From Thermococcus sp. (lineage in GTDB: Archaea > Methanobacteriota_B > Thermococci > Thermococcales > Thermococcaceae): DNA of 64,000 nucleotides. The stretch spans positions 170,486 through 234,485 of the forward strand of contig NZ_JALVUC010000019.1 in assembly GCF_027023865.1 (NCBI RefSeq), in the 5' to 3' direction. Position numbers and translations under genes: made by a program. Below are positions 1-64,000 of the stretch, piece by piece. The notes below the pieces were generated by a model. It was not told the origin of the DNA. It saw only the letters and a list, made by a program, of their open reading frames with translations, and did not search any database. The number at the start of each line of letters is the position of its first letter. Position 1 is the first letter of the stretch.

Positions 1-40
1 GGAAGAAGGGGAAGAACTTTAAAAAAGGTTTTGATGGCTT

Positions 41-1243
41 TCAGCCGAAGAAAGTAACCTCAACCTCCTCCCCTGCTTCGAGTATCTCCACATTTTCAGG
101 AACCTCTATGAAGCCGTCGGCATCGACGAAGCTGGTAACAGCCCCACTACCCTTGAGTATCGGCACCGCGTTATCTCCCTCTATCCTGACCGGTAGGAAC
201 TGCCTCCTACCCTTGACGGAGAAAACCTTGTGGGCGAGCCTCTTCCTGACCTTCCTGACCTCGCTCTCCCTGCCAATTAGCTTCCTGAGGAGCGGTGCAA
301 CAAGGAGCGTGAAGTTGGTGAGGCAGCTCGTTGGATAACCGGGAAGACCAAGGACGGGCTTTCCATCGATGAGGCCTATAACCGTCGGCTTTCCTGGCTG
401 TATTGCTATACCGTGTATCTTGACCTCACCAAGCTCTTCAACGATGGAGTTCGTGAGGTCTCTCACCCCTCCACTCGCGCCCCCGCTGAGTATAACGATA
501 TCGCAACGTTCCAAACCCTTCTCGATGAGGGTCTTAAGGCTCTTGCGGTCATCCCTTGCTACTCCAAGGAAAACCGCCTCCCCCCCAAGCTCCCTCACCG
601 CGTCTGTTACCGCCCTTCCGTTTATGTCGTAGATTTTACCGGGGGCTAGTTCCCTGCCCGGAAGAACGACCTCACTACCTGTGCTTATCACTGCCACCCT
701 CGGCCTTCTGAAGACGGGGACTTCCAAGATGCCCACCGCCGAGAGGAGAGCAGTCTCCTTGAAGCTCAGCCGCGTGCCCTTTCTGAGGAGGAGTTTACCC
801 TTTGGAATGTCCACACCTGCCTTCATGACGTCCATAGCAGGGTATGCAGGCTTGAAAACTAAAATCTCATCCCCTCTCCTCTCGACGTCCTCGAACTGGA
901 TCACCGCGTCGGTTCCCTCTGGAAGGGGAGCACCTGTGGAGATGTAAACTGCTTCATCCTTCTCGGGCTTCACATCGAGGGAATCGCCTGCATGAACCTC
1001 ACCGATAACCTTCAGCCTTACCGGATCACTCTCGCTCGCCATGAAGGTATCCTCCGCCCTAACGGCGTAGCCGTCGACGGTTGCCCTATCAAAGGGCGGA
1101 ACATCGATTGGGGAAACAATGTCCTCAGCCAGGACCCTGCCGAGTGTCTCCCCAAGCGGAACCTTCTCGACCTTTGGCTCGAGAGGAAATGAGTTTATCG
1201 TCTCAAGCGCCTTCTCAAGTGGTACAACCTTAAGGAATGCCAT
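41..1243 (-). CDS. moeA: Molybdopterin molybdenumtransferase MoeA
   Basis: A 400-residue protein with the full MoeA layout. The N-terminal region (about 1-170) contains the family hallmark PFDRATVDGYAV. The central MoCF-binding domain (about 175-315) has SGGASGG and the LPGYPTS loop. A beta-barrel C-terminal domain closes the protein. MoeA inserts molybdate or tungstate into adenylylated molybdopterin; in Thermococcales the end product is usually the tungstopterin of aldehyde:ferredoxin oxidoreductases (family knowledge). The ATG at 1243 follows GGTGATGGC, a good SD. The gene runs away from the transposon at 1307. A MoaD-like gene lies 3 kb downstream, but no other cofactor genes are adjacent. 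Confidence 0.95.
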   Translation of the reverse strand: MAFLKVVPLEKALETINSFPLEPKVEKVPLGETLGRVLAEDIVSPIDVPPFDRATVDGYAVRAEDTFMASESDPVRLKVIGEVHAGDSLDVKPEKDEAVYISTGAPLPEGTDAVIQFEDVERRGDEILVFKPAYPAMDVMKAGVDIPKGKLLLRKGTRLSFKETALLSAVGILEVPVFRRPRVAVISTGSEVVLPGRELAPGKIYDINGRAVTDAVRELGGEAVFLGVARDDRKSLKTLIEKGLERCDIVILSGGASGGVRDLTNSIVEELGEVKIHGIAIQPGKPTVIGLIDGKPVLGLPGYPTSCLTNFTLLVAPLLRKLIGRESEVRKVRKRLAHKVFSVKGRRQFLPVRIEGDNAVPILKGSGAVTSFVDADGFIEVPENVEILEAGEEVEVTFFG

Positions 1244-1273
1244 GCCATCACCCTAAGAGAGAGGGATAGTTCT

Positions 1274-1281
1274 CTATAAAT
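1274..1281. promoter_or_regulatory. TATA box between moeA and the transposon
   Basis: CTATAAAT reads as a TATA box on both strands. Leftwards it would give moeA a very short leader. Rightwards it would start transcription near 1300, just before the transposon boundary. If the element is removed in thought, this box would sit about 40 bases upstream of the adk ATG with an SD in between, so it may be the original adk promoter. Which gene it serves is an inference. Confidence 0.5.
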
Positions 1282-1306
1282 GGGTTGCGTAAGCAGGAGT
1301 GTTTAC

Positions 1307-2773
1307 TTCTTTCTTCTGAAAGCCTTGTCCTTTAGGGCGGGGATGCAAGGGTTCTAAAACCAGCCCGCAAACAGGAAAGCAAACCATTTTAAAACCTAAG
1401 AACCATACCATACTTTGAGATGAAACGCTCAGTAACCATCAAACTCCAGCCCTCAAAAGAACAAGAGAAAACCCTCTTCAAGCTAGCCGACATTGAGGCT
1501 AAAGTCTGGAACCGAGTAAACTACCTCCGCAGGCAAAGAATTCTTCAAAGAACAAATCATTGACTTCAATAAGACTGAAAAGATTGTTTATGAAGAATTA
1601 AAAAAGGAAATCGGTTCTGCGACAGTCCAGCAAATTTGCAGGAAGAACGCTGAAAGCTGGCGTAGTTTCTTCTCACTCTTAAGGAATAAGCGGGACGGAG
1701 AACTACCAGAATGGTTCAAACCAAGACCACCAAACTACTTGAAGGACGACGGGAAGAGAAAACCATTAATCGTCCTCAGGAACGACCAATACAAGATTGA
1801 CGGGAATACGCTCATTCTAAAAGGTCTCGGAAAATTCAAACGCCTCGAAATTCAATTCAATGGTAGAATACACTTGAGGGGCAAGCAAGGACGCTTAGAG
1901 ATAACCTATGACACCGTTAAACGTAAATGGTATGCTCACGTTAGCTTTACCGTTGAAGAAAAGTTAACCAATGGTGAGTGGGTTAAAGTCCCAAGAGAAC
2001 CATTAGGCAACCTCTCTGCTGGCATTGACTTGGGAGTGAACAACTTAATGGCCGTTTACGTGGAAAACGGTGAAAGCTTCCTCGTGAACGGAAGACCGTT
2101 AAAAGCCATTGACTTCTACTTCAGGAAGGTTATCGCTGATTATCAGTCAAAACTCAACAAGTCCGGAGCGAAGAAGAGCCGGAAGCTTAAGAGAATGCAC
2201 GAGAAGGCCAAACTTCAAGCCAAACACTACATTAACACGGCGGTAAGACAGACGCTCGAAAGACTGTATCACCTTGGAGTTTCGAGAATTGCGATTGGCC
2301 ACCCTAAAGGCATCAGTAGAAACTCTGATAAGGGAACGAGGCAGAATTTCCTCCTCTCTCACGTCTGGCGGTTCAATATGGTAATTCAGCGTCTCAAGGA
2401 AGTCTCGGAAGAGTATGGTATTAGTGTTGTGGTTGTGAATGAGGCTTTTACTTCGAAGACTTGTCCCGTCTGCGGGAAGCCCCACGAGGAGGCGAGGTTT
2501 GTTCGGGGATTGTTCAAGTGTCCTACGACGGGGCTTATCTTTAACGCGGACTTAGTTGGAGCGTTTAATATCTTAAAGAAGGTGGCAAAAACCATAACCC
2601 CGAACTTGGGAGGTTTGTATGCTCAAGGGAGGGGTAATTGGCTCAAGGCCGAGCCAGAGGGGTTAAAAACCCGTTTTAGTTTGGGTTTTAATGAAGCCCC
2701 TCAAACCTTCCCGAGTTTGGCGAGGGGTTAAACCGTTGGAACCCTTCGCCTTTCACGGCAGGGAAGAGGTCAG
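1307..2773 (+). mobile_element. IS200/IS605-type element, tnpB only
   Basis: The proposed element begins after TTTAC (1302-1306), a plausible IS605-group target, and ends in GAGGTCAG at 2773. The right end is supported because the last ~75 bases recur at 33223-33300 in reverse orientation. The left end has an imperfect stem (CCTTG at 1323 region, CAAGG about 18 bases later), as expected for single-strand transposition. It carries only tnpB and no tnpA (Y1 transposase), so it belongs to the IS1341-like class. GGCTCAAGGCCGAGCC near 2640 forms a stem in the part that would yield the guide RNA (omega RNA). The left boundary is less certain than the right. Confidence 0.7.
1420..2731 (+). pseudogene. 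tnpB: TnpB RNA-guided nuclease, frameshifted
   Basis: The frame opened by the ATG at 1420 begins MKRSVTIKLQPSKEQ, a typical TnpB N-terminus, and stops at 1564. The rest (IIDFNKTEKIVYEEL...) continues one frame over to 2731, so about one base is inserted near 1535-1545. The RuvC residues remain: D in AGIDLGVNNL, E in VNEAFTSKTC and D in FNADLVGAFN. The zinc ribbon is damaged, with CPVC present but the second pair reading CPTT. An N-terminally truncated protein of up to 330 residues from the TTG at 1739 is possible but would lack the N-terminal domain. TnpB is an omega-RNA-guided DNA nuclease (family knowledge). Confidence 0.85.
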
Positions 2774-2784
2774 AGGTGATGCCT

Positions 2785-3456
2785 ATGAACATACTAATTT
2801 TTGGCCCTCCAGGGAGTGGAAAGTCCACTCACTCGATGCACATCGTGGAAAAGTACGGCTTGAGTTATGTCTCCTCAGGGGACATAATACGGGGCGAGAT
2901 TGAGCAGGGGACGCCTCTCGGGAGGGAGATGGCGATTTACCTCTCCAGGGGGGATCTGATACCGGACACGATAGTCAACACGCTTATTATCTCGAAGTTG
3001 AGGCGCCAGAGGGAGAATTTCATACTCGACGGCTATCCCAGAACGCCGGAGCAGGTCCTCTCCCTCGAGAACTACCTCTACGACCACGGCATCAAGCTTG
3101 ACCTGGCGATGGAGATTTTCATCACCAAGGGGGAGAGTGTTGAGAGAATCTCCGGGAGGAGGATATGCCCGAACTGCGGTGCCGTCTACCACGTGAAGTA
3201 TAACCCTCCAAAGATTCAGGGGATATGCGACCGCTGTGGCTCCCGGCTCGTTCAGCGGCCGGACGATAAGGAAGGTGTTGTAAAGAAGAGGTACACGGTA
3301 TATACCAGGAACATGGAGTCGATAATCAAGTTCTACCGGAAGACGGGGATATACGTGCGCATTGACGGCCATGGCAGCATAGATGATGTGTGGAAGAGGA
3401 TTGAACCCCTTCTCGACTACATCAAAGCTCGGGAGGACTCTTTCCGAGGACGTTGA
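2785..3456 (+). CDS. adk: Adenylate kinase
   Basis: Catalyses ATP + AMP = 2 ADP. MNILIFGPPGSGKSTHS is the Walker A loop at the N-terminus. DGYPRTPEQ is the AMP-binding segment. The LID domain has a zinc site of two pairs, CPNC and CDRC, common in thermophilic enzymes. ATG 2785 is preferred because AGGTGATG lies just upstream; GTG 2776 and ATG 2779 are in frame but overlap that SD. The transposon end at 2773 lies only 11 bases before the start, so adk has no native leader of its own. The last 35 bases overlap the convergent gene at 3422. Confidence 0.96.
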   Translation: MNILIFGPPGSGKSTHSMHIVEKYGLSYVSSGDIIRGEIEQGTPLGREMAIYLSRGDLIPDTIVNTLIISKLRRQRENFILDGYPRTPEQVLSLENYLYDHGIKLDLAMEIFITKGESVERISGRRICPNCGAVYHVKYNPPKIQGICDRCGSRLVQRPDDKEGVVKKRYTVYTRNMESIIKFYRKTGIYVRIDGHGSIDDVWKRIEPLLDYIKAREDSFRGR

Positions 3457-4180
3457 GGAGTTCCCTCACATCCTCGTCTTGCACCAGCTCTCGCACCAGC
3501 TCTTCCACGGATTTTTCCTCTTGCATAACCCTCGCGAGAGCCTTGTCCTCCGGGTCGAGTATTCTCACCTCAACTGGGTACTCCCCCATGAGTATCGTCC
3601 TTGAGAAGGATATGGTCTTCCCCTTCAGTGCCTTCTTCAAGGAGTCCTTCTCCGCTTGGGAGAGCCGTTTGAGGGTCTTGAGAACGACTTTGATTTCCTC
3701 TGTGCCGTTTGACGGGACGCTGAGCGTGAGCGTTGAGAACTCAACTCCCCACTCCCTCAGGGTGATGATAAGCCCCCTTCCAAGCCTCTCTAGTTTGTTT
3801 TCAAACTCTTCCGGTCCGTTCACGATTAGGCGCTCCCCGGGTGATTTCTCTTTTTTGGAAGCTTCCCTTATTCTCAGGTCATCAACGGTAAATTCTACAG
3901 AGTACAACCTCCCGAAGGAGGAATTTGCTTCATCGATTAATTTGTCCAGAATTCCCTCCGCGGCGTCTTCGATGTCGATTGGCAGGAATCCCTCATGCTT
4001 TGAGGCTGCAATCTCAAAACGGAGGTGCAGGGTCCTCTCAGCCGGTTCAACCAGCACGGAGATATCATCAACTTTAACACCGAGGGCCTCAAGTGCCTCA
4101 GCGAGCTTAGATGCGAACAGCTTATCCACAACCGGGTAGTACTCGGAGGGTTCAACCTTCAGCAACCGGAACACTTCCAT
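3422..4180 (-). CDS. Conserved Thermococcales-type protein of unknown function
   Basis: A 252-residue soluble protein, acidic and charged, without signal peptide or membrane segment. I do not recognise a named domain. It has an alternating beta/alpha composition: residues about 35-65 (VKVDDISVLVEPAERTLHL) and 160-200 look like beta-strand pairs, and the last 30 residues are helical (SVEELVRELVQDEDVRELL). It is convergent with and overlaps adk by 35 bases, and diverges from the MoaD-like gene at 4238 with only 57 bases between starts. Codon use and base composition resemble neighbours, so it looks like a native core gene rather than an import. Confidence 0.8.
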   Translation of the reverse strand: MEVFRLLKVEPSEYYPVVDKLFASKLAEALEALGVKVDDISVLVEPAERTLHLRFEIAASKHEGFLPIDIEDAAEGILDKLIDEANSSFGRLYSVEFTVDDLRIREASKKEKSPGERLIVNGPEEFENKLERLGRGLIITLREWGVEFSTLTLSVPSNGTEEIKVVLKTLKRLSQAEKDSLKKALKGKTISFSRTILMGEYPVEVRILDPEDKALARVMQEEKSVEELVRELVQDEDVRELLNVLGKSPPEL

Positions 4181-4237
4181 CTTCAGCTACGTCGAAATCA
4201 CTTTAAGGGTTTCCATCGAAATCCAGAGGGTGGTTTC

Positions 4238-4519
4238 ATGAGGGTGAGATTCTACGCGACCTTTAGGGAGATAATAGGCAGGAAAGAGGTGGAGGTCACC
4301 GGTGTGAAAACGGTTGGAGAACTTCTTGATTACCTGGCAGAACACTACACTCCAGAGATTAAGAAACAGCTCCTCGAGACCCCTCGCGTTGGCCCAGATA
4401 AACCCATAGATGGTATGATACTGGTGAACGGCCACAACGTCCTCCACATTAAAGGCCTTGAAACGAAACTCAGCGAGGATGACGACGTCAGGATATTCCC
4501 ACCCGCAGGTGGAGGTTAA
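4238..4519 (+). CDS. MoaD/ThiS-family ubiquitin-like sulfur carrier
   Basis: A 93-residue beta-grasp protein ending in PPAGGG. The C-terminal Gly-Gly is what an E1-like enzyme adenylates and thiocarboxylates. The start MRVRFYATFREIIGRKE is typical of MoaD. ATG 4238 is chosen because AGGGTGG precedes it; upstream in-frame codons run back into the divergent gene. Proteins of this size in archaea may serve molybdopterin/tungstopterin synthesis or act as SAMP-like protein modifiers and tRNA thiolation donors. The sequence alone does not separate these roles. moeA lies 3 kb away, but moaE or an E1 gene is not adjacent. Confidence 0.88.
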   Translation: MRVRFYATFREIIGRKEVEVTGVKTVGELLDYLAEHYTPEIKKQLLETPRVGPDKPIDGMILVNGHNVLHIKGLETKLSEDDDVRIFPPAGGG

Positions 4520-4536
4520 AGAGAAGAAAGGAAAGG

Positions 4537-7419
4537 TCAGCTTCCTTCCCATATGACGTACTGCTTCTCCGCTAGGAATATCGGCTCTATCCTCTCCCTG
4601 ACGATGACAACCTTATTCTTTCCGTACCTCTGGTAAAGCCCCTGGATGAACTTTTCGAAGACACCGGCGGGCATCGCGGCCTCCGCCGTTATCGTGTTGT
4701 TGCCGGCCTTGACGCTCAACTCTTTGACGGGCACGTAGGTTATGATATCCATGTGCGGCTCTAGGTAGAAGTCATCCTTGTGGATGTCCTTTCCGTTGGG
4801 GGCTATGTAGTAAACAATGCTGGCCCGGAGTGTAAACTCGACGTTGCTGTAGCTCTTTCTGAAGGCGGCTTTAAGCTCGAGGTTCCCACTCTTCCCCTCG
4901 GGGAGGATGTAGCTCGGATCGGCCGATTTTCCGTTCACCTTGGGTTCGCCGTTGAGGACACCAACGGGACCCTTCTGTACGAGGATGAAGTTGTACCTCG
5001 TGGCGTTCGGTACCGTGAGATTAACCTCAACCGGGGTCTCGTTGAGGTAGTTTATGTACAGATTCTTGACGAGCACCTTCTTCTCCATGAGTTTCGTTCC
5101 GTTGTAGGCGTTGAAGATCAGGGTGGCGTTCTTTACATCCCTTCCAAAGGCGGAAATCCATATCCTAAGCTCTTGCTTTCCTACAGGTAGCTTCCCGCGG
5201 GTGAGGGTTGTATAGACCGTCTTCCACGTGCCGTTCTGGAGGGCGTCTATCCTGTAAACGGCAAAGGGTTCGAACTTGTATATCGAGACCCCTCCGTCGG
5301 TATGGACGAGCTTGAAGTTGGCAAAGAGCTTCTGGGTGTCCCACTCGTCGGGTGAAAACGGTATGTGGAAGGCCAATCTGACGAAGTTGCTGAAGGCCAC
5401 TTTCTTGTAGGCCAACAGACCGTAGTTCTGGAAGACGTATAAGACGTACGGGATGTCGCCCCTGCCCTTTATGATTACCCCATGGGTCAGGTCAATGGTA
5501 AGCATTGGCTGGTAGGCGCCCTTGGAGCTTCCGACGTAGACCACCGTCTTACCGCTCTCGTTTACGAACTGTATATACTGCCTTGGAATTACCTGGAACA
5601 TTGGAATCGTTTTGTATTCACCGTAGGTTATGGCACCACCGAGGTAGCTTATGGCATTGAACTTGTATATGTCCTGTTGCCATGTTATCAGGTAGTTAAG
5701 CTCCCAGGCCTCGAAGTCCTGCTCACTCTTTGTTCCATATTTGGAGAAGAAGTCTGCGACAATGTATCTTCTGTCGTAGGCATGACCACCGTCGGTCGCG
5801 CTCCTCCGGTGGCTCAACAGGCTCGACTCAATCCAGTAGCCGTAGTCCCACCAGCTTGCGGCACTGTCAAGTGGGTTGGAGTTTTCCCTGAGCCAGTGAA
5901 GGGCATTTACCCAGTCGGCCGGAACGGAACCCCCTGCCTCGGCATACCTGTGGGCTTGGCCGCTCAGGTACTGGGCGCCGACTATGGGTAAGGGCACGAA
6001 GAGAAGCACGAGCAGAAGGGCGTACATTGCCTTCGTCCCGGTGCTCTCCTTCATCTTCTCAACATAGATGAATATCTCCCCAACCGCTATGCCTGCAAGG
6101 AGCATTATCGAGCCAGACGCTTGGAAGATGAAGCGCACCGCGGTCAGGAGGAGGTAGAGGGAGCCGAAGTAGTATGAGATGATGAATATCTCTTTGTAAC
6201 CGCTTACGTCGTTCTTAACGAGTTTTAAGCCGAATCTGAAGAGGATTATTGCAAAGCCGAGGAGGGAGAGCAGGAAGATTATGCCGTCGTTGCCTCTAAC
6301 GCTGTAGTACCCTGCTATGTCACTCCATTTTGTCCTTGCAAGCTCTGCAACCGTCTGGTAGAGGGGGGTTGACTGGCTTCCCTGCCCAAGGAACTTGAAG
6401 AGATCCCTTCCAAAGTAGGCGTAGAACGCTAGGAAGCCGATGATGGCTATGATAACGAGCATCCCGAAGCGGTGCTTCTTGTCGGAGTAGTTGAGTCCGA
6501 GCCTTTCGCCGTAGAGCATTAAGGCAACGAGAGCCAAGAGTGTCGCGAATGCCTCGAGGGAGAAGATAAGGAAGGGCCTTATCCCAACGAAGTCCGTGTA
6601 TGACACCGCAAGCCCGAGAAGGAGGGAGAGGCCGTAGATGCTGAAGTAGTCAACGGTGAAGCGCTTCAGCCCCTCAAATTCACCGAAGGTGAAGTACACG
6701 ACGATCGCCGTACCAGCAACGAGGAGCAGTACTCCAACGCCGAAGATGCTTCCTGTCCAGACCCCCATGTAGAGGACGCTGGAAATCAGGAACAGCACCG
6801 CTCCGGTTATCTTCTTCCAGTTCCAGTCTCTCTCATCGAGGTAGACTAGCAGGAGGAACACTGCAAAGAGGAAGAACATCATGAACGGCCCTCCACCGCG
6901 GTTGTTTCCCGACATTGTCTTGGTGAAGCTGGCGTAGGAGAACATCATAAAGGCCGCTCCCCAAATGCCGGCCCAGTCTGAGTGGATCTTTTTTCCAACT
7001 AGGTAGACCCCTATGACCGTCATCGCCCCTACGAAGGGAGGCCATGCCTTGAACGCTCCCATAACACTAGTCCCAAAGAGGGCATGGGAGATCTTGTAGA
7101 AAGTCGCTTGGACGGTGTAAAGACCGAGGTAACCAGTGACCTTTAGTCCAGTTGGAGGGTCAGCGTAGGCGAAGTACCTCGGAATCCACTCGTGGATGGC
7201 CTGTTTGTACATCTCGTAGTGGAAGAAGGTATCGGGGTCGAGGAAGGTCTTGTAGTTGGAGGTGATGTCCCTCAGGGCGTATCCCCAGTAGGCAAGCAAC
7301 AGGGCTATTATAGGGAGGCCGTAGGCCTTGAAAAGGCGGTAGTAGCGGGACAGCTCCGCGTTCCCGTCTTTCTTGCTTTTCTTTCTCTTCCCTCTCTTCT
7401 CTTTGACATCGGTTTTCAT
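4537..7419 (-). CDS. aglB: Oligosaccharyltransferase AglB (STT3 family)
   Basis: A 960-residue enzyme that transfers lipid-linked glycan to Asn in N-X-S/T sequons on the outside of the membrane. The first external loop has the DPDTFFHYEMYK acidic motif, followed by about 13 hydrophobic helices up to residue ~500. Next comes the SWWDYGYW signature that reads the sequon, then a long extracellular C-terminal domain. Length fits the long AglB form of Pyrococcus. ATG 7419 is chosen over an upstream codon because GAGGTGGTT precedes it and the N-terminus becomes a short Lys-rich cytosolic tail. It follows glmS by 10 bases, so hexosamine supply and N-glycosylation are probably co-transcribed. Confidence 0.96.
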   Translation of the reverse strand: MKTDVKEKRGKRKKSKKDGNAELSRYYRLFKAYGLPIIALLLAYWGYALRDITSNYKTFLDPDTFFHYEMYKQAIHEWIPRYFAYADPPTGLKVTGYLGLYTVQATFYKISHALFGTSVMGAFKAWPPFVGAMTVIGVYLVGKKIHSDWAGIWGAAFMMFSYASFTKTMSGNNRGGGPFMMFFLFAVFLLLVYLDERDWNWKKITGAVLFLISSVLYMGVWTGSIFGVGVLLLVAGTAIVVYFTFGEFEGLKRFTVDYFSIYGLSLLLGLAVSYTDFVGIRPFLIFSLEAFATLLALVALMLYGERLGLNYSDKKHRFGMLVIIAIIGFLAFYAYFGRDLFKFLGQGSQSTPLYQTVAELARTKWSDIAGYYSVRGNDGIIFLLSLLGFAIILFRFGLKLVKNDVSGYKEIFIISYYFGSLYLLLTAVRFIFQASGSIMLLAGIAVGEIFIYVEKMKESTGTKAMYALLLVLLFVPLPIVGAQYLSGQAHRYAEAGGSVPADWVNALHWLRENSNPLDSAASWWDYGYWIESSLLSHRRSATDGGHAYDRRYIVADFFSKYGTKSEQDFEAWELNYLITWQQDIYKFNAISYLGGAITYGEYKTIPMFQVIPRQYIQFVNESGKTVVYVGSSKGAYQPMLTIDLTHGVIIKGRGDIPYVLYVFQNYGLLAYKKVAFSNFVRLAFHIPFSPDEWDTQKLFANFKLVHTDGGVSIYKFEPFAVYRIDALQNGTWKTVYTTLTRGKLPVGKQELRIWISAFGRDVKNATLIFNAYNGTKLMEKKVLVKNLYINYLNETPVEVNLTVPNATRYNFILVQKGPVGVLNGEPKVNGKSADPSYILPEGKSGNLELKAAFRKSYSNVEFTLRASIVYYIAPNGKDIHKDDFYLEPHMDIITYVPVKELSVKAGNNTITAEAAMPAGVFEKFIQGLYQRYGKNKVVIVRERIEPIFLAEKQYVIWEGS

Positions 7420-7429
7420 AACCACCACC

Positions 7430-9238
7430 TCATTCCACAGTAACTGACTTTGCAAGATTCCTTGGCTTGTCGGGGTCGTTGCCCCCCAAAACCGCTAGGT
7501 GATATGCAAGGATCTGGAGCGGGACAACGTAGAGTATCGGGCTCAAGAGTTCATCAACCGAAGGCATCTCAATGAAAACGCTCGAAACGCGCCTTAAATC
7601 CTTCCGCTCACCGAGGGAAATCACCAGTGCACCCCTAGCGCGGGCTTCCTCGATGTTACCTACCATCTTGTCGAAGGTCTCTCCGCCCGGTGCTATCGCA
7701 ACAACCGGAACACCGTCCTCGATGAGCGCGAGAGGACCGTGCTTCAGTTCTCCAGCGCTCAGGCCCTCGGCGTGGATGTAGCTTATCTCCTTAAGCTTCA
7801 GCGCGCCCTCAAGTGCCGTTGGAACGCTTATCCCTCTACCTATATAGAAGAAGTCCCTCATATTAACTAGGCTACCGGCAAGCTCCCTGATGGAATCCCC
7901 ATGCTTGAGAACCTCTTTAACCAGCTCCGGAACCGCCTTGAGACCATTTTCAAGCGCGTTGAGGTATTCCCCTTTGGCGGTTTCAAGGACCCTTGCTAAC
8001 TCGATGGCAAGCATCGTGAGGACGGTCAGCTGAGTGGTGTAGGTTTTGGTCGCGGCGACGCCTATTTCCGGGCCGGCATGGGTGTAGAGCGTCAAATCCG
8101 CTATTCTCGTCGCCATACTCCCAACGACGTTGACTATCGCTACAACTTTGGCACCCTTCCGCTTGGCCAGCTTCATGGCCGCGAGCGTATCGGCCGTCTC
8201 ACCACTCTGGGTTATCGCTATCACGAGGGTGTTCTCATCCACAAGGTTCTCGAACTCGTATCTGAACTCGCTGGCGTCTTCGACTATTGGGACCTTTTTT
8301 GCAAGCCTCTGAAAGAGGTACTTGCCGACGAGGCCCGCGTGGTAGGAGGTTCCCATCGCTACGATGAAGATTTTATCATACTTCGCTATCCCCTCGGCAA
8401 CCGCCCTGATTAGATCGGCGTTTCCGTGGATGGCATCCCTTATCGCCCTCGGTTGCTCGTATATCTCCTTGAGCATGAAGTGCGGGAACCCTGCCTTTTC
8501 GGCCATCTCAAGGGTCCAGTCTATTTCGTGAATGGGCTTCTCGACGGGTTCACCCGTGTAGAGGTTCTTCACAACGTAAGAGTCCTTAGTGAGGATGGCG
8601 TACTCCCCGTCATCGAGGAAAATCACTTTGTTTGTGTACTCCAGAAAAGCCGGGACGTCGCTGGCCGCGAAGTTTTCCCCGTTTCCGATTCCAAGAACTA
8701 GCGGACTCTCGTTCCTGACAAAGTAAAGCCTGTCCGGTTCGTCGGTATATATTATCCCGAGGGCGAATGAGCCTTTCAGCCTGAGGAGTGCAGTTCTCAT
8801 GGCCTCCTCAAAGCTTTTGCTTGACTTCACTTCTTCCTCTATGAGGTGGACTATAACTTCAGTATCGGTGTCGCTCTCGAACCTGTGTCCTTTCCTCAGG
8901 AGCTCCTCCCTCAGCTCGCTGAAGTTCTCGATTATACCGTTGTGGACGAGCGCTATCTTCCCCGTGCAGTCTGTGTGGGGATGGGCATTGATACCGTTCG
9001 GAACGCCGTGGGTGGCCCAGCGCGTGTGGCCTATACCCCTCCTCCCAGGCATTTTGAGGAATCCGAGCTCCTTGGTAAGCTCGTCTATCCTTCCAGCACC
9101 TTTCTTGACAAAGAGCCTGCCGTTATCCTCTGTAACGATTCCAGCCGAGTCATACCCTCGGTATTCGAGCCTCTTTAACCCTTTGACGATTACCTCACAG
9201 GCAGGCCTATCTCCGATGTATCCAATTATTCCACACAC
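7430..9238 (-). CDS. glmS: Glutamine--fructose-6-phosphate aminotransferase
   Basis: Makes glucosamine-6-phosphate from fructose-6-phosphate and glutamine. It has an N-terminal Ntn-type glutaminase ([12 protein letters not shown], then GHTRWATHG, about 1-240) and two SIS isomerase domains ([11 protein letters not shown]; the second near [18 protein letters not shown]). It ends in [12 protein letters not shown], the catalytic C-tail typical of GlmS. The GTG at 9238 is preferred over the ATG at 9247: it places the catalytic Cys directly after the initiator Met, as the Ntn mechanism requires, and GGTGG sits five bases upstream. It feeds UDP-GlcNAc synthesis and lies directly upstream of aglB. 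Confidence 0.96.
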
Positions 9239-9390
9239 GGCAACCACCCGCTTTTACTCCCTTCCTCGATAAACCGCGAGAGTTAAAAGCCTTTCTCAGG
9301 GAGACTTTTCCGGGATTCATATATCCTTTGGTTCAGCTTTCAATGGGAAAAGCCTTTATAGCCCCTGTGGATACCATTCTCGGTGGACCG

Positions 9391-9585
9391 ATGGACAGAA
9401 AACTCGACGAGTACCTGAAAAATACGACGAACAAAGTGAAGCCTAAGGAACCATCCCATAAAAGGAAAAAACGCCTCAAGTCAACCAGCCTCGAGTCCTT
9501 TCTGCCGGAGGAGTACGTCAACTACTTCAGGGGGCTTCACATTGGCTCAAAGCGGATAAGGAACGCGAAAATAGATGAGTTATAA
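9391..9585 (+). CDS. Small basic protein of unknown function
   Basis: A 64-residue, Lys/Arg-rich protein ([20 protein letters not shown]..., ending RNAKIDEL). The middle HKRKKRLKS block suggests nucleic-acid or ribosome contact, but that is inference only. A TATA-like CCTTTATAG lies at about 9350-9358 and CGGTGG sits immediately before the ATG at 9391. That ATG is therefore preferred over one at 9343, which lies on top of the TATA box. The stop overlaps the end of the convergent methyltransferase by six bases. I recognise no domain. Confidence 0.7.
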
Positions 9586-10731
9586 CCCCTCTCCAATTAT
9601 TGCCCTTCCCCCCAGCTGGAAGACAAAGGCCCTTTTATCACCGTTCAGATTCGCTTCCACGCGCTTTCTGAACCTCCAGTACTGGCTGTCTGGCACGCTA
9701 ACCCTCAGCGTCGCCCTTCCAAATCCTTCCTTTTTCAGGAAGTCGTTTATCCTAATGGGGTGGAACGGGACGATTCCGGCAACATGATATGTTCTCTTAA
9801 GATAGGAGCTCTTTATCTCCTCATCTCCGGTCGCTAAAACGCGCCTCTTTTCGCGGAGCAGCATCCTAACCTCAACGGGGAGCAAATGGAACAGCTCGTT
9901 TATTAAATCTGCGTAGTCAACGGCCTGTGGTATCTCGTAGAGGTATTCACCAGGCTCGTCAGTCCACTCCACGATGTTCTTAAGGTTTGGGTCGCTTTCA
10001 ACCCTTTCCTCTGCTGGGAGGATAATCGCGCTTCTCTCGGCCTCTGCAAGGGGCTCTGTGTAGAATGTCAGCCTGTTCAGGGCACCAAAGAGGTCAATGT
10101 ACTCAAACTCTCCCCTCCATGGAACCCTCCTGCGCCTTATCTGCGGCGGCAGGTCAAAAATGAAGGCGTCAGTCTTCCTGGAATAGGTCTCATAGACTCT
10201 CAGCGGACTTGGGAGCAGGTCTTCAAGCTTACGCTCCGGCATCTCTGGAGGCCGAGCAGGGTCGGAGAAGATCACCTCAGCATCGATCCCCTCAACTGTC
10301 TCGGGCGAGAGCGAGTCTGCGTTTATGAATTTGATGTTCGAGACGCCATATTTTTTCGCATTTCTCCGTGCGAACTCAACCTTGAGGGGGTCGATGTCGA
10401 TTCCATACGCCCTCTCAACCTCCATCGCGTAGAATATGAGCTGGATCCCAATACCACAGGAGACGTCGGCGATGCTCCCAACTCCAAACTCCTTAAGGCG
10501 CTTGGCGCGGTACCTTGCAACAATCTCGTGTGTGGCGTAGCGGAGACCTTCTAAATCCATCCAGAGGTCGTCGCGCGAGAACTTGTTCTTGGCCTTAATC
10601 CTCGCCTTCGCTATCTCGGCTATACTCTCCCAGTTCTCACCGAGTTTTGCACGGAGCTTCTTCTCATCAAAGCCACGCCTTATGAATTCAGTGGCCTCTC
10701 CGATTTTCTCCTCGGTGATGTCCTCGAGCAT
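9580..10731 (-). CDS. SAM-dependent methyltransferase with THUMP-like C-terminus
   Basis: A 383-residue protein. An N-terminal helical region (about 1-90) precedes a Rossmann methyltransferase core: [20 protein letters not shown]-like motif I (residues ~100-118), acidic end of strand 2 in [11 protein letters not shown], and FSDPARPPE as the motif IV region. The C-terminal ~150 residues resemble the THUMP-like domain found in archaeal proteins annotated as class I methyltransferases. The substrate is not evident; RNA is likely by family association. It lies divergent from the glycosyltransferase at 10792 with 60 bases between starts. Confidence 0.8.
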
Positions 10732-10791
10732 GTTTTCGCCTTAAGGGGAGAGTCTTAAAAATGTTGCCCGCAATTTCGTTAGGGTGATAAA

Positions 10792-12171
10792 ATGGACTGG
10801 AAGAAAACCGCCTTTGTGCTCATACTCATAGCCTCTATGGTAGGCTCCTTCTGGTATCTCTACAGCTTCGCCTCGAGGCCCGTTTTTCACAACTACGTCA
10901 GTGATGAAGTCTGGTACGTCCCCGCGAGCAGGAACGTCCTCCACAGGCTCGGTGTCGACCTCACTTACGTTAACTCGACAACAGGTTCCAGGGGTGTCAA
11001 CATAATCTTCGCGAACGAGAGTGATCAGGCGGAGTATGCCTACACAGTGGGGGAGATAGCGTTTGAGTACAACGCCACCTACGAGATGACTTACTACAAC
11101 TTCCCTGGCCTCTACTTTGAGATCCCACCTGGAAACTTTAAGCCGTTCTTGAAGGCCCTTGCGGAGACCCTTCCAAACGGCTCTTACTACGTCGTTCCCG
11201 GTTTCTGGTATCCCGACAAGGAAAACATCCAGAACTACCTCAACACAGAGCACCCGTTCTTGGGCAAGGATTTCATAATGACGGCGATGCTCTTTGGGGA
11301 TAAACCAATAAACTGGCGCATTCCAAGCATAATCGCCTTCGTTCTTCTCCAGCCCCTTGTTGCCCTCGCGGCCTACAGGATAAGCGGTAGTTATCTGGCT
11401 GCCCTGATAGCACTCGTCTTCACGGTGGCGGATCCGACGCTCGATGCCATGTCGTTCGTTGCCATGCTTGACATGTACGTTGCCCTCTTTGTTGCTCTCT
11501 TCGTCTTTCTCTTGGCCTATGACAGAGACCGCTGGGCCGCCTTTGCCGTCGGTCTTGCCAGTGCGACAAAGCTGAGCGGGGGCTTTGGTTGGCCTGTCCT
11601 CTTCATCAGGGCATTTAAACAGGAGAAGAGCCTTCCGAGGTTCCTTGCGGTCGCCTTCCTTCTCCCGATAACGGGCTTTCTCATACCGAACATACCCGCG
11701 ATGGTAGCCATCGGACCCTTTGAGTGGCTGAACCAGTTCCTAGGGAGCTTCAGCTGGCAGCTCTCCAACAAGGGTGGAAGCCCTGTTTCCTCACCGGTCT
11801 GGTGGTGGTTCATTGACAAGAACCCCTTCCCACTCCACTTCAACCCCAACGTATTCGCCCAGACCGATCCTGTGCTTTTGCTCTCGATGATAGTCTTTAT
11901 CCTCGCCCTCCCGTGGCTCTACAAGAGGAGGAGAGGAATCCTTGAGCCGTTCGGGGTCTTCTGGTTCACTGTGCTGTTCTTCCTCCTCCAGTATGCCCTC
12001 GGAGGAACGACACAGTTCACTTTCTACACGACCGCGCTGGTTCCCCCCGCGGCGGTCGTTATGGGTGTTGCCCTCAATGAACTCCTTAAATGGGAGGCAT
12101 TTACAACGTCTCTCAGAACGTACTTCGAGTGGATTCTTGAATTAAAGAACTGGGTTGGGGGGCGCTTTTAG
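10792..12171 (+). CDS. Membrane glycosyltransferase, PMT/ArnT-like (GT-C fold)
   Basis: A 459-residue polytopic membrane protein with about 10-11 hydrophobic helices. The first external loop carries YVSDEVWYVPASRN, where Asp-Glu is the catalytic pair of GT-C protein O-mannosyltransferases. A later loop has WWWFIDKNPFP. Enzymes of this class take sugar from a dolichyl-phosphate donor; in archaea, protein or lipid-linked glycan acceptors are both possible. It has its own start with AGGGTGATAAA before the ATG. It is near but not co-directional with aglB and glmS, so a shared glycosylation theme is only suggestive. Confidence 0.85.
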   Translation: MDWKKTAFVLILIASMVGSFWYLYSFASRPVFHNYVSDEVWYVPASRNVLHRLGVDLTYVNSTTGSRGVNIIFANESDQAEYAYTVGEIAFEYNATYEMTYYNFPGLYFEIPPGNFKPFLKALAETLPNGSYYVVPGFWYPDKENIQNYLNTEHPFLGKDFIMTAMLFGDKPINWRIPSIIAFVLLQPLVALAAYRISGSYLAALIALVFTVADPTLDAMSFVAMLDMYVALFVALFVFLLAYDRDRWAAFAVGLASATKLSGGFGWPVLFIRAFKQEKSLPRFLAVAFLLPITGFLIPNIPAMVAIGPFEWLNQFLGSFSWQLSNKGGSPVSSPVWWWFIDKNPFPLHFNPNVFAQTDPVLLLSMIVFILALPWLYKRRRGILEPFGVFWFTVLFFLLQYALGGTTQFTFYTTALVPPAAVVMGVALNELLKWEAFTTSLRTYFEWILELKNWVGGRF

Positions 12172-12176
12172 CCCCC

Positions 12177-13973
12177 TCACACAGCCTTCCAGAAGGGATC
12201 CTTCTGGGCCTTCACCTTGGCCGTCATTTTGAGGGCCTTTATGTCTGTCTCATCAAGCTCGTTCTTGAGCTGCTTGGCGAGCAGGATGACGTCGTTCTTG
12301 CTTACGTCAACGTAGAGCGTCTCTCCGGGGTGGATGTGCCTGCCTACCATCGCACCCTCGATTGCCACCGCAACGGCGTCACCCTTCTTGGCCTCCTGAA
12401 CGAAGTCGCTCTTGCTCTTGATGGACTTTATGACGCCAGCTTTCTCCCCGTTCTGCTTGATGAGAACTACGCCGGGTCGTATTCTCCCCTCAAGGACTTC
12501 AACGCCAACTATTGCCGGCTTGCTCCTCCTGAAGACGTAGCGCTCGTCGGGATAGAGCCTTATAACGCCAGGGAATGTGACGTTCTTTAGTAAATCGCGC
12601 TTCTTCTCTTCCTCTTTTGCTAGGATCCATGCCTCATAGTCCTCTATGAGCTTGTAGATGATGTTGCCGGTGAAGATGGGTATGCCCTTGGCTTTCGCCA
12701 CCTCTTCGGCGTCCTCATTGACCTTCACGTTGAAGCCGAGGACGACGCCGTACTTCTCTTCCTCCTCGTGAACGCTCAAAGCTTCCATGACGTCGGTCTT
12801 GCTGATGTTCCCGATGTCGGCCTTCCTTATTGGGATGTTCTTCTCTCCCAGCTCCTTGCTCAGAGCCTCAAGAGCGCCGAGGGTGTCGGCCTTGACGATG
12901 ATGCCGACCTTTCCGGCACTTATGACAACACTCCTTATCTGGCTCAGGATTTCCTGCTTCGCTTTCTCAAGTCCCTCATACGAGCGGGCCGCTATTGCTG
13001 GTGAGCCTGCCAATGCTTCCTCGAGACCGGGTGCAGCTATCTTTATACCCGCCGCGGCAACAACCTCATCCACCTGGTCGAAGCGGAACCTTGGATCGCG
13101 TATCTCGTCGAGGGGCTTGGGTTTGAGTAAAGCGCGAATTTTTGTCACTATAGCTTTGTCCTTTCCGCCGACGACTATGGTGTCGTCCTTTCTCAGCGTT
13201 CCGTCGTAGACTATGACATCGATGGTAGTCCCGAGGCCGAGTTCCTCGCGAACCTCGAGGATTGTACCACGCGCAGGGCCCTCTACCTCTGTCTTAAGCT
13301 TCTCCTCGAGATACTTCTGACTCAGGCCGGCGATGAGAACGAGAAGCTCTGGAACACCCACTCCGTACTTGGCTGAAATCGGGACTATGGCCAGCTCTCT
13401 TGTGAAGTCCTGAACCCTGTCAAACCTATTCGCCTGGAAACCCATCTCGTAGAACTTTCCTATCAGCTCCCAGAGCCTCGTCTCAAGCTCCCCTTGCGCC
13501 CTCTGGTCCTGCTTCTTGATGTTCACTAAGAAGGGTTCGTCCTCCTCAACCTTCCAGCCCTTTATCCTATCTATCTTGTTTGCTGCCACAATGAACGGCG
13601 TCCTGTTCTTCCTGAGTATCTCGATGCTCTCTATCGTCTGCGGCTGGAAGCCCTCGTTGGTGTCTATAATGAGGACCGCAAGGTCGGCCAAACTCCCACC
13701 GCGAGCACGCAGGCTGGTGAAGGCCTCATGGCCTGGGGTGTCTATAAAGAGCAATCCAGGGAGCTTTATCTCGCCCTTCCAGAGCTTGATGAGCGGGCCT
13801 GCTAAGGTTCTAACGGTCTCTATCGGGACCTCGGTAGCACCTATGTGCTGGGTTATTCCGCCGGCCTCTTTACGTGCTACGTTAGTATTTCTAATACGGT
13901 CAAGTAAAGTAGTTTTGCCGTGATCCACATGTCCGAGAACCGCGATGATGGGCTGCCTAATCTTCTCCACCAT
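12177..13973 (-). CDS. infB: Translation initiation factor aIF5B (IF-2)
   Basis: A GTPase that promotes subunit joining and initiator tRNA placement. G1 is GHVDHGKTT, the switch II motif is DTPGHEAF and NKID follows, in the first ~220 residues. Domain II and the aIF5B-specific domains follow, ending with the helix-rich C-terminus that contacts initiator tRNA. Its 598 residues match an intein-free protein; homologues in some Thermococcales carry inteins, and none is visible here. The ATG at 13973 is chosen because GGTGAGG lies just upstream; a GTG nine bases earlier overlaps that SD. It sits downstream of ndk in the conserved archaeal L7Ae-S28e-L24e-ndk-infB order. Confidence 0.97.
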   Translation of the reverse strand: MVEKIRQPIIAVLGHVDHGKTTLLDRIRNTNVARKEAGGITQHIGATEVPIETVRTLAGPLIKLWKGEIKLPGLLFIDTPGHEAFTSLRARGGSLADLAVLIIDTNEGFQPQTIESIEILRKNRTPFIVAANKIDRIKGWKVEEDEPFLVNIKKQDQRAQGELETRLWELIGKFYEMGFQANRFDRVQDFTRELAIVPISAKYGVGVPELLVLIAGLSQKYLEEKLKTEVEGPARGTILEVREELGLGTTIDVIVYDGTLRKDDTIVVGGKDKAIVTKIRALLKPKPLDEIRDPRFRFDQVDEVVAAAGIKIAAPGLEEALAGSPAIAARSYEGLEKAKQEILSQIRSVVISAGKVGIIVKADTLGALEALSKELGEKNIPIRKADIGNISKTDVMEALSVHEEEEKYGVVLGFNVKVNEDAEEVAKAKGIPIFTGNIIYKLIEDYEAWILAKEEEKKRDLLKNVTFPGVIRLYPDERYVFRRSKPAIVGVEVLEGRIRPGVVLIKQNGEKAGVIKSIKSKSDFVQEAKKGDAVAVAIEGAMVGRHIHPGETLYVDVSKNDVILLAKQLKNELDETDIKALKMTAKVKAQKDPFWKAV

Positions 13974-14092
13974 TTTCCTCACCCCTGACCCTAACTCATG
14001 TGGGGGCTTTTAAAAGGTTCGGCAATTAAAAGCGAGGAAGACTTAGAAGTCGCAAAACCTGCAAAACCACAGTAAAAAGCAAAGGAAAAAAC

Positions 14093-14617
14093 TCAACGTT
14101 CCAGACAGTTCATTTTATCCATGTACTCCTTCTTTGCCTTCGCGTGGGTGTGATAGAACCAGTCAGCTGCTTTACAATACTCAAAGAGCTCCTCGGGCTT
14201 GAAGTACAGGTTTATCTCCCTCTCGGCACTCTCGGGGCTGTCGCTGGCGTGGACGACGTTGTAAATGGAATCGCCTATGTCGAGGCCGTAGTCACCGCGT
14301 ATACTCCCGGGTTCGGCGTCCTTTGGGTCGGTAGCACCGGCCATCTTTCTGACCACACTTATCGCGTAGCGTCCTTCAACGACCATAACAACGCTTGGGG
14401 CCTTGGTGATGTAGTCTATCAGGCCCTCGAAGAACGGTTTGCCTTTGTGCTCCGCATAGTGCTTCTGAGCCAGCTCCCGGGTTATCCAGAGCATCTTCAT
14501 CCCGACGATCTTAAGCCCGCGCTTCTCAAATCTAGAAATTATTTCGCCTATTAAACCCCTAACAACCGCGTCCGGCTTGAGGATAACAAGGGTTCTTTCT
14601 ATGTGCTTCTCCACCAT
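14093..14617 (-). CDS. ndk: Nucleoside diphosphate kinase
   Basis: Equilibrates nucleoside di- and triphosphates through a phosphohistidine. The active-site His is in [16 protein letters not shown]. Other family landmarks are [18 protein letters not shown] at the N-terminus and an extended C-terminal tail ([15 protein letters not shown]). It has about 174 residues, slightly longer than bacterial enzymes, as usual in this group. ATG 14617 is preceded by GGTGTTGCCA; the longer in-frame extension upstream is hydrophobic and runs toward the neighbouring gene. In related genomes ndk directly follows rpl24e. Here a secreted-protein gene (14734-15912) lies between them. Confidence 0.95.
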
Positions 14618-14733
14618 TGGCAACACCACTTTGAGATGGAAGGGGAAGTTAATAGGTTTTTTGGAAATCCGGGCTCTAGAGAAACCCACTGAAACTATCG
14701 AAAAGAGGAGAAAATGTAGAGAGAAATAAAAGC

Positions 14734-15912
14734 TCACCCGACTTTGACATAAAATGTAACTGCACCCCAAGTGGTGTGAGTTCCCCACAAGTCGAGGACG
14801 TCTCCTGCTTCACGAAAAGCCGCCTGAAACTTTACGTTCACAATGGCATGCCACTGACCGTTGTGGAGAACACTCTGACTAATACTGGTCTCGGAGGCTA
14901 CGTCTGTTTTGAATGAATACTCTGCATCTAACGAATTTGTATCAAACTTTAAGAGCCATGTTGCTATTTGGGTTGATCTATCCACAGCTGGGAGCATCTC
15001 GAAATTTGGAATTGTTGAAGTAAACGTAACTGCAGGGATAGGGTATCCAAAGGTAATTTGAACGGTAGTGTGACCATTTTGATGTCTTACGGGATCAGCT
15101 ATCATTAGTTCCGGATTCAAGGAGGGGTCAATGTTCCAATTGTGAATGATCTTTGCTGAGTATGCTACATAATCCCTATAATTGGTGTTCCCTTCTACCT
15201 CTTTTAACCCGCACCCGGGATCGATCTCGTATCTGCCTTCGGCAGGTGCACTTTTAGGTGGGGCAACCAAGAAGTATTCCCTGTTGGGATTATTATCGTC
15301 TTTAAGTCCATACACAGTAGCTAGTGCATAGATATTTCCATAGGGTGCATCGTTCACTCTTATTGTTACATCCCCTAGAGGCTTCCAGTACGGCGAACTC
15401 TCGCCGCTGTAAACCTTCACGTTGCCGTTGCTGTCCACGGTTTTAACTTCCCATCCCCTGGGAACGCCGATCTTCTCCTTGGGGATTACGTCGGGCTTGA
15501 ACTTCGGTGCCCTTTTGTTCCACTCCAAAAGCTCACTTCTAATTTTGTCTGGTAGTATGGGGGTGTTCCTGCTCGTTGCCGTGATCAGAATATCAACCCT
15601 TCAATTCTTGGTTACCTTTATTCCGTAGCCCGTTATGACTGAGCCTTTTGGCAGTTCTGGAGCGGCATATACATGCCACTTGGCGTTTGGGGCGCTTTTC
15701 TCAACGAGCTTGGGAATTGTCTGTTTCAGGAACTCTGGGCTTAACGGCAGGCCGTTCTTGGAGTAGAGAACGTAGGCAGTATAGTTGTTTCCAGCAATCT
15801 TCTGTATTGCTGGGATGCTGTACTGGACACTCCGGTTCGTTGGATACGCTGAAACAACAAAAAGGCTCCCAACCAGAACTCCGAGTATAAACCATACCAC
15901 CTTTTGACGCAT
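14734..15912 (-). pseudogene. Secreted protein gene split by an in-frame TGA
   Basis: The frame from ATG 15912 starts with a signal peptide, MRQKVVWFILGVLVGSLFVV, and reads 103 residues to VTKN. It then meets TGA at 15601-15603. The same frame continues without another stop for 288 residues to 14734 (RVDILITATSRNTPILP..., [11 protein letters not shown]). The two parts read as one protein of about 392 residues with a beta-rich extracellular C-terminal half. CGA (Arg) to TGA is the simplest change, but a sequence error is also possible. Promoter and leader match those of the genes starting at 20376 and 44208. It interrupts the normal rpl24e-ndk neighbourhood, which suggests insertion. Function unknown. 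Confidence 0.75.
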
Positions 15913-15973
15913 CCGACCCCCCCAACGGGTTGTCGTCTAAAGAAACGACGTCATAGTATTTAACTCTTTCGCT
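15913..15973 (-). promoter_or_regulatory. Promoter and C/G-block leader, copy 1
   Basis: Read on the minus strand: AGCGAAAGAGTTAAATACTA (15954-15973) contains the TATA box. About 20 bases before the ATG come ACCCGTTGGGGGGG and TCGG. The same elements occur at the same spacing before the genes starting at 44208 and, less exactly, 20376. CCC and GGG blocks could pair in the RNA and mask the G-rich SD. Confidence 0.7.
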
Positions 15974-16036
15974 CTCTCGAAATTAAGGAATGACGGGAAT
16001 ATTCATTGAACTAAAATTACTAAGAAAAGAAGGAAA

Positions 16037-16243
16037 TCACTTCCTTCTCTTGGCCCTCTGAAGGCGGGCCTCCTCGAAGGCCTTGGTCCACTTGAGTTTT
16101 CTCGGATTTCTAACCATGAAGTAGAGCTTCTCGCACTTGCCGGAGCAGAAGAACAGGACTCTGCCGTCGTTCCTGACGTACATCTTGCCGGTTCCCGGCT
16201 CGAACTCCTTTCCGCAGTAGGAGCAGACGTTCCAGCGAGCCAT
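16037..16243 (-). CDS. rpl24e: 50S ribosomal protein L24e
   Basis: A 68-residue zinc-binding ribosomal protein. [19 protein letters not shown] and [13 protein letters not shown] give the C-x2-C ... C-x3-C zinc site, and a basic C-terminus (RLQRAKRRK) contacts rRNA. ATG 16243 is taken, with GGAGG just upstream, rather than a codon 33 bases earlier that would overlap the S28e gene. It follows rps28e by one base and belongs to the L7Ae-S28e-L24e operon. Confidence 0.95.
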
Positions 16244-16244
16244 T

Positions 16245-16457
16245 TCAACGCCTCCTTCTGATTTCTCTGGCCTCACGCTCGGTCTCCCTGAGTATGACTA
16301 TGTCACCGACGCGGACCGGCCCTTTGATATTTCTCCTGATGACGCGGCCCTTATCGCGCCCCTCGAGAACGCGAACCTTAACCTGGGTAACGCCACCTGT
16401 GACGCCGGCCCTTGCAATGATCTCAATAACCTCTGCCGGGTATCCATCATCGCTCAT
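16245..16457 (-). CDS. rps28e: 30S ribosomal protein S28e
   Basis: A 70-residue OB-fold ribosomal protein of archaea and eukaryotes. It contains [36 protein letters not shown] and a terminal IRRRR, all typical of S28e. SD AGGGGTGTAAGAA precedes ATG. It is tightly packed between rpl7ae (61 bases upstream) and rpl24e, so one transcript is expected. Confidence 0.97.
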
Positions 16458-16518
16458 TTCTTACACCCCTTAAAAGCTACCTCTCGGTGATCAACCTCAG
16501 TGAAGGATGAGAAGGAGC

Positions 16519-16890
16519 TCACTTGAGGAGCTCCCTGACCTTCATGGCGATGTCATCAACGAGTTCGCGCCCCTTGCCGGGTTCGGCTATGGCAACGCTG
16601 GCCGAGGGAACCTCAAGCCCGGCGGCAGCGCCAAGCTCCTTCTTGCTCGGGACGTATATGTATGGTATCTCCTTCTCCTCACACAGCGGTGGGAGGTGGG
16701 CAACTATCTCCTCTGGGTCAACATCCTCAGCTATGACAACGAGCTTGGCCTGGCCCCTCTCAACGGCCTTGGTCGTCTCGTTGGTACCCTTCCTTACTCT
16801 CCCGGTGTCGCGGGCAAGCTCAATGGCCTCAAGGGCCTTTTCAGCAAGCTCCTGCGGAACCTCAAACCTGACATAACCTGGCTTAGCCAT
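16519..16890 (-). CDS. rpl7ae: Ribosomal protein L7Ae, kink-turn-binding
   Basis: A 123-residue protein that binds kink-turns in 23S rRNA, box C/D and H/ACA guide RNAs and RNase P RNA. Family signatures: [53 protein letters not shown] and the hydrophobic loop [10 protein letters not shown] that packs on the kink-turn. SD GGAGGGATGAAGA precedes ATG. First gene of the operon, with a TATA box at 16951-16960 and a leader of roughly 40 bases. L7Ae autoregulation through a leader kink-turn is known in some archaea; a possible site here is discussed in the findings. Confidence 0.97.
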
Positions 16891-16950
16891 TCTTCATCCC
16901 TCCGGAATCCTCATCGTTCATCGAATTTTGCGTGCTGAGTTCTTGGAGAG

Positions 16951-16960
16951 AATTTAAAAG
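16951..16960 (-). promoter_or_regulatory. TATA box of the L7Ae operon
   Basis: CTTTTAAATT on the minus strand, preceded by ACCC, which fits an archaeal BRE/TATA. It lies about 62 bases before the rpl7ae ATG, leaving a leader of about 35-40 bases. Confidence 0.65.
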
Positions 16961-17061
16961 GGTTTCGATATCGGAAGCAGCCAAACTCGTCATCCCCAGC
17001 GGGGCGGTGGGATAAATAGAAGGAAAAACCTCATCATATTGAGGCTTGTCGGTTATCAACT

Positions 17062-17676
17062 TCACTTTGACTCTTTAGCGTAGCCGTGGTATATTTCGAG
17101 GTTTCTCCTAGCTCTCGCACGTGGTATCTGATGGCCCATCAGAGCGATGATCTCGTTGGCCTTCGCCTTTCCGTGGTGGATCATCTTCCTCTCGGTCTTT
17201 ATCTTCTCGACCTTGAAGGTGTAACCATCAACCTCAATGACTTCTCCAACGACGAACTCCTCATTCCTAGGAACCTTAACCTTAAAGGCCTGCGTGAGGC
17301 CTTTCGAGAGGTATATCGACACCTTTATGACCTTTGGATAGGTCAGACTCTCACCCCAGAGGGTTTTGATTTCACCTATTCTGCCCCTCTCAACGCGTTT
17401 CTCCCCTTCAAGTTCTATCCCCGTTATTCTAACTTCATCCCCTTCGGTTTCCACTATGTCGCCGACCTTTATTTCCTCCCCTTCTGGGAGTTCGGCGAAG
17501 GTCTTGAAACTCCTCTCGTGTTTACTGACTATGAGCGGAACCTTAACAAGCTTCGGTAATGTTACATGCCAGACGTTACCGCATTCGTTGCACTTAAGGG
17601 TAAGCTCCCTTCCCCTCTCCTTGATGACTTCAACGTCATCGCTACCGCACTCGGGACAAACAAACCACTCTTCCAT
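17062..17676 (-). CDS. HVO_0476-type zinc-ribbon protein
   Basis: A 204-residue protein. The N-terminal zinc ribbon (MEEWFVCPECGSDDVEV ... LKCNECGNVWHV) has two CxxC pairs. The rest is beta-rich and contains repeated phrases such as VGDIVETEGDEVRITGIE and VGEVIEVDGYTFKVEKI, resembling small OB- or KOW-like modules. It matches the archaeal family annotated as HVO_0476 zinc finger; its biochemical role is not established. ATG 17676 fits the start of the ribbon; an upstream in-frame ATG at 17709 adds 11 residues without a good SD. Ends about 120 bases before the L7Ae promoter and may be independent. Confidence 0.8.
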   Translation of the reverse strand: MEEWFVCPECGSDDVEVIKERGRELTLKCNECGNVWHVTLPKLVKVPLIVSKHERSFKTFAELPEGEEIKVGDIVETEGDEVRITGIELEGEKRVERGRIGEIKTLWGESLTYPKVIKVSIYLSKGLTQAFKVKVPRNEEFVVGEVIEVDGYTFKVEKIKTERKMIHHGKAKANEIIALMGHQIPRARARRNLEIYHGYAKESK

Positions 17677-17737
17677 TTCTCTCACCAGAGGAAAGAAGAG
17701 GGGAGGCATTTATAAAGGTGCCCCAAGTGGGGACTAT

Positions 17738-19587
17738 TCAATTAACAGCCCCAATTAGCTCTAAGATTCTGAGGGCATAATATGTTGCCTGTAAACTACC
17801 ATAACCTTTGTCACCCTTATAGTATAAGAAGCCCCCGTATTTGTACTTTAAAGAGCGAACGAAGCTTATCAAACTCTGAACATCCTTCGGGCAGTAACCC
17901 ATGTAAGCTAGTGCCCTCACCGCTCCGCGAGTATTGTAGAGATCGGGGCCACCCCAGCCCCCATCATGCTCCATACTGAGTATGAACTTAGCGGTCGTTT
18001 CATTCGTGTAATTGTAGCCCAATGCATGGAGCAGTAGTACTGCGTTCTCCGTCCGGTAAAGAACTACTGCCGTGTTGTTTGATAGTGGTCCAAATGTTCC
18101 ATTGGCATGTCTCAGGGAGAAGATTTCGTTAATCAACTCTGCTTTTGTTTTTGAACCCAACCTAACTCCTATTGAATTTCCAAGTTTTACAAGGAACACC
18201 CATCCTGTGTCCATTAAGAGATCTTTCCTCTTGTGGGCTAGATAAAGTTCCATAAGTTTAGCTGTTTCATTTTTTAGATATTCCATGTCGTTTGGATCAA
18301 TAGTGAGATTCAGTTCTTTGTATGTGAGATAGACTGCATACAAAGCCGTTGGGTTATCCTGGCTGTAGGGCCATCTGTTCCAAAGGGCATATTTTAAGTA
18401 CTTCCCCAATCGAGTTTTATTAATTGGTATCCCAGTTTTTTCGGCAACATAAACTCCCTGATAAGTGGATATGGAACCACATGAGTTTTGAGATGGAAAA
18501 GCAAAGCCCCCAAGGGGGCTCTCCCAGCTGTGTATAAATTCTATTGTCTTCTTGTCCGGTCTTTTACCGAGTAATGCAATCGTCTTTACAGCATAATAAG
18601 TTCCCTGGAATTCCCCGTAGTCCTTCCCAAAGAGGTTAAATCCTCCATCAGGTAACTCCTGAGAGATAACATAGTTGTAGATCTCCCTTGAAATGTTGCC
18701 ATTTAAGAGATCATACTCACGGAGTAGCTGGGTGAGTTTGGCCACTATAAAGAGTGGCGGCCTACTTTTAATTATCTCCCCAACGTTTTTGGAGACGTTG
18801 TCAATAAAGGAAGCGTCATCCCGGTACTCTTGCGTTTTGGTATAGTTAACCCCCATTATATTCAGGCACTTAGTATCTTCAATAAAATTAAATAGAAAAC
18901 CCATCAGCTGGAGTCCCCCGTACTCCTCCAGTGGCGTTAGGTTCTGAAATTTCTCCAGACAATATTCCTTGGTGCTCTTGAGACTGCTCAGATTATAACC
19001 GAGGACATGTAAAATCTCAACGGATTGAGGTGTGAGATCCATGCTCTGATACATGAAAGAGCCATTTTTCTGTTTCAGATTTAATATGAACTCCGTGATT
19101 TTTTCTGGATTTTTAGGGGAGGAGTTTAACATTGAAAGTGTCATAACTCCATAGTAAACTATCCAGAACTTAGGGACTAAATTTTTGTCAAAACTCTCGG
19201 TTGTGTTTTCAAAAAGGTTGTTCTCATTCTCGTGAAGCCAGTTTACAGTCTGAGCTTTATTGTACGGGGTTGATTGATAGCCTTAAGTGCCGACACAAAA
19301 TAATACGTTGAAATAATGTCTGGAGTTATAGTATCATCGATATCAGTAAAACCACCCATTGGACATTCGCTGAGATGGAGTCTCTTGGACATGTAAGTAA
19401 TCCATTCTTGGCCAAGAAACGCGGAGATGTTAACGTGCATGGGAGTACAGCTAAGCTGAATTCCATCAGTTTTGCTCGTGGTTAGTTTGACCATTCCCCC
19501 ACCGTTTACTCCATTAGAGTACACCTCCCAGTATATCCCCAACAACAGAACCACGACTAAAAAGGAAGAAAAAAGAAATTTTTTCAT
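17738..19587 (-). pseudogene. Secreted alpha/alpha-toroid (prenyltransferase-fold) protein, frameshifted
   Basis: ATG 19587 opens a protein with a signal peptide (MKKFLFSSFLVVVLLLGIYW). It reads to ALKAINQP and leaves frame at a GGGG run (19266-19269, plus strand). With three Gs instead, translation continues YNKAQTVNWLHENEN... to 17738 as one ~615-residue protein. The long part has repeated GGF/GGW motifs (LPDGGFNLFG, SPLGGFAF, HDGGWGGP, KYGGFLYY), each followed by a TYYA-type helix. This is the toroid of squalene-cyclase and prenyltransferase beta-subunit relatives. No catalytic motif is obvious, and many N-X-S/T sites suggest an outside location. It starts 7 bases after the stop of the secreted gene at 19594, so the two form an operon. 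Confidence 0.75.
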
Positions 19588-19593
19588 GTTTCA

Positions 19594-20376
19594 TCACTCC
19601 CTACTCTTGAGGATATTGGCATTTTCAATGTAGTATGTATAGTACCCGGCCGCCCCAAAATAGAAGGAACCTGAAGTGCTGTCTCCTATTTTCCATATGC
19701 CAAGAGTTGCAGTTGCTTCTATGTTGTCAAAGTCTACTCCAGCATAGTCGGTGTTGTAAACGGTTCCACTGTAGTCGGCACTACTGGAAGTCGTGGTAAA
19801 ACCTACCCCTGGTGGGGCTGAGATATAGACAGAACCGCTAAGGGCAACAAACGTCAACCCAACCCCCAAGGTTATTTTCTCTGCTGGATAGCTCTGGGAC
19901 CACCAGTAATCGTACGGCTGAATCCAACAGGCTGCCGACGAGTAGCCTCCCACCGTTACTGAGGAAAACTCGTCTTTTTCGATGCTTAACGATGCGTACG
20001 CAGAAATGTAAACATCGCCCTGATGGGGTATACTAAAGGCCTTTCTCTGTTCATAGTCAGAGTCTGGCCCAGACCATTGACTTGCGGTTTCACTGTTGGC
20101 AGAAACGGTGCCCTTGAATGCAACAGGTCCCGGGGCAAGTTGGTGCCTGAGTGAGAAATACCTGTTTACCGCCATGAAAACCTCCTTCCTGTCCATCCCC
20201 GGTGTGTTGGGGATGTGAACCATTCCGTTCCTTACAGTTACTGGAATCTTTTGGCCGTTCACGGACACGGTGTACGTGTGGACCCCACCTTGCTTGCCGT
20301 AGCTGGTGGCACTCACTCCTTGGAGCATGGCTCCAACCAACAACAGGGCTATAAACCACACTATTTTCCGTCGCAT
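19594..20376 (-). CDS. Secreted beta-rich surface protein, unknown function
   Basis: A 260-residue protein with signal peptide MRRKIVWFIALLLVGAMLQG, clearly similar to that of the broken gene at 15912. Residues ~30-75 resemble a propeptide-like segment (VNGQKIPVTVRNGMVHIP, DRKEVFMAVNRYF). The remainder is Ser/Thr/Tyr-rich and beta-strand-like (SVYISAPPGVGFTTTSSSA, YFGAAGYYTYYIE), as in extracellular shells or adhesins. There is one Cys only. Promoter and leader are shared with the genes at 15912 and 44208. It is followed in the same operon by the toroid gene. I do not recognise the family. Confidence 0.8.
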   Translation of the reverse strand: MRRKIVWFIALLLVGAMLQGVSATSYGKQGGVHTYTVSVNGQKIPVTVRNGMVHIPNTPGMDRKEVFMAVNRYFSLRHQLAPGPVAFKGTVSANSETASQWSGPDSDYEQRKAFSIPHQGDVYISAYASLSIEKDEFSSVTVGGYSSAACWIQPYDYWWSQSYPAEKITLGVGLTFVALSGSVYISAPPGVGFTTTSSSADYSGTVYNTDYAGVDFDNIEATATLGIWKIGDSTSGSFYFGAAGYYTYYIENANILKSRE

Positions 20377-20435
20377 TCGCCCCCCCTAATGGGTGGTCAC
20401 TACAGCGTGATATATACAAGTATTTAAAGCTTTTC
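20377..20435 (-). promoter_or_regulatory. Promoter and C/G-block leader, copy 2
   Basis: Minus strand: GCTTTAAATACTTG (TATA, about 48 bases before the ATG) and a leader ending ACCCATTAGGGGGG then GCGA and ATG. Spacing between TATA and start equals that of the other two copies within two bases. Confidence 0.65.
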
Positions 20436-20449
20436 CTTCGAAGTTACAT

Positions 20450-20466
20450 TGTACATCCAATGTACA
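20450..20466. promoter_or_regulatory. Perfect inverted repeat upstream of the secreted operon
   Basis: TGTACAT, CCA, ATGTACA. The 7-base arms lie about 25 bases upstream of the TATA box of the secreted operon (start 20376) and 32 bases beyond the stop of the membrane-bound winged-helix gene at 20498. The position suits an activator or repressor site; a terminator is less likely, since no T-run follows. Confidence 0.5.
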
Positions 20467-20497
20467 TTGTTCAAAATTTACTACTTTGCTGCTGAGG

Positions 20498-21454
20498 TCA
20501 TTCCTTCAAGAACACGCGGTACGTCCTGCCCTCCCTCACGCGGGTTATCAACCCCTTCTCCTCCATCTCACGCAGGATTATGCTCACTTTGGCCTTCGAA
20601 ACGCCCAGCTTCCCTGCTAGCTCGCTTTGGAGAACCGGTCCTTCCTTCAGAATCGCCAGCACCTTCTCCTCATCGGTTCTAAGGTGGGCAAGCTCCTCAC
20701 TCCTCTTCCTCCCGCAGTATAAAATGTATCCGTAGACAGCTCCGCCGCCGATTATAAGACCCACTATGAACAGTCCTTCATAGAGAAGTGGCGACGGTGG
20801 CTTTGTAGGAGTTATCTCCCCGGAGAAGCCAACTATAAAGTAAAACTCATCTCCCGCGTTTACGTCCTGCCTGCTCCACTCAAGGAGAAGCCTCGTCGGA
20901 GAGCTTTCCACCCTGTCAGGGGAGGGTATTATAGGTGAAAGGACGGCGTATCCCTTAGGCACGACCAGCTGAACGCGGAACAGGCCAACAGGCTGGCTGA
21001 ACCTGACGTAGTATGTGAACTGCTGCTTCCCCCCACTCTTTGTTATCATTCCCCGTGTCATGAATGTAAGCTCTATCTTAGCGCTCTCACCAGATCTTAG
21101 TAAGGGGAAGTTCATGTAAACGGCGTTTGTTCCACCCAAAACTTCACTTACTGTAACGTTTACTGGGACCGTCGTGTTTCCAAGCTCCATAACTGCCTTC
21201 GGGTCCTCAACAGGGTAATCCGTGTATATAACGTATCTCGTCAGATTTGTGTAGGAAGTGAGATCTATCTCAACCGTCTCCCGTATGTTGTTCTGGTTCA
21301 GGACGTTAAAATACACGGCGTAGGCGTTTATGTCGTAGCCGTATGGCTGGGCGTGAGCGGGAGGCAGAAAAAGACCCAGAAGGAGGAAGAGAAGGACTAA
21401 CCCGATTAGAGCTGACTTCCTTCCTTTGGGTTCTTTATTTTCAACAGCGGGCAT
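20498..21454 (-). CDS. Membrane-anchored protein with cytosolic winged-helix domain
   Basis: About 318 residues. An N-terminal hydrophobic signal (ALIGLVLLFLLLGLFLPP) is followed by a ~190-residue extracellular beta-rich domain with several N-X-S/T sites. One membrane helix follows (LFIVGLIIGGGAVYGYILY), then a C-terminal winged helix (EEKVLAILKEGPVLQSELAGKLGVSKAKVSII..., ending in a RVREGRTYRVFLKE wing). The layout suggests a one-component sensor that reads an external signal and binds DNA at the membrane. Start uncertain: GTG 21466 or ATG 21454, both overlapping the preceding gene by ~50-60 bases. It lies next to an inverted repeat and the secreted operon, so local control is an attractive inference. 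Confidence 0.8.
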   Translation of the reverse strand: MPAVENKEPKGRKSALIGLVLLFLLLGLFLPPAHAQPYGYDINAYAVYFNVLNQNNIRETVEIDLTSYTNLTRYVIYTDYPVEDPKAVMELGNTTVPVNVTVSEVLGGTNAVYMNFPLLRSGESAKIELTFMTRGMITKSGGKQQFTYYVRFSQPVGLFRVQLVVPKGYAVLSPIIPSPDRVESSPTRLLLEWSRQDVNAGDEFYFIVGFSGEITPTKPPSPLLYEGLFIVGLIIGGGAVYGYILYCGRKRSEELAHLRTDEEKVLAILKEGPVLQSELAGKLGVSKAKVSIILREMEEKGLITRVREGRTYRVFLKE

Positions 21455-23298
21455 ACGTCCATACACTCCCTGCAGTGGGTGCAGAGGTCGTAGTTAACCA
21501 CTATCTTCCTGCTCCGTGGGTCTATGTCCAGCGCCCCCTCCGGGCACTTTCCAACGCAGACACCGCAACCAACGCACTCGTAGGCGCGCTTGACAAGGTA
21601 GTATGCCTGCACACCCTCATTGAAGTCCTCGGTGTAAGCTCCGTCCTCCCTGAAGACAACGTCACCCGCTCTTATGTAGTTTTCGCTCTCCTCAACCTCG
21701 CCGAGTATCGGGGCAACCTTGCGAATCCTGTTGAGGTTAACAACGGTGTTGAAGTGGACGGTGAAAACGCCCTCCTCAGTTTCCGCTATCGAATATCTAA
21801 CCGGTTCCCAAGAGCGCTCCTCCGGAACCTCAACGTCGAGCTCTTTCGCTATACCCTTCTCTCCCTTGCTGAGCTTCTTCCAGCGCCAGAAGCCGTAGGT
21901 TATCCACTCATCTGGCACCTTGAAGCGCTTCTGCCAGCGCTTGAGTTCATCCTCCCACCTGCTCCAGAGTTCGGGCTTCTCCTCCTTCAGCGTATATATT
22001 TCAGCCAACGATGCACTTGGGCAGAGGAAGCAGCCTATCCTGTCGAGCCTGTCCTCGTAGAGCGGGTTGTACTTAAGCCCACGGGAGAAGATGTATAACC
22101 AGACCTCGAGGGCGCGCCAGTGGAATATGGGCGATGCTCCGGTCTCGTTCGGCACCCAGGGGTTCCTCCATACGCGAGGTTGCTTGAACCTCTTTATACT
22201 CTCGTACTTCCTCTGGCCCACGAACATGAGAACCCCTTTCGGGTAGTTCTCCTTTATCGCCATCGTTATCGGACCGAGTTTGGTGACCTTGCAGCACCAG
22301 CGGTAATCTCTCCCGGGGGGTGAGAAGACGTGTATTGCCCTCCAGAATGCATCGCCGGCATTGGCAACGATGAACTTTATCCCCTTCGGCTCAAGCTCCT
22401 TCCTCAGTTCCTCGACGTACTCGATCGTCTCCGGGAACTCTATGCCAGTGTTGTTGAAAAACACCGTGAATTCGTTTCCAAACTCCTCCAGAGCAAGCCC
22501 TAGAACCACCAGACTGTCTTTTCCTCCGGAGAAAGCAACGGCAACTGGAAGCTCTGAGTAGCGAGCTATGGTCTTCCTCATGAAGCGCCTTGCCTCCTCA
22601 ACCTTCCTCTCCAGCTCGATGCTGTTGGCGTGGAGGACGTCCCCCATCGTTGCTTTCCTTCCCTCGCGGTAGTTGACCGACTTCTGACGCCTAACTTTCA
22701 CGCCTGTGCCGCGCTCCCTGTTCACCAACTCCTCATAGTCCTTCTTTGCTATGCCCGTGGCGATAACCTCACCGCATTCGGAAACGAGTACGACGTCATC
22801 TCCCTTCTGTATACTCGGTTCGGCCTCGATTATCCCGACCGGAAGGAGGTTGGAGCCGTTCCGGATGGGTCCAACCGCACCTTTGTCAACGATTATCCAT
22901 TTATTCATATTCTTCTTAAAGCGCTTCCAGAGGGCGATTGCACCTTCAACCTTGAGGCCTGGTCTCCACCTCAGCTCAAGGGGATCGAAGCGCATCCAGC
23001 CGAAGACGTAACCGTCGAGGATTATCTCGTAGACGTCGTCCTCGCCGGGCGTCTTGTTGAGGAGGACTATCTTGCCGTCGAAGAGCTCACCGACATCAAC
23101 GCCATAGTGCTCATTGAAGACCGAGCGGATGAACTCGATATCCTTCTCAAAGGCGAAGCGCAGGTCGCCGGGCGGTGTTATGTTGAGCCTGAAAACCTTT
23201 TCCTTTCCGTGAACCGCACAGCTATCGCCAATGAGCGGGACGTTGCATTCCTCGCACCAGTGAATGTAAGCCTTACCAAGGAAGACTGGTCTCCCCAT
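21406..23298 (-). CDS. PAPS-reductase-like ATP pyrophosphatase with ferredoxin domain
   Basis: About 630 residues in four parts. The N-terminal zinc-ribbon-like segment has WCEECNVPL and a C-x-V-H pair. A PUA-like domain follows (about 60-190). The adenine-nucleotide alpha-hydrolase core has the PP-loop AVAFSGGKDSLVVLG and DYRWCCKVTKLGP. The C-terminus is a two-cluster 4Fe-4S ferredoxin (CVGCGVCVGKCPEGALD and CTHCRECMDVCP). The PUA domain hints at an RNA substrate (tRNA sulfuration) rather than free sulfate reduction; this is inference. ATG 23298 follows AGGTGAAAG, so the upstream GTG (23307) is not used. It overlaps the downstream membrane winged-helix gene. Confidence 0.85.
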   Translation of the reverse strand: MGRPVFLGKAYIHWCEECNVPLIGDSCAVHGKEKVFRLNITPPGDLRFAFEKDIEFIRSVFNEHYGVDVGELFDGKIVLLNKTPGEDDVYEIILDGYVFGWMRFDPLELRWRPGLKVEGAIALWKRFKKNMNKWIIVDKGAVGPIRNGSNLLPVGIIEAEPSIQKGDDVVLVSECGEVIATGIAKKDYEELVNRERGTGVKVRRQKSVNYREGRKATMGDVLHANSIELERKVEEARRFMRKTIARYSELPVAVAFSGGKDSLVVLGLALEEFGNEFTVFFNNTGIEFPETIEYVEELRKELEPKGIKFIVANAGDAFWRAIHVFSPPGRDYRWCCKVTKLGPITMAIKENYPKGVLMFVGQRKYESIKRFKQPRVWRNPWVPNETGASPIFHWRALEVWLYIFSRGLKYNPLYEDRLDRIGCFLCPSASLAEIYTLKEEKPELWSRWEDELKRWQKRFKVPDEWITYGFWRWKKLSKGEKGIAKELDVEVPEERSWEPVRYSIAETEEGVFTVHFNTVVNLNRIRKVAPILGEVEESENYIRAGDVVFREDGAYTEDFNEGVQAYYLVKRAYECVGCGVCVGKCPEGALDIDPRSRKIVVNYDLCTHCRECMDVCPLLKIKNPKEGSQL

Positions 23299-23455
23299 CT
23301 CTTTCACCTGTGGCGAAAAGGGAGCGGGGGTTTATAAGTTGGGCGGTTGAAAAGTTACTGTTTCTATATAATATCCAATGATGTCTTTCTATTATCATAG
23401 AGTTCATAAAAACAATAGCTATATAGAGTTTGAAAGTTTCTCAGTGATTGTGGTA

Positions 23456-23778
23456 ATGAGCTTTACCACTGCAGTTCTGTTAATCATTGGGCGTTTCCTC
23501 CTGCTGATGCTTCTGTTGAGCGTTAAGGTGATAAGACCTCACCAGAAGGGACTCGTGGAGCTGCTCGGAAAGTCCAACAGAATTCTCGAACCGGGAATAC
23601 ACTTCATAATCCCTTTATGGAGCGCGCCAGGGTCGTGGAATCGAGCGCGGGCACTATCTCGTGGAGCTTGAGGGAGATAAAGGGTAGCCCTTCTGATGGG
23701 AACAGGAGACCGAACATATGAGACACCGTTGAAGTCCTCCGCGTTGACGGGGTCAAACTGACAGTCAGGAGGGTATAA
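23456..23778 (+). pseudogene. Stomatin/NfeD operon remnant (fused and decayed)
   Basis: ATG 23456 starts a membrane segment followed by VIRPHQKGLVELLGKSNRI and EPGIHFIIPL, the N-terminus of an SPFH/stomatin protein. Homology is then lost at about 23620. Further on, pieces in shifting frames read ERGHYLVELEGD (about 23648-23685) and VEVLRVDGVKLTVRRV before TAA 23776, which resembles the C-terminal OB domain of a short NfeD. Stomatin and NfeD genes are usually adjacent in Thermococcales. One internal deletion plus small indels explains the fragment. At least two stops lie inside, so no working product is expected. Confidence 0.7.
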
Positions 23779-23917
23779 AGGAATCTCCCACGATTCCTCC
23801 AGCGTTTTTCAATCCCTATCCTCTTTTGAACATCCGACCTAGAGGTACTTAAACTCCCTGACGTATTGGCATCCCGTTGCCCAAAGGGTTTAAATCCCCG
23901 TTGGAGAAAGGGACACT

Positions 23918-23977
23918 ATGCCACCGATACTGGTCGTAAGCTCGGGCGTGCTGGCAATTGAACCGTGGATGAATTGA
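23918..23977 (+). pseudogene. Orphan gene start, 19 codons
   Basis: GGGTTTAAATCC (TATA-like, about 23887) is followed 25-30 bases later by ATG and MPPILVVSSGVLAIEP, which looks like the beginning of a Rossmann-type protein, then a stop. It may be the start of a deleted gene left beside the stomatin/NfeD ruin. Length makes this tentative. Confidence 0.3.
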
Positions 23978-24079
23978 CTGTTCTTCGGTTAGCTTTGATT
24001 GGCTGATTGCTTGCGTCCGGTTTGGTTGGACCATCGCTACCGTTATAAACCCACTCTCAAAGCCCCTTGAGGTGATAAG

Positions 24080-25375
24080 ATGATTGATAAGGTTTACTGT
24101 TCCGATGTCAGGCCCGAGATGGAGGGCAAACGTGTTAAACTCGCCGGATGGGTTTACCGAAAGAGGGAAGTTGGAAAGAAGGTCTTTATAGTCCTCCGCG
24201 ACTCCAGTGGAACCGTGCAGACCGTATTTAAAAAGGAGCTGGGCGAAGTGGCCTACTCTGAGGCAAAGAATGTGGGAATTGAGTCCAGCATTATCATCGA
24301 AGGAACCGTCAAGGCCGACCCACGCGCCCCGACTGGAGCAGAGGTGCAGGCTGATAGGATCCAAATCATACAGAACGTTGACTTCTTCCCGATAACGAAG
24401 GACGCCAGTCACGAGTTCCTGCTAGACGTCAGGCACTTGCACCTCCACTCACCCAAGGTCACCGCGATAATGAAGACCAAGGCGGCGATGATGCAGGCCG
24501 CGCGCGAATGGCTCACCCAGGACGGCTGGCACGAGGTCTTTCCTCCAATACTCGTTACAGGAGCCGTTGAAGGCGGAGCGACCCTCTTCAAACTCAAGTA
24601 TTTTGACAAGACGGCCTACCTCAGCCAGTCTGCCCAACTCTACCTCGAAGCGGCCATCTTCGGCCTCGAGAAAGTCTGGTCTCTCACGCCGAGCTTCAGG
24701 GCCGAGAAGAGCAGGACGAGGAGGCACCTCACCGAGTTCTGGCACCTTGAGCTTGAAGGGGCATGGATGGATTTGAACGACATCATGAAGGTAGAGGAGG
24801 AGCTCGTCAGCTACATGGTGCAGAGGACACTCGAACTCAGGAAGAGTGAGATTGAGCTCTACCGCAAGGATGATCTGAAGACCCTCAAGAACGCCGTCCC
24901 GCCCTTCCCAAGGATAAGCTACGACGAGGCGATAGACATCCTCCAGGGCAAGGGCGTTGAGATAGAGTGGGGCGAGGACATGGGTGCCGACGAGGAGAGG
25001 ATCCTCACCCAGGAGTTTGAAGCCCCGTTCTTTGTCCACGGCTATCCAAAGGGCATCAAGGCCTTCTATATGAAGGAGGATCCGGGCGATCCAAGGAAGG
25101 TCTTAGCGGCGGATATGCTCGCGCCGGAGGGTTACGGTGAGGTGATCGGCGGTTCCCAGCGTGAGGACAGCTATGAAAAGCTCGTCGAGCGCATAATCGA
25201 GGAGGGAATGAACCCGAAAGACTATGAGTGGTACCTCGACCTCAGGAAGTATGGTTCAGTCCCACACAGCGGCTTCGGCCTCGGCCTGGAGAGGCTCGTC
25301 GCATGGGTCCTCAAGCTCGACCACGTCCGCTGGGCCACGCTCTTCCCGAGGACGCCGAGCAGGCTGTATCCGTGA
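24080..25375 (+). CDS. asnS: Asparaginyl-tRNA synthetase
   Basis: A 431-residue class IIb synthetase. The N-terminal OB anticodon-binding domain (1-~110, VKLAGWVYRKREVGKKVFIV) is followed by the catalytic core with motif 2 FRAEKSRTRRHLTEFWHLE and motif 3 GFGLGLERLVAWVL. Compared with archaeal AspRS, the core phrases VTGAVEGGATLFKLKYFD and LASDMLAPEGYGE-type sequence match the AsnRS of Pyrococcus that I recall, so AsnRS is preferred over AspRS. TATA at about 24042 (TTATAAACC) and GAGGTGATAAG before ATG. The ~400-base region upstream is gene decay. Confidence 0.88.
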   Translation: MIDKVYCSDVRPEMEGKRVKLAGWVYRKREVGKKVFIVLRDSSGTVQTVFKKELGEVAYSEAKNVGIESSIIIEGTVKADPRAPTGAEVQADRIQIIQNVDFFPITKDASHEFLLDVRHLHLHSPKVTAIMKTKAAMMQAAREWLTQDGWHEVFPPILVTGAVEGGATLFKLKYFDKTAYLSQSAQLYLEAAIFGLEKVWSLTPSFRAEKSRTRRHLTEFWHLELEGAWMDLNDIMKVEEELVSYMVQRTLELRKSEIELYRKDDLKTLKNAVPPFPRISYDEAIDILQGKGVEIEWGEDMGADEERILTQEFEAPFFVHGYPKGIKAFYMKEDPGDPRKVLAADMLAPEGYGEVIGGSQREDSYEKLVERIIEEGMNPKDYEWYLDLRKYGSVPHSGFGLGLERLVAWVLKLDHVRWATLFPRTPSRLYP

Positions 25376-25453
25376 GCTTGCTTTTTCTCACCCTTTTTGT
25401 TTCGCAGTACTGAGGTCTCAAAAAGGAAAATTAGAGCATTATGGTCTTAAAAT

Positions 25454-25885
25454 CTAAAAAGAACCGTCGTTGTGCGAGAATCTATCTGGCTCCAGAATTA
25501 GGAGCAGCCTATCCCCCTTCTTAGCGATACCCATTAAATACTGACTTTGTTGAGATTCTAGTGCCCGAGGAACTTTTTCAATTTGTTCTTCACTCAAGGA
25601 CACGACATCAGAGACATCATCCACAACAAAGCCCACAATGTCATTCCCATTATCAATGAGAATTATTTTTTTGTCTTTAATAGACCCCTCTTCGTAGTAC
25701 CCAAGGATCTTTTTCAAATTCAATATCGGGATCACCTGCCCCCTTAGATTTACAATACCTTCCACTTCCTTAGGTGCCTGCGGTACCTTTGTTATTGGCA
25801 TCATCTCCTTGATCTCGCGAACTTTCGAAATCTCCATGCAGAACTCCTCTGATCCGATGGTAAATGCAACGAACTGGTGCTCCAT
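25454..25885 (-). CDS. cheW: Chemotaxis coupling protein CheW
   Basis: A 143-residue protein that links chemoreceptors to CheA. Recognisable stretches are VAFTIGSEEFCMEISKVREI, VPQAPKEVEGIVNLRGQVIP and GFVVDDVSDVVSLSEEQIE. SD GGGGGTGGACTT precedes ATG. It lies 29 bases downstream of the receptor gene at 25915, so the two are co-transcribed. cheA, cheY and the archaellum genes are not in the window. Confidence 0.95.
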   Translation of the reverse strand: MEHQFVAFTIGSEEFCMEISKVREIKEMMPITKVPQAPKEVEGIVNLRGQVIPILNLKKILGYYEEGSIKDKKIILIDNGNDIVGFVVDDVSDVVSLSEEQIEKVPRALESQQSQYLMGIAKKGDRLLLILEPDRFSHNDGSF

Positions 25886-25914
25886 AAGTCCACCCCCAAA
25901 ATGGTAGGAAAAGT

Positions 25915-27033
25915 TTAAAGTCCCTTGGCCAGGAGGGTCATGAGATACTCCATCCTTTTTTGTAGTTCATTTGTTGCCCGGGAGATCTCTTCGAGGGCAG
26001 CATTCTGTTCCTGAGCAGAGGAGCTAACTTCTTCCGCAGCTGCAGTATTCTCCTCGGCACTTGCGGCGAGAGAATCCACAGCATGGAGAACTTTCTGAAC
26101 CTCATTCTCCGCCTCTTCAACCTTCTGTTTCAGTTCTTCCATCTGTGGTCCAAGCTCAGACACGAGTTCGTTGATGTTGGTCATATACGCGATGGTCTCT
26201 TCGAGGATACTACTTGCTTCTTCTACTACATTAACACCATTCTCAGCCGCGTTGGCAGCTTCATCAACCCTTTCAGTCATTGTCTCAATTATTTTTTTGA
26301 TATTATTCGCGGCATCCTTACTTTCCTCTGCAAGTTTACGAATCTCCTGAGCGACAACTGCAAAACCTCTACCTGCCTCTCCGGCACGGGCGGCTTCTAT
26401 GGCTGCATTCAGAGCCAAGAGGTTTGTCTGCCCGGCAATACCAGTAATAACATTGGTTATCTCACTGATCTGTTTTCCCATCTCCTTCACGGCCTGGATA
26501 GTTTGTGTAATCTGTGTCATAACATCCTGGATCTTCGTAATCTCCTGAGTTGCAAGTCTACCCCTCTCTTCTCCCTCCTTGGAGATGGAAACGACCTCAT
26601 CCACGGCCGCACTTACATGGTCTGTGGCTTGGCCTGTAACTGCAACGGCATCCTGGACGACATCCATTGCGTCTTTGATTTCAGAAATCGTCTCCTGTTG
26701 GCGCTGGGCCTCAATGCTGACTTGGCTTATGGCCTCAGTTACCTGATTAACTGCTTCAGCGATATCTCTTATATTTTGAGAGAGGGAATCTATCTTTGAC
26801 TGGACTTCATGTGAGACCTCGGATACGGTATGCACAGTAGGTCCAAGGGCTCCTTTGAGTTTTTCTAAGTTCCTGATAGCATCGTTGATTTTCGTTTGAA
26901 CATGGGGATCAAGATTTTCTTTGGAAACTTCGCTCAGAATACGAGACACTTCATCAAAAGCTTCGTTAATGGACTCTTCCAAGCCGCTCTCTCTTGAGGA
27001 ATGACCAAAGTTTGAATATGTTGCTTGCTGCAT
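25915..27033 (-). CDS. Soluble methyl-accepting chemotaxis protein
   Basis: A 372-residue receptor with no membrane segment or HAMP domain, so it is cytoplasmic. Nearly the whole chain is coiled coil. The conserved hairpin tip is [28 protein letters not shown], shown here by [20 protein letters not shown]. The C-terminal part has a Gln/Glu-rich methylation-type helix ([19 protein letters not shown]). The N-terminal ~50 residues are short for a sensor, so the input may be a partner protein or metabolic state. Transcribed with cheW. The upstream A/T-rich stretch (about 27075-27100) should hold its promoter. Confidence 0.93.
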
Positions 27034-27762
27034 GACATTTCCCTCCGGTTGTAGAGTGCAGGGTGTTATACATACCGTTTTATTTTAATAAATAATTTTT
27101 GTGTATATGTCTGTGTAGGTTATTGTGTATGTGATGGTTAGTCTGAAGTTGGTTACGCCGTAGAGTTTTTTTTCAATGTCACACAGGCGAACAAGTTTTT
27201 GGAAAAAGCTTGACCAAAAGAGTTCCTTTTCTCACAGATAAGCGGTAGCATTAGCGTGCACTTTCCAGGTTCCCGCTGTGAGGGTTGCCCAAGAAGATGC
27301 TTTTAAACAGTTTGCGTTCTATTCTGGCGTCCGGAGGACGCCTTGAGAAGAGCAAACACTGAGAAATGATAATTAATGGGTAAACCCCTCTGAAAACCTG
27401 GCATCCACAGAATAACACGCGCTTTTTCTGCCATCCGTCGGGACACTTGAACGACAGTGAGAGCGGCGCTTTGCGAAGCAAGCAAACTTTGCAGTACAAG
27501 GTTTTTGATCAAAGGGCGAACTTCCCGAAAAATTCAAGAATGAGTTTGCATGTCTCCTCAAGTCGCAAGCTCAAAGCGGGTTTGCACCTGAAAACGCAAT
27601 CTAAAAAAGGTTTCAACTTCCCCTTAACACCCGGAGGGTGTTATTCTAACAGTGAAACACTGTAACCCTACAAGTGAAAGAGCAAACCCTTCCCAAAACT
27701 GGGAATTTCTAAAAGTGACATGCAAACCTTGATCAAACTTCACGAAGGCGAAGTTTGTTTTC
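27034..27762. repeat. Gene-free stretch with repeated GTTTGC words and short hairpins
   Basis: No supported coding frame. The hexamer GTTTGC (or its complement) occurs seven times between 27310 and 27727: at 27310, 27352, 27482, 27544, 27580, 27682 and 27722. Two copies share GTTTGCATGTC (27544 and 27722, opposite strands), and two share GTTTGCTCTT (27352 and 27682). Perfect small hairpins alternate with them: GGCGTCC/GGACGCC (27326-27342) and AACACCC/GGGTGTT (27626-27642), both with loop GGA; ACAGTG/CACTGT (27649-27663); TTCCCA/TGGGAA (27690-27705); palindrome TTTGATCAAA (27504-27513). The mcp promoter occupies the left end. Role unknown. Confidence 0.6.
27734..27757 (-). terminator. Hairpin downstream of tRNA-Arg
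   Basis: CAAACTTC and GAAGTTTG form an 8-base perfect stem with an 8-base loop, starting six bases past the tRNA 3' end in the direction of tRNA transcription. It could be a terminator or a processing signal; it is also the last hairpin of the repeat-rich stretch. Confidence 0.45.
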
Positions 27763-27839
<77 letters not shown>

Positions 27840-27907
27840 TCGCTCCTAAGGTGCCGGGGTGCTCTTATAAAAGTTGCGGTGAAGAAAAAGGAGAAAGAGA
27901 AGGAAGC

Positions 27908-29068
27908 TCACTTCCTCTTCTTGAGAAGGAGTGGCATTGCCGCGAGGGCGACTATGAGGGCCGGCCCACAGATGCTGTGTCCGCCACTTGAAGTGGTGCT
28001 GGTGCCTGAGGTGGTGCTTGCTGGAGTCCCGGTTATCTCGTTAGGACTCTTTCCCTCGACCATAAGCTCGGTCCACTGCTCGAGCCACTTCTTGTAGTTC
28101 TGTCCTATCTCCTTGGGACTGAGCTTGACCTCCTTGGTAACGTTGAGGGCGTAGTTGAAGCAGGCGGGTGGTTTAACGTACTTGTTCACCGGATACATCC
28201 ACTGGGTCGTTGGGAGTTTCTCCTGAGCCTCTTTGCTTATAAGGAAATCAATGAACTTCTTTGCCAGTTCGGGATGCTTGGCGCCCTTGACGATTCCCGC
28301 ACCTTCAATCTGGACATAGGCGGTGCCATTAAGGAATAGGGCACCTATCTTAGGTGGAATATTCTTGTCTTCACAAGCATCGTAGGCTGGGTCAGTGGCG
28401 TAGCTGACAAAGAGCGGAGCCTGACCCTTGTCCCACATTTCCCAGCCGGCATCCCAGCTCTTGACTATCTGAACACCGTTCTCCTTTAGTTTCTCCCAGT
28501 AATTGAGCCACCTGTCTCCGTAGGCTCCTATCGTCCACAGAAGGAACGCCATCCCAGTGGAGCTTGTCCTCGGGTCCTCGACGATGAGCTTGCCCTTCCA
28601 TTCGGGCTTGAGGAGGTCCTCGAAGGTCTTCGGTGGGTTTTTAACGATGTCCTTCTTGTAGACGATGGCTATGGCTCCGTAGTCGTAGGGAGTGAGGTGG
28701 AAGCTCGGGTCGAAGTCGTTGATTATCCACTTTGGAATAACATTGACGTCACTCGGCTTGTAGGGTTCAAGCACACCTGCCTGTATGGCTTTCTGGAGGT
28801 AGCTGTTGTCTATTCCAACGACAACATCTGCCTGTGGGTTACCCTTCTCAAGGATTAGCCGGTTAAGGACTTCGCCAGTGTCGCCTATGAGCACAAGGTT
28901 CACCTTGACGCCGTACTCCTTCTCGAAAATAGGGATTATCTGCTTCATCCAGGGTTCTATACTGTTATAAGAGTAGACGGTCAGGGTTTCCTGCGCTTTG
29001 ACGGGCTTAATCGCCCCAATTGCCCCGAACAGGAGCAGTGTAAGTGCAAGGATGGCGAGCTTTTTCAT
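27908..29068 (-). CDS. ABC transporter substrate-binding protein (thiamine-type), CGP-CTERM anchored
   Basis: A 386-residue exported protein. The signal peptide is MKKLAILALTLLLFGAIGAI with cleavage near KAQ-ET. The binding domain (LTVYSYNSIEPWMKQIIPIF, ADVVVGIDNSYLQKAIQAG, PYDYGAIAIVYKKD) is of the family-1 type related to thiamine/iron binding proteins. A Thr/Ser-rich linker precedes GGHSICGPALIVALAAMPLL and LKKRK. This Cys-Gly-Pro plus membrane helix plus basic tail is the CGP-CTERM sorting signal of Thermococcales. The ligand is inferred only from overall similarity to thiamine-binding proteins. No permease or ATPase gene is adjacent. GGAGGTGGTTCA precedes ATG. Confidence 0.88.
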   Translation of the reverse strand: MKKLAILALTLLLFGAIGAIKPVKAQETLTVYSYNSIEPWMKQIIPIFEKEYGVKVNLVLIGDTGEVLNRLILEKGNPQADVVVGIDNSYLQKAIQAGVLEPYKPSDVNVIPKWIINDFDPSFHLTPYDYGAIAIVYKKDIVKNPPKTFEDLLKPEWKGKLIVEDPRTSSTGMAFLLWTIGAYGDRWLNYWEKLKENGVQIVKSWDAGWEMWDKGQAPLFVSYATDPAYDACEDKNIPPKIGALFLNGTAYVQIEGAGIVKGAKHPELAKKFIDFLISKEAQEKLPTTQWMYPVNKYVKPPACFNYALNVTKEVKLSPKEIGQNYKKWLEQWTELMVEGKSPNEITGTPASTTSGTSTTSSGGHSICGPALIVALAAMPLLLKKRK

Positions 29069-29175
29069 TGAACCACCTCCATTAATCGGTTGTGAATTTC
29101 AATAAACAGGTGATGAAGTGACTAAATAAATCTTTCCTTCCCAGAAATGTCCAGAAATTGAGGTTACTATGACAC

Positions 29176-29676
29176 CTAAGAAGAACCACCTTTTCCATCC
29201 ATCTTTATGACGTAGTCGGCGGCGTTCTGAAGGGCGACGGAAAACCCCGGTTCGGTACCTATAACTATTGTCTCCTTTCCCTTCCGCTTTGCCTCGTTTA
29301 TTATTGGTAGGAAGTCGGCGTCGCGGGTGGCTAGGGATATTACCTCCACATCGGAGTTGTATATAAGTTCCATGGCTTCTATCGCTACTCTAACGTCGGT
29401 GTCGCCTGCCACTATTATCGGCTCAAGTCCCTGGTTCACCACGGCTTCTATGAGGCCCTGAGGCGCGTACTGGTTGAGAACAACCTTTGCGACTCGTATC
29501 TTCCCTATCCTTTCGAGGGCCTCTATGACATCCTCGAGCTTTATGCCAAACTCCTTGCGGAGAATGTTTGGACCATCGATTATTAGCCCTATACTCTTTC
29601 CTTTAACGGGACGTTCTTCTTTTGCCCCTACTTCTTTGTTACCCCTATGGAGAACCTTGAATATCGTTTCCCTCAT
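29176..29676 (-). CDS. NYN-domain protein (TIGR00288-like), second of a tandem pair
   Basis: A 166-residue protein with a PIN-like NYN fold: [20 protein letters not shown], then [20 protein letters not shown] and [20 protein letters not shown]. The acidic residues in IDGPN, GDTD and RDADF are the expected metal-binding set of RNases in this superfamily. Activity in this subfamily is not established. The start overlaps the stop of the upstream paralogue by four bases (ATGA), so they are translationally coupled. Identity to the neighbour is high across the whole domain. Confidence 0.85.
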
Positions 29677-30185
29677 TGGGACTCACCCTCCGTGTTCAGG
29701 ATTATCGTATAGTCTGCCGCGTGTTTTAGTGCGGCGGAGAATCCCGGCTCTATACCGAGCACTATGGTTTCCTTTCCCTTCTCCTTTGCCTTCAGGATGA
29801 CGGGGAGGAACTCCGCGTTCCTCGTGGCTAGGGCTATCGTGTCTATATTAGGGTTATATATCTCTCGCATGGCCTCGACCGCGAGTTTGACGCCGGTTTC
29901 GCCCGAAACAACGATGGCATCAAAACCTTGGTTGGAAACAGCTTCTATGAGGCCCTGAGGCGCGTACTGGTTGAGGATGACTTTGGCAACGCGCAGGTCT
30001 CCCAGCCCCTCGAGCGCTTCCACTATATCCTCGAGCTTTATGCCAAACTCCTTGCGGAGAATGTTTGGACCATCTATCAGGAGTGCTATCTTTTTACCCC
30101 TGCGTATTTTGCGTCGCATCATGCCAATGCTCCTCATCCCATCCTTTGTAATCGAGATTATACGCTCCCAATTGCTGCCCACCAT
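29673..30185 (-). CDS. NYN-domain protein (TIGR00288-like), first of a tandem pair
   Basis: About 170 residues with the same NYN core as its downstream neighbour: [34 protein letters not shown] and [20 protein letters not shown]. Two acidic positions differ from the neighbour: GETG instead of GDTD, and RNAEF instead of RDADF. The metal site may therefore be weaker, hinting at an active/inactive pair. ATG 30185 is chosen because GGTGAC precedes it; GTG 30194 overlaps the SD. A TATA-like CTTTTTATAG lies at about 30240-30250 on this strand. Confidence 0.83.
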
Positions 30186-30313
30186 GATAGTCACCGTTGA
30201 AATTGTTGCTGATTATACTACGGTACCTACGGGCTAACCCTATAAAAAGGTGATTCTCCCGGATGCGGAAGATTTTAAACTCTAAATAACAAAATATACA
30301 CCATCTGTAAAAG

Positions 30314-30737
30314 GTATGGAACATTGGGACTGGTGAAGGACCGTGTTCGGGACTCTTTGGAATCCCCCTGAAAACACTGAGGGGAATGCTGGGAGCTCTC
30401 ATCGCCGTATCAACGGCAGTTTTGGCGGTTCTGATAGTCTATCAGCTCGCCCGATGACGTTAACGACGGCGGACTCACGGGAGTGGTGGCGGGTATAAGC
30501 ACCGTGAACCTACTGGGCCAGACCCTTGGAAGGCTGAGAAGGCACGCCCTTAAGGCCTGCTTTGGACTCATGTTCTTCAACACGTTCACGACGGCCCTCG
30601 CAGTATCGTTTCAGGCTCCATCCGGAGGGCACGGCCACATTCCTAGCAATGTTCCTAGCTGTTTATGTGCTCCTTGCACTGCTAGACTATGGGGGGATAA
30701 GAATCCTAGAGGGGGGATACGGGTTAAATGCCCCTAA
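30314..30737 (+). pseudogene. Decayed small membrane-protein gene
   Basis: Three frames must be joined to read it. GTLGLVKDRVRDSL comes first, then FGIPLKTLRGMLGALIAVST and a hydrophobic helix to YQLAR. Next is VVAGISTVNLLGQTLGRLRR to TTALAVSFQAPSG, and finally a second helix region, ATFLAMFLAVYVLLALLDYG, to about 30737. A TATA-like GATTTTAAACTC lies at about 30268. Four hydrophobic helices would be expected in the intact ancestor. The 3' end touches the end of convergent tmcA. Family not recognised. Confidence 0.6.
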
Positions 30738-33166
30738 AGTAGCCTCTTGTAGTAGTACCAGAGTCCGCGGACGATGTCCCTGACTTCGATCATCGTAAAG
30801 GTCTCGGTCCTGTCTATGAGTTTAGCCGTCTCCTCCCAACTGTGAGCTTGGAGAACGCGGTATATAAGTAGCTTTATCTGCCTTTCGTCAAGGTAGGGCT
30901 TCATCCAGCCGTCGAGGAAGTAGAGCTTGACTATTGGCTTTACCGCGTCGAGAACGGTATCGTAGGTAAGGATCTTGCCGGTGAAGGCGTCGAGCCTCTT
31001 CTTCTGAACCTCCGTGAGGTAAACCGTGTAGTCCACGGCCTCGCCGAAGGGAGTCTCGAAGAGCCAGCGCGCTATTTCCGGCTCAAGCTCGCGGTGCGTA
31101 TCACTTAACCACTCGGTTAGCCTGATGCGGAACTCGTCGTGAGCCTGGCGGATGAGCTTCTTCGCCCTCTCGCTTATCGGTTTGAGAACTATCGCCGTAA
31201 ATTCTCCGCTGACCGGGTTTCTCGCTGGGCTGAGGTGGACGACAGCGAAGCCGTTCTTCACCCAGAAGCGCGCCAGTTCCTCGCTGGCACCGAAGCCGGA
31301 GCCTATCCAGTCGAGGCCCTTCTCGAGAGCTTCCTTTTCTAGGAGTTCAAGGGCCTTGCTTCCCAGTCCCATGTCCATGGCATCTGGGTGCGTCGCTATC
31401 CTCACGATGCGGTAGCCCTTGAGTTTTGCGAACTCCTTGAGGGTGTGGTGCTTGACCATCATATCGGGGATTATGTTTCCTCTCGGCTTGTAGCCCTTGG
31501 CCATCTTTTCTATGACCTTCTTTGGAATGCCACCCTCCTTCGCTATCTGCACCGCCGTTACTATCTTACCGTTTTTCAGACGAAGAACCCTGGCCTCGTG
31601 GTGGGGCGCATCGGCCAGAAGAGCGACGTCACTCGGCCTGTTGCGGTAGTGTGCTAGGATGTAAATTCCAACGAAGTTCCTCAAATCCTCCCTGTCGTGC
31701 TCGAACCAGTCGTCTAAATCCGGCTCCTCAAAGAAGACTTCCTTGTTCTTGATCAGCTCGTAGTCCCCCTCGGTTAGCTCAACTGGTTCAGCATCGAGGA
31801 GGAGGACGTCGAAGAGCCACTTCTCGATGGGGTCATGGTCCACATATCTAATCGGTTCGTCCATGTGAAGCTCCCTGAACTCGCGCTTCTCCCTCGCTTT
31901 CTTTAGGAACTTGACGGAGAAGCCCCTTCCGGCGCCCTCATAGCCGTGTATCGTAGAAGAATAGATAACGCGTGGCTTGCTAAGGTACTTGTGTAATATA
32001 GGAACGTGGATTCCAGCTGCCTCATCGAGTACATAGAGGTCTGCGCTCTTCCTGTGGCCCTCTGCCGGTGGGTAATAGCGCAGGCCTATTTTCCTCGCGT
32101 AAAGCTCCTTTATGAGGCCTTTCTCCTCGACGACATGCGGTTTGAAGCCGAGCCTTTCTAAAGCTCTCTTCGCAAAGCTGAACAGAGCCTGAACGTTCTC
32201 CGGTTCGGGTGCAGTGACGACTATGCGTGTTCGCTTTCCAAGGGCTAAAGCAAGCCCTATGGCGGCTATCCCGACGGAAACGCTCTTGCCCCTCCCTCTA
32301 TCCGCGGTAATAACCAGCATACCTTCCTTCTCAACGAGGTCTTCGAAGGCCTTCAGAACCTCGACCTGTCCTTCGGTTAGGGCCATTTCATAAAGCTCTT
32401 TTGGAAAGAGAATTTCCTCGGGAATCTCAACGCCCCCCCTACCCCTGATCTTTGCTTGGCTTTTGTTCCGCTTTGGCTTTTTCCTAATCTTCCCATTCTC
32501 AGTGATTATGTAGATCTCCCCGTATTCGGTGAACTTCCTTATGAGCCGCCTGTTGAAACGTTTCTTCACGTCGTCTATTGTGTACGGTGGCGTGACGAGG
32601 CTCTTGTGAAAGCCCGTCCACATACCTTTCCACTTCTTGAACGGATGTGCGAGAATGAATATCAACCCTCCTCCGCGGACGGTCTCGATGATTCTACCGA
32701 GGTCGTTCGGAGAGTAGTCGTAGCTCATGTCTAGGACGAGGAGGTCATAGGTCCTCCCGAGTATGTCACGGGTGTGTTTGAAGATTACTGCCTTTACCTC
32801 TGCGCTTCCCCCGGCCAAAACATCGAAGTGTCTCCTGAAGGCCTCATAACGCTTTCTTCCAAAGGTGTCTTCACCGAGGGCATCTGTGGCATAGAGAACC
32901 TCTATCGCGCTCTCGCTCTCGTCCCTCAGGTGCTTCTTCATAAGTTCGTCGAGAGCATCACTTAGAACCCTAGCCGAGGCTCCGGCCAGAATTCCCGCTA
33001 CCTCCGCCTTTCTGGGGGTGTCCCCCTCGATTAAAATCATCCGTCTGTGGAACTTCTCAAGAGCCTGCGCTAAGGCAGTCTCGGTGAGCTTGAGAACCTC
33101 CTCATTCACCTTCTCGCTTTTAGCGTAGTCTCTCACTTCCTTATCGAAGCGGACCTTGACGGTCAT
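30734..33166 (-). CDS. tmcA: tRNA/RNA cytidine N4-acetyltransferase TmcA
   Basis: An 810-residue enzyme that installs N4-acetylcytidine using acetyl-CoA and ATP. The N-terminal region (TmcA_N, ~1-240) is followed by a helicase-like ATPase with Walker A TADRGRGKSVSVG and DEAA (VLDEAAGIHVP). The GNAT acetyltransferase part has RIVRIATHPDAMDMGLGSKA, the acetyl-CoA loop. A C-terminal RNA-binding helical domain follows. In Thermococcales this enzyme modifies many sites in rRNA, tRNA and mRNA and aids growth at high temperature (family knowledge). SD GGGGAGGAAAG before ATG and TATA TTTTTAAAT at about 33199-33207. Confidence 0.96.
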   Translation of the reverse strand: MTVKVRFDKEVRDYAKSEKVNEEVLKLTETALAQALEKFHRRMILIEGDTPRKAEVAGILAGASARVLSDALDELMKKHLRDESESAIEVLYATDALGEDTFGRKRYEAFRRHFDVLAGGSAEVKAVIFKHTRDILGRTYDLLVLDMSYDYSPNDLGRIIETVRGGGLIFILAHPFKKWKGMWTGFHKSLVTPPYTIDDVKKRFNRRLIRKFTEYGEIYIITENGKIRKKPKRNKSQAKIRGRGGVEIPEEILFPKELYEMALTEGQVEVLKAFEDLVEKEGMLVITADRGRGKSVSVGIAAIGLALALGKRTRIVVTAPEPENVQALFSFAKRALERLGFKPHVVEEKGLIKELYARKIGLRYYPPAEGHRKSADLYVLDEAAGIHVPILHKYLSKPRVIYSSTIHGYEGAGRGFSVKFLKKAREKREFRELHMDEPIRYVDHDPIEKWLFDVLLLDAEPVELTEGDYELIKNKEVFFEEPDLDDWFEHDREDLRNFVGIYILAHYRNRPSDVALLADAPHHEARVLRLKNGKIVTAVQIAKEGGIPKKVIEKMAKGYKPRGNIIPDMMVKHHTLKEFAKLKGYRIVRIATHPDAMDMGLGSKALELLEKEALEKGLDWIGSGFGASEELARFWVKNGFAVVHLSPARNPVSGEFTAIVLKPISERAKKLIRQAHDEFRIRLTEWLSDTHRELEPEIARWLFETPFGEAVDYTVYLTEVQKKRLDAFTGKILTYDTVLDAVKPIVKLYFLDGWMKPYLDERQIKLLIYRVLQAHSWEETAKLIDRTETFTMIEVRDIVRGLWYYYKRLL

Positions 33167-33222
33167 CTTTCCTCCCCGGATAAAAGGAAGAGCGGGGATT
33201 TAAAAAGGTGGTGATTGAGGGG

Positions 33223-33576
33223 CTGACCTCCTTTCCGCCGTGAAGGGCGAAGGGTTCCAACGAGTTAAACCAAACGCGGGAAGGTTTACGGGCACTCATC
33301 CACCTACTCCCGTTGCCGGTTTCGGTTCAGCCCGAGGGCACGGTCTCGTGCCCATTACCCCTACCGCAGAGCGGATTGGGTTATTGCTTTAGCGGCCACT
33401 CAATGAGTTTCAAACTGCCATAACTGGCAGTCTTTCGAAGACGCTTAACAGCGTCAAACCCCCCAATGCTGGAGGGTAACGTGAAATCCCTCGTCTCATC
33501 GGGTTGTTTTTAAGTGGCCTCTTCGAGGCCTTATTAAGTTGCAAAAACTTAAAAGGGTTTCGATGGTTTAAGGGTT
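33223..33576 (-). mobile_element. Short non-coding transposon derivative with the tnpB right end
   Basis: About 350 bases with no open frame. On the minus strand, the last ~75 bases (ending GAGGTCAG at 33223) match the right end of the element at 1307-2773, including CGTTGGAACCCTTCGCC. The flank next to the left end is TTTAC (33577-33581), as at the full element, although the left ends themselves do not match. Inside are strong stems: GACGCT/AGCGTC, ACTGCCA/TGGCAGT, GGCCTC/GAGGCC and GGGCACG/CGTGCCC. The part before the right end also resembles a decayed TnpB C-terminal codon series (AKAITQSALR). It may be a deletion derivative mobilised by another copy, or a free-standing omega-RNA-like unit. 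Confidence 0.6.
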
Positions 33577-33661
33577 GTAAATGCAGGAGCGTAAGGATAC
33601 AGTCCCTCCATAAGACGTTTTCGCTGTTGGAAGTATTGAAGAACAGGGAATCATCAGCCCG

Positions 33662-34465
33662 TCAGTACTTTATCCGCGGGTTGTATTCGAGGAGCATGAG
33701 GCCGTTCTTGAATATCCGTATCGTCCCGCTCTCGGAGAGGCTTATAGCCATAGCCTTCGTGAGCTTCGTTATTCCAGCCGCTGCTATGTGCCTGCTCCCG
33801 AGGCCTGGAGGAAGCATGAGGTCTATCACCTTCGGCTCGACTTGGAGGTACCTCCCAGCGGCCGTTATCCTGCCGTTCTCCCTGATTACAAATGCACCGT
33901 CGAGCTGGGCGAACTCCTTTATTATCTCCTTGCTGTCCCTGTCCAGGACGTTTACCTTGTGACCCTTGAAGGGGTTTGGAACCAACTGGCGGGAGTGGTG
34001 GAGGACGCGCCTCGTATCCCCTATGACGAAGATCGTCCCCACTGGAGTCCCCTCGCGCCCCTCGATGCTGAGTTCGATGGCTATCTCAAGTAAGTGCTGA
34101 AGGACGTTCTGATTCTGGGCAAAGAATCCCTTCATGGCCGAAAGGCTCTTTTTGACGGTTTTCATACCTATGGACTCCTTGGTAACGTAGACGAAGGAAT
34201 TACCCTCGCAGAGGATGCGATGCTCTATGAGGAACGCGGATATCAGATTCAGGATGTTGTTAATGTCTAGGTTCTGGGGGATGGAAATCCGCTTAACCCT
34301 CTTGTTATCAACATCAAAGGTTGATCCAACTATCACGACGGTCACGTCCACGTCGGGGAGAGAGCCTTCATCAACGTCCTCTAATATCACGAGTGCCTTA
34401 CTCCCGAGTTCTTTTGTTATATCAACCGCGCTCCTGATAAGCACATCGGGTATGGTGTCCCTCAT
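33662..34465 (-). CDS. dacZ: Diadenylate cyclase DacZ
   Basis: About 267 residues. An N-terminal domain (1-~110) precedes a DisA_N-type cyclase domain with DGAFVIRENGRITAAGRYL and GLGSRHIAAAGIT, which correspond to the DGA and RHR-type motifs that bind ATP. The product would be cyclic di-AMP, known in euryarchaea for osmotic and general homeostasis. Start: ATG 34465 follows GGTGATGACC; two upstream GTG codons and one ATG are in frame within 12 bases. It is divergent from ubiX with about 100 bases between starts. Confidence 0.9.
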   Translation of the reverse strand: MRDTIPDVLIRSAVDITKELGSKALVILEDVDEGSLPDVDVTVVIVGSTFDVDNKRVKRISIPQNLDINNILNLISAFLIEHRILCEGNSFVYVTKESIGMKTVKKSLSAMKGFFAQNQNVLQHLLEIAIELSIEGREGTPVGTIFVIGDTRRVLHHSRQLVPNPFKGHKVNVLDRDSKEIIKEFAQLDGAFVIRENGRITAAGRYLQVEPKVIDLMLPPGLGSRHIAAAGITKLTKAMAISLSESGTIRIFKNGLMLLEYNPRIKY

Positions 34466-34565
34466 GGTCATCACCACTCCTTACTCTCTGGGATATAAAA
34501 ATCTACTGGCCCGCTTCACTTGAGAAACGTTTTAAACCTGGAATCCTACCGTGGTTGGGGATGCG

Positions 34566-35114
34566 ATGAGGATAGTAGTTGCAATCACTGGAGCGAGCGG
34601 TTCAATCTACGGTTTAAGGCTCGTGAAGGTTCTGCGCGGGCTTGGGCATGAGGTAATAACCCTCGCCTCCAACACCGCTATCAAAGTGATAAAACACGAG
34701 ACCGGGATCGACTTTAAGCCGGACTACCATGAGGACAACCTCTTCGCGCCGGTTGCCTCGGGTTCCTTCAGGTTCGATGCCGTTGTGGTAGCGCCTTGCT
34801 CGATGAAAACCCTCGCCGCGATAGCAAACGGCTGCGCGGATAATTTAATAGCTAGAACCGCCGATGTCGCACTCAAAGAGCGCAGGAAGCTCGTTCTGCT
34901 CGTCAGGGAGACGCCGTTTAACTTGATACATCTGCAAAACATGGTGAAGGTTACTCAAGCCGGTGGCATTGTCATGCCAGCATCCCCAGGATTTTACACA
35001 AAACCCAAGACTTTGGATGATATGGTAAACTTTATAATAGGAAAAATCCTAGACGTTCTTGGGATAGACAATAAAATCTACCCGAGATGGGGGAATGATG
35101 ATGGTTCAACTTGA
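34566..35114 (+). CDS. ubiX: UbiX-family flavin prenyltransferase
   Basis: About 182 residues. [20 protein letters not shown] is the FMN-binding start. [20 protein letters not shown] and [15 protein letters not shown] are the family signatures, with the [17 protein letters not shown] tail. It makes prenylated FMN for UbiD-type (de)carboxylases. ATG 34566 is preferred over 34551 because the SD-like GGTTGGGGATG lies immediately before it. It overlaps the following Lrp-type regulator by 20 bases, suggesting one transcript with 35095 and 35580. A ubiD gene is not in the window. Confidence 0.95.
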
Positions 35115-35583
35115 TGACCTCGACAGGGAGATACTGAGGCTCCTCAAAGAGGACGCCCGTCTTACAATATCTGAAATCGCGGAGAGGTTAAAGAGACCGG
35201 AATCAACGATCCACTTTAGAATAAAGAAGCTCCAGGAGAGGAATATAATTGATAAATACACCATCATCCTCGGTGAAAAGCTCCGCCCCCAAACCCTCGC
35301 GATGGTTTATATCCAGGCCGAGACACCCATAATCGAGGAGTTCCTCGAGCGCTACATCCAGTACCTCATGAAGACCCTCTCGATGCTCCCCAACGTCCTC
35401 GCCGTGGCTAGGAGCGGAAAAGATGGCGTGGTTGCTATACTTGGTGGTGAAAACTCCGAGCACATCGAGAGGTTTGTCAATGAAACCATACGCGTTCTTC
35501 CGACTCTCAAACGTGTTGAGGTCTTCCCCATAGACAGCTTTGCAAAGGGTGATGGGCTGGCCGGCTTCCTGGTGGGGGTATGA
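35095..35583 (+). CDS. Lrp/AsnC-family transcription regulator
   Basis: About 160 residues. The N-terminal helix-turn-helix ([38 protein letters not shown]) is linked to a C-terminal RAM ligand-binding domain ([18 protein letters not shown]). The RAM domain lacks the clearest effector-binding glycines of amino-acid responders, so the ligand is unclear. Three consecutive ATG codons (35095, 35098, 35101) make the exact start undecidable; GATGGGGG is the SD. Coupled to ubiX upstream and to CYTH downstream (ATG overlaps the stop). Confidence 0.92.
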
Positions 35584-36092
35584 TGGAGATAGAGGTCAAG
35601 TTCCGCGTTAACTTTGAGGAAATTAAAAAGAAGATAGAACGTCTTGGAGCCTCTTTCGTCCAGGAAGAACTCCAAGAGGACGTTTATTTCTCCGTTCCCC
35701 TTCCAGAACTCCTCAGGGTCAGGCGCATATCAAACCTTGGAAAGGCGTTTCTAACATACAAGCTCATAACGGACCCAGGGAGAAACGAGGAGTTTGACGA
35801 GCTTGAAATTGAGGTTTCCGACTTCTGCACCACCGTTGAGATTCTCAGGAGGCTTGGTTACAAAGAGGACGTTGTTGTGAGAAAGCGCCGCCTCGTCTAC
35901 AGACTCGGCAAGGTCACCTTCGAGCTGAGCAAAGTTGAAGGACTTGGGGGCTTTCTCGACATAGAGGTTATCTCCAACGATGTTGTTGAGGCAAAGCGCA
36001 AAATCTGGGAGACCGCTGAAAAGCTCGGTCTGACCGAAAAGGACGTCGAACCCAGGCTCTATCAGGAGCTAATTCGGGAGAAAACGGGGTAA
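35580..36092 (+). CDS. cyaB: CYTH-domain protein (CyaB/thiamine-triphosphatase-like)
   Basis: A 170-residue protein that forms the CYTH tunnel fold. The N-terminal EIEVKFRV is the ExExK metal/phosphate motif. Later come LRVRR, TYKLI and FDELEIEV, and the C-terminal EVEGLGGFLDIEV (here KVEGLGGFLDIEV). Family members are class IV adenylate cyclases or inorganic/thiamine triphosphatases; the sequence does not decide, and triphosphatase activity is the safer guess in archaea. The start overlaps the stop of the Lrp gene. Confidence 0.9.
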   Translation: MMEIEVKFRVNFEEIKKKIERLGASFVQEELQEDVYFSVPLPELLRVRRISNLGKAFLTYKLITDPGRNEEFDELEIEVSDFCTTVEILRRLGYKEDVVVRKRRLVYRLGKVTFELSKVEGLGGFLDIEVISNDVVEAKRKIWETAEKLGLTEKDVEPRLYQELIREKTG

Positions 36093-36128
36093 AAAGTTCA
36101 GGAATGAAAAAATGGGAATTCTTCTGAT

Positions 36129-37322
36129 TCAGCGCGCTGTCGCGACTATCTTTACGATGTCGTTGAACTGGAGTTGATAGTCCTCACCAACGCGTCTGTG
36201 GGTTCTCGCGTTCACCGCGTAGAGGAACGTCCTCCCCAGGTCAGTGTGCACCTTGTAGGCCAAATCGCGTGGCGTTGAACCCTTCGGGAGAAGGTGGACG
36301 TGCGGTAGAACGTTCCCGAACTGGTCGGTTAGCTTGTGTTCATCCTCCACCGGGTAAACTGGGATGAGTTCCAGAAGTTTGAACGTGGCCATGTTTATAA
36401 CCTCCTGCACACCCGTTGACCCGAACCTCTCCAAGACGCGCTCTCTGATGAGTTCCAGCGCCTTCTCCTGCTTTAAACTCATCCTCTTCAGGATTTTAAA
36501 GTCAGAGCTGCCCGGAACGTAGTCTATAAAACCGGCCCTGGCCGCCTTTCTGAGTGTAAGCTCCGCGGCTGCGCTCGTTGGGATAACGATGTACCCCCTG
36601 CTCTTTCCTTTCTTGATAAGCCTCTCTACTTGGGCATCTGCTGCGGCGTCGGCCTTGTTGGCGGCAATGATGATCGGCTTGTTCACCTTCCTGAGCTCGC
36701 GGACGAAGCTGAGGAGGTCTTCATCGCTCCACTTGGTTGGGTCGCCCTCAAGTCCGAGCTTGTGGATGGCCTCAAAGGCGTCTTCCTCCGTCACGCCGAT
36801 TCCGGTAAGCTGGTCCGCTATCGCCTGGGCGAGCTTTAGGTGCTGGAGCTTTATCCTCTTCGAGAACTTGTCCCAGTTCTTGTGGAGAATGCCGTAAATC
36901 CAGTAGTCTATCTCCCTCTCAAGGAACTCGATATCCTCCACAGGATCGTGATGGTCAGTGGGCTGGCCTTCCTCGTCCGTCTTTCCCGTCGCGTCAACTA
37001 CGTGGATCAAAGCGGAGGCCATTCTCAAATCGTCAAGAAACTTGTTGCCGAGGCCTCTACCCTCGTGGGCACCGGGTACGAGACCGGCAACGTCGATTAT
37101 TTTAATGGGGATTAGAGCTTTCCCATCCTTGTACTCATAGTTCTGCGGGTTTGGATTACATCCTAATTCCCTGCAGGGATGCTCGGTTATCGCGTAGGTA
37201 ACGCCAACGTTCGCATCTATCGTTGTGAACGGATAGTTCGCGATATCAACGTCAACGAGCGCAGCCGCTGAGAAAAAGGTCGATTTTCCAACGTTTGGCT
37301 TTCCAACAACTCCTATCTCCAT
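36129..37322 (-). CDS. OBG/YchF-type GTPase with TGS domain
   Basis: About 397 residues. [20 protein letters not shown] is G1, TTIDANVGV is the G2 area, [19 protein letters not shown] is G3 and ANKAD is G4. The C-terminal TGS domain starts near [14 protein letters not shown] coiled helical insert (about 130-210) is typical. Archaeal members bind GTP or ATP and associate with ribosomes (family knowledge). ATG 37322 is chosen because GGTGAGT precedes it; a GTG nine bases earlier would overlap this SD. Monocistronic by position. Confidence 0.93.
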
Positions 37323-37390
37323 ACTCACCACCGGGCTAATTTCGGGGTAGGGTTTTAAGGGCTTTTGGATTATCCTCTAAGGGTGATATT

Positions 37391-37741
37391 ATGAGAGTGG
37401 CCATCCCCTCCGATGGGGGCTTTGAAGGAAGCGCGGTTCCGCTGGATAAGGCTCAGGGTATTGCAGTTGCCGAAGTTGGACCCGATGGAGTCAAAGAGAT
37501 ACGGGTTATAAAGCCCGGGAAGGACGTTGTCGAGGAACTGAGGAAAGAGAAAATAGAGGTTCTTATATCTCCGGAAATTTCCAAGGAGATGGCAGTAAAG
37601 CTCTCCAATTTCGGGATAAAAACATTCACGGGGTTTAGTGGAAGGGTTAGGGATGTTCTAGCAGGAACTATGAAAGGAATGCTCAAAGCCGGCTTGGACG
37701 TTATGAAATTGGGGAAGAACTTTATGAGGCGAAAACTATAA
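37391..37741 (+). CDS. NifX/NafY-fold (Fe-Mo cofactor biosynthesis family) protein
   Basis: A 116-residue protein starting MRVAIPSDGGFEGSAVPLDK. It has the RNase H-like fold of the dinitrogenase iron-molybdenum cofactor family. In non-nitrogen-fixers these proteins probably carry metal clusters. The basic C-terminus (LKLGKNFMRRKL-like, GKNFMRRKL) is unusual for the family. No nif genes are near. SD AAGGGTGATATT before ATG. It lies 35 bases upstream of the metallo-beta-lactamase gene, so they may be co-transcribed. Confidence 0.82.
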   Translation: MRVAIPSDGGFEGSAVPLDKAQGIAVAEVGPDGVKEIRVIKPGKDVVEELRKEKIEVLISPEISKEMAVKLSNFGIKTFTGFSGRVRDVLAGTMKGMLKAGLDVMKLGKNFMRRKL

Positions 37742-37776
37742 CTTCACCCTTCTCCTAAATCTTTTGGTGAAACCTC

Positions 37777-38607
37777 ATGCGAGTGACTATTCTCGTCGAG
37801 GATTATTCTGGCTACGAAAGCCCTTACTTGGCCCAGCACGGGGTGAGCTTTTTGATAGAGAAGAACGGCAGGAGGATACTCTTTGACACCAGCCAGAGCG
37901 CTGGACCGGTTCTTCACAATATGAATCTCAGGGGAATTGAACCTTCCAGCATAGACTACGTTTTCCTGAGCCATTGTCACTACGACCATACTGGTGGACT
38001 CCTTGAAGTTCTCAAGGCGATTGGAAAGCGCGTTCCTGTTGTGGCGCATCCCTTGATCTTCAGGAGACACTTCGTAACGAAGCCGTACCTCAGGGACGTT
38101 GGTATTCCCTTTAGAAAGGAGGAGATAGAAGAACTCGCGGAGCTTTATTTGACCGCAGAACCCGTTGAAATTGTTGAGGGACTCTACTCAACGGGGGAAA
38201 TAATGAACAGGGAGGACTTTGAAAGGGCCAGTATAGGCGTTTACACATTGAGAAATGGGAAAATAGTTGAGGATGAACTCCCCGATGATATGAGCCTCGT
38301 TGCAGAGACGCCAGAGGGTCTCGTGGTGGTAAGTGGTTGCTCTCACGCCGGAATAGTGGGCATAGTGAAGCATGCGGCCAGACTCACCGGTGAGAAAAGA
38401 ATTAGAGCTGTAATCGGTGGCTTCCATCTCATAGACGCAAGTGAGGAGAGGATAAGTAGAACAGTGGAGGAGTTCGAAAAGCTGGGAGTTGAAGAGGTTT
38501 ACACCGGCCACTGTACTGGATTAAGGGCCGAAGCCGCTTTCCTCGGGGCCTATGACAAGCGCTTTCACAAGCTCCACTCTGGGATGGTGATCGATTTTCA
38601 GGACTGA
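37777..38607 (+). CDS. Metallo-beta-lactamase-fold hydrolase
   Basis: A 276-residue protein with the HxHxDH motif as SHCHYDHTGGL, further ligands in GCSHAGIVG and VYTGHCTG, and the ILVEDYSG...FDTSQSAGPVL start. This pattern matches the archaeal group annotated as dihydropterin-phosphate synthase-like / MJ0301-type enzymes, which may act on phosphoester or pterin intermediates. The exact substrate is not deducible. SD GGTGAAACCTC before ATG. Ends 9 bases before corA with SD AGGTGATCAG between, so one operon 37391-39594 is plausible. Confidence 0.85.
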   Translation: MRVTILVEDYSGYESPYLAQHGVSFLIEKNGRRILFDTSQSAGPVLHNMNLRGIEPSSIDYVFLSHCHYDHTGGLLEVLKAIGKRVPVVAHPLIFRRHFVTKPYLRDVGIPFRKEEIEELAELYLTAEPVEIVEGLYSTGEIMNREDFERASIGVYTLRNGKIVEDELPDDMSLVAETPEGLVVVSGCSHAGIVGIVKHAARLTGEKRIRAVIGGFHLIDASEERISRTVEEFEKLGVEEVYTGHCTGLRAEAAFLGAYDKRFHKLHSGMVIDFQD

Positions 38608-38616
38608 GGTGATCAG

Positions 38617-39594
38617 ATGGGTGAGGAGTCAGAGAAGCCGCGGATAACGGTGATAGCCTACTCAAAGGAGAAGTTCATGAGCAGAAAGCTCTCCAGCATA
38701 GAGGAAGCCGTTGGGATAGAAGGGTACGACGTCGTCTGGGTGAACGTGGACACCGTTTCCATTATCCCCAAGCTTAAAGAGTTTCTTGGCATCCACGAGG
38801 TTCTCGTAAGGGACTTCAAGAGAACGGGAAGGCCGCGGGTGATGGTCTTTCCAGAGTACCTTTTCATCCTGCTCCATCAGATATACGAGAAAGACGGCGG
38901 GCTGAAGAGGGAACGCATAGGCCTTTTCTTAAAGGACAATCTCCTCATTACGATTCAGGAGATTCCGGGGGATGTCTTTGATCCAATAAGGGAGAGCATC
39001 CACGAGGGAGAGGGACTCTTCCGCGAGCGCGGTGCGGATTACCTCCTCTTCGAGCTCCTCGAGGCGATAGTTGAGAACTACGTGCCGATAATAGAGCGCA
39101 TAAGCTCCAAGATGGAGGAGCTTGAGGCGAGGATACTCTCAAAGGGCGACGAGAGCATCCTCCGTCGGGTACATGGAATAAGACAGGAAATACTCTTCAT
39201 GAGGAGGACGGTTTTCCCGCTTCCCGAAGCCTTCAGGAAGCTCGAGCTGGAGGGTAAGGGATTCTTCAAGGAAGGAACCCTTCCCTGTATCGATGAACTT
39301 CATGGTCATGTAATGGAAGTCCTTGAAATCCTTGAGGGACAGCGTGAGCTTGCCAACAGTCTCGTTGAGCTCTACTACCCCACGCTATCGATGAAGACCA
39401 ACGACATCATAAGAATCCTTACCGTCGTCTCGACGATTTTTATCCCCCTGACCTTTATAACCGGCCTTTACGGTATGAACTTCCGCTACATGCCCGAACT
39501 CTATTGGCGCTACAGCTACCCCGTGGTTTTGCTCGCAATGCTGGGAATAGCGGTTGGCATGCTGGCTTACTTCAAAAGAAAGGGGTGGATTTAA
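38617..39594 (+). CDS. corA: CorA-family divalent metal ion transporter
   Basis: A 325-residue protein. The long cytosolic N-terminal part (funnel and coiled helix, about 1-260) is followed by two membrane helices. The selectivity motif GMN is present in [17 protein letters not shown], at the end of the first helix. Imports Mg2+ (or Co2+/Ni2+) as a pentamer. SD AGGTGATCAG directly before ATG. Its last four bases overlap the convergent racemase. Confidence 0.95.
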
Positions 39595-40289
39595 AGGTCC
39601 TCCAGGCCGAGGGCGACCCTCACCGCCTTCTCCGCTATCACATCCATGGGGTCTATCAGGGGGACGCTAAGGTCTTTCTGCCGCAGTGCTACGCTCACCT
39701 CGGTGCAGCCCGCTATTATCCCTTCGGAGCGCTTTTCCAGTTTTTTTGCAACTTCAAGGAGGAGCTTCCTCCCCATCTCGACCTTCCCTACCTTGACTCC
39801 CTGGTATATTGCCTCCATCACCTTCTGCTGATCCTTTTTGTTGGGCACCGCTATCTGAACGCCGTGTTTGAGGAGTGCCCTGTGGTAGACAAGCCCTTTA
39901 ATGGTCCCGTCCGTAGCAAGGAGGCCAACTTTCCTGAGGCCCCTTTCACGGACCACCTCGGCGGTCTCCTCTATCATGCTGACCAGGGGGATGCTTATCG
40001 CCCTTTGGATCGTCTCTGCGAAGAAGTGTGCGGTGTTGCAGGGCATTATGATGAAGTCAGCACCCCAGCTTTCGAGCTTCTTAGCACTGTCTATGAGCTC
40101 CGGCCTCGGATCTTCTCCGTTCTCGAGGATAAATGCGGTCCTGTCCGGTATCTTTGGGTTGTTGTAGATAATTATCCTCGGATGCTCCTGGTCACGCTTC
40201 GCTGGCGTCTTCTCGACTATCCTTCTAAACAATTCTGCCGTGGCCAGCGAACCCATGCCGCCGAGGATGCCTATAATGCGCTCGGTCAT
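39591..40289 (-). CDS. Aspartate/glutamate racemase family protein
   Basis: A 232-residue PLP-independent racemase. Both catalytic cysteines are in place: MPCNTAHFF (first) and [10 protein letters not shown] (second). The start [19 protein letters not shown] matches aspartate racemases of Pyrococcus. It likely interconverts L- and D-aspartate (inference from the complete Cys pair). GGTGTAAGAG precedes ATG. Compare the homologue at 56303, which lacks the first Cys. Confidence 0.92.
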
Positions 40290-40353
40290 CTCTTACACCA
40301 GGTGGAATGTTGATGGAAAACCTTTTTAAGCTTCCGATCATGGCAGATATCAT

Positions 40354-40372
40354 CATGTCTTAAAACGACATG
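40354..40372. promoter_or_regulatory. Inverted repeat at the oleate hydratase promoter
   Basis: CATGTC and GACATG flank TTAAAAC. A TATA-like CCTTTTTAAG lies about 30 bases upstream (40320-40329), so this dyad covers the expected transcription start. That is a classic repressor position. The TTAAAA spacer might itself be read as a second TATA element. Confidence 0.55.
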
Positions 40373-40386
40373 TTAGGGTGAGGAAT

Positions 40387-42060
40387 ATGCTGAACTACAA
40401 GCGCGTAACCCCTAGGAGAATACATGACATAAAGGACAGAAAAGCCTACATGGTAGGTGGTGGTATAGCTTCCTTAGCGGCGGCGGTTTTTCTTATAAGG
40501 GATGCCAAAATGCCCGGCGAGAATATCTACATAATCGAGAAGACCCCGGTCAACGGCGGTTGCCTCGACGGCTCCGGCGACCCCGAGAACGGCTACCTGC
40601 TCAGGGGCGGCAGGATGTTCGAGGAGCACTACGAGGTAACATGGGGCCTCCTCGGGAGCATCCCATCGTTCGATGACCCGGAGAGGACAATCCTCGATGA
40701 AGTCGTCGAGTTCAACAGGGAGTACGTTGGCTCCTCCAAGTGTCGCCTCGTTGGAACTCCCGGAAAGAAGGTGGACTTCAGCAGGTACGAGCTAACCCTC
40801 AGGCACCTCAACGAGATCAACGAGCTTATTATGACACCCGAGGAGAAGCTCGGCGGAGTAACAATAGAGCAGTGGTTCTCAAAGGACTTCTTCGAGACCA
40901 ACTTCTGGTACTTCTGGGCCACGATGTTCGCCTTCCAGCCCTGGCACAGCGTGGCTGAGATGAGGCGCTACATGCTTCGCTTCATGCACCTCGTTCCCGG
41001 TCTCAACAGGATAGAGGGGGTCAAGAGGACTCCATACAACCAGTACGACTCGATAATCCTGCCGGTGCAGAAGTGGCTCAATGAGAGGGGAGTCAACTTC
41101 ATAATGGGCACGAAGGTCGTTGATGTCGGGATAACCGAAAGGGACGGCAAGAAGTACATCACTAGGCTTTACACGGAGGGCCAGAACGGTGATGATACAA
41201 TAGAGGTCGGCGAAAAAGATCTGGTCTTCATAACCCTCGGCTCGATGGTTGACAACTCCACCTACGGCGACCTCGACCATCCGCCGGTTCTCAACAGGGG
41301 TGAGGGTGATAGCTGGAGGCTCTGGAGGAAGCTCGTCGAGAATGACCCGTCCCTTGGAAACCCCGACGTCTTCGCTGGCGACGTAGACAAGACCAAGTGG
41401 GAGTCCTTCACGGTGACCTTTAGAGGGGACGAGTTCTTCAGGATGCTCGAGGAGTTCACTGGCAACAGAACCGGGACCGGCGGCCTCGTCACCTTTAGGG
41501 ACTCCTCCTGGCTGATGTCCATCGTGGCCTTCAGGCAACCGCACTTCAGGAACCAGCCAGAGGATGTAACCGTGCTCTGGGGCTATGGTCTCTTCGTCGA
41601 TAGAGAAGGTGACTACATCAGGAAGCCGATGAGCCAGGCAACGGGAAGGGAGATATTCCTCGAACTGCTCTACCACCTCGGCTGGCTTGACAAGAAGGAC
41701 GAACTTATGGATAGTGTCATAAACGTCCGCACCGCCATGATGCCCTACATCACCGCCCACTTCATGCCCAGGAAGCCCGGCGACAGGCCGCCCGTCCTCC
41801 CCGAGAACTACGCTAACCTTGCCTTAATGGGCCAGTACGTCGAGGTTCCAGGGGAGTGTGTTTTCACCGTTGAATATTCGGTCAAGTCCGCCATGATGGG
41901 AGTCTACGGCCTCCTTGACCTCGGCAGGGAGGTTCCACCGGCCCACACCCCCTACCAAGAGGTTCCTGTTCTCCTGAAGGCCGTCGAGACGCTCGTCGAC
42001 GACGACAAGAAGGAGCTGTTTAAGTACACCATGGAGCTCTACTTGGCAGGGAGGCTGTGA
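40387..42060 (+). CDS. ohyA: Oleate hydratase family FAD protein (myosin-cross-reactive-antigen-like)
   Basis: About 557 residues over the full length of the family. The FAD fold begins AYMVGGGIASLAAAVFLIRD; then come NGGCLDGSGDPENGYLLRGG and GRMFEEHYEVTWGLL, both strong family signatures. The middle has WFSKDFFETNFWYFWATMF and the C-terminal third has VPGECVFTVEYSVKSAMMG. The family adds water to cis double bonds of fatty acids. Archaeal membranes use isoprenoid ethers, so the natural substrate here is unclear. ATG 40387 follows AGGGTGAGG; GTG 40378 overlaps that SD. G+C and codon use resemble neighbours, so any transfer is old. Confidence 0.93.
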   Translation: MLNYKRVTPRRIHDIKDRKAYMVGGGIASLAAAVFLIRDAKMPGENIYIIEKTPVNGGCLDGSGDPENGYLLRGGRMFEEHYEVTWGLLGSIPSFDDPERTILDEVVEFNREYVGSSKCRLVGTPGKKVDFSRYELTLRHLNEINELIMTPEEKLGGVTIEQWFSKDFFETNFWYFWATMFAFQPWHSVAEMRRYMLRFMHLVPGLNRIEGVKRTPYNQYDSIILPVQKWLNERGVNFIMGTKVVDVGITERDGKKYITRLYTEGQNGDDTIEVGEKDLVFITLGSMVDNSTYGDLDHPPVLNRGEGDSWRLWRKLVENDPSLGNPDVFAGDVDKTKWESFTVTFRGDEFFRMLEEFTGNRTGTGGLVTFRDSSWLMSIVAFRQPHFRNQPEDVTVLWGYGLFVDREGDYIRKPMSQATGREIFLELLYHLGWLDKKDELMDSVINVRTAMMPYITAHFMPRKPGDRPPVLPENYANLALMGQYVEVPGECVFTVEYSVKSAMMGVYGLLDLGREVPPAHTPYQEVPVLLKAVETLVDDDKKELFKYTMELYLAGRL

Positions 42061-42135
42061 GTTCCTTTTTTCTCCTTCCCTTTGGTTCTTCGTCGGTTTG
42101 TCGCAAAATCGATAAATGCGTATCCCTAGAAATGG

Positions 42136-42480
42136 TCACTCGTCCAGCCACACTGAATCGTCGCCGTAATAGTTCAGCTTCACCACGAAGAGCCTGAACG
42201 GCTTGTCCTTCTCATTGACAACCCAATGAACCGTCTTTGGCTTGATGAGGAAGATATCGCCGGGCTTTGCCGTGTACTCCCTCTCGCCTATCCCGAGCCC
42301 TGCCTCACCGTCCATGATGTAAAACAGCTCGTATTGTCTCTCGTGATAGTGCCTCCTAACCGTCTGCCCTGGCTTGACTTCGACTATCTGAGCGTACGAG
42401 CCTTCGGGCAGTTCGCCCTCGAAGAGCGGGAGCTTTCGGTAAGTGCCCCGGTCGATGAGGTTCTTGATTCCGGCTTCCAT
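42136..42480 (-). CDS. Cupin-domain protein
   Basis: A 114-residue single cupin. The two cupin motifs are HYHERQYELFYIMDGEAGLG (motif 1, with the His-x-His...Glu metal ligands) and PGDIFLIKPKTVHWVVN (motif 2, His). Resembles small mannose-6-phosphate-isomerase-like cupins. Substrate unknown. ATG 42480 follows AAAGGAGAAAAT; the in-frame extension upstream overlaps the next gene. It lies 34 bases downstream of the small membrane protein gene at 42515. Confidence 0.88.
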   Translation of the reverse strand: MEAGIKNLIDRGTYRKLPLFEGELPEGSYAQIVEVKPGQTVRRHYHERQYELFYIMDGEAGLGIGEREYTAKPGDIFLIKPKTVHWVVNEKDKPFRLFVVKLNYYGDDSVWLDE

Positions 42481-42514
42481 ATTTTCTCCTTTGGCTGAGA
42501 GAATAAAAAGGTTC

Positions 42515-42745
42515 CTAAGCCTGTTGTTTGAGCTGGAGAACATCAAGGAATGCAACGAAGAGGCCTGGAAGAATTATTGCCCAGGGGCTGATGTTCCAGC
42601 CGAAGGCTATCAGGAGCAGTCCGAGGAGGATATACGTTGTGATGGCTGTCAGCCCTGCTTTGGGAGTGTCCATACGTTTTCTAAGGTATAAATAGAGGAT
42701 GAGGGGTATTCCAAGGGCTATGGCCATTCCAATCCACGCGTTCAT
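42515..42745 (-). CDS. Small membrane protein, unknown
   Basis: A 76-residue protein with two to three hydrophobic helices (AWIGMAIALGIPLILYLYL, TTYILLGLLLIAFGW, WAIILPGLFVAFLDVLQL). ATG 42745 is preceded by AAGGTGATAAAG, a strong SD; a longer start would remove it. Same direction as the membrane genes at 42810 and 43246 and the cysteine-rich secreted gene at 43534, with a 64-base gap, so it may be the end of that operon. Family not recognised. Confidence 0.7.
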   Translation of the reverse strand: MNAWIGMAIALGIPLILYLYLRKRMDTPKAGLTAITTYILLGLLLIAFGWNISPWAIILPGLFVAFLDVLQLKQQA

Positions 42746-42809
42746 CTTTATCACCTTCACGGGCCTGATCCACATCTTCAGAGATTACAAAGGGAAAATC
42801 ATCGAGCTT

Positions 42810-43187
42810 TCACAGCGTTTTCATTTTGTTTTTGTATTCCCGTGGGACAAATATAAGAAAGACCGTCGTAAAGGCTCCTCCAATTCCCGCAAGCAGAAAG
42901 CTCTCCCACGCAGGGAACACCAGTGCCTTTGCAAAAGCCGCCATGCTGAACTCCCAGAGCGTTCCAAGAAGCACTCCAGCGGTAATAGAGTGCCTGGAGT
43001 TCCTTGCAAACCGAACCAGGGCAACCGGAATCCAGTAAATCAGCACTGCAACGGTAAAAGCCATTGCCGCGGCAACTTGGAAAGTGTAGATGTCCTTTAG
43101 ATAAATAAAGTATCCCGCTAAGAGGAACGCCAAAACCAGTGAATGGAATTTTAGAGTGTTCACGTCTCCATTACCGATCATCTTCAT
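42810..43187 (-). CDS. Four-helix membrane protein, unknown
   Basis: A 125-residue protein. Four hydrophobic helices: FHSLVLAFLLAGYFIYL, FQVAAAMAFTVAVLIYWIPV, SITAGVLLGTLWEFSMAAF and FLLAGIGGAFTTVFLIFV. A basic tail (REYKNKMKTL) suggests the C-terminus is cytosolic. No clear SD precedes ATG 43187; ATG 43181 is an alternative. It lies 58 bases after the 91-residue membrane gene. Candidate self-protection or accessory protein of the cysteine-rich precursor at 43534, by position only. Confidence 0.7.
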   Translation of the reverse strand: MKMIGNGDVNTLKFHSLVLAFLLAGYFIYLKDIYTFQVAAAMAFTVAVLIYWIPVALVRFARNSRHSITAGVLLGTLWEFSMAAFAKALVFPAWESFLLAGIGGAFTTVFLIFVPREYKNKMKTL

Positions 43188-43245
43188 GTTATCCGCATCC
43201 TTTGGGGGCTTGAGACCCCTTTCTAAAGACAGTTATGAGTGTCTC

Positions 43246-43521
43246 TTATAGGGCTTTCCGCTTTACCTTACTCTTTAGATACCCTGCCCAAACAAGTTCG
43301 GCAGTCATTATTAAAAGAGCCGCTAGCATACCAACTTTGGCATACTCCCAAGCTAAGAACCCAGTTCCGGACAGGAGCAGTGTTACCGCTATAAAGACTA
43401 TAGCACCCGTTATCTTTGCCCCTATGTGTCCCCTTCTGGGTTTTTCGTATAAGTACACAAGCCAAAAAAGCAGAATCGAAAAAACGGCAGACAAGAAGTT
43501 TTTGATAAAGCTTTCGTTCAT
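43246..43521 (-). CDS. Small three-helix membrane protein
   Basis: A 91-residue protein with hydrophobic helices FLSAVFSILLFWLVYLY, ITGAIVFIAVTLLLSGTGFL and VGMLAALLIMTAELVWAGYL, then a basic tail. GGAGGTGAAAAA is a very strong SD for ATG 43521. It starts 12 bases after the stop of the secreted cysteine-rich gene. Such tight coupling to a small secreted peptide resembles bacteriocin-immunity arrangements; that role is inference. Confidence 0.78.
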   Translation of the reverse strand: MNESFIKNFLSAVFSILLFWLVYLYEKPRRGHIGAKITGAIVFIAVTLLLSGTGFLAWEYAKVGMLAALLIMTAELVWAGYLKSKVKRKAL

Positions 43522-43533
43522 TTTTTCACCTCC

Positions 43534-44208
43534 TCAGGGCCCTGGAGTCCAGCCTTGACAGTACGATCCCCACTGATAGCATGATTCGTAGATACAGAAC
43601 GCACACCAAGTAGCAATGCATACAATGTTATCCCCGCATATCCCACAACATTCAGCGGCTTTGATGATGTCAAACTTACAACAATACCAATGACATTGAC
43701 CCAGAAATCCACAGTCAGAGTTACTCTGACATTCTTGACTACATGAGTTGGAGTCTAGTTTCTTTAATTTCCCATTGAGGTATACAGCATTGGCCTTAGC
43801 GATATTTCCTGTAATAGCATACTCCACCCCAAAAATTTTCACTCCCTGCACTGGTTTTGAGAATTCGTAGAGTGCTATCACGTGTTTCTTGTCCTTCAGG
43901 GGAATTCCCATGGCGAGCATGGTCACTTTCTCACCATTGTACTCAATCGTGTGCTTGACAACCTTAACGTGAGAGTAGTCAACGTCCCAGGGTTTTGCCA
44001 GCTTCCAGAAGTCTCTCGTTGTGACCAGCTTGAAAAACACGTGGACTTCAGACCAGTTCTCTTGAACCTTGCTCACTGGTTTCGTAACTGCAAACGGGTT
44101 TACGCAGCCCTTAACCTCAGGGTACTTGGGATAGCTTACCACGTAGGCACCGTACGCTCCAATGAGAAGCAAGACCACAAGTATGGCCAGTAACGCACGC
44201 CTCCTCAT
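43534..44208 (-). CDS. Secreted cysteine-rich protein, possible peptide antibiotic precursor
   Basis: 224 residues. A signal sequence (RALLAILVVLLLIGAYGAYV) is followed by a ~120-residue domain (36-155) with one Cys at 35 just before it. A C-terminal block of 69 residues holds 14 cysteines at 156, 160, 166, 172, 176, 177, 187, 188, 191, 197, 202, 205, 210 and 217. The block contains hydrophobic stretches (CGDNIVCIATWCAFCIYESC) and ends GWTPGP. Precursors of halocin-C8 type also release a Cys-rich hydrophobic C-terminal peptide, but I see no clear sequence homology. ATG 44208 is set by the shared leader. Two membrane-protein genes follow in the operon, and a tldD-tldE pair diverges. Confidence 0.8.
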   Translation of the reverse strand: MRRRALLAILVVLLLIGAYGAYVVSYPKYPEVKGCVNPFAVTKPVSKVQENWSEVHVFFKLVTTRDFWKLAKPWDVDYSHVKVVKHTIEYNGEKVTMLAMGIPLKDKKHVIALYEFSKPVQGVKIFGVEYAITGNIAKANAVYLNGKLKKLDSNSCSQECQSNSDCGFLGQCHWYCCKFDIIKAAECCGICGDNIVCIATWCAFCIYESCYQWGSYCQGWTPGP

Positions 44209-44269
44209 CGACCCCCCCAATGGGTTTTGCATTATGGTGTCTCCGTTCATAGTATATAACACTTTCGCT
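44209..44269 (-). promoter_or_regulatory. Promoter and C/G-block leader, copy 3
   Basis: Minus strand: AGCGAAAGTGTTATATACTA (44250-44269) with the TATA box, then a leader that ends ACCCATTGGGGGGGTCG directly before ATG 44208. Differs from copy 1 at only a few positions over both blocks. Confidence 0.7.
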
Positions 44270-44420
44270 TGAAAGATGAAGAGATTGGCTGATTTTAACC
44301 TCTTGACTACTGAAGTATGTAACATCTGGGTTTTCTCATTTCGACCCCCATCGAAGCACTCAAAAGACTTTTATAGGTCTCCTCCGAGTCTTCAACGAAC
44401 ATACGTAAACGGTGGTGACC

Positions 44421-45788
44421 ATGGAAGCACTTGAGAAGGCCCTTCGGTGGGCGGATGAGAACCTGAAGGCTGACTACATAGAGCTTCGCTACGAGGACCT
44501 GAAGAAAACCACTTTGGGCCTCAAGGACGGCGTCTTCACGAGCTTTACCGGGAAGCTCCACAGGGGGGTCGCGATAAGGGTTTTAGCGGATGGTGCATGG
44601 GGCTTCGCCTCGACGAGCGATCTTTCAAACCTCGAGGAGAAGATCGAGGAAGCATACAAGCTGGCCAGGGCCGCGGCGGAAACCAAGAAGGAGAAGATAG
44701 AGCTGGCGGAGATAAAGCCCGTTGAGGACTTTGTTAAGAGCAAAATGCGCGTTAAGCCGGGGGAAGTTGACATCGAGGAGAAAGTGAACCACCTGCGGGA
44801 GCTTGAGAATCTCCTCAAGGAGGACAAAGCGGTCAAGAGCGTCCAGATACGCTACGAGGACGGCGGCGGCAGAAAGCTCCTCCTCACCAACGAGGGAACG
44901 AGGATAGAGTGGGACTACAACTACCTCTACCAAGGGGCCTACGTTACCGGGAAAGCCGACGGGAAGCTCGCGATGGCGAGGGACAGCATTGGCTCTGTTG
45001 ACTACGGCTGGGAGCTTATGATGGAGAGGGAGCCAAACGAGAAAGTCAAGGAGAGACTCCTGAGAAAGATGCAGGGCCAGCTCAAGGGTGTCGCCCCGAA
45101 GCGCGGTGAGTTCCCGATTGTGGCCGGCCCGATTGTCGTCGGCATTATCGCTCATGAGGCCCTTGGCCACCTCGCCGAGGCGGATCTAACCATAAACTCG
45201 CCCTTTAAGGACCTCATCGGCAAGCAGATTGCCCCGGAGTACGTAACAATGAGCGAGCGCTACGTCGACGGCGGCTTTGGGAACGACCGCTATGATGATG
45301 AGGGCGTTCCGGTCAGGGACATTCACATAATCGAGAACGGAACCCTCAAGCGGATCATGCTCAACCGTGAGTATGCGGCAAAGTGGGGTATGGAACCGAA
45401 CGGCCACGCGAGAGCCGAGAGTTACCGCTACCCGCCGATAATCAGGATGAGGAACACGGTCTTCGAGCCGGGAGACCACTCCTTTGAAGAACTCATTGAA
45501 GACATTAAGTTCGGCTACTACGTCGTCGACTTCCGCGGCGGCCAGGCCCAGCTCAACAGCGCCTTCCAGGTCGGGGTCCAGGAGGGCTACGTCATCAGGA
45601 ACGGCGAGATAGCGGAACCTATAAGGGACACGTCCATTACAGGTGTCGCCATTGAAGCTTTAAAGAAGATTTCAGGGGTTGGCAAGGACTTCGGAATTGA
45701 GGTCGGCTTCTGTGGAAAGGGTCAGACGGCCTTCGTCAGCTCCGGCGGCCCGCACATGAAGTTTGACGGTGGAATACTGATCGGGTGA
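44421..45788 (+). CDS. tldD: TldD-type metallopeptidase subunit (pair 1)
   Basis: About 455 residues. The zinc motif HEALGHLAEAD gives HExxxH, as in TldD. An N-terminal region (1-~200) forms the dimer interface and the C-terminal barrel ends KGQTAFVSSGGPHMKFDGG. TldD works with TldE to trim peptides inside a closed chamber; in bacteria the pair matures microcins and clears CcdA. A TATA box (CTTTTATAGG, about 44368) and GGTGGTGACC before ATG 44421 support this start. It is transcribed away from the cysteine-rich precursor gene. Confidence 0.93.
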   Translation: MEALEKALRWADENLKADYIELRYEDLKKTTLGLKDGVFTSFTGKLHRGVAIRVLADGAWGFASTSDLSNLEEKIEEAYKLARAAAETKKEKIELAEIKPVEDFVKSKMRVKPGEVDIEEKVNHLRELENLLKEDKAVKSVQIRYEDGGGRKLLLTNEGTRIEWDYNYLYQGAYVTGKADGKLAMARDSIGSVDYGWELMMEREPNEKVKERLLRKMQGQLKGVAPKRGEFPIVAGPIVVGIIAHEALGHLAEADLTINSPFKDLIGKQIAPEYVTMSERYVDGGFGNDRYDDEGVPVRDIHIIENGTLKRIMLNREYAAKWGMEPNGHARAESYRYPPIIRMRNTVFEPGDHSFEELIEDIKFGYYVVDFRGGQAQLNSAFQVGVQEGYVIRNGEIAEPIRDTSITGVAIEALKKISGVGKDFGIEVGFCGKGQTAFVSSGGPHMKFDGGILIG

Positions 45789-45798
45789 GGTGGTGAAG

Positions 45799-47124
45799 AT
45801 GGAGAACCTCATAAGATTCGGCGAGAAGTTTTTCGACGAGCTTGAGATAGCCGTTTATCGCTCGAGGGACGTCAGCGCGAGCGTCGAGCTGAACGAGATT
45901 TCAATGGCCTCAACGAGGGGCGGGGCCGTAACTGTAATCCGCGGAATAAATGAGGGGCGCCTCGGTCTTGCCATTATCGACAGCGACGATCCCGAGAGGA
46001 TTAAAGAGGCCATAGAGCAGGCCGCGAAGATGGCAAAACTCAACGGCAGAGACGAGAAGTGGGTCTCCCTCCCGGAGCCGGGGGCTTATAAAGAGGCCCC
46101 AAAGCCAAACTACGGGCTTAAAGAAGCATCGCCAGATATACTCGTCGAGAAGCTTGTTCGCGGGATAAAACTCGCCCGCGAGAAGGACCCCAATGCGGTA
46201 GTTGCTGGTGGCGAGGGCGGTGTTTCCTGGGAGAAGAGGCACGTGGTTAATTCGCACGGCGTAGACGTCTTCCAGGAGGGTGGTGCGGCATTCTTCTTCC
46301 TTGAGCTTGTCGGCAGGAAGGGAGACGTGGTTACGCCCGGCATCTTCGACTTCGATGCGCGCAGGGATTTAAACCTCGACGTCGATGGCGTCGTCGATAG
46401 GGCCGTTCAGAGGGTTAGGTGGGCCTATAACGTGGAGAAGAGCAGGAACGAGGAAGTTCCGATAATTCTCGGCCCGTGGGCGATAGCCGGCCTTCTCAGC
46501 TACACCCTCCTGCCGGCCTTCAGCGGTGAGCGCTTGGTTAAAGAGACGACTCCCTTAGCGGGGAAGGTAGGCGAAAAAATAGCGAGTGAGGTCCTGACGA
46601 TCTACGACGATCCCTTCCACCCGCTCTCTCTTGAACCGACCGTAGCGGACGGCGAGGGCGTTCCTACTAGGAAGAACGTCCTTATTGAGAACGGAACCTT
46701 CAGAGGCTTCGTCTGGGACAACTACTGGGCGAAGGTTAACGGCACTGAGAGTACCGGGAACGGGAAGCGCGACCTGAAAAGTGGTGGGATAGGCATAGAC
46801 TTCCATAACGTTGTTATAGAGAACGGAAAGCGCTCGCTCGAAGATCTCATAGCGGAAATAGACAGGGGTTACTTCGTGGACGGCTTCCAGGGTGCACACT
46901 CGAGCAATCCAGACAACGGAAACTTCGCGGTCACTGCAAACCCAGCATTTCTCATTGAGGATGGGGAAGTTAAGGGCGCTAGCGTGTTCCTCGTGGCTGG
47001 CAACGTTTACGAACTGCTGAACCGGGCAAGCGAGATAACGAGGGAGCAGACGGTAATGCCCTTCATGACCACGATGACGACGCCGTTCATAAAGTTCGAG
47101 AACGTTAAGATAGCGGGGAAGTGA
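45799..47124 (+). CDS. tldE: TldE/PmbA-type subunit (pair 1)
   Basis: About 441 residues, the non-catalytic partner of the TldD at 44421. It lacks the HExxxH motif. Family landmarks include NSHGVDVFQEGGAAFFFLEL, LGPWAIAGLLSYTLLPAFSG and AHSSNPDNGNFAVTANPAFL. ATG 45799 follows GAGGTGGTGAAG and starts ten bases after the tldD stop, so expression is coupled. A second, clearly homologous pair lies at 57864-60618. Confidence 0.93.
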   Translation: MENLIRFGEKFFDELEIAVYRSRDVSASVELNEISMASTRGGAVTVIRGINEGRLGLAIIDSDDPERIKEAIEQAAKMAKLNGRDEKWVSLPEPGAYKEAPKPNYGLKEASPDILVEKLVRGIKLAREKDPNAVVAGGEGGVSWEKRHVVNSHGVDVFQEGGAAFFFLELVGRKGDVVTPGIFDFDARRDLNLDVDGVVDRAVQRVRWAYNVEKSRNEEVPIILGPWAIAGLLSYTLLPAFSGERLVKETTPLAGKVGEKIASEVLTIYDDPFHPLSLEPTVADGEGVPTRKNVLIENGTFRGFVWDNYWAKVNGTESTGNGKRDLKSGGIGIDFHNVVIENGKRSLEDLIAEIDRGYFVDGFQGAHSSNPDNGNFAVTANPAFLIEDGEVKGASVFLVAGNVYELLNRASEITREQTVMPFMTTMTTPFIKFENVKIAGK

Positions 47125-47164
47125 TTTCCTTTTTCTCCCCCTAGAATTTTGAAAGAGGAAAAGA

Positions 47165-48601
47165 TCAGACCGAGAATATCCTTATCGTGTTGGTTCCGGC
47201 GGTCTTTCCTACGGGCGTCCCCTTCGTGAGGAGCACCGTATCGTTCTCCCTGACGAGTCCGAGTCCGCGGATGACCATCAGTATCCCTTCCTCGCTCTTG
47301 TCCTCGACAATGAAGGGGTAGACGCCGTAGGAGAACATGAGGTTGTGGGCAATGCGCTCCTCCGTAACGAAGGCTAGAATCCACTGCTTCGGCTTGAAGC
47401 GCGATATCAATCTGGCCGTCTGACCCGTTCTCGTTGGCGTGAGGATGTATTTTATGTCCACCGCGTTCAGGGCTTCTATTATGCTTCTGGCTATTGCGTC
47501 CTTTATGGTGCCCTTCTTCTGAACCTTGCCCTTAAGCTCGTCCATTTTCATGTCAACGACCCTCGCAGACCACTGTGAGTCGCGGAAGGCCTCCGTTGTT
47601 TTTGCAATCCTTGCCATCATCCTCACTGCGTCAACGGGGTACTTTCCAACCGCGGTTTCCTCCGAGAGCATCACTGCATCGGTTCCGTCGAGAATGGCAT
47701 TGGCAACGTCTGTAACCTCTGCCCTCGTCGGGAGCTTCTCCTCCGTCATGCTCTCGAGCATCTGCGTTGCCGTTATGACGGGCTTTCCGACGCAGTTGGC
47801 CTTCTGGATGAGCTTTTTCTGAAGGATTGGGAGTTTTTCTATGGGCATCTCAACGCCGAGATCTCCCCTCGCTATCATTATCCCGTCGGAGGCGTTGAGT
47901 ACCTCGTCGAAGTTCCTGACCGCGTCGGGGCGCTCTATTTTCGAGATGATGAAAAGCTCCCCACTGTGCTCCTCTATGAAACGCCTCGCCTTGAGGACGT
48001 CGTAGGCCGAGCCGACGAAGCTTATTCCTATAGCATCGACGCCGTGCTCGATGGCGAACTCTATAAGCTCAAGATCGTGTGTCGTGACGGCATCAATGGC
48101 CATTCTAGCCTTTGGGATGTTTATTCCCTTGTGGGAGAAGAGGGTTCCACCGACGAGGACCTTACAAACTACCTCTTTTTCCTTGACGCGCTCGACCCGG
48201 AGGGCTATGAAGCCGTCGCTGAGGTAGATCGTGTCTCCCTTGGAGACCAGTCTTGGAAAGTCCTTGAACTGGACGGGGATGATTCCTTCGTTACCAACAA
48301 CGTCCTCCGTGGTGATTGTAACCGTTTGCCAGCGTCTTAAAACTACCGAACCGCCACTTATCTCCCCGACTCGTATCTTGACCCCAGGGAGGTCCCCAAG
48401 TATCGCAACGGGCCTGTTGAGCCTCTCCGCGGCTTTTCTTATTGTTTCAATGATCTTGGCATGCTCCTCAAGAGTTCCATGAGCAAAGTTTATCCTTGCT
48501 ACGCTCATCCCAGCTTTTATCATGGCTTCAATTGTCTCCTTCTTCTGCGACGCGGGCCCTATCGTGGCGATAACCTTTGTTTTGTTCGCGGGTAGCTTCA
48601 T
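47165..48601 (-). CDS. pyk: Pyruvate kinase
   Basis: A 478-residue glycolytic enzyme, PEP + ADP to pyruvate + ATP. The start KTKVIATIGPASQKKETIEA is typical. MIARGDLGVEMPIEKLPILQ contains the Mg-binding region, and KPVITATQMLESMTEEKLPT is the next landmark. The C-terminal regulatory domain ends with AGTNTIRIFSV. ATG 48601 follows GGTGGTACT. It is divergent from the peroxiredoxin gene, and its promoter overlaps the palindrome at 48661-48682. Confidence 0.96.
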   Translation of the reverse strand: MKLPANKTKVIATIGPASQKKETIEAMIKAGMSVARINFAHGTLEEHAKIIETIRKAAERLNRPVAILGDLPGVKIRVGEISGGSVVLRRWQTVTITTEDVVGNEGIIPVQFKDFPRLVSKGDTIYLSDGFIALRVERVKEKEVVCKVLVGGTLFSHKGINIPKARMAIDAVTTHDLELIEFAIEHGVDAIGISFVGSAYDVLKARRFIEEHSGELFIISKIERPDAVRNFDEVLNASDGIMIARGDLGVEMPIEKLPILQKKLIQKANCVGKPVITATQMLESMTEEKLPTRAEVTDVANAILDGTDAVMLSEETAVGKYPVDAVRMMARIAKTTEAFRDSQWSARVVDMKMDELKGKVQKKGTIKDAIARSIIEALNAVDIKYILTPTRTGQTARLISRFKPKQWILAFVTEERIAHNLMFSYGVYPFIVEDKSEEGILMVIRGLGLVRENDTVLLTKGTPVGKTAGTNTIRIFSV

Positions 48602-48660
48602 AGTACCACCTAAAACGTGAATTGGCCTTGGGGTAAATAACGTTTCTGGAGGCAAAGTTT

Positions 48661-48682
48661 ATAATTAGGGTGGTCTAATTAT
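48661..48682. promoter_or_regulatory. Perfect 8-base inverted repeat between pyk and peroxiredoxin
   Basis: Arms ATAATTAG and CTAATTAT with spacer GGTGGT. The left arm runs into the TATA box GTTTATAAT (48657-48665) that can serve either direction. The dyad thus covers the promoter and start region of the peroxiredoxin and probably the upstream part of the pyk promoter. It does not match the GTT-AAC site of SurR, the known Thermococcales redox regulator. Confidence 0.6.
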
Positions 48683-48695
48683 TTTGGGTGATAGT

Positions 48696-49157
48696 GTGAG
48701 GGTACTCGACGTTAGGGTTTTCGATGAGGACGGAAGGGAGGTCTCCTTGGGAGAAGTCGTGAATGGCAGGTGGACAGTGCTCTACATCTATTCAAAGGAC
48801 AACACCCCAGGCTGTACAACCGAGGCTGTGGAGTTCACGGAGCTTCTGCCGGAGTTTGAGAGGCTGGGCTTTCAGGTCGTTGGAGTTTCAAAGGACTCCG
48901 TGAGGAGCCACCTCCGCTTCAAAGAGAAGCACAACTTAAAAATTAAGCTCCTCAGCGACCCTAATGTAGAGCTGATAAAGGCTCTGGGCGCATGGGGCAA
49001 GAAGAAGAGCTACGGCAGGGAATATGAGGGTGTAATACGAAGCACATTCATCCTTAATCCTGATGGGGAAATCGTCTGGAAGAAGATGAAGGTCCGCGTA
49101 AAGGGGCATGTGGCGAAAGTCCTTGAGGAAGCGAAAAAGCTGGTGGGGAAAGGATGA
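48696..49157 (+). CDS. Peroxiredoxin, BCP/PrxQ type
   Basis: About 153 residues with a thioredoxin fold. The peroxidatic Cys lies in KDNTPGCTTEAVEFTELL. The resolving Cys that PrxQ often has five residues later is absent (GCTTEAVEF), so a 1-Cys mechanism or an external thiol partner is expected. It reduces H2O2 and organic peroxides. GTG 48696 is taken because GGGTGATA precedes it; a TTG at 48684 overlaps the operator. A small conserved gene overlaps its stop. Confidence 0.92.
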   Translation: MRVLDVRVFDEDGREVSLGEVVNGRWTVLYIYSKDNTPGCTTEAVEFTELLPEFERLGFQVVGVSKDSVRSHLRFKEKHNLKIKLLSDPNVELIKALGAWGKKKSYGREYEGVIRSTFILNPDGEIVWKKMKVRVKGHVAKVLEEAKKLVGKG

Positions 49158-49354
49158 GGCGGGAGTTCATAACTGCGGTTCCCCCGTGGGAAGTCCGGGA
49201 GATAGCACTGGCCTCCGGTGCGTCGGTCTCCCTTGAAATCACGGAAGCCGAACCCTTCCGTGGAATGCCTCGCTTTAGGGTGGTCGTGAAGGGTGGAGAA
49301 TGGGAAGTAAAGAAGTTCATGATGCATATGATGCGCGCCAGGGCCGGTGGTTGA
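49154..49354 (+). CDS. Small conserved protein of unknown function
   Basis: A 66-residue protein (MRREFITAVPPWEVREIALA ... MMHMMRARAGG) with a Met-rich C-terminus. Its ATG overlaps the TGA of the peroxiredoxin gene, so translation is coupled, and SD GGAAAGG lies before it. I recognise no domain. Coupling suggests a link with redox defence, but no functional residue is evident. Confidence 0.72.
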   Translation: MRREFITAVPPWEVREIALASGASVSLEITEAEPFRGMPRFRVVVKGGEWEVKKFMMHMMRARAGG

Positions 49355-49357
49355 ATC

Positions 49358-50059
49358 TCAACCCTGTTCTCTCTCCCCCTCTCCAAGGCTCAGCTCCGAC
49401 CATTCAACCGCCCTCTTGAGGTCTATGAAGCAGGAGTGGCAGTAGCCAACGGGTCTAGAGTCCCACTCCTCGATGCTGTCTGGGGGGTTCATGACGCACT
49501 CGTTGGTGCAGTGTCCGAGACCAAAGCCATGGCCAATCTCGTGGAGGAGTCCCTTGAGAACACGGTCTTTGAACAAACGGAGGTGTTTCTTCGCGTCTTC
49601 TCTTGATCCTTTGTTCCCATTCAGGAGGGAGGTTAGCCCGGGAGGTTCAAAGGGCTTCATCGAGAGAACCATTATCCTAAGACCGAGCCTCGTTTCCTGT
49701 ATGCCCAAAAAGCGCTCGTAAAAGTCAAAGTAGGGGTTTCTAGAGACGAGGGGAAATGTTGTGAGAGCAAAAATCTTGTTCATCTTCATGTTTGAGCCCC
49801 GCTCTATCTCCCCCAAGAGACGGGCATGGAGGACGTCTATTATGGCCTCCAAGGGGTAAACCCTGAGCGTTCCCTCGGGGGTGTTTAAACTTATTAGATA
49901 ACCAGGCTCGAGGTGGAGCTGCCCTATATAGAGGAGCCGCACGTCTATCCCGCTCTCGGCGAAGAATCTGTTTGCCTCATCAACAACGTTGAAGACGACG
50001 TCCTCTATCACCTTCCTTTCCATGAAATTGTTGATATATGTGAACGCTATGAACTCCAT
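49358..50059 (-). CDS. amzA: Archaemetzincin metalloprotease
   Basis: A 233-residue protein with HEIGHGFGLGHCTNECVMNP followed by CHSC. This is the full archaemetzincin signature: three zinc-binding His with catalytic Glu, a Met-turn (CVM) and a second zinc site of four Cys. No signal peptide, so it is cytosolic. Natural substrates of archaemetzincins are not established. It ends three bases from the convergent small gene and starts about 120 bases from the fluoride riboswitch promoter region on the other strand. Confidence 0.95.
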   Translation of the reverse strand: MEFIAFTYINNFMERKVIEDVVFNVVDEANRFFAESGIDVRLLYIGQLHLEPGYLISLNTPEGTLRVYPLEAIIDVLHARLLGEIERGSNMKMNKIFALTTFPLVSRNPYFDFYERFLGIQETRLGLRIMVLSMKPFEPPGLTSLLNGNKGSREDAKKHLRLFKDRVLKGLLHEIGHGFGLGHCTNECVMNPPDSIEEWDSRPVGYCHSCFIDLKRAVEWSELSLGEGEREQG

Positions 50060-50152
50060 GGTTCATCGATGGATGAAGAACCCCCAACCTAATTAAATTT
50101 TTAGGTACCCGCTGGGTCCCCTCGCTTTTTATAAAAAGCCGAACCACAAAGA

Positions 50153-50160
50153 TTTTTAAA
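50153..50160 (+). promoter_or_regulatory. TATA box of the fluoride-riboswitch operon
   Basis: TTTTTAAA lies about 28 bases before the first aptamer base (50181), so the RNA should begin within a few bases of the aptamer. A second A/T run, CTTTTTATAAAAAG (50125-50137), may belong to the divergent archaemetzincin promoter. Confidence 0.7.
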
Positions 50161-50180
50161 CCGCCCTCATAAATGAACGT

Positions 50181-50262
50181 GGGCGATGGCGTCCGTCCGA
50201 GATCAAGCAGAGGATGCCCGCCGGGCTGATGACGCCTATTCTCCACCGAGAAGAAGGAGGCG
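50181..50262 (+). promoter_or_regulatory. Fluoride riboswitch (crcB motif) with SD-masking platform
   Basis: The conserved halves are GGGCGATGGCGTCCGTCC at 50181 and GGGCTGATGACGCCTA at 50223, matching the crcB RNA consensus. P1 pairs GGCGTC (50188-50193) with GACGCC (50231-50236). The pseudoknot pairs GGGCG (50181-50185) with CGTCC (50194-50198). The second hairpin is GCCC/GGGC (50216-50226). The linker before it is about 17 bases, longer than in the compact bacterial form. Downstream, CGCCT (50233-50237) can pair with AGGCG (50258-50262) inside the SD, around a TTCTC/GAGAA hairpin. This alternative excludes P1, so fluoride binding should free the SD and turn translation on. Confidence 0.88.
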
Positions 50263-50267
50263 GTAGA

Positions 50268-51134
50268 ATGAGCACAAAGCTCACTGAGATTGGACGCTAC
50301 ATTGACATAGATGGTGTTCTCGACTACGTGGGGAAGAGGCGCCACGAGGACGGCGGCTATTGTTTTGTGAGCGTTCTCGATGACACAAACGTCAACGACA
50401 CCTACTACGCCATCAAGCTCTACAACCTCCTCGGGATGGAGGTTCCTGACAAGGAAAAAACCATCGAATTCCTTTCAAACGCGATACAGCCCCAAACGGC
50501 CGTCGTTGCGATAGCGATGGCTCTCGAGGGGCTTGCCGTCCTTGGGGCGAAGGACCTTGCCAGAGAGCACGTCGATATAGTCTTCACAAAATATAACCCC
50601 CTCGAGGGTAAATTCGCCGTCGGTCTCGGCGGTAGCGAGGAGTTTGGAACGGCGACGCCAATTGAGGCCACTTATTGGGTTGTGAAGGCATTCAACGCCA
50701 TAGGGCATAACTTCTCGAAGGAAGAAAAGGAGGCCATCAGGGAGTTTGTCATGCGCTTTAGAAACGGCAACGGCTACGGGACCAAACACACGAGCACGAC
50801 GATGACTTACCAGGCACTCCACGCCCTTCATGTACTTGGTTACAGGCCCCCTAAGAGCCCCCATTTCAAGAACTGTGAGCTGTGCGGGGATTTGGGAGGC
50901 TTCACCGAGGTTCCCTACAGCCTTCCACCGTATTTGGAACCGACATTCTACGCGGTCAGGGGGCTTGAACTGCAGGATGAAACTCCAACCTGCCCAAGGA
51001 GACATGTCTGGTTCATCCGCCAGCTCCAGAACTCGAACGGTGGTTTCAGACGCTCGCTTGAGCTTGGAATCTCAAACTTCCAGAATACCTACCGTGCCGT
51101 GGCCGTGGTCGATTCGATGCTCAGGTTCCTCTGA
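50268..51134 (+). CDS. Cytosolic alpha/alpha-toroid protein (prenyltransferase beta-like), riboswitch-controlled
   Basis: 288 residues without a signal peptide. Helical-repeat units with GG motifs recur: HEDGGYCF, GNGYGTKHTSTTMTYQALHA, CGDLGGFTEVPYS and QNSNGGFRRSLELG, alternating with TYYAIKLYNLLG-type helices. This matches the toroid of protein prenyltransferase beta subunits and terpene cyclases, but their DxD/zinc signature is not clear. A CELC pair sits at about 203-206. SD GGAGGCGG before ATG 50268 is the element masked by the riboswitch. It is the first gene of the fluoride cluster and is related to the secreted toroid at 17738-19587. Its role in fluoride response is unknown. Confidence 0.82.
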   Translation: MSTKLTEIGRYIDIDGVLDYVGKRRHEDGGYCFVSVLDDTNVNDTYYAIKLYNLLGMEVPDKEKTIEFLSNAIQPQTAVVAIAMALEGLAVLGAKDLAREHVDIVFTKYNPLEGKFAVGLGGSEEFGTATPIEATYWVVKAFNAIGHNFSKEEKEAIREFVMRFRNGNGYGTKHTSTTMTYQALHALHVLGYRPPKSPHFKNCELCGDLGGFTEVPYSLPPYLEPTFYAVRGLELQDETPTCPRRHVWFIRQLQNSNGGFRRSLELGISNFQNTYRAVAVVDSMLRFL

Positions 51135-51141
51135 GGCAGTG

Positions 51142-51834
51142 ATGAGAATGGACCTGATAGGCTTCCACATAAAGGGGGCCTTTGGCGAGGGCTGTCCCGT
51201 GTGTAGACTGCTGAAGGAGTATGAGGAAGATGAGATAGACACCATACTCTACGAGCACGTGAACGACCCCCATGTTAGGGCAAAGTTCAAGGAGAGCCTC
51301 GGCCTCTGCACATACCACGCTTGGAGGACCGTTAACAAGGCATATTCCGAGCCCCTGCTCGGCCCCCTCGGTGTTTCCATAATCTATGAACACATGCTCT
51401 CTGTTTACATTGCATCACTTGAGGAAGGAAAAAGCGCCGGAACCGGTGAGTGCTTTCTCTGCTCCCTAATCCGCGAGAAGGAGAAGACAACGGTGGAGGC
51501 CTTCGCTGAAAGGATAGATGAACTCCTGCCAGATTATGAGCGGTCCGGCTCGATCCTGTGCAGGAGGCACTACGACATGATTCACTCGATACTCATGGAG
51601 AAAAGCCCCGAGATGGCGGAGGAACTTAAGAGGGTTCAGATCAAGAAACTTAGGGAGCTGAATGAACGCATGAAATCATTCATTGACAAGTTCGATTACA
51701 GGGCCAAGGAAGGTCACACCAGTGACGAGATCAGAGCCCTTCCACAGGCAGTTGAGACCCTCAAGGGACTTGAGGTCATAGAACCCCTTGAGAAGGAGAA
51801 AAAAGAGAAAAGGAGGGGGTTTCCGTGGAGATAA
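51142..51834 (+). CDS. Cys/His-rich protein (DUF6062-like)
   Basis: About 230 residues. Two similar halves each have a CxxC pair followed by LC-x-x-H: GEGCPVCRLLKEYEE with LGLCTYHAWRT, then GECFLCSLIREKEK with SILCRRHYDMI. This looks like two zinc or metal-cluster sites. The C-terminal third is helical and ends in a very basic tail (KEKKEKRRGFPWR). It resembles proteins labelled DUF6062; function is not established. The start is ATG 51142 or 51148, 8-14 bases after the toroid stop. The 3' end overlaps the next gene by ten bases. Confidence 0.78.
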   Translation: MRMDLIGFHIKGAFGEGCPVCRLLKEYEEDEIDTILYEHVNDPHVRAKFKESLGLCTYHAWRTVNKAYSEPLLGPLGVSIIYEHMLSVYIASLEEGKSAGTGECFLCSLIREKEKTTVEAFAERIDELLPDYERSGSILCRRHYDMIHSILMEKSPEMAEELKRVQIKKLRELNERMKSFIDKFDYRAKEGHTSDEIRALPQAVETLKGLEVIEPLEKEKKEKRRGFPWR

Positions 51835-52124
51835 GGCTGAAGGACGAGGAGTTCAGGGAGGTCAAGAGACATCGGAAGGAGATAGAAGAGCGCTTTGGGG
51901 ATCTCAAAGGCCTTGAACGAACGCTGAAGGAGCTCAGGATTAGGACACTCCTTGAGCAGAAGAAGAAGCTTGAGAACAGGCTCGCAGAGCTCGAGAGGGA
52001 GTACCGTGAGTTGGTGGAGTTTGAGAAGAAGGCCCTCTCCGACAAGGAGTTCTTGATGGAGTTCCGGAAAAAGCTTGGGGAGGAGAACAGGCAACTTATC
52101 AAGAGAATAGGTGAGAGAAGGTGA
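51825..52124 (+). CDS. Coiled-coil protein, unknown
   Basis: A 99-residue, highly charged protein, almost entirely helical (EVKRHRKEIEERFGDLKGLE, KKLENRLAELEREYRELVEF). Heptads of Leu/Ile suggest a dimeric coiled coil. GTG start with AGGAGGGGG upstream. It overlaps both neighbours (10 bases upstream, 4 downstream), so it is coupled within the fluoride cluster. It may pair with the coiled C-terminal half of the next protein. No domain recognised. Confidence 0.75.
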   Translation: MEIRLKDEEFREVKRHRKEIEERFGDLKGLERTLKELRIRTLLEQKKKLENRLAELEREYRELVEFEKKALSDKEFLMEFRKKLGEENRQLIKRIGERR

Positions 52125-52567
52125 AGATAGTTGTGAAACCCGAGAGGGGATGGAGGGGAATAACTTTCAACGTCCCTGACGAGACATTCGAGAGGATAAA
52201 ACAGATCGCTGAGAGGTACCGGTTCAGGCTTGATGAGGTGCTCAGGATAATCCTTCTCCATGGCTACACTGAAGGAGGAGAGGAGGAGGATACAGAAGCC
52301 ATTGAGAGGGGGATAGAGGAACTTGAGGGGAAGCTTTACCGAGTTGAGGGCGACTGGTCCCCCTTAAGGTTCAGGGCGTACTACATAGCAATGGACAATC
52401 AGAACCTCGCGATACAGCTCTCTGGAATGCTCGCCGAGAACAAACGGTTGAAAAAGCAGCTGGGCCTTCCCTTTGAGATGAATCCTGAGGTTGAGGAGAA
52501 GATACACTACTACCTCAGCTTTGAAAAGAAACCAACCAATGAGCCTGCCACTGAAGGAGGGAGCTAA
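52121..52567 (+). CDS. Ribbon-helix-helix-like protein with coiled C-terminus
   Basis: 148 residues. ITFNVPDETFERIKQIAERY, then RFRLDEVLRIILLHGYTEGG, reads as a strand followed by two helices, like CopG/MetJ DNA-binding proteins. The C-terminal half (YIAMDNQNLAIQLSGMLAEN, KRLKKQLG) is helical. It may regulate the crcB promoter 90 bases downstream or act as a structural partner of the preceding coiled-coil protein; both are inference. The GTG start overlaps the stop of the previous gene by four bases. Confidence 0.7.
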   Translation: MKIVVKPERGWRGITFNVPDETFERIKQIAERYRFRLDEVLRIILLHGYTEGGEEEDTEAIERGIEELEGKLYRVEGDWSPLRFRAYYIAMDNQNLAIQLSGMLAENKRLKKQLGLPFEMNPEVEEKIHYYLSFEKKPTNEPATEGGS

Positions 52568-52618
52568 GGTCGACCGGACGGGCATGAAGGGCAGGACGTC
52601 ACATCCCGCGTATAAAGC

Positions 52619-52631
52619 CTTTTAAATTTAG
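52619..52631 (+). promoter_or_regulatory. Likely promoter of crcB
   Basis: CCTTTTAAATTTA lies about 25-37 bases upstream of the crcB ATG at 52656, implying a very short leader. No second aptamer is visible here, so crcB may have basal expression from this promoter in addition to read-through from the riboswitch-led transcript. Confidence 0.6.
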
Positions 52632-52655
52632 AATTTGATGTCAAACGGTGGTGCC

Positions 52656-53415
<760 letters not shown>

Positions 53416-53522
53416 ACAATATTATACGCCGGCGCTCCACTTTGACTCATCCGTTAACTTAATAAGGAGTAATTATCCGAAGATATATGATGAATAAAGG
53501 TTTAAAGATTGGGGGCCGGCGT

Positions 53523-54041
53523 ATGTTTACGCTCGAATTTGAAGTTCCTACGGAACGTTTTAATCACGTTATGGACGCCTTAGTATGGATCGGTGCATCA
53601 CTTGAATGGGTATATTATAACCCCTCACGCGAGAGTGCTGTTTTCAGGGCCACTGTGGCAAGAGAGCGGCTCCACGAGTGCCTTCTGAAGCTGGCGGAGG
53701 CGGTCGGGCAGGCTGAGGTCACCATAGTTGAAACCGCTGGACAGGAAAGGTATATACACGAGGCATTTTTAGCGACCGTCGAGGTTCCCTCCGGAAGATA
53801 CCCCGTGATGATACTCCTTGAGTACAGGAAGGATCCGTTCATTCCAAGCAGTATAACGGTGGGGCTTCTCCCAGGCTCTCCAGAGGGTTTAGTGGATGCA
53901 GTGATGAGGCTAACGGTTGGGCGGGTCAACATGGCATCGGCGAGGCTCCTGAAGCGCGTTGTAACTGATGACCTCATGCTGCTCCTCCTGGAATACTCAC
54001 CGGGGATTCCCCCAAAAGAGCACTCCGTTGTGGGAGAGTGA
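53523..54041 (+). CDS. Conserved protein of unknown function
   Basis: About 172 residues from ATG 53523 (MFTLEFEVPTERFNHVMDAL); an ATG at 53487 adds 12 residues. Alternating strands and helices suggest two ferredoxin-like halves (FTLEFEVPTERF... and EAFLATVEVPSGRYPVMILL). No catalytic motif is obvious. A TATA-like CTTAATAA lies at about 53457. It is separated from the DUF190 gene by about 100 bases with its own likely promoter, so membership in the fluoride cluster is doubtful. Confidence 0.7.
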   Translation: MFTLEFEVPTERFNHVMDALVWIGASLEWVYYNPSRESAVFRATVARERLHECLLKLAEAVGQAEVTIVETAGQERYIHEAFLATVEVPSGRYPVMILLEYRKDPFIPSSITVGLLPGSPEGLVDAVMRLTVGRVNMASARLLKRVVTDDLMLLLLEYSPGIPPKEHSVVGE

Positions 54042-54111
54042 CCTTCTTTCGACGCTTGTTTTTCATTAATGTTTTAACCCCTTTAATCCAAACCCTCCTG
54101 GGGGTGTTTTT

Positions 54112-55323
54112 GTGCTTCACCACATTAAGCTGATTTACGCTACCAAGAGTCGAAAGCTCGCCGGTAAAAAGATAGTCCTGGCAATTCCCGGAAGTATAGC
54201 GGCAGTTGAGTGCGTCAAACTCGCGAGGGAGCTGATAAGGCACGGCGCAGAGGTTCACACCGTGATGAGCGAGAACGCCCGGAAGATAATCCATCCCTAT
54301 GCCATGGAGTTTGCGACCGGAAATCCCGTCGTGACGGAGATTACCGGCTTCATCGAGCACGTTGAGCTGGCCGGGGAGCACGAGAACAAGGCCGATCTCA
54401 TTCTTGTCTGCCCTGCAACTGCCAACACTATAGGGAAGATAGCCTGCGGGGTAGATGACACGCCCGTTACAACCGTCGTGACGACCGCCTTTGCCCACAC
54501 ACCGATAATGATAGCCCCTGCAATGCACTCAACGATGTATAACCACCCGATAGTCAAAGAGAACATCGAGAAGCTTAGGAAGCTCGGCGTGGAGTTCATA
54601 GAGCCGCGCTTTGAGGAGGGCAAGGCCAAGGTCGCCTCCATAGACGAGATAACCTACCGCGTCATCAGGAAGCTTTACAAGAAGGACCTCACCGGAAAGC
54701 GTGTTTTGGTAACAGCTGGCGCAACGAGGGAGTACATAGACCCGATCCGTTATATAACCAACGCGAGTAGTGGGAAGATGGGTGTTTCCATTGCCGAGGA
54801 GGCGGAGCTGAGGGGAGCAGAGGTTACCCTAGTACGGACGAGGGGAAGTGTTCCAAGCCTCGTCGAGAACCAGGTTGAGGTTGAAACCGTCGAGGAAATG
54901 CTTGGAGCTATTGAGACCGAGCTGAACACGAAGGAGTACGACGTCATCGTTTTAGCGGCCGCAGTCAGCGACTTTAGGGTGAAGGAGAAAACAAACACAA
55001 AGATAAAGAGCGGAAGACCTCTAACGCTCGAGCTCGAGCCGACGCCCAAGATAATAGACCGCGTTAAGGGACTTCAGCCGGATGTTTTTCTTGTCGGATT
55101 CAAGGCTGAAACTGAACTGAGCGAGGAAGAACTCATAAGCGCGGCGAAAGGGCAGATTGGACGTGCTGGAAGCGATTTAGTGGTCGCCAACACCCTCGGG
55201 GCCTTTGGAAGTGATGATAACGAGGTTCTGCTTGTTGGAAGGGACTTCGTGAAGAGACTGCCGAGGATGAACAAACGGGAACTCGCAGAGCGGCTCTGGG
55301 ACGAGATAGTGAGGCTCCTTTGA
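54112..55323 (+). CDS. coaBC: Bifunctional phosphopantothenoylcysteine decarboxylase/synthetase
   Basis: A 403-residue coenzyme A enzyme. The N-terminal CoaC part binds FMN (KKIVLAIPGSIAAVECVKLA, ATANTIGKIACGVDD, MHSTMYNHPIV). The C-terminal CoaB part has VLVTAGATREYIDPIRYITN, VLAAAVSDF and LVGFKAETEL. It joins cysteine to phosphopantothenate and decarboxylates the product. GTG start at 54112 with GGGGGTG upstream; TATA GTTTTAACC at about 54070. It slightly overlaps the long reading of the mscS gene. Confidence 0.96.
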   Translation: MLHHIKLIYATKSRKLAGKKIVLAIPGSIAAVECVKLARELIRHGAEVHTVMSENARKIIHPYAMEFATGNPVVTEITGFIEHVELAGEHENKADLILVCPATANTIGKIACGVDDTPVTTVVTTAFAHTPIMIAPAMHSTMYNHPIVKENIEKLRKLGVEFIEPRFEEGKAKVASIDEITYRVIRKLYKKDLTGKRVLVTAGATREYIDPIRYITNASSGKMGVSIAEEAELRGAEVTLVRTRGSVPSLVENQVEVETVEEMLGAIETELNTKEYDVIVLAAAVSDFRVKEKTNTKIKSGRPLTLELEPTPKIIDRVKGLQPDVFLVGFKAETELSEEELISAAKGQIGRAGSDLVVANTLGAFGSDDNEVLLVGRDFVKRLPRMNKRELAERLWDEIVRLL

Positions 55324-55385
55324 AAGACGGGCGGAAGCCTTTTCTACCCTTTTTTCCTAGCCCTCAAAAATACAGGGGTGATAAA

Positions 55386-56192
55386 GTGGTTGGATGGGAG
55401 AACCAGATACCCTACATAGGGGTCACCTATTTCCAGCTTATATCCTCGTTGGTCCTACTGGTCGTGGGTTACGTAGTCACGAAGATACTCGTGGCGTTGT
55501 TCAAGAAGAGCATTGGTAAGACGAAGCTCCCACCGCTCGTCGTTGAGTTCCTCAGCAAGTTCCTGTCGATACTGCTCTATACGACGGTCATAATCCTTGG
55601 ACTTGGAGTGGTCGGCGTCTCCGTTTCTCCCTTGATACTCGGCTTATCTGCAGTTATCGGCTTAATCTTGGGCTTCGGCCTGCAGGATACGCTCACGAAC
55701 CTCGCCGCTGGAGTGTGGATAGCGGCTCTGAGGCCCGTTGACCTCGGTGAGGTCGTTGAAGTCGCCGGGAAGACGGGGAGCGTCAGCGGAATCGGCCTAA
55801 TGAGCACGGAACTAAAAACGCCGGACAATAAGCTCATAACTATACCCAACAAGCTCATATGGGGTAGCATAATCGTCAATCACACAAGGATGCCGACGAG
55901 GAGGGTCAACGTCGACATAGGCGTCGCCTACGGAACCGATCTAGACGGGGCGATAAAGCTCGCAATGGACCTCATAAGAGGCCATCCAAAAGTCCTTGAT
56001 GAGCCTGAGCCGACCGTCGTGGTAACCGCGCTCGTGGACTCCTCAATCAACCTCCAATTGAGGGCGTGGACTAAAACTGAAGATTACTGGACGGTCAAGG
56101 GAGACCTCACAAAGGGCATCTACGAGCTTTACACGAAGGAGGGCGTTGAGATACCCTTCCCGCAGCTGGATGTCCACCTGAAAAAGGGGTGA
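55386..56192 (+). CDS. mscS: Small-conductance mechanosensitive channel (MscS family)
   Basis: About 268 residues. Three membrane helices; the pore helix has GLSAVIGLILGFGLQDTLTN, with the Gly/Ala packing of TM3. The cytosolic beta domain follows (VDLGEVVEVAGKTGSVSGIG, VDIGVAYGTDLDGAIKLA) and ends in FPQLDVHLKKG. It releases solutes during hypo-osmotic shock. The GTG at 55386 follows GGGGTGATAAA; an upstream in-frame start at 55320 would overlap coaBC and lacks an SD. Confidence 0.93.
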   Translation: MVGWENQIPYIGVTYFQLISSLVLLVVGYVVTKILVALFKKSIGKTKLPPLVVEFLSKFLSILLYTTVIILGLGVVGVSVSPLILGLSAVIGLILGFGLQDTLTNLAAGVWIAALRPVDLGEVVEVAGKTGSVSGIGLMSTELKTPDNKLITIPNKLIWGSIIVNHTRMPTRRVNVDIGVAYGTDLDGAIKLAMDLIRGHPKVLDEPEPTVVVTALVDSSINLQLRAWTKTEDYWTVKGDLTKGIYELYTKEGVEIPFPQLDVHLKKG

Positions 56193-56302
56193 TCTTTGTC
56201 CTCTTTTCCCTTCTATTGCTTTGAAATTCTTTAACCGATTGTATCTGCAACGTCGGCGAAAGGTTCATATGTTCTGATTCACACCACCCGATGGTGATTT
56301 CC

Positions 56303-56983
56303 ATGAGGAGAATAGGCATTATCGGCGGGATGACTCCTGAATCAACGTGCTACTACTACCGAAACTACACCAAGATGAGCAGGGAGAAGTTTGGCCCCTT
56401 TACCTTCCCGGAGCTTGTAGTTTATTCCATAAACTTTGGGGAGTTCATGAACAGCCCAAACGGCTGGGAGGAAAGGAAGGAGATACTTATAAAGGCCGCC
56501 AAGGCCCTCGAGAGGGCCGGGGCCGAGATAATAGCCATGTCGGCCAATACCCCCCATATGGTTTTTCCTGAAGTTCAGAAAGCCGTTAACGTCCCAATGG
56601 TCAGCATAATCGACGCCCTTATCGAGGAGATGAAGCGCAGGGGCGTTAAAAGGGTTCTTCTACTCGGGACGAAGACGACGATGACAGCTGATTTCTATAG
56701 AAACGCCCTTCACGAGGCCGGCTTTGATGTGGTAACCCCGAGCGAGGAGGAGATGGACGAGGTTGACAGGATAATCTTCGAGGAGCTGTCCTTCGAGAAC
56801 CTGAGGAGCAAGCCCTACTTGGTAGAACTCGTCGAGAAGTACGCCAAAGATAAAGGCATCAACGGGGTAATCCTTGGCTGCACAGAGCTTCCGCTGGCGA
56901 TAAAGCCCAGCGATGTATCTGTTGAGGTCTTTGATACCGCCGCAATCCACATGAGGAAGCTGATTGAGCTTGCCTCCGGGTGA
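56303..56983 (+). CDS. Aspartate/glutamate racemase homologue lacking the first catalytic Cys
   Basis: About 226 residues. It starts RRIGIIGGMTPESTCYYYRN like YgeA/RacX-type racemases. The second catalytic Cys is present (LGCTELPLAI). The position of the first reads MSANTPHMV instead of C-N-T, so Ala replaces Cys. A two-base racemase would be impaired; it may act on one enantiomer only or on another substrate. SD GGTGATTTCC before ATG. Compare the intact-looking paralogue at 39591. Confidence 0.85.
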   Translation: MRRIGIIGGMTPESTCYYYRNYTKMSREKFGPFTFPELVVYSINFGEFMNSPNGWEERKEILIKAAKALERAGAEIIAMSANTPHMVFPEVQKAVNVPMVSIIDALIEEMKRRGVKRVLLLGTKTTMTADFYRNALHEAGFDVVTPSEEEMDEVDRIIFEELSFENLRSKPYLVELVEKYAKDKGINGVILGCTELPLAIKPSDVSVEVFDTAAIHMRKLIELASG

Positions 56984-57022
56984 TTTTTAAGCTCAACTTC
57001 CCCCTTCTTCCTGGTGAGAAAA

Positions 57023-57316
57023 GTGGAGATACGGGAATTCCAGGAGATTATTAAGGACATTTACTTCCACAAGGACTCAAAGAGGGGCGTTGAGAGAACA
57101 TTTCTCTGGTTCATTGAGGAGGTCGGCGAGCTGAGCGAGGCGATACGGAAGCGTGATATAGAATCTATGGAAGAGGAGTTTGCGGACGTTTTAGCGTGGC
57201 TTGCGAGCTTGGCCAATCTCCTCAGGATAGACCTTGAGGATGCCGCAAAGAAGAAGTATCCGGGAGTTTGCCCCTACTGCGGGAAGAATCCCTGTGAGTG
57301 CAAGGAGAAGTTCTGA
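57023..57316 (+). CDS. MazG-like nucleotide pyrophosphohydrolase
   Basis: A 97-residue protein. The MazG metal motif is EEVGELSEAIRKRD ... EEEFADVLAWLASLAN, supplying E-x-x-E and E-x-x-D. The C-terminus adds a small zinc knuckle, CPYCGKNPCECKEKF. It likely hydrolyses non-canonical NTPs. GTG 57023 follows GGTGAGAAAA; an in-frame GTG at 57014 overlaps that SD. No partner genes in the same direction. Confidence 0.88.
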   Translation: MEIREFQEIIKDIYFHKDSKRGVERTFLWFIEEVGELSEAIRKRDIESMEEEFADVLAWLASLANLLRIDLEDAAKKKYPGVCPYCGKNPCECKEKF

Positions 57317-57345
57317 AAATGGTAAAAGGGACAGAAATGAAAGGA

Positions 57346-57696
57346 TCAGAAAGGCTCTGCTGCAGGTTTGGCCGGGCTTGGAGTGTTCTCTGGGGGCAGT
57401 GATATTGCACCTATCAGGATTATCAGGCCACCGACCAGCGAGTTGAAGATCAGCGATAGAATCGACGGTATGAGCACCTTGCCCTTCGCCCCCTTGTAAC
57501 GGCCTTCGTCGATCAACCGGAGCGCGTCCTTTGCCCTGAAGTGGGTTCACACCGCTATAGCCAGCGGGATCCAGGCGACAATTATGCCAAAACCGATGCT
57601 GTTAACTGTAATCCCCAAGAACATCAAAACACCTATAATTAGGTTTATTATGTCGCCGATATGTATCAGATTTTTTGCGGAACTAGGGTCACCCAT
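57346..57696 (-). pseudogene. Two-helix membrane protein gene with in-frame TGA
   Basis: ATG 57696 reads MGDPSSAKNLIHIGDIINLI and a hydrophobic stretch to WIPLAIAV. It then meets TGA at 57547-57549 (codon 50). The frame continues THFRAKDALRLIDEGRYKGA, a second helix, and PSPAKPAAEPF to the stop at 57346, 116 codons in all. Resembles small archaeal membrane proteins with a dimerising helix pair and a basic loop. TGG to TGA is the simplest lesion. No tryptophan or selenocysteine recoding is known in this group. Confidence 0.65.
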
Positions 57697-57863
57697 GGTA
57701 TCACCGGTGATAGTTCGGCTTTCATCTATAAAAAATTTTGTGCTTTGAAGAGCTTAATCGAGCGTTGATGTTCATAATTGTGGCCATTAAGATATACATC
57801 TAAACGAAAAGATTTTTATACTTTGGCGGGCACTCTTCCATGCAGCAAACAGAGGTGATGTGC

Positions 57864-59285
57864 ATGCATGAACTTGTTGAGTTTGCCGTAGGGCGGGCCT
57901 TGGAACTCGGCGCCGACTACGCGGAGGCGCGCTTTGAGGAGAAGAACGGCACTTCTCTGAGCATGAAGAACGGGAACCCGGAAGGGCTGGAAGTTCTAGC
58001 CAAGAAAGGCATTGGCGTAAGGGTCTTAGTGGACGGAGGAATGGGCTTCGCCTCAACCAACGTTCTGACAAAGGAGAGTGTTGAGGGGGCGGTTAAGAAG
58101 GCGGTGGAGCTAGCCAGAGCGGCCTCTAGGGTGAGGAACGAGCCGATACGCTTCAGCGATGACGACTTCCACAGCGTTCATTATGAGATCAAGATGAAAA
58201 AGGACTTCCGAGACGTCTCCCCGGAGGAGAAGCTCGAACTCCTGAAGAAAATCGACGAGGAGGTAAAAGACACCGGCGTAAACGTCCCGATGAGATACCT
58301 TCTGTACTCCGACCAGATGTGGCACAAAATAATAGCCCACAGCGACGGGGCATTCATTGAGAGCTTCATCCCCCGTGTCTCAACCACCTACAACCTTGTT
58401 GTCCTCGAGAACGGTCAGATGGAGCAGGCACCCTTCGTGCAGAGGGCCTTTTCGGGAGGCCTTGAGCTCATAGAGAAGGATGAACCGTGGAACTGGGCGG
58501 TCAAGGACGTGCAAGCTTTAAAGAGACTAATCACCGAAGGCAAGAAGCCACCGGAGGGAAAGGTAGACCTCGTAATAAGCCCCGAAGTGGCCGGCATAGC
58601 GGTTCACGAGAGCGTTGGCCACCCCTACGAATCCGACAGGATATTCGGAAGGGAAGCCGCCCAGGCGGGCGAGAGCTTCGTTAAGCCGAACATGCTCGGC
58701 GAGAGGATAGGGAGCGAAGCAGTTACTGTCATCGAAGACCCTACGATACCCAACAGCTGGGGGTTCTACCTCTACGATGATGAGGGCGTTAAAGCCCGCC
58801 CGAGATACCTCATTAGGGACGGAATCATCACCGAGTTCCTCACGAACCGTGAATACGCCTACAAGCTCGGGCAGAAGTCGAACGCCGCGGCCCGTGCCAT
58901 CAACTACAACCGCGAGCCTATCGTGAGGATGGCAAACACCTACCTCGCCCCGGGAGACCACTCCTTCGAGGAGCTGATTGAGGATGTGAAGCTCGGCGTT
59001 TACATGGTGAGCTTCAACGAATGGAACATCGACGACCGCAGGTATCAGCAGAGGTACATAGGCAGGGAGGCCTACCTCATCGAGAACGGTGAGATAAAGC
59101 ACCCGGTGAGGAGACCTATCCTTGAGATAACGACGAGGGCACTGTGGAGCAGCGTTGACGCCGTAGGAAAGGAGATTGCCTTCTATCCAGGAACCTGTGG
59201 TAAAGGCGAGCCCGGTCAGGGCGTTCCAGTCTGGATGGGCGGGGCGCACGCAAGGCTCCGCAACATTCCACTTAGGAGGCCGTGA
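57864..59285 (+). CDS. tldD: TldD-type metallopeptidase subunit (pair 2)
   Basis: About 473 residues with the HExxxH motif in AVHESVGHPYESDRIF. The N-terminal part is about the same length as in pair 1; this copy has a longer C-terminal half (FNEWNIDDRRYQQRYIGREA) and ends in a Gly-rich region (CGKGEPGQGVPVWMGGAHAR). ATG 57864 follows GAGGTGATGTGC; upstream ATGs at 57840 and 57858 overlap that SD. TATA GATTTTTATACTT at about 57810. Followed after 10 bases by its tldE. Confidence 0.93.
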   Translation: MHELVEFAVGRALELGADYAEARFEEKNGTSLSMKNGNPEGLEVLAKKGIGVRVLVDGGMGFASTNVLTKESVEGAVKKAVELARAASRVRNEPIRFSDDDFHSVHYEIKMKKDFRDVSPEEKLELLKKIDEEVKDTGVNVPMRYLLYSDQMWHKIIAHSDGAFIESFIPRVSTTYNLVVLENGQMEQAPFVQRAFSGGLELIEKDEPWNWAVKDVQALKRLITEGKKPPEGKVDLVISPEVAGIAVHESVGHPYESDRIFGREAAQAGESFVKPNMLGERIGSEAVTVIEDPTIPNSWGFYLYDDEGVKARPRYLIRDGIITEFLTNREYAYKLGQKSNAAARAINYNREPIVRMANTYLAPGDHSFEELIEDVKLGVYMVSFNEWNIDDRRYQQRYIGREAYLIENGEIKHPVRRPILEITTRALWSSVDAVGKEIAFYPGTCGKGEPGQGVPVWMGGAHARLRNIPLRRP

Positions 59286-59295
59286 GGTGGTAAAG

Positions 59296-60618
59296 ATGTT
59301 CGACGTTAACGAACTCATTCTGAAAAAGGCTAAGGAGCTCGGCTTTAGTGACGTGGTCGTTCTCAGCCACGAGGGTAACAGGAGGCAGGTCCGCTTCGCC
59401 AACAACGAGATAACCGTTGCCAAGAACTGGCACGAGAGGAAAGTTGAGCTCTTCGTCGAGCTGGAGAAGCGTGTCGCTGGAACAACGATAACCGAGCTGA
59501 GCGAGGAGAACATTGAACGCACTCTAAAAACGCTCCTGAGCAGTATGAAGGGAATGTCACCAAAGGAGGACTACTACGGAATAGCGGAGGGACCGTTCGA
59601 GTACAGGGACATCCCGGAGACCTTCGATAAATCCATCGTCGGACTCGACGAGCCGAACGAGTACGTTGAGAGGGCGATCAACGCGGCCCTTGAGGAAGGG
59701 GCAAAGCGCGTTGCAGGGGTTCTCTATACCGACTACGACAGACTCTACCTTACCACGAGCAGCGGCGTGGAAGCTTTTGACGAGGGAACCGGAATAGAGA
59801 TAAGCGTTCGCGCCTTCATCGGCGACCTCGAGAGCGGCCACGGCACGAACTCCGTAAGGGCTCTCAAGAAGTTCGATCCCGAGAGCGCCGGGAGAAAGGC
59901 CGGGGAGATAGCGAAGCTCGCCCAGAACCCTGAGCAGGGACCGGAAGGAAAGTTCGATGTGGTCTTCGACCCCCTTGCCTTCGCCAACCTGTTGAGCTAT
60001 ATGAGCTTTATGACGTCAGCCTACGCGGCGGAGGCCGGATTCAGCTTCCTCGTTAACAAGCTTGGCCAGAAGGTTGCGAACGAGATAGTGACCATCAAGG
60101 ACGTCGGCAACATGCCCAACGGTTACGGGAGCAGGAAGTTCGACGATGAAGGCGTCCCGACAAAGGAAACGGCGATAATCGAGAACGGAACCTTCAAGAC
60201 GTTCCTCCTCAATACAAGCCTCGCCAGGAAGTACGGAACCGAAACAACGGCCAACGCCGGCTTGGTGATGCCGCACGCGTGGAACATCGTCCTTGAACCT
60301 GGCGACTTCTCCAGAGAGGAACTCTTCAGCGGAGTGAAGAGGGGAATCTACATCACCAACGTCTGGTACACGCGCTTCCAGAACTACGTGACGGGGGACT
60401 TCTCGACGATCCCGAGGGACGGCATCTTCTTCGTCGAGAACGGCGAGCTTAGGCCGATAAGGAACATCCGCGTCAGTGACAACCTCGGGCGCATCCTTGA
60501 GAACGTCTCCGCTTTGACCAAGGAGAGCCATCACGTCCACTGGTGGGAGGTTGAGACGCCGGTAACTACACCCTACGTCCTGGTAAAGGACGTCGGGATA
60601 ACGAGGGCGACGAAGTGA
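59296..60618 (+). CDS. tldE: TldE/PmbA-type subunit (pair 2)
   Basis: About 440 residues without HExxxH. It has the partner signatures VEAFDEGTGIEISVRAFIGD, FDPLAFANLLSYMSFMTSAY and GTETTANAGLVMPHAWNIVL. ATG 59296 follows GAGGTGGTAAAG. Forms the protease chamber with the TldD at 57864. Pair 1 and pair 2 are clearly divergent in sequence, so they are old paralogues rather than a recent copy. A T-rich stretch after the stop (60620-60648) is a likely terminator. Confidence 0.93.
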   Translation: MFDVNELILKKAKELGFSDVVVLSHEGNRRQVRFANNEITVAKNWHERKVELFVELEKRVAGTTITELSEENIERTLKTLLSSMKGMSPKEDYYGIAEGPFEYRDIPETFDKSIVGLDEPNEYVERAINAALEEGAKRVAGVLYTDYDRLYLTTSSGVEAFDEGTGIEISVRAFIGDLESGHGTNSVRALKKFDPESAGRKAGEIAKLAQNPEQGPEGKFDVVFDPLAFANLLSYMSFMTSAYAAEAGFSFLVNKLGQKVANEIVTIKDVGNMPNGYGSRKFDDEGVPTKETAIIENGTFKTFLLNTSLARKYGTETTANAGLVMPHAWNIVLEPGDFSREELFSGVKRGIYITNVWYTRFQNYVTGDFSTIPRDGIFFVENGELRPIRNIRVSDNLGRILENVSALTKESHHVHWWEVETPVTTPYVLVKDVGITRATK

Positions 60619-60648
60619 TTTTTTGTTTTTCTTTGTGTTTTTTCCAAA
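60619..60648 (+). terminator. T-rich terminator after tldE (pair 2)
   Basis: Several runs of four to six T (TTTTTTG, TTTTTC, GTTTTTTCC) follow the stop, the usual form of archaeal intrinsic termination. The remaining ~200 bases to 60858 show no gene. Confidence 0.6.
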
Positions 60649-60857
60649 ACGCCAAGAAACGGTCTGAACTCCGATAACCCCATTATGGGGCTGAGAAGTA
60701 CAGGCCAAACAGGATATCGGAGGAGAGGTTTTGAATCGCTGAAATTAATGAGTTTAATTGACACTTGTCTCTCTGAATTCTGCATGCAATAGTGAATAAA
60801 CGCATCCAGCAAAAACATTAATAGGTTCCAGAGCGAACTCGTTGGTGTGGATCGGAC

Positions 60858-61934
60858 ATGCTGGAAACACTAAACGTACTCATGAGATTTTTCACGTGGG
60901 GATTTGCCACGTATCGTTGGTGGGGGAAGAAGGAGGATTTCATGCTCTTTCTATCCTTGGGTCTTTGGATAGATGTCCTTGCGGCCTTCTCTCAGGGGCC
61001 TATCCTTAAAACCCTTGGATTGCAGCCCAATCTGAGTGCGCTAGCTCCGCTGATGAGTATGCTCGCTATTGTTGAAGCCCTCCTTATGCTGGCGACGGCG
61101 GTAACCGTTAGAAAGAACCCTGGGGAACGTAGGGGTCAGCTGATCATATTTCTCAGCACAATTATTGGGATGTCATATATCCTCGCGGCAACCATTCTCA
61201 ACAGGTCGCCCGCCGTGCTCTTTGCATTTTCCGTTCCCTTCCTGGGCGTGGCTCTAATGCTGGTGGGATACTCATTGATAAAAGAGGAGATAGGTCTGAG
61301 GAGCACCGCCACACTCCTGCCCTTGGGGGCGCTCCTTCTCGGGACCATCAACCTTACGTACCCTATAACCATCTCAACTCCCCTGGCGAGCTATCTCTAC
61401 GGGCTGGGAGCACTTTTCAGGGCGATGATATTCATAGGGATGGCGAGGTACGCTTTCCTGCCCATCAAGCCACCCGAGATGCCTCTAACCGAGCTTCCCA
61501 CCGGCGCGTTCTACACAGAGGGTGGGAGGGTTTCCGATGTTATCATCCAGAAGATGCAGTCCAATGGAAATGGGGTTCTCATAACTAGAAGGTCGTTTCA
61601 GGGATTTAAACCAAAGTTTCCCGTGTTTTGGGTAACCAAGGTTGCCTCGGGAATAATAGAAGAGAATCTCATGGCAGTATCCCCGACAGACATAGGTATT
61701 CTCGTAGACCTCGTTAAGCGGCATCTCAAAAAAGGGCACTCCCTTGTGGTGATAGACTGTCTTGAATACCTTGTAATGGAAAACGACTTTGAGAACGCCT
61801 TCAAATTCCTGCTATCCTTGAAGGACACCACCGTGAAGTACAATGGAACTCTTATTGCGGTAGTTGAGCCATCCGCCTATCCCACGAAGCATATGACTAT
61901 GTTGACCAAGGAGTTGGAGAGACTGGAGCTTTAA
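60858..61934 (+). CDS. Seven-helix membrane protein with C-terminal DUF835 domain
   Basis: A 358-residue protein. About seven hydrophobic helices occupy residues 1-205. A cytosolic DUF835 domain follows (GVLITRRSFQGFKPKFPVFW, SLVVIDCLEYLVMENDFENA, GTLIAVVEPSAYPTKHMTML). DUF835 resembles a receiver or RecA-like core found in many Thermococcales proteins of unknown role. The layout suggests a membrane sensor. ATG 60858 follows GGTGTGGATCGGAC. Likely monocistronic. Confidence 0.85.
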   Translation: MLETLNVLMRFFTWGFATYRWWGKKEDFMLFLSLGLWIDVLAAFSQGPILKTLGLQPNLSALAPLMSMLAIVEALLMLATAVTVRKNPGERRGQLIIFLSTIIGMSYILAATILNRSPAVLFAFSVPFLGVALMLVGYSLIKEEIGLRSTATLLPLGALLLGTINLTYPITISTPLASYLYGLGALFRAMIFIGMARYAFLPIKPPEMPLTELPTGAFYTEGGRVSDVIIQKMQSNGNGVLITRRSFQGFKPKFPVFWVTKVASGIIEENLMAVSPTDIGILVDLVKRHLKKGHSLVVIDCLEYLVMENDFENAFKFLLSLKDTTVKYNGTLIAVVEPSAYPTKHMTMLTKELERLEL

Positions 61935-61976
61935 GGCGTCCCCATAGAAAGCCGTGCCTATGACTCTACCACGGGT

Positions 61977-62438
61977 TTATCCGAACAGTCCCAGCGCCGG
62001 CCCGATCGTGAGAGCCATGCTGAACAGCCCGCCGAGGAGGAGTGCAGGGAACGTCCTTTTCCACTCTATTGCGAGTATATAAGCAGCAAGAGCGCCGGTC
62101 CAAACCCCGGTTCCGGGCAGGGGTATCGCTACGAAGATGAAGAGACCCCAGAAGCCCCACTTCTCGAGGTATGGGTGGGCCTTTTTCCTCACGCGCTCGA
62201 CGTAGTAGAGGTAGAGGTGTGCGATTTTCTTCAGGGGTGTCTTTTCAAGCCAGAGCATGACCCTGTCAATGTAGGGCAGAACCACGGGAAGGACGAGCGA
62301 GAGCGTCAGAACACCGAGGGAAGCGGCCAAGATTGTTCCCAAAAGGGGATAACCCCTTCCGATGCCGTAAACTACAGCGTAGCGCCCCTCAAAGGTTGGG
62401 ACAAGGGAGAGTATGAAGACTTGAAGGAGACTATTCAA
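61977..62438 (-). CDS. COG2426 small membrane protein (putative small multidrug export)
   Basis: A 153-residue protein with four to five hydrophobic helices. FILSLVPTFEGRYAVVYGIG, KWGFWGLFIFVAIPLPGTGV and TGALAAYILAI are typical of COG2426. Export function is only an annotation in the family. It starts with TTG at 62438, overlapping the PAP2 gene by eight bases, so translation is coupled. Last gene of the operon 63892-61977. Confidence 0.85.
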   Translation of the reverse strand: MNSLLQVFILSLVPTFEGRYAVVYGIGRGYPLLGTILAASLGVLTLSLVLPVVLPYIDRVMLWLEKTPLKKIAHLYLYYVERVRKKAHPYLEKWGFWGLFIFVAIPLPGTGVWTGALAAYILAIEWKRTFPALLLGGLFSMALTIGPALGLFG

Positions 62439-63081
62439 CGTCGAACACCCCCAATTTAAGCGCGTTCACAATGGCACGGTAGTAGGGAAGCCACCACTCT
62501 TCGGTTAGTTCAACGAGAAGTCCAACCCACGGCCCGAGGAAGGCTGCAAAGAGGACGTCGCTGAACCAGTGAACGTGGAGTAAGAGCCGCGTTAGGGCTA
62601 TTGAAACAGCCCATCCCCACCAGAGGGGCCAGAGCTTTTTCCAGCGCCTGCTCAGGAAGTAGGCCAGAACGAAGGCTCTCGTAGTGTGACCAGAGGGGAA
62701 GGAGAAGTAGTCGGCGTTCTTTATTGACTCAATAAGGCCCCAGTGAACTTGAGCCTCCCCCGGCCTGGGAGCACCGACGAAAACCTTTAACAGGCCCACT
62801 ATAACCATGGAGACCGCAATACCCGCGGTTAGTTCGAGGGTGAACCTGCTTAACCTCCCCCTATCTTTGAAGTCCCACAGGAGGAAGAGCAGGATGTAGA
62901 GGGCAGTGAGGGCGAAGCTCGCCGTGTCCGTGAGGAGACTGACAAAGGAACCGCCTCCGGAGAGGGTGGAGTTGATGGAATTGTCCATACCTTTGAAAGC
63001 CCCCGTTATTTGAAGGGCGAATAGTAGGGCCAAAATCCCCGTTAAAATTACCAGTGTTTTGTATCCAACTTCCTTATTCAT
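62431..63081 (-). CDS. PAP2-family membrane phosphatase
   Basis: About 216 residues with six helices. The three phosphatase motifs are KVFVGAPRP (K-x6-RP), FPSGHTTR (PSGH) and LLLHVHWFSD (the R/H-x5-H-x3-D motif). It probably dephosphorylates polyprenyl pyrophosphate or lipid phosphate on the outer face. ATG 63081 follows GGACGGAGGG. It overlaps the upstream small membrane gene by eight bases and the downstream one likewise. Confidence 0.92.
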   Translation of the reverse strand: MNKEVGYKTLVILTGILALLFALQITGAFKGMDNSINSTLSGGGSFVSLLTDTASFALTALYILLFLLWDFKDRGRLSRFTLELTAGIAVSMVIVGLLKVFVGAPRPGEAQVHWGLIESIKNADYFSFPSGHTTRAFVLAYFLSRRWKKLWPLWWGWAVSIALTRLLLHVHWFSDVLFAAFLGPWVGLLVELTEEWWLPYYRAIVNALKLGVFDVE

Positions 63082-63358
63082 CCCTCCGTCCCTCCTTAAT
63101 AACAACTGCCGCAAAGAACAGTGCTATTATCAGGAATTCCAGCGAGTTCGTGATAAGCTCGACGGTGTTCGTCTCCAGATTGGGAAACACGATGTCTATG
63201 TGTTCCGCGAGTTCCTTTATCGCGTAGAGAAAGAACGCGAGAGAAACTACCAGGAACTTTCTAAGCCTCGTTCGTTGATACGCAATAAGGGATGCCCCAG
63301 TAAGGATGAGTGAAAAAGTGACAATACCCAGGCTTAGGAGTTGATCTATGTCCAGCAT
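63074..63358 (-). CDS. Small three-helix membrane protein
   Basis: A 94-residue protein: LLSLGIVTFSLILTGASLIA, FLVVSLAFFLYAIKELAEHI and ITNSLEFLIIALFFAAVVI, ending KEGRRDE. The layout resembles small membrane partners encoded next to winged-helix regulators in Thermococcales. ATG 63358 overlaps the region just past the stop of the regulator gene, with GAAGGTG as SD. Function unknown. Confidence 0.75.
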   Translation of the reverse strand: MLDIDQLLSLGIVTFSLILTGASLIAYQRTRLRKFLVVSLAFFLYAIKELAEHIDIVFPNLETNTVELITNSLEFLIIALFFAAVVIKEGRRDE

Positions 63359-63359
63359 T

Positions 63360-63892
63360 CTAGACACCTTCTTCAAGGTTCATGAATATGTCCACTATTC
63401 TATCAGCCCACCTCTCGAATAGGCTTGGATGATAGTTCTGGATAAGCTTAACAAACAGCTCAACATCTCCTGTGAAATAGTACTTTACAAACTTCCCATC
63501 TTTTATGCTTCGGACGAGGTTCAGCTCCTTCAGATTGCCGATGTAGTAATTCACAGTGGGTGGTGAGAGACCAAGCTCACTGCAGAGTTCCTTTTGAGTG
63601 GCCCCGGGATTTGCTATTATATACATGATTATCCCCCTCACGTTCTCACTGGAAAGCAGGGAGAGGATGTCCTTTTCCCTTTCATCGAAGATACCCCTAG
63701 GGAAGTAATGCTTCCTCAACCCGCTCCTCTTTGATGTTACCAATCCCTGCTTTTCGAGCCTTTGGATATGATACTGGAGGTCACCCTTAGCAAGACCCAG
63801 CCGGGGGACAGTTCATTGAAGCTGAGGCCAGGGTTTTCCCTGATGAAATTGAGGACGCGCTTGGTGCGTTCGTTGAGCTCATTACTGCCCAT
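63360..63892 (-). pseudogene. Double winged-helix regulator, frameshifted near its N-terminus
   Basis: ATG 63892 reads MGSNELNERTKRVLNFIREN and PGLSFNELS, then leaves frame at a GGGGG run (63803-63807, plus strand). One more G restores RLGLAKGDLQYHIQRLEKQG and LVTSKRSGLRKHYFPRG. This makes a first winged helix, joined to a second (ERWADRIVDIFMNLE at the end, with ATQKELCSELGLSPPTVNYY as recognition helix). As read, only the second domain could be made, from GTG/ATG codons within the frame (about 127 residues). It heads a four-gene membrane operon. Either a real mutation or a homopolymer error. Confidence 0.75.
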
Positions 63893-64000
63893 CGTTACCT
63901 CGTGTACGTATGTTTCAAGTCTTAATTAAGGTTTTGTGGTCCAGTTTTAGAAATGTTCCTATGGCTGTATCCCCGATATAAATGGATTAAAACTTGGATA

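Follow-up and report, generated by a model that had tools for sequence, protein, structure and literature searches.

A candidate polymorphic archaeocin precursor of Thermococcaceae with an exchangeable cysteine-rich tail and a matched membrane protein

The stretch of Thermococcus sp. DNA analysed here (64,000 nucleotides in all; the window) encodes a 224-residue protein that we judge, with considerable confidence, to be the precursor of a polymorphic, disulfide-locked archaeocin with membrane immunity; killing, cleavage and target are inferred. The initial annotation had read the locus as an antagonistic peptide with membrane immunity. This reading is now supported comparatively, by the matched swapping of tails and transmembrane (TM) genes and by broken toxin genes with kept TM genes, while activity and processing remain inferred. 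Note that no killing, cleavage, secretion or immunity experiment stands behind it.

The precursor gene and the small TM genes behind it

The features of the locus are listed in Table 1. Both the precursor gene and the 91-aa gene lie on the minus strand (the initial annotation named no strand). The claim of 14 cysteines in the last 69 residues was confirmed by the ORF 44208..43534, with Cys at positions 35, 156, 160, 166, 172, 176, 177, 187, 188, 191, 197, 202, 205, 210 and 217, against a Cys background of 0.65% in the window's long ORFs. None of these ORFs approaches this density except a ferredoxin-like frame, with 8 Cys per 70 residues. The architecture is not a product of chance, as it recurs in dozens of Thermococcaceae genomes. 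Calling the C-terminal block hydrophobic was an overstatement: the tail has a computed GRAVY of ~0.1 and a pI of ~4.3. The small three-helix membrane protein reported 12 bases on was found as described. After the precursor stop, GGAGGTGAAAAA precedes the ATG of this ORF, with a stop-to-start gap of 12 nt.

Table 1. Coordinates of the precursor gene, its parts and the small TM genes downstream
Feature	Position	Strand	Basis or remark
Candidate polymorphic archaeocin precursor gene	43534..44208	-	224 aa + stop; ORF, with homologs or relics in 42/94 Thermococcales genomes
Residues 1-25, signal or N-terminal TM segment (MRRRALLAILVVLLLIGAYGAYVVS)	44134..44208	-	Alignment; helix 2-25 in AlphaFold model
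Residues 26-126, conserved precursor (middle) domain	43831..44133	-	Alignment; follows genus, independent of toxin type
Residues 127-155, variable linker	43744..43830	-	Alignment; dS drop from N-terminal part to tail
Residues 156-224, hypervariable Cys-rich tail	43537..43743	-	14 Cys (even), ~7.8 kDa; candidate mature toxin
Candidate TATA box (TTATATAC)	44252..44259	-	~45-50 nt upstream of precursor ATG; read directly from sequence only
Shine-Dalgarno GGAGGTGA of 91-aa gene	43526..43533	-	Directly after toxin stop
Cognate candidate immunity protein, 91 aa	43246..43521	-	3 predicted TM segments; family only in 2 genomes with window tail type
Second small TM protein, 125 aa, candidate orphan immunity gene	42810..43187	-	Homologous to gene directly after other-type toxins
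Third small TM protein, 86 aa (76 aa from internal start)	42515..42775	-	Usually last in arrays, before cupin gene

The N-terminal sequence of the precursor is basic and hydrophobic. The family alignment shows a nearly invariant Cys35 and the motifs ENWS and YEFSKPVQGVK in the middle domain. The linker is likely both the breakpoint region of the cassette described below and the site of proteolytic release, each by inference. A search of the genome (1.92 Mb, 98.7% complete) for TatC was negative, with controls positive in 11 of 14 genomes; Sec-type export of the precursor is therefore inferred. Cys35 stands just after the signal segment (GCVNPF) and is a single residue, which makes the Cys count of the whole precursor odd. 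It might form a bond with a second chain or be lipid-modified, and its near invariance is not explained by the archaeocin reading.

Downstream, the 91-aa, 125-aa and 86-aa TM ORFs follow one another on the same strand, and a cupin gene comes after them. The family of the 125-aa protein supplies the gene after the toxins of loci L007 and L050 and after the relics L049, L056 and L080. A genome search found only one toxin gene of the precursor family in the window genome; a weak second match proved to be reverse gyrase and was discarded as a chance match. Since its family follows another toxin type and the genome has this one toxin gene only, the 125-aa gene looks like an orphan immunity gene, with immunity itself inferred. 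The same role is possible for the third TM gene. Members of its family mostly close the array, but in L006 one stands immediately behind the toxin, and in L057 immediately behind the relic.

Exchange of tail and TM gene, and decay of toxin genes

N-terminal part, tail and TM protein were compared across the 31 loci with an intact Cys tail. Mean normalised similarity was 0.75 for the N-terminal part versus 0.33 for the tail. The N-terminal part follows genus (r=0.52, 0 of 9999 permutations), whereas the tail does not (r=0.05, p=0.21). The similarity contrast and the genus test together satisfy one criterion for a polymorphic system, a conserved N-terminal part combined with a variable C-terminal region. 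At a similarity of 0.6 the tails form ~14 types, several of which span two to four genera.

The number of Cys residues is even in all 31 tails (14, 16, 18 or 20), an outcome with a chance probability of ~6e-5 when the 14 types are treated as independent. Cys columns 56 and 64 are both occupied in 9 sequences and both empty in 22, with no sequence having only one; columns 37 and 75 are likewise gained or lost only as a pair. Even, pairwise cysteines are the behaviour expected of bonded pairs, although the bonds themselves are inferred from the alignment.

A second criterion for a polymorphic system, an adjacent gene specific to the C-terminal type, is also met. Similarity between tails correlated with similarity between the TM proteins encoded next (r=0.705, 0 of 9999 permutations; partial r=0.702 given the N-terminal part), whereas the N-terminal part correlated with the TM protein only at r=0.089. 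For 24 of 31 loci, the locus with the closest tail was also the one with the closest TM protein, compared to 0 of 31 when neighbours were chosen by N-terminal part. The 91-aa TM family occurs in exactly two of the 94 genomes, and these are the two with the window tail type. Two loci count against a strict match, L006 and L057, which have an unexpected TM family beside the toxin. Adjacent genes can also co-travel by linkage alone. The N-terminal part, however, is equally closely linked and yet does not co-follow.

In some pairs of loci, the N-terminal part has a far higher dS than either the tail or the TM gene. For the type-matched loci L064 and L040, which belong to different genera, dS was 2.60 in the N-terminal part but only 0.37 for the tail and 0.55 for the TM gene, and their DNA similarity does not continue past the stop codon of the first TM gene. 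The low dS of tail and TM gene and this end point identify the moving unit as the tail plus the first TM gene. Judged by these comparisons, the two pass from strain to strain and across genera as a single cassette. Within types, tail and TM gene are mostly under purifying selection. A third criterion for a polymorphic system, cassette exchange together with orphan TM genes, is met by the dS contrast, the end of similarity and the TM arrays.

The two genes do not decay alike. About ten loci have a broken toxin gene with an intact TM gene (L061, L109, L049, L058, L054, L108, L080, L029, L039 and L055, the last a relic that may be an assembly error), the toxin gene being disrupted by frameshifts, stops or large deletions at its 5' end or in its interior. 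In five others (L060, L056, L062, L059 and L057) both genes are damaged, absent or unclear. Among the loci examined, no intact toxin gene was seen without an intact TM gene behind it, L006 having the unexpected TM family. The 10:0 asymmetry corresponds to p ~0.001 in a plain one-sided sign test. The TM gene is shorter and hence a smaller mutation target than the toxin gene; under a length-weighted null of ~0.7 per locus, p is ~0.03. Where a relic's tail type is still readable, the TM gene that survives in most cases matches it. Further TM genes stand in arrays behind toxin loci, and one TM family has members in genomes that lack the matching toxin. This pattern, established by comparing loci, is one of toxin genes decaying faster than the putative immunity genes, and of other-type immunity genes accumulating behind; that the TM genes confer immunity is inferred.

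Known systems and rival readings

The plan of the protein had been likened to that of halocin C8. As an analogy the comparison holds, halocin C8 being the product of an archaeal secreted precursor with a Cys-rich C-terminal antimicrobial tail of 70-76 residues. It does not extend to family membership. The halocin C8 domain model TIGR04449 (cut-off 24 bits) gave no match at E<=1 for the window protein or ten family members, and reached 36.4 bits on the same genome (G000:C25:129249). In HHalign comparisons with halocin C8-like groups, neither tail nor precursor reached a probability of 1%, against 97% in the positive control, an alignment of two thermococcal halocin-C8-like groups. In the HHalign tail run the halocin C8 tails were in part mis-cut, a fault absent from the full-length comparison. 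Halocin C8 has 10 Cys and no detectable sequence or profile similarity to the window protein. The halocin C8 precursor is exported by Tat, and this criterion of the family is not met, with no TatC in the 98.7% complete genome. Going by the title of a 2005 paper by Sun and colleagues, halocin C8 production and immunity reportedly come from one gene, in contrast to the separate, variable TM gene that is the immunity candidate here. That the window gene is nevertheless a true family member, too diverged for the models, would fit the shared plan and the small hydrophobic ORF that follows several halocin-C8-like Thermococcales genes, but we regard it as highly improbable, as TIGR04449 finds other loci of the genome and not this gene, and HHalign separates it from its control.

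The halocin C8 model matches three other loci in this genome, C25:129249-129503 (L097), C1:57803-58021 (L098) and C25:189954-190169 (L099), which provide the best control for placing the precursor gene outside the family. Each is an ORF with a Cys-rich C-terminus, one of them above the curated cut-off, and in L097 and L099 a hydrophobic ORF comes next in the same direction.

Processing of halocin C8 (ProC8) releases an active C-terminal fragment (PMC12893001, citing Sun et al. 2005). In halocin H4/HlyR4, a secreted archaeal precursor likewise yields a C-terminal fragment that is active after proteolysis (PMC12893001); the protein is a different one, and the protease is known there, whereas none has been identified for the window precursor. 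Polymorphic toxin systems (Zhang et al. 2012, PMC3482391) share a conserved N-terminus with a swappable C-terminal toxin, an adjacent cognate immunity gene, orphan immunity arrays and toxin relics. They differ in that the window gene has, in place of an enzyme, a small peptide-like toxin domain rich in disulfides, and in that the precursor, at only ~225-250 aa, has no known trafficking or pre-toxin domain. The VARTIG proteins of Thermococcales (Makarova et al. 2021, PMC8416519) also have a C-terminus made hypervariable by recombination and a proposed role in conflict or self-nonself recognition; unlike the window precursor, they are large Ig-domain proteins without a Cys-dense tail. Membership in VARTIG was rejected for the 224-aa precursor, which has no Ig-family match in Pfam.

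Neither the protein nor its family nor the tail had a match in sequence searches of Pfam, NCBIfam and PDB. The tail search had been proposed as a check, and it revealed no known structural or adhesion domain. The proposed structure prediction was carried out and remained indecisive, the AlphaFold model being too weak to judge the fold (pLDDT 68, pTM 0.45); Foldseek of this model against PDB returned nothing at E<0.5. VIA-align gave a best Z of 4.1 over the middle domain, with cystatin- and ketosteroid-isomerase-like folds among the rows, which we did not consider meaningful. Representative TM proteins had only sub-threshold matches in Pfam and NCBIfam.

The matched hypervariable pairs and the swapping of cassettes would look the same if the tail were a secreted or surface ligand and the membrane-embedded TM protein its receptor, in a kin-recognition or signalling pair without killing. 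We consider this unlikely: a receptor without its own ligand brings no obvious gain, yet TM genes outlast the loss of the toxin and gather in orphan arrays, as immunity genes would be expected to, and the TM proteins (70-136 aa) have no recognised signalling domain. The same retention and accumulation of TM genes after toxin decay is left unexplained if the precursor is a surface structural or adhesion protein, with a Cys tail that viruses have driven to diversify and a TM gene for its assembly partner. The N-terminal TM segment, the extracellular disulfide-type tail and the hypervariability would suit such a role. It is quite improbable nonetheless, given the lack of any Pfam, NCBIfam, solved-structure or PDB fold match (the fold search using the weak model) and the absence of the family from 52 of 94 genomes. 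Hardly credible is a metal-binding extracellular protein of metallothionein-like or iron-sulfur kind; it has the Cys density and the CC and CxxC motifs in its favour, but accounts neither for even Cys numbers in 31 of 31 tails and pairwise columns nor for a matched, variable TM gene.

On the archaeocin reading, the precursor would be exported by Sec, its N-terminal helix acting as signal or membrane anchor, and the middle domain would aid export or folding or hold the tail inactive. The 69-residue tail would fold outside the cell, locked by seven inferred disulfides, and be freed by an unknown protease cutting in the linker; no dedicated protease or exporter is linked to the gene in all loci. 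The free tail may attack close relatives that lack the matching protein, either at the cell membrane or at a receptor in it; a membrane target is hinted at only by the fact that all candidate immunity proteins sit in the membrane. The 91-aa three-TM protein of the same operon would give self-immunity to the window tail type. The comparisons of loci add that tail and TM gene are swapped as a unit among strains and genera, that putative immunity genes for other types pile up behind, and that toxin genes decay sooner than these.

We lean towards the inference that these are previously undescribed polymorphic archaeocins restricted to Thermococcaceae, in which toxin-immunity competition is carried by a swappable peptide with seven to ten disulfides and a type-specific membrane immunity protein, from a precursor unrelated to that of halocin C8. 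No report of a Thermococcales antimicrobial peptide was found in the literature searched; this search was incomplete and did not cover a survey of archaeal antimicrobial peptides that Makarova and colleagues are said to have published in mBio in 2019, which could list the precursor family. If the peptides are active, a genetically tractable group of hyperthermophiles gains a peptide weapon of its own, in which some 14 types of toxin and the immunity families that match them form a ready-made specificity code. Competition among kin at hot vents could then be put to the test, and the family would be a source of extremely stable disulfide-rich peptides.

Distribution and genomic setting

The precursor family or its relics were found in 42 of 94 Thermococcales genomes (E<=0.01). 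At phylum level all profile matches lay inside Thermococcales genomes, the phylum's 21 genomes from other orders yielding none, and no homologs were found in the plasmids or viral contigs searched. In most loci of two genera (g1 and g3), the gene lies between tldD and the cupin gene or beside tldD; outside these genera it occupies other sites. In the window, as in most loci of the two genera, the toxin gene is divergently adjoined upstream by two genes (44412..47124) that we take to be tldD and tldE. In E. coli, TldD/TldE (PmbA) matures microcin B17. Because the toxins of other genera are not beside these genes, the neighbourhood may be an insertion site only.

At one tldD site (L110, G022:C1:1379000-1384500), a minus-strand ORF carries the same leader (MRRRALLAVFVVLVLVGAY) fused to an unrelated protein of ~270 aa, for which Pfam gave no match. 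This fusion is possibly a leader swap to another effector.
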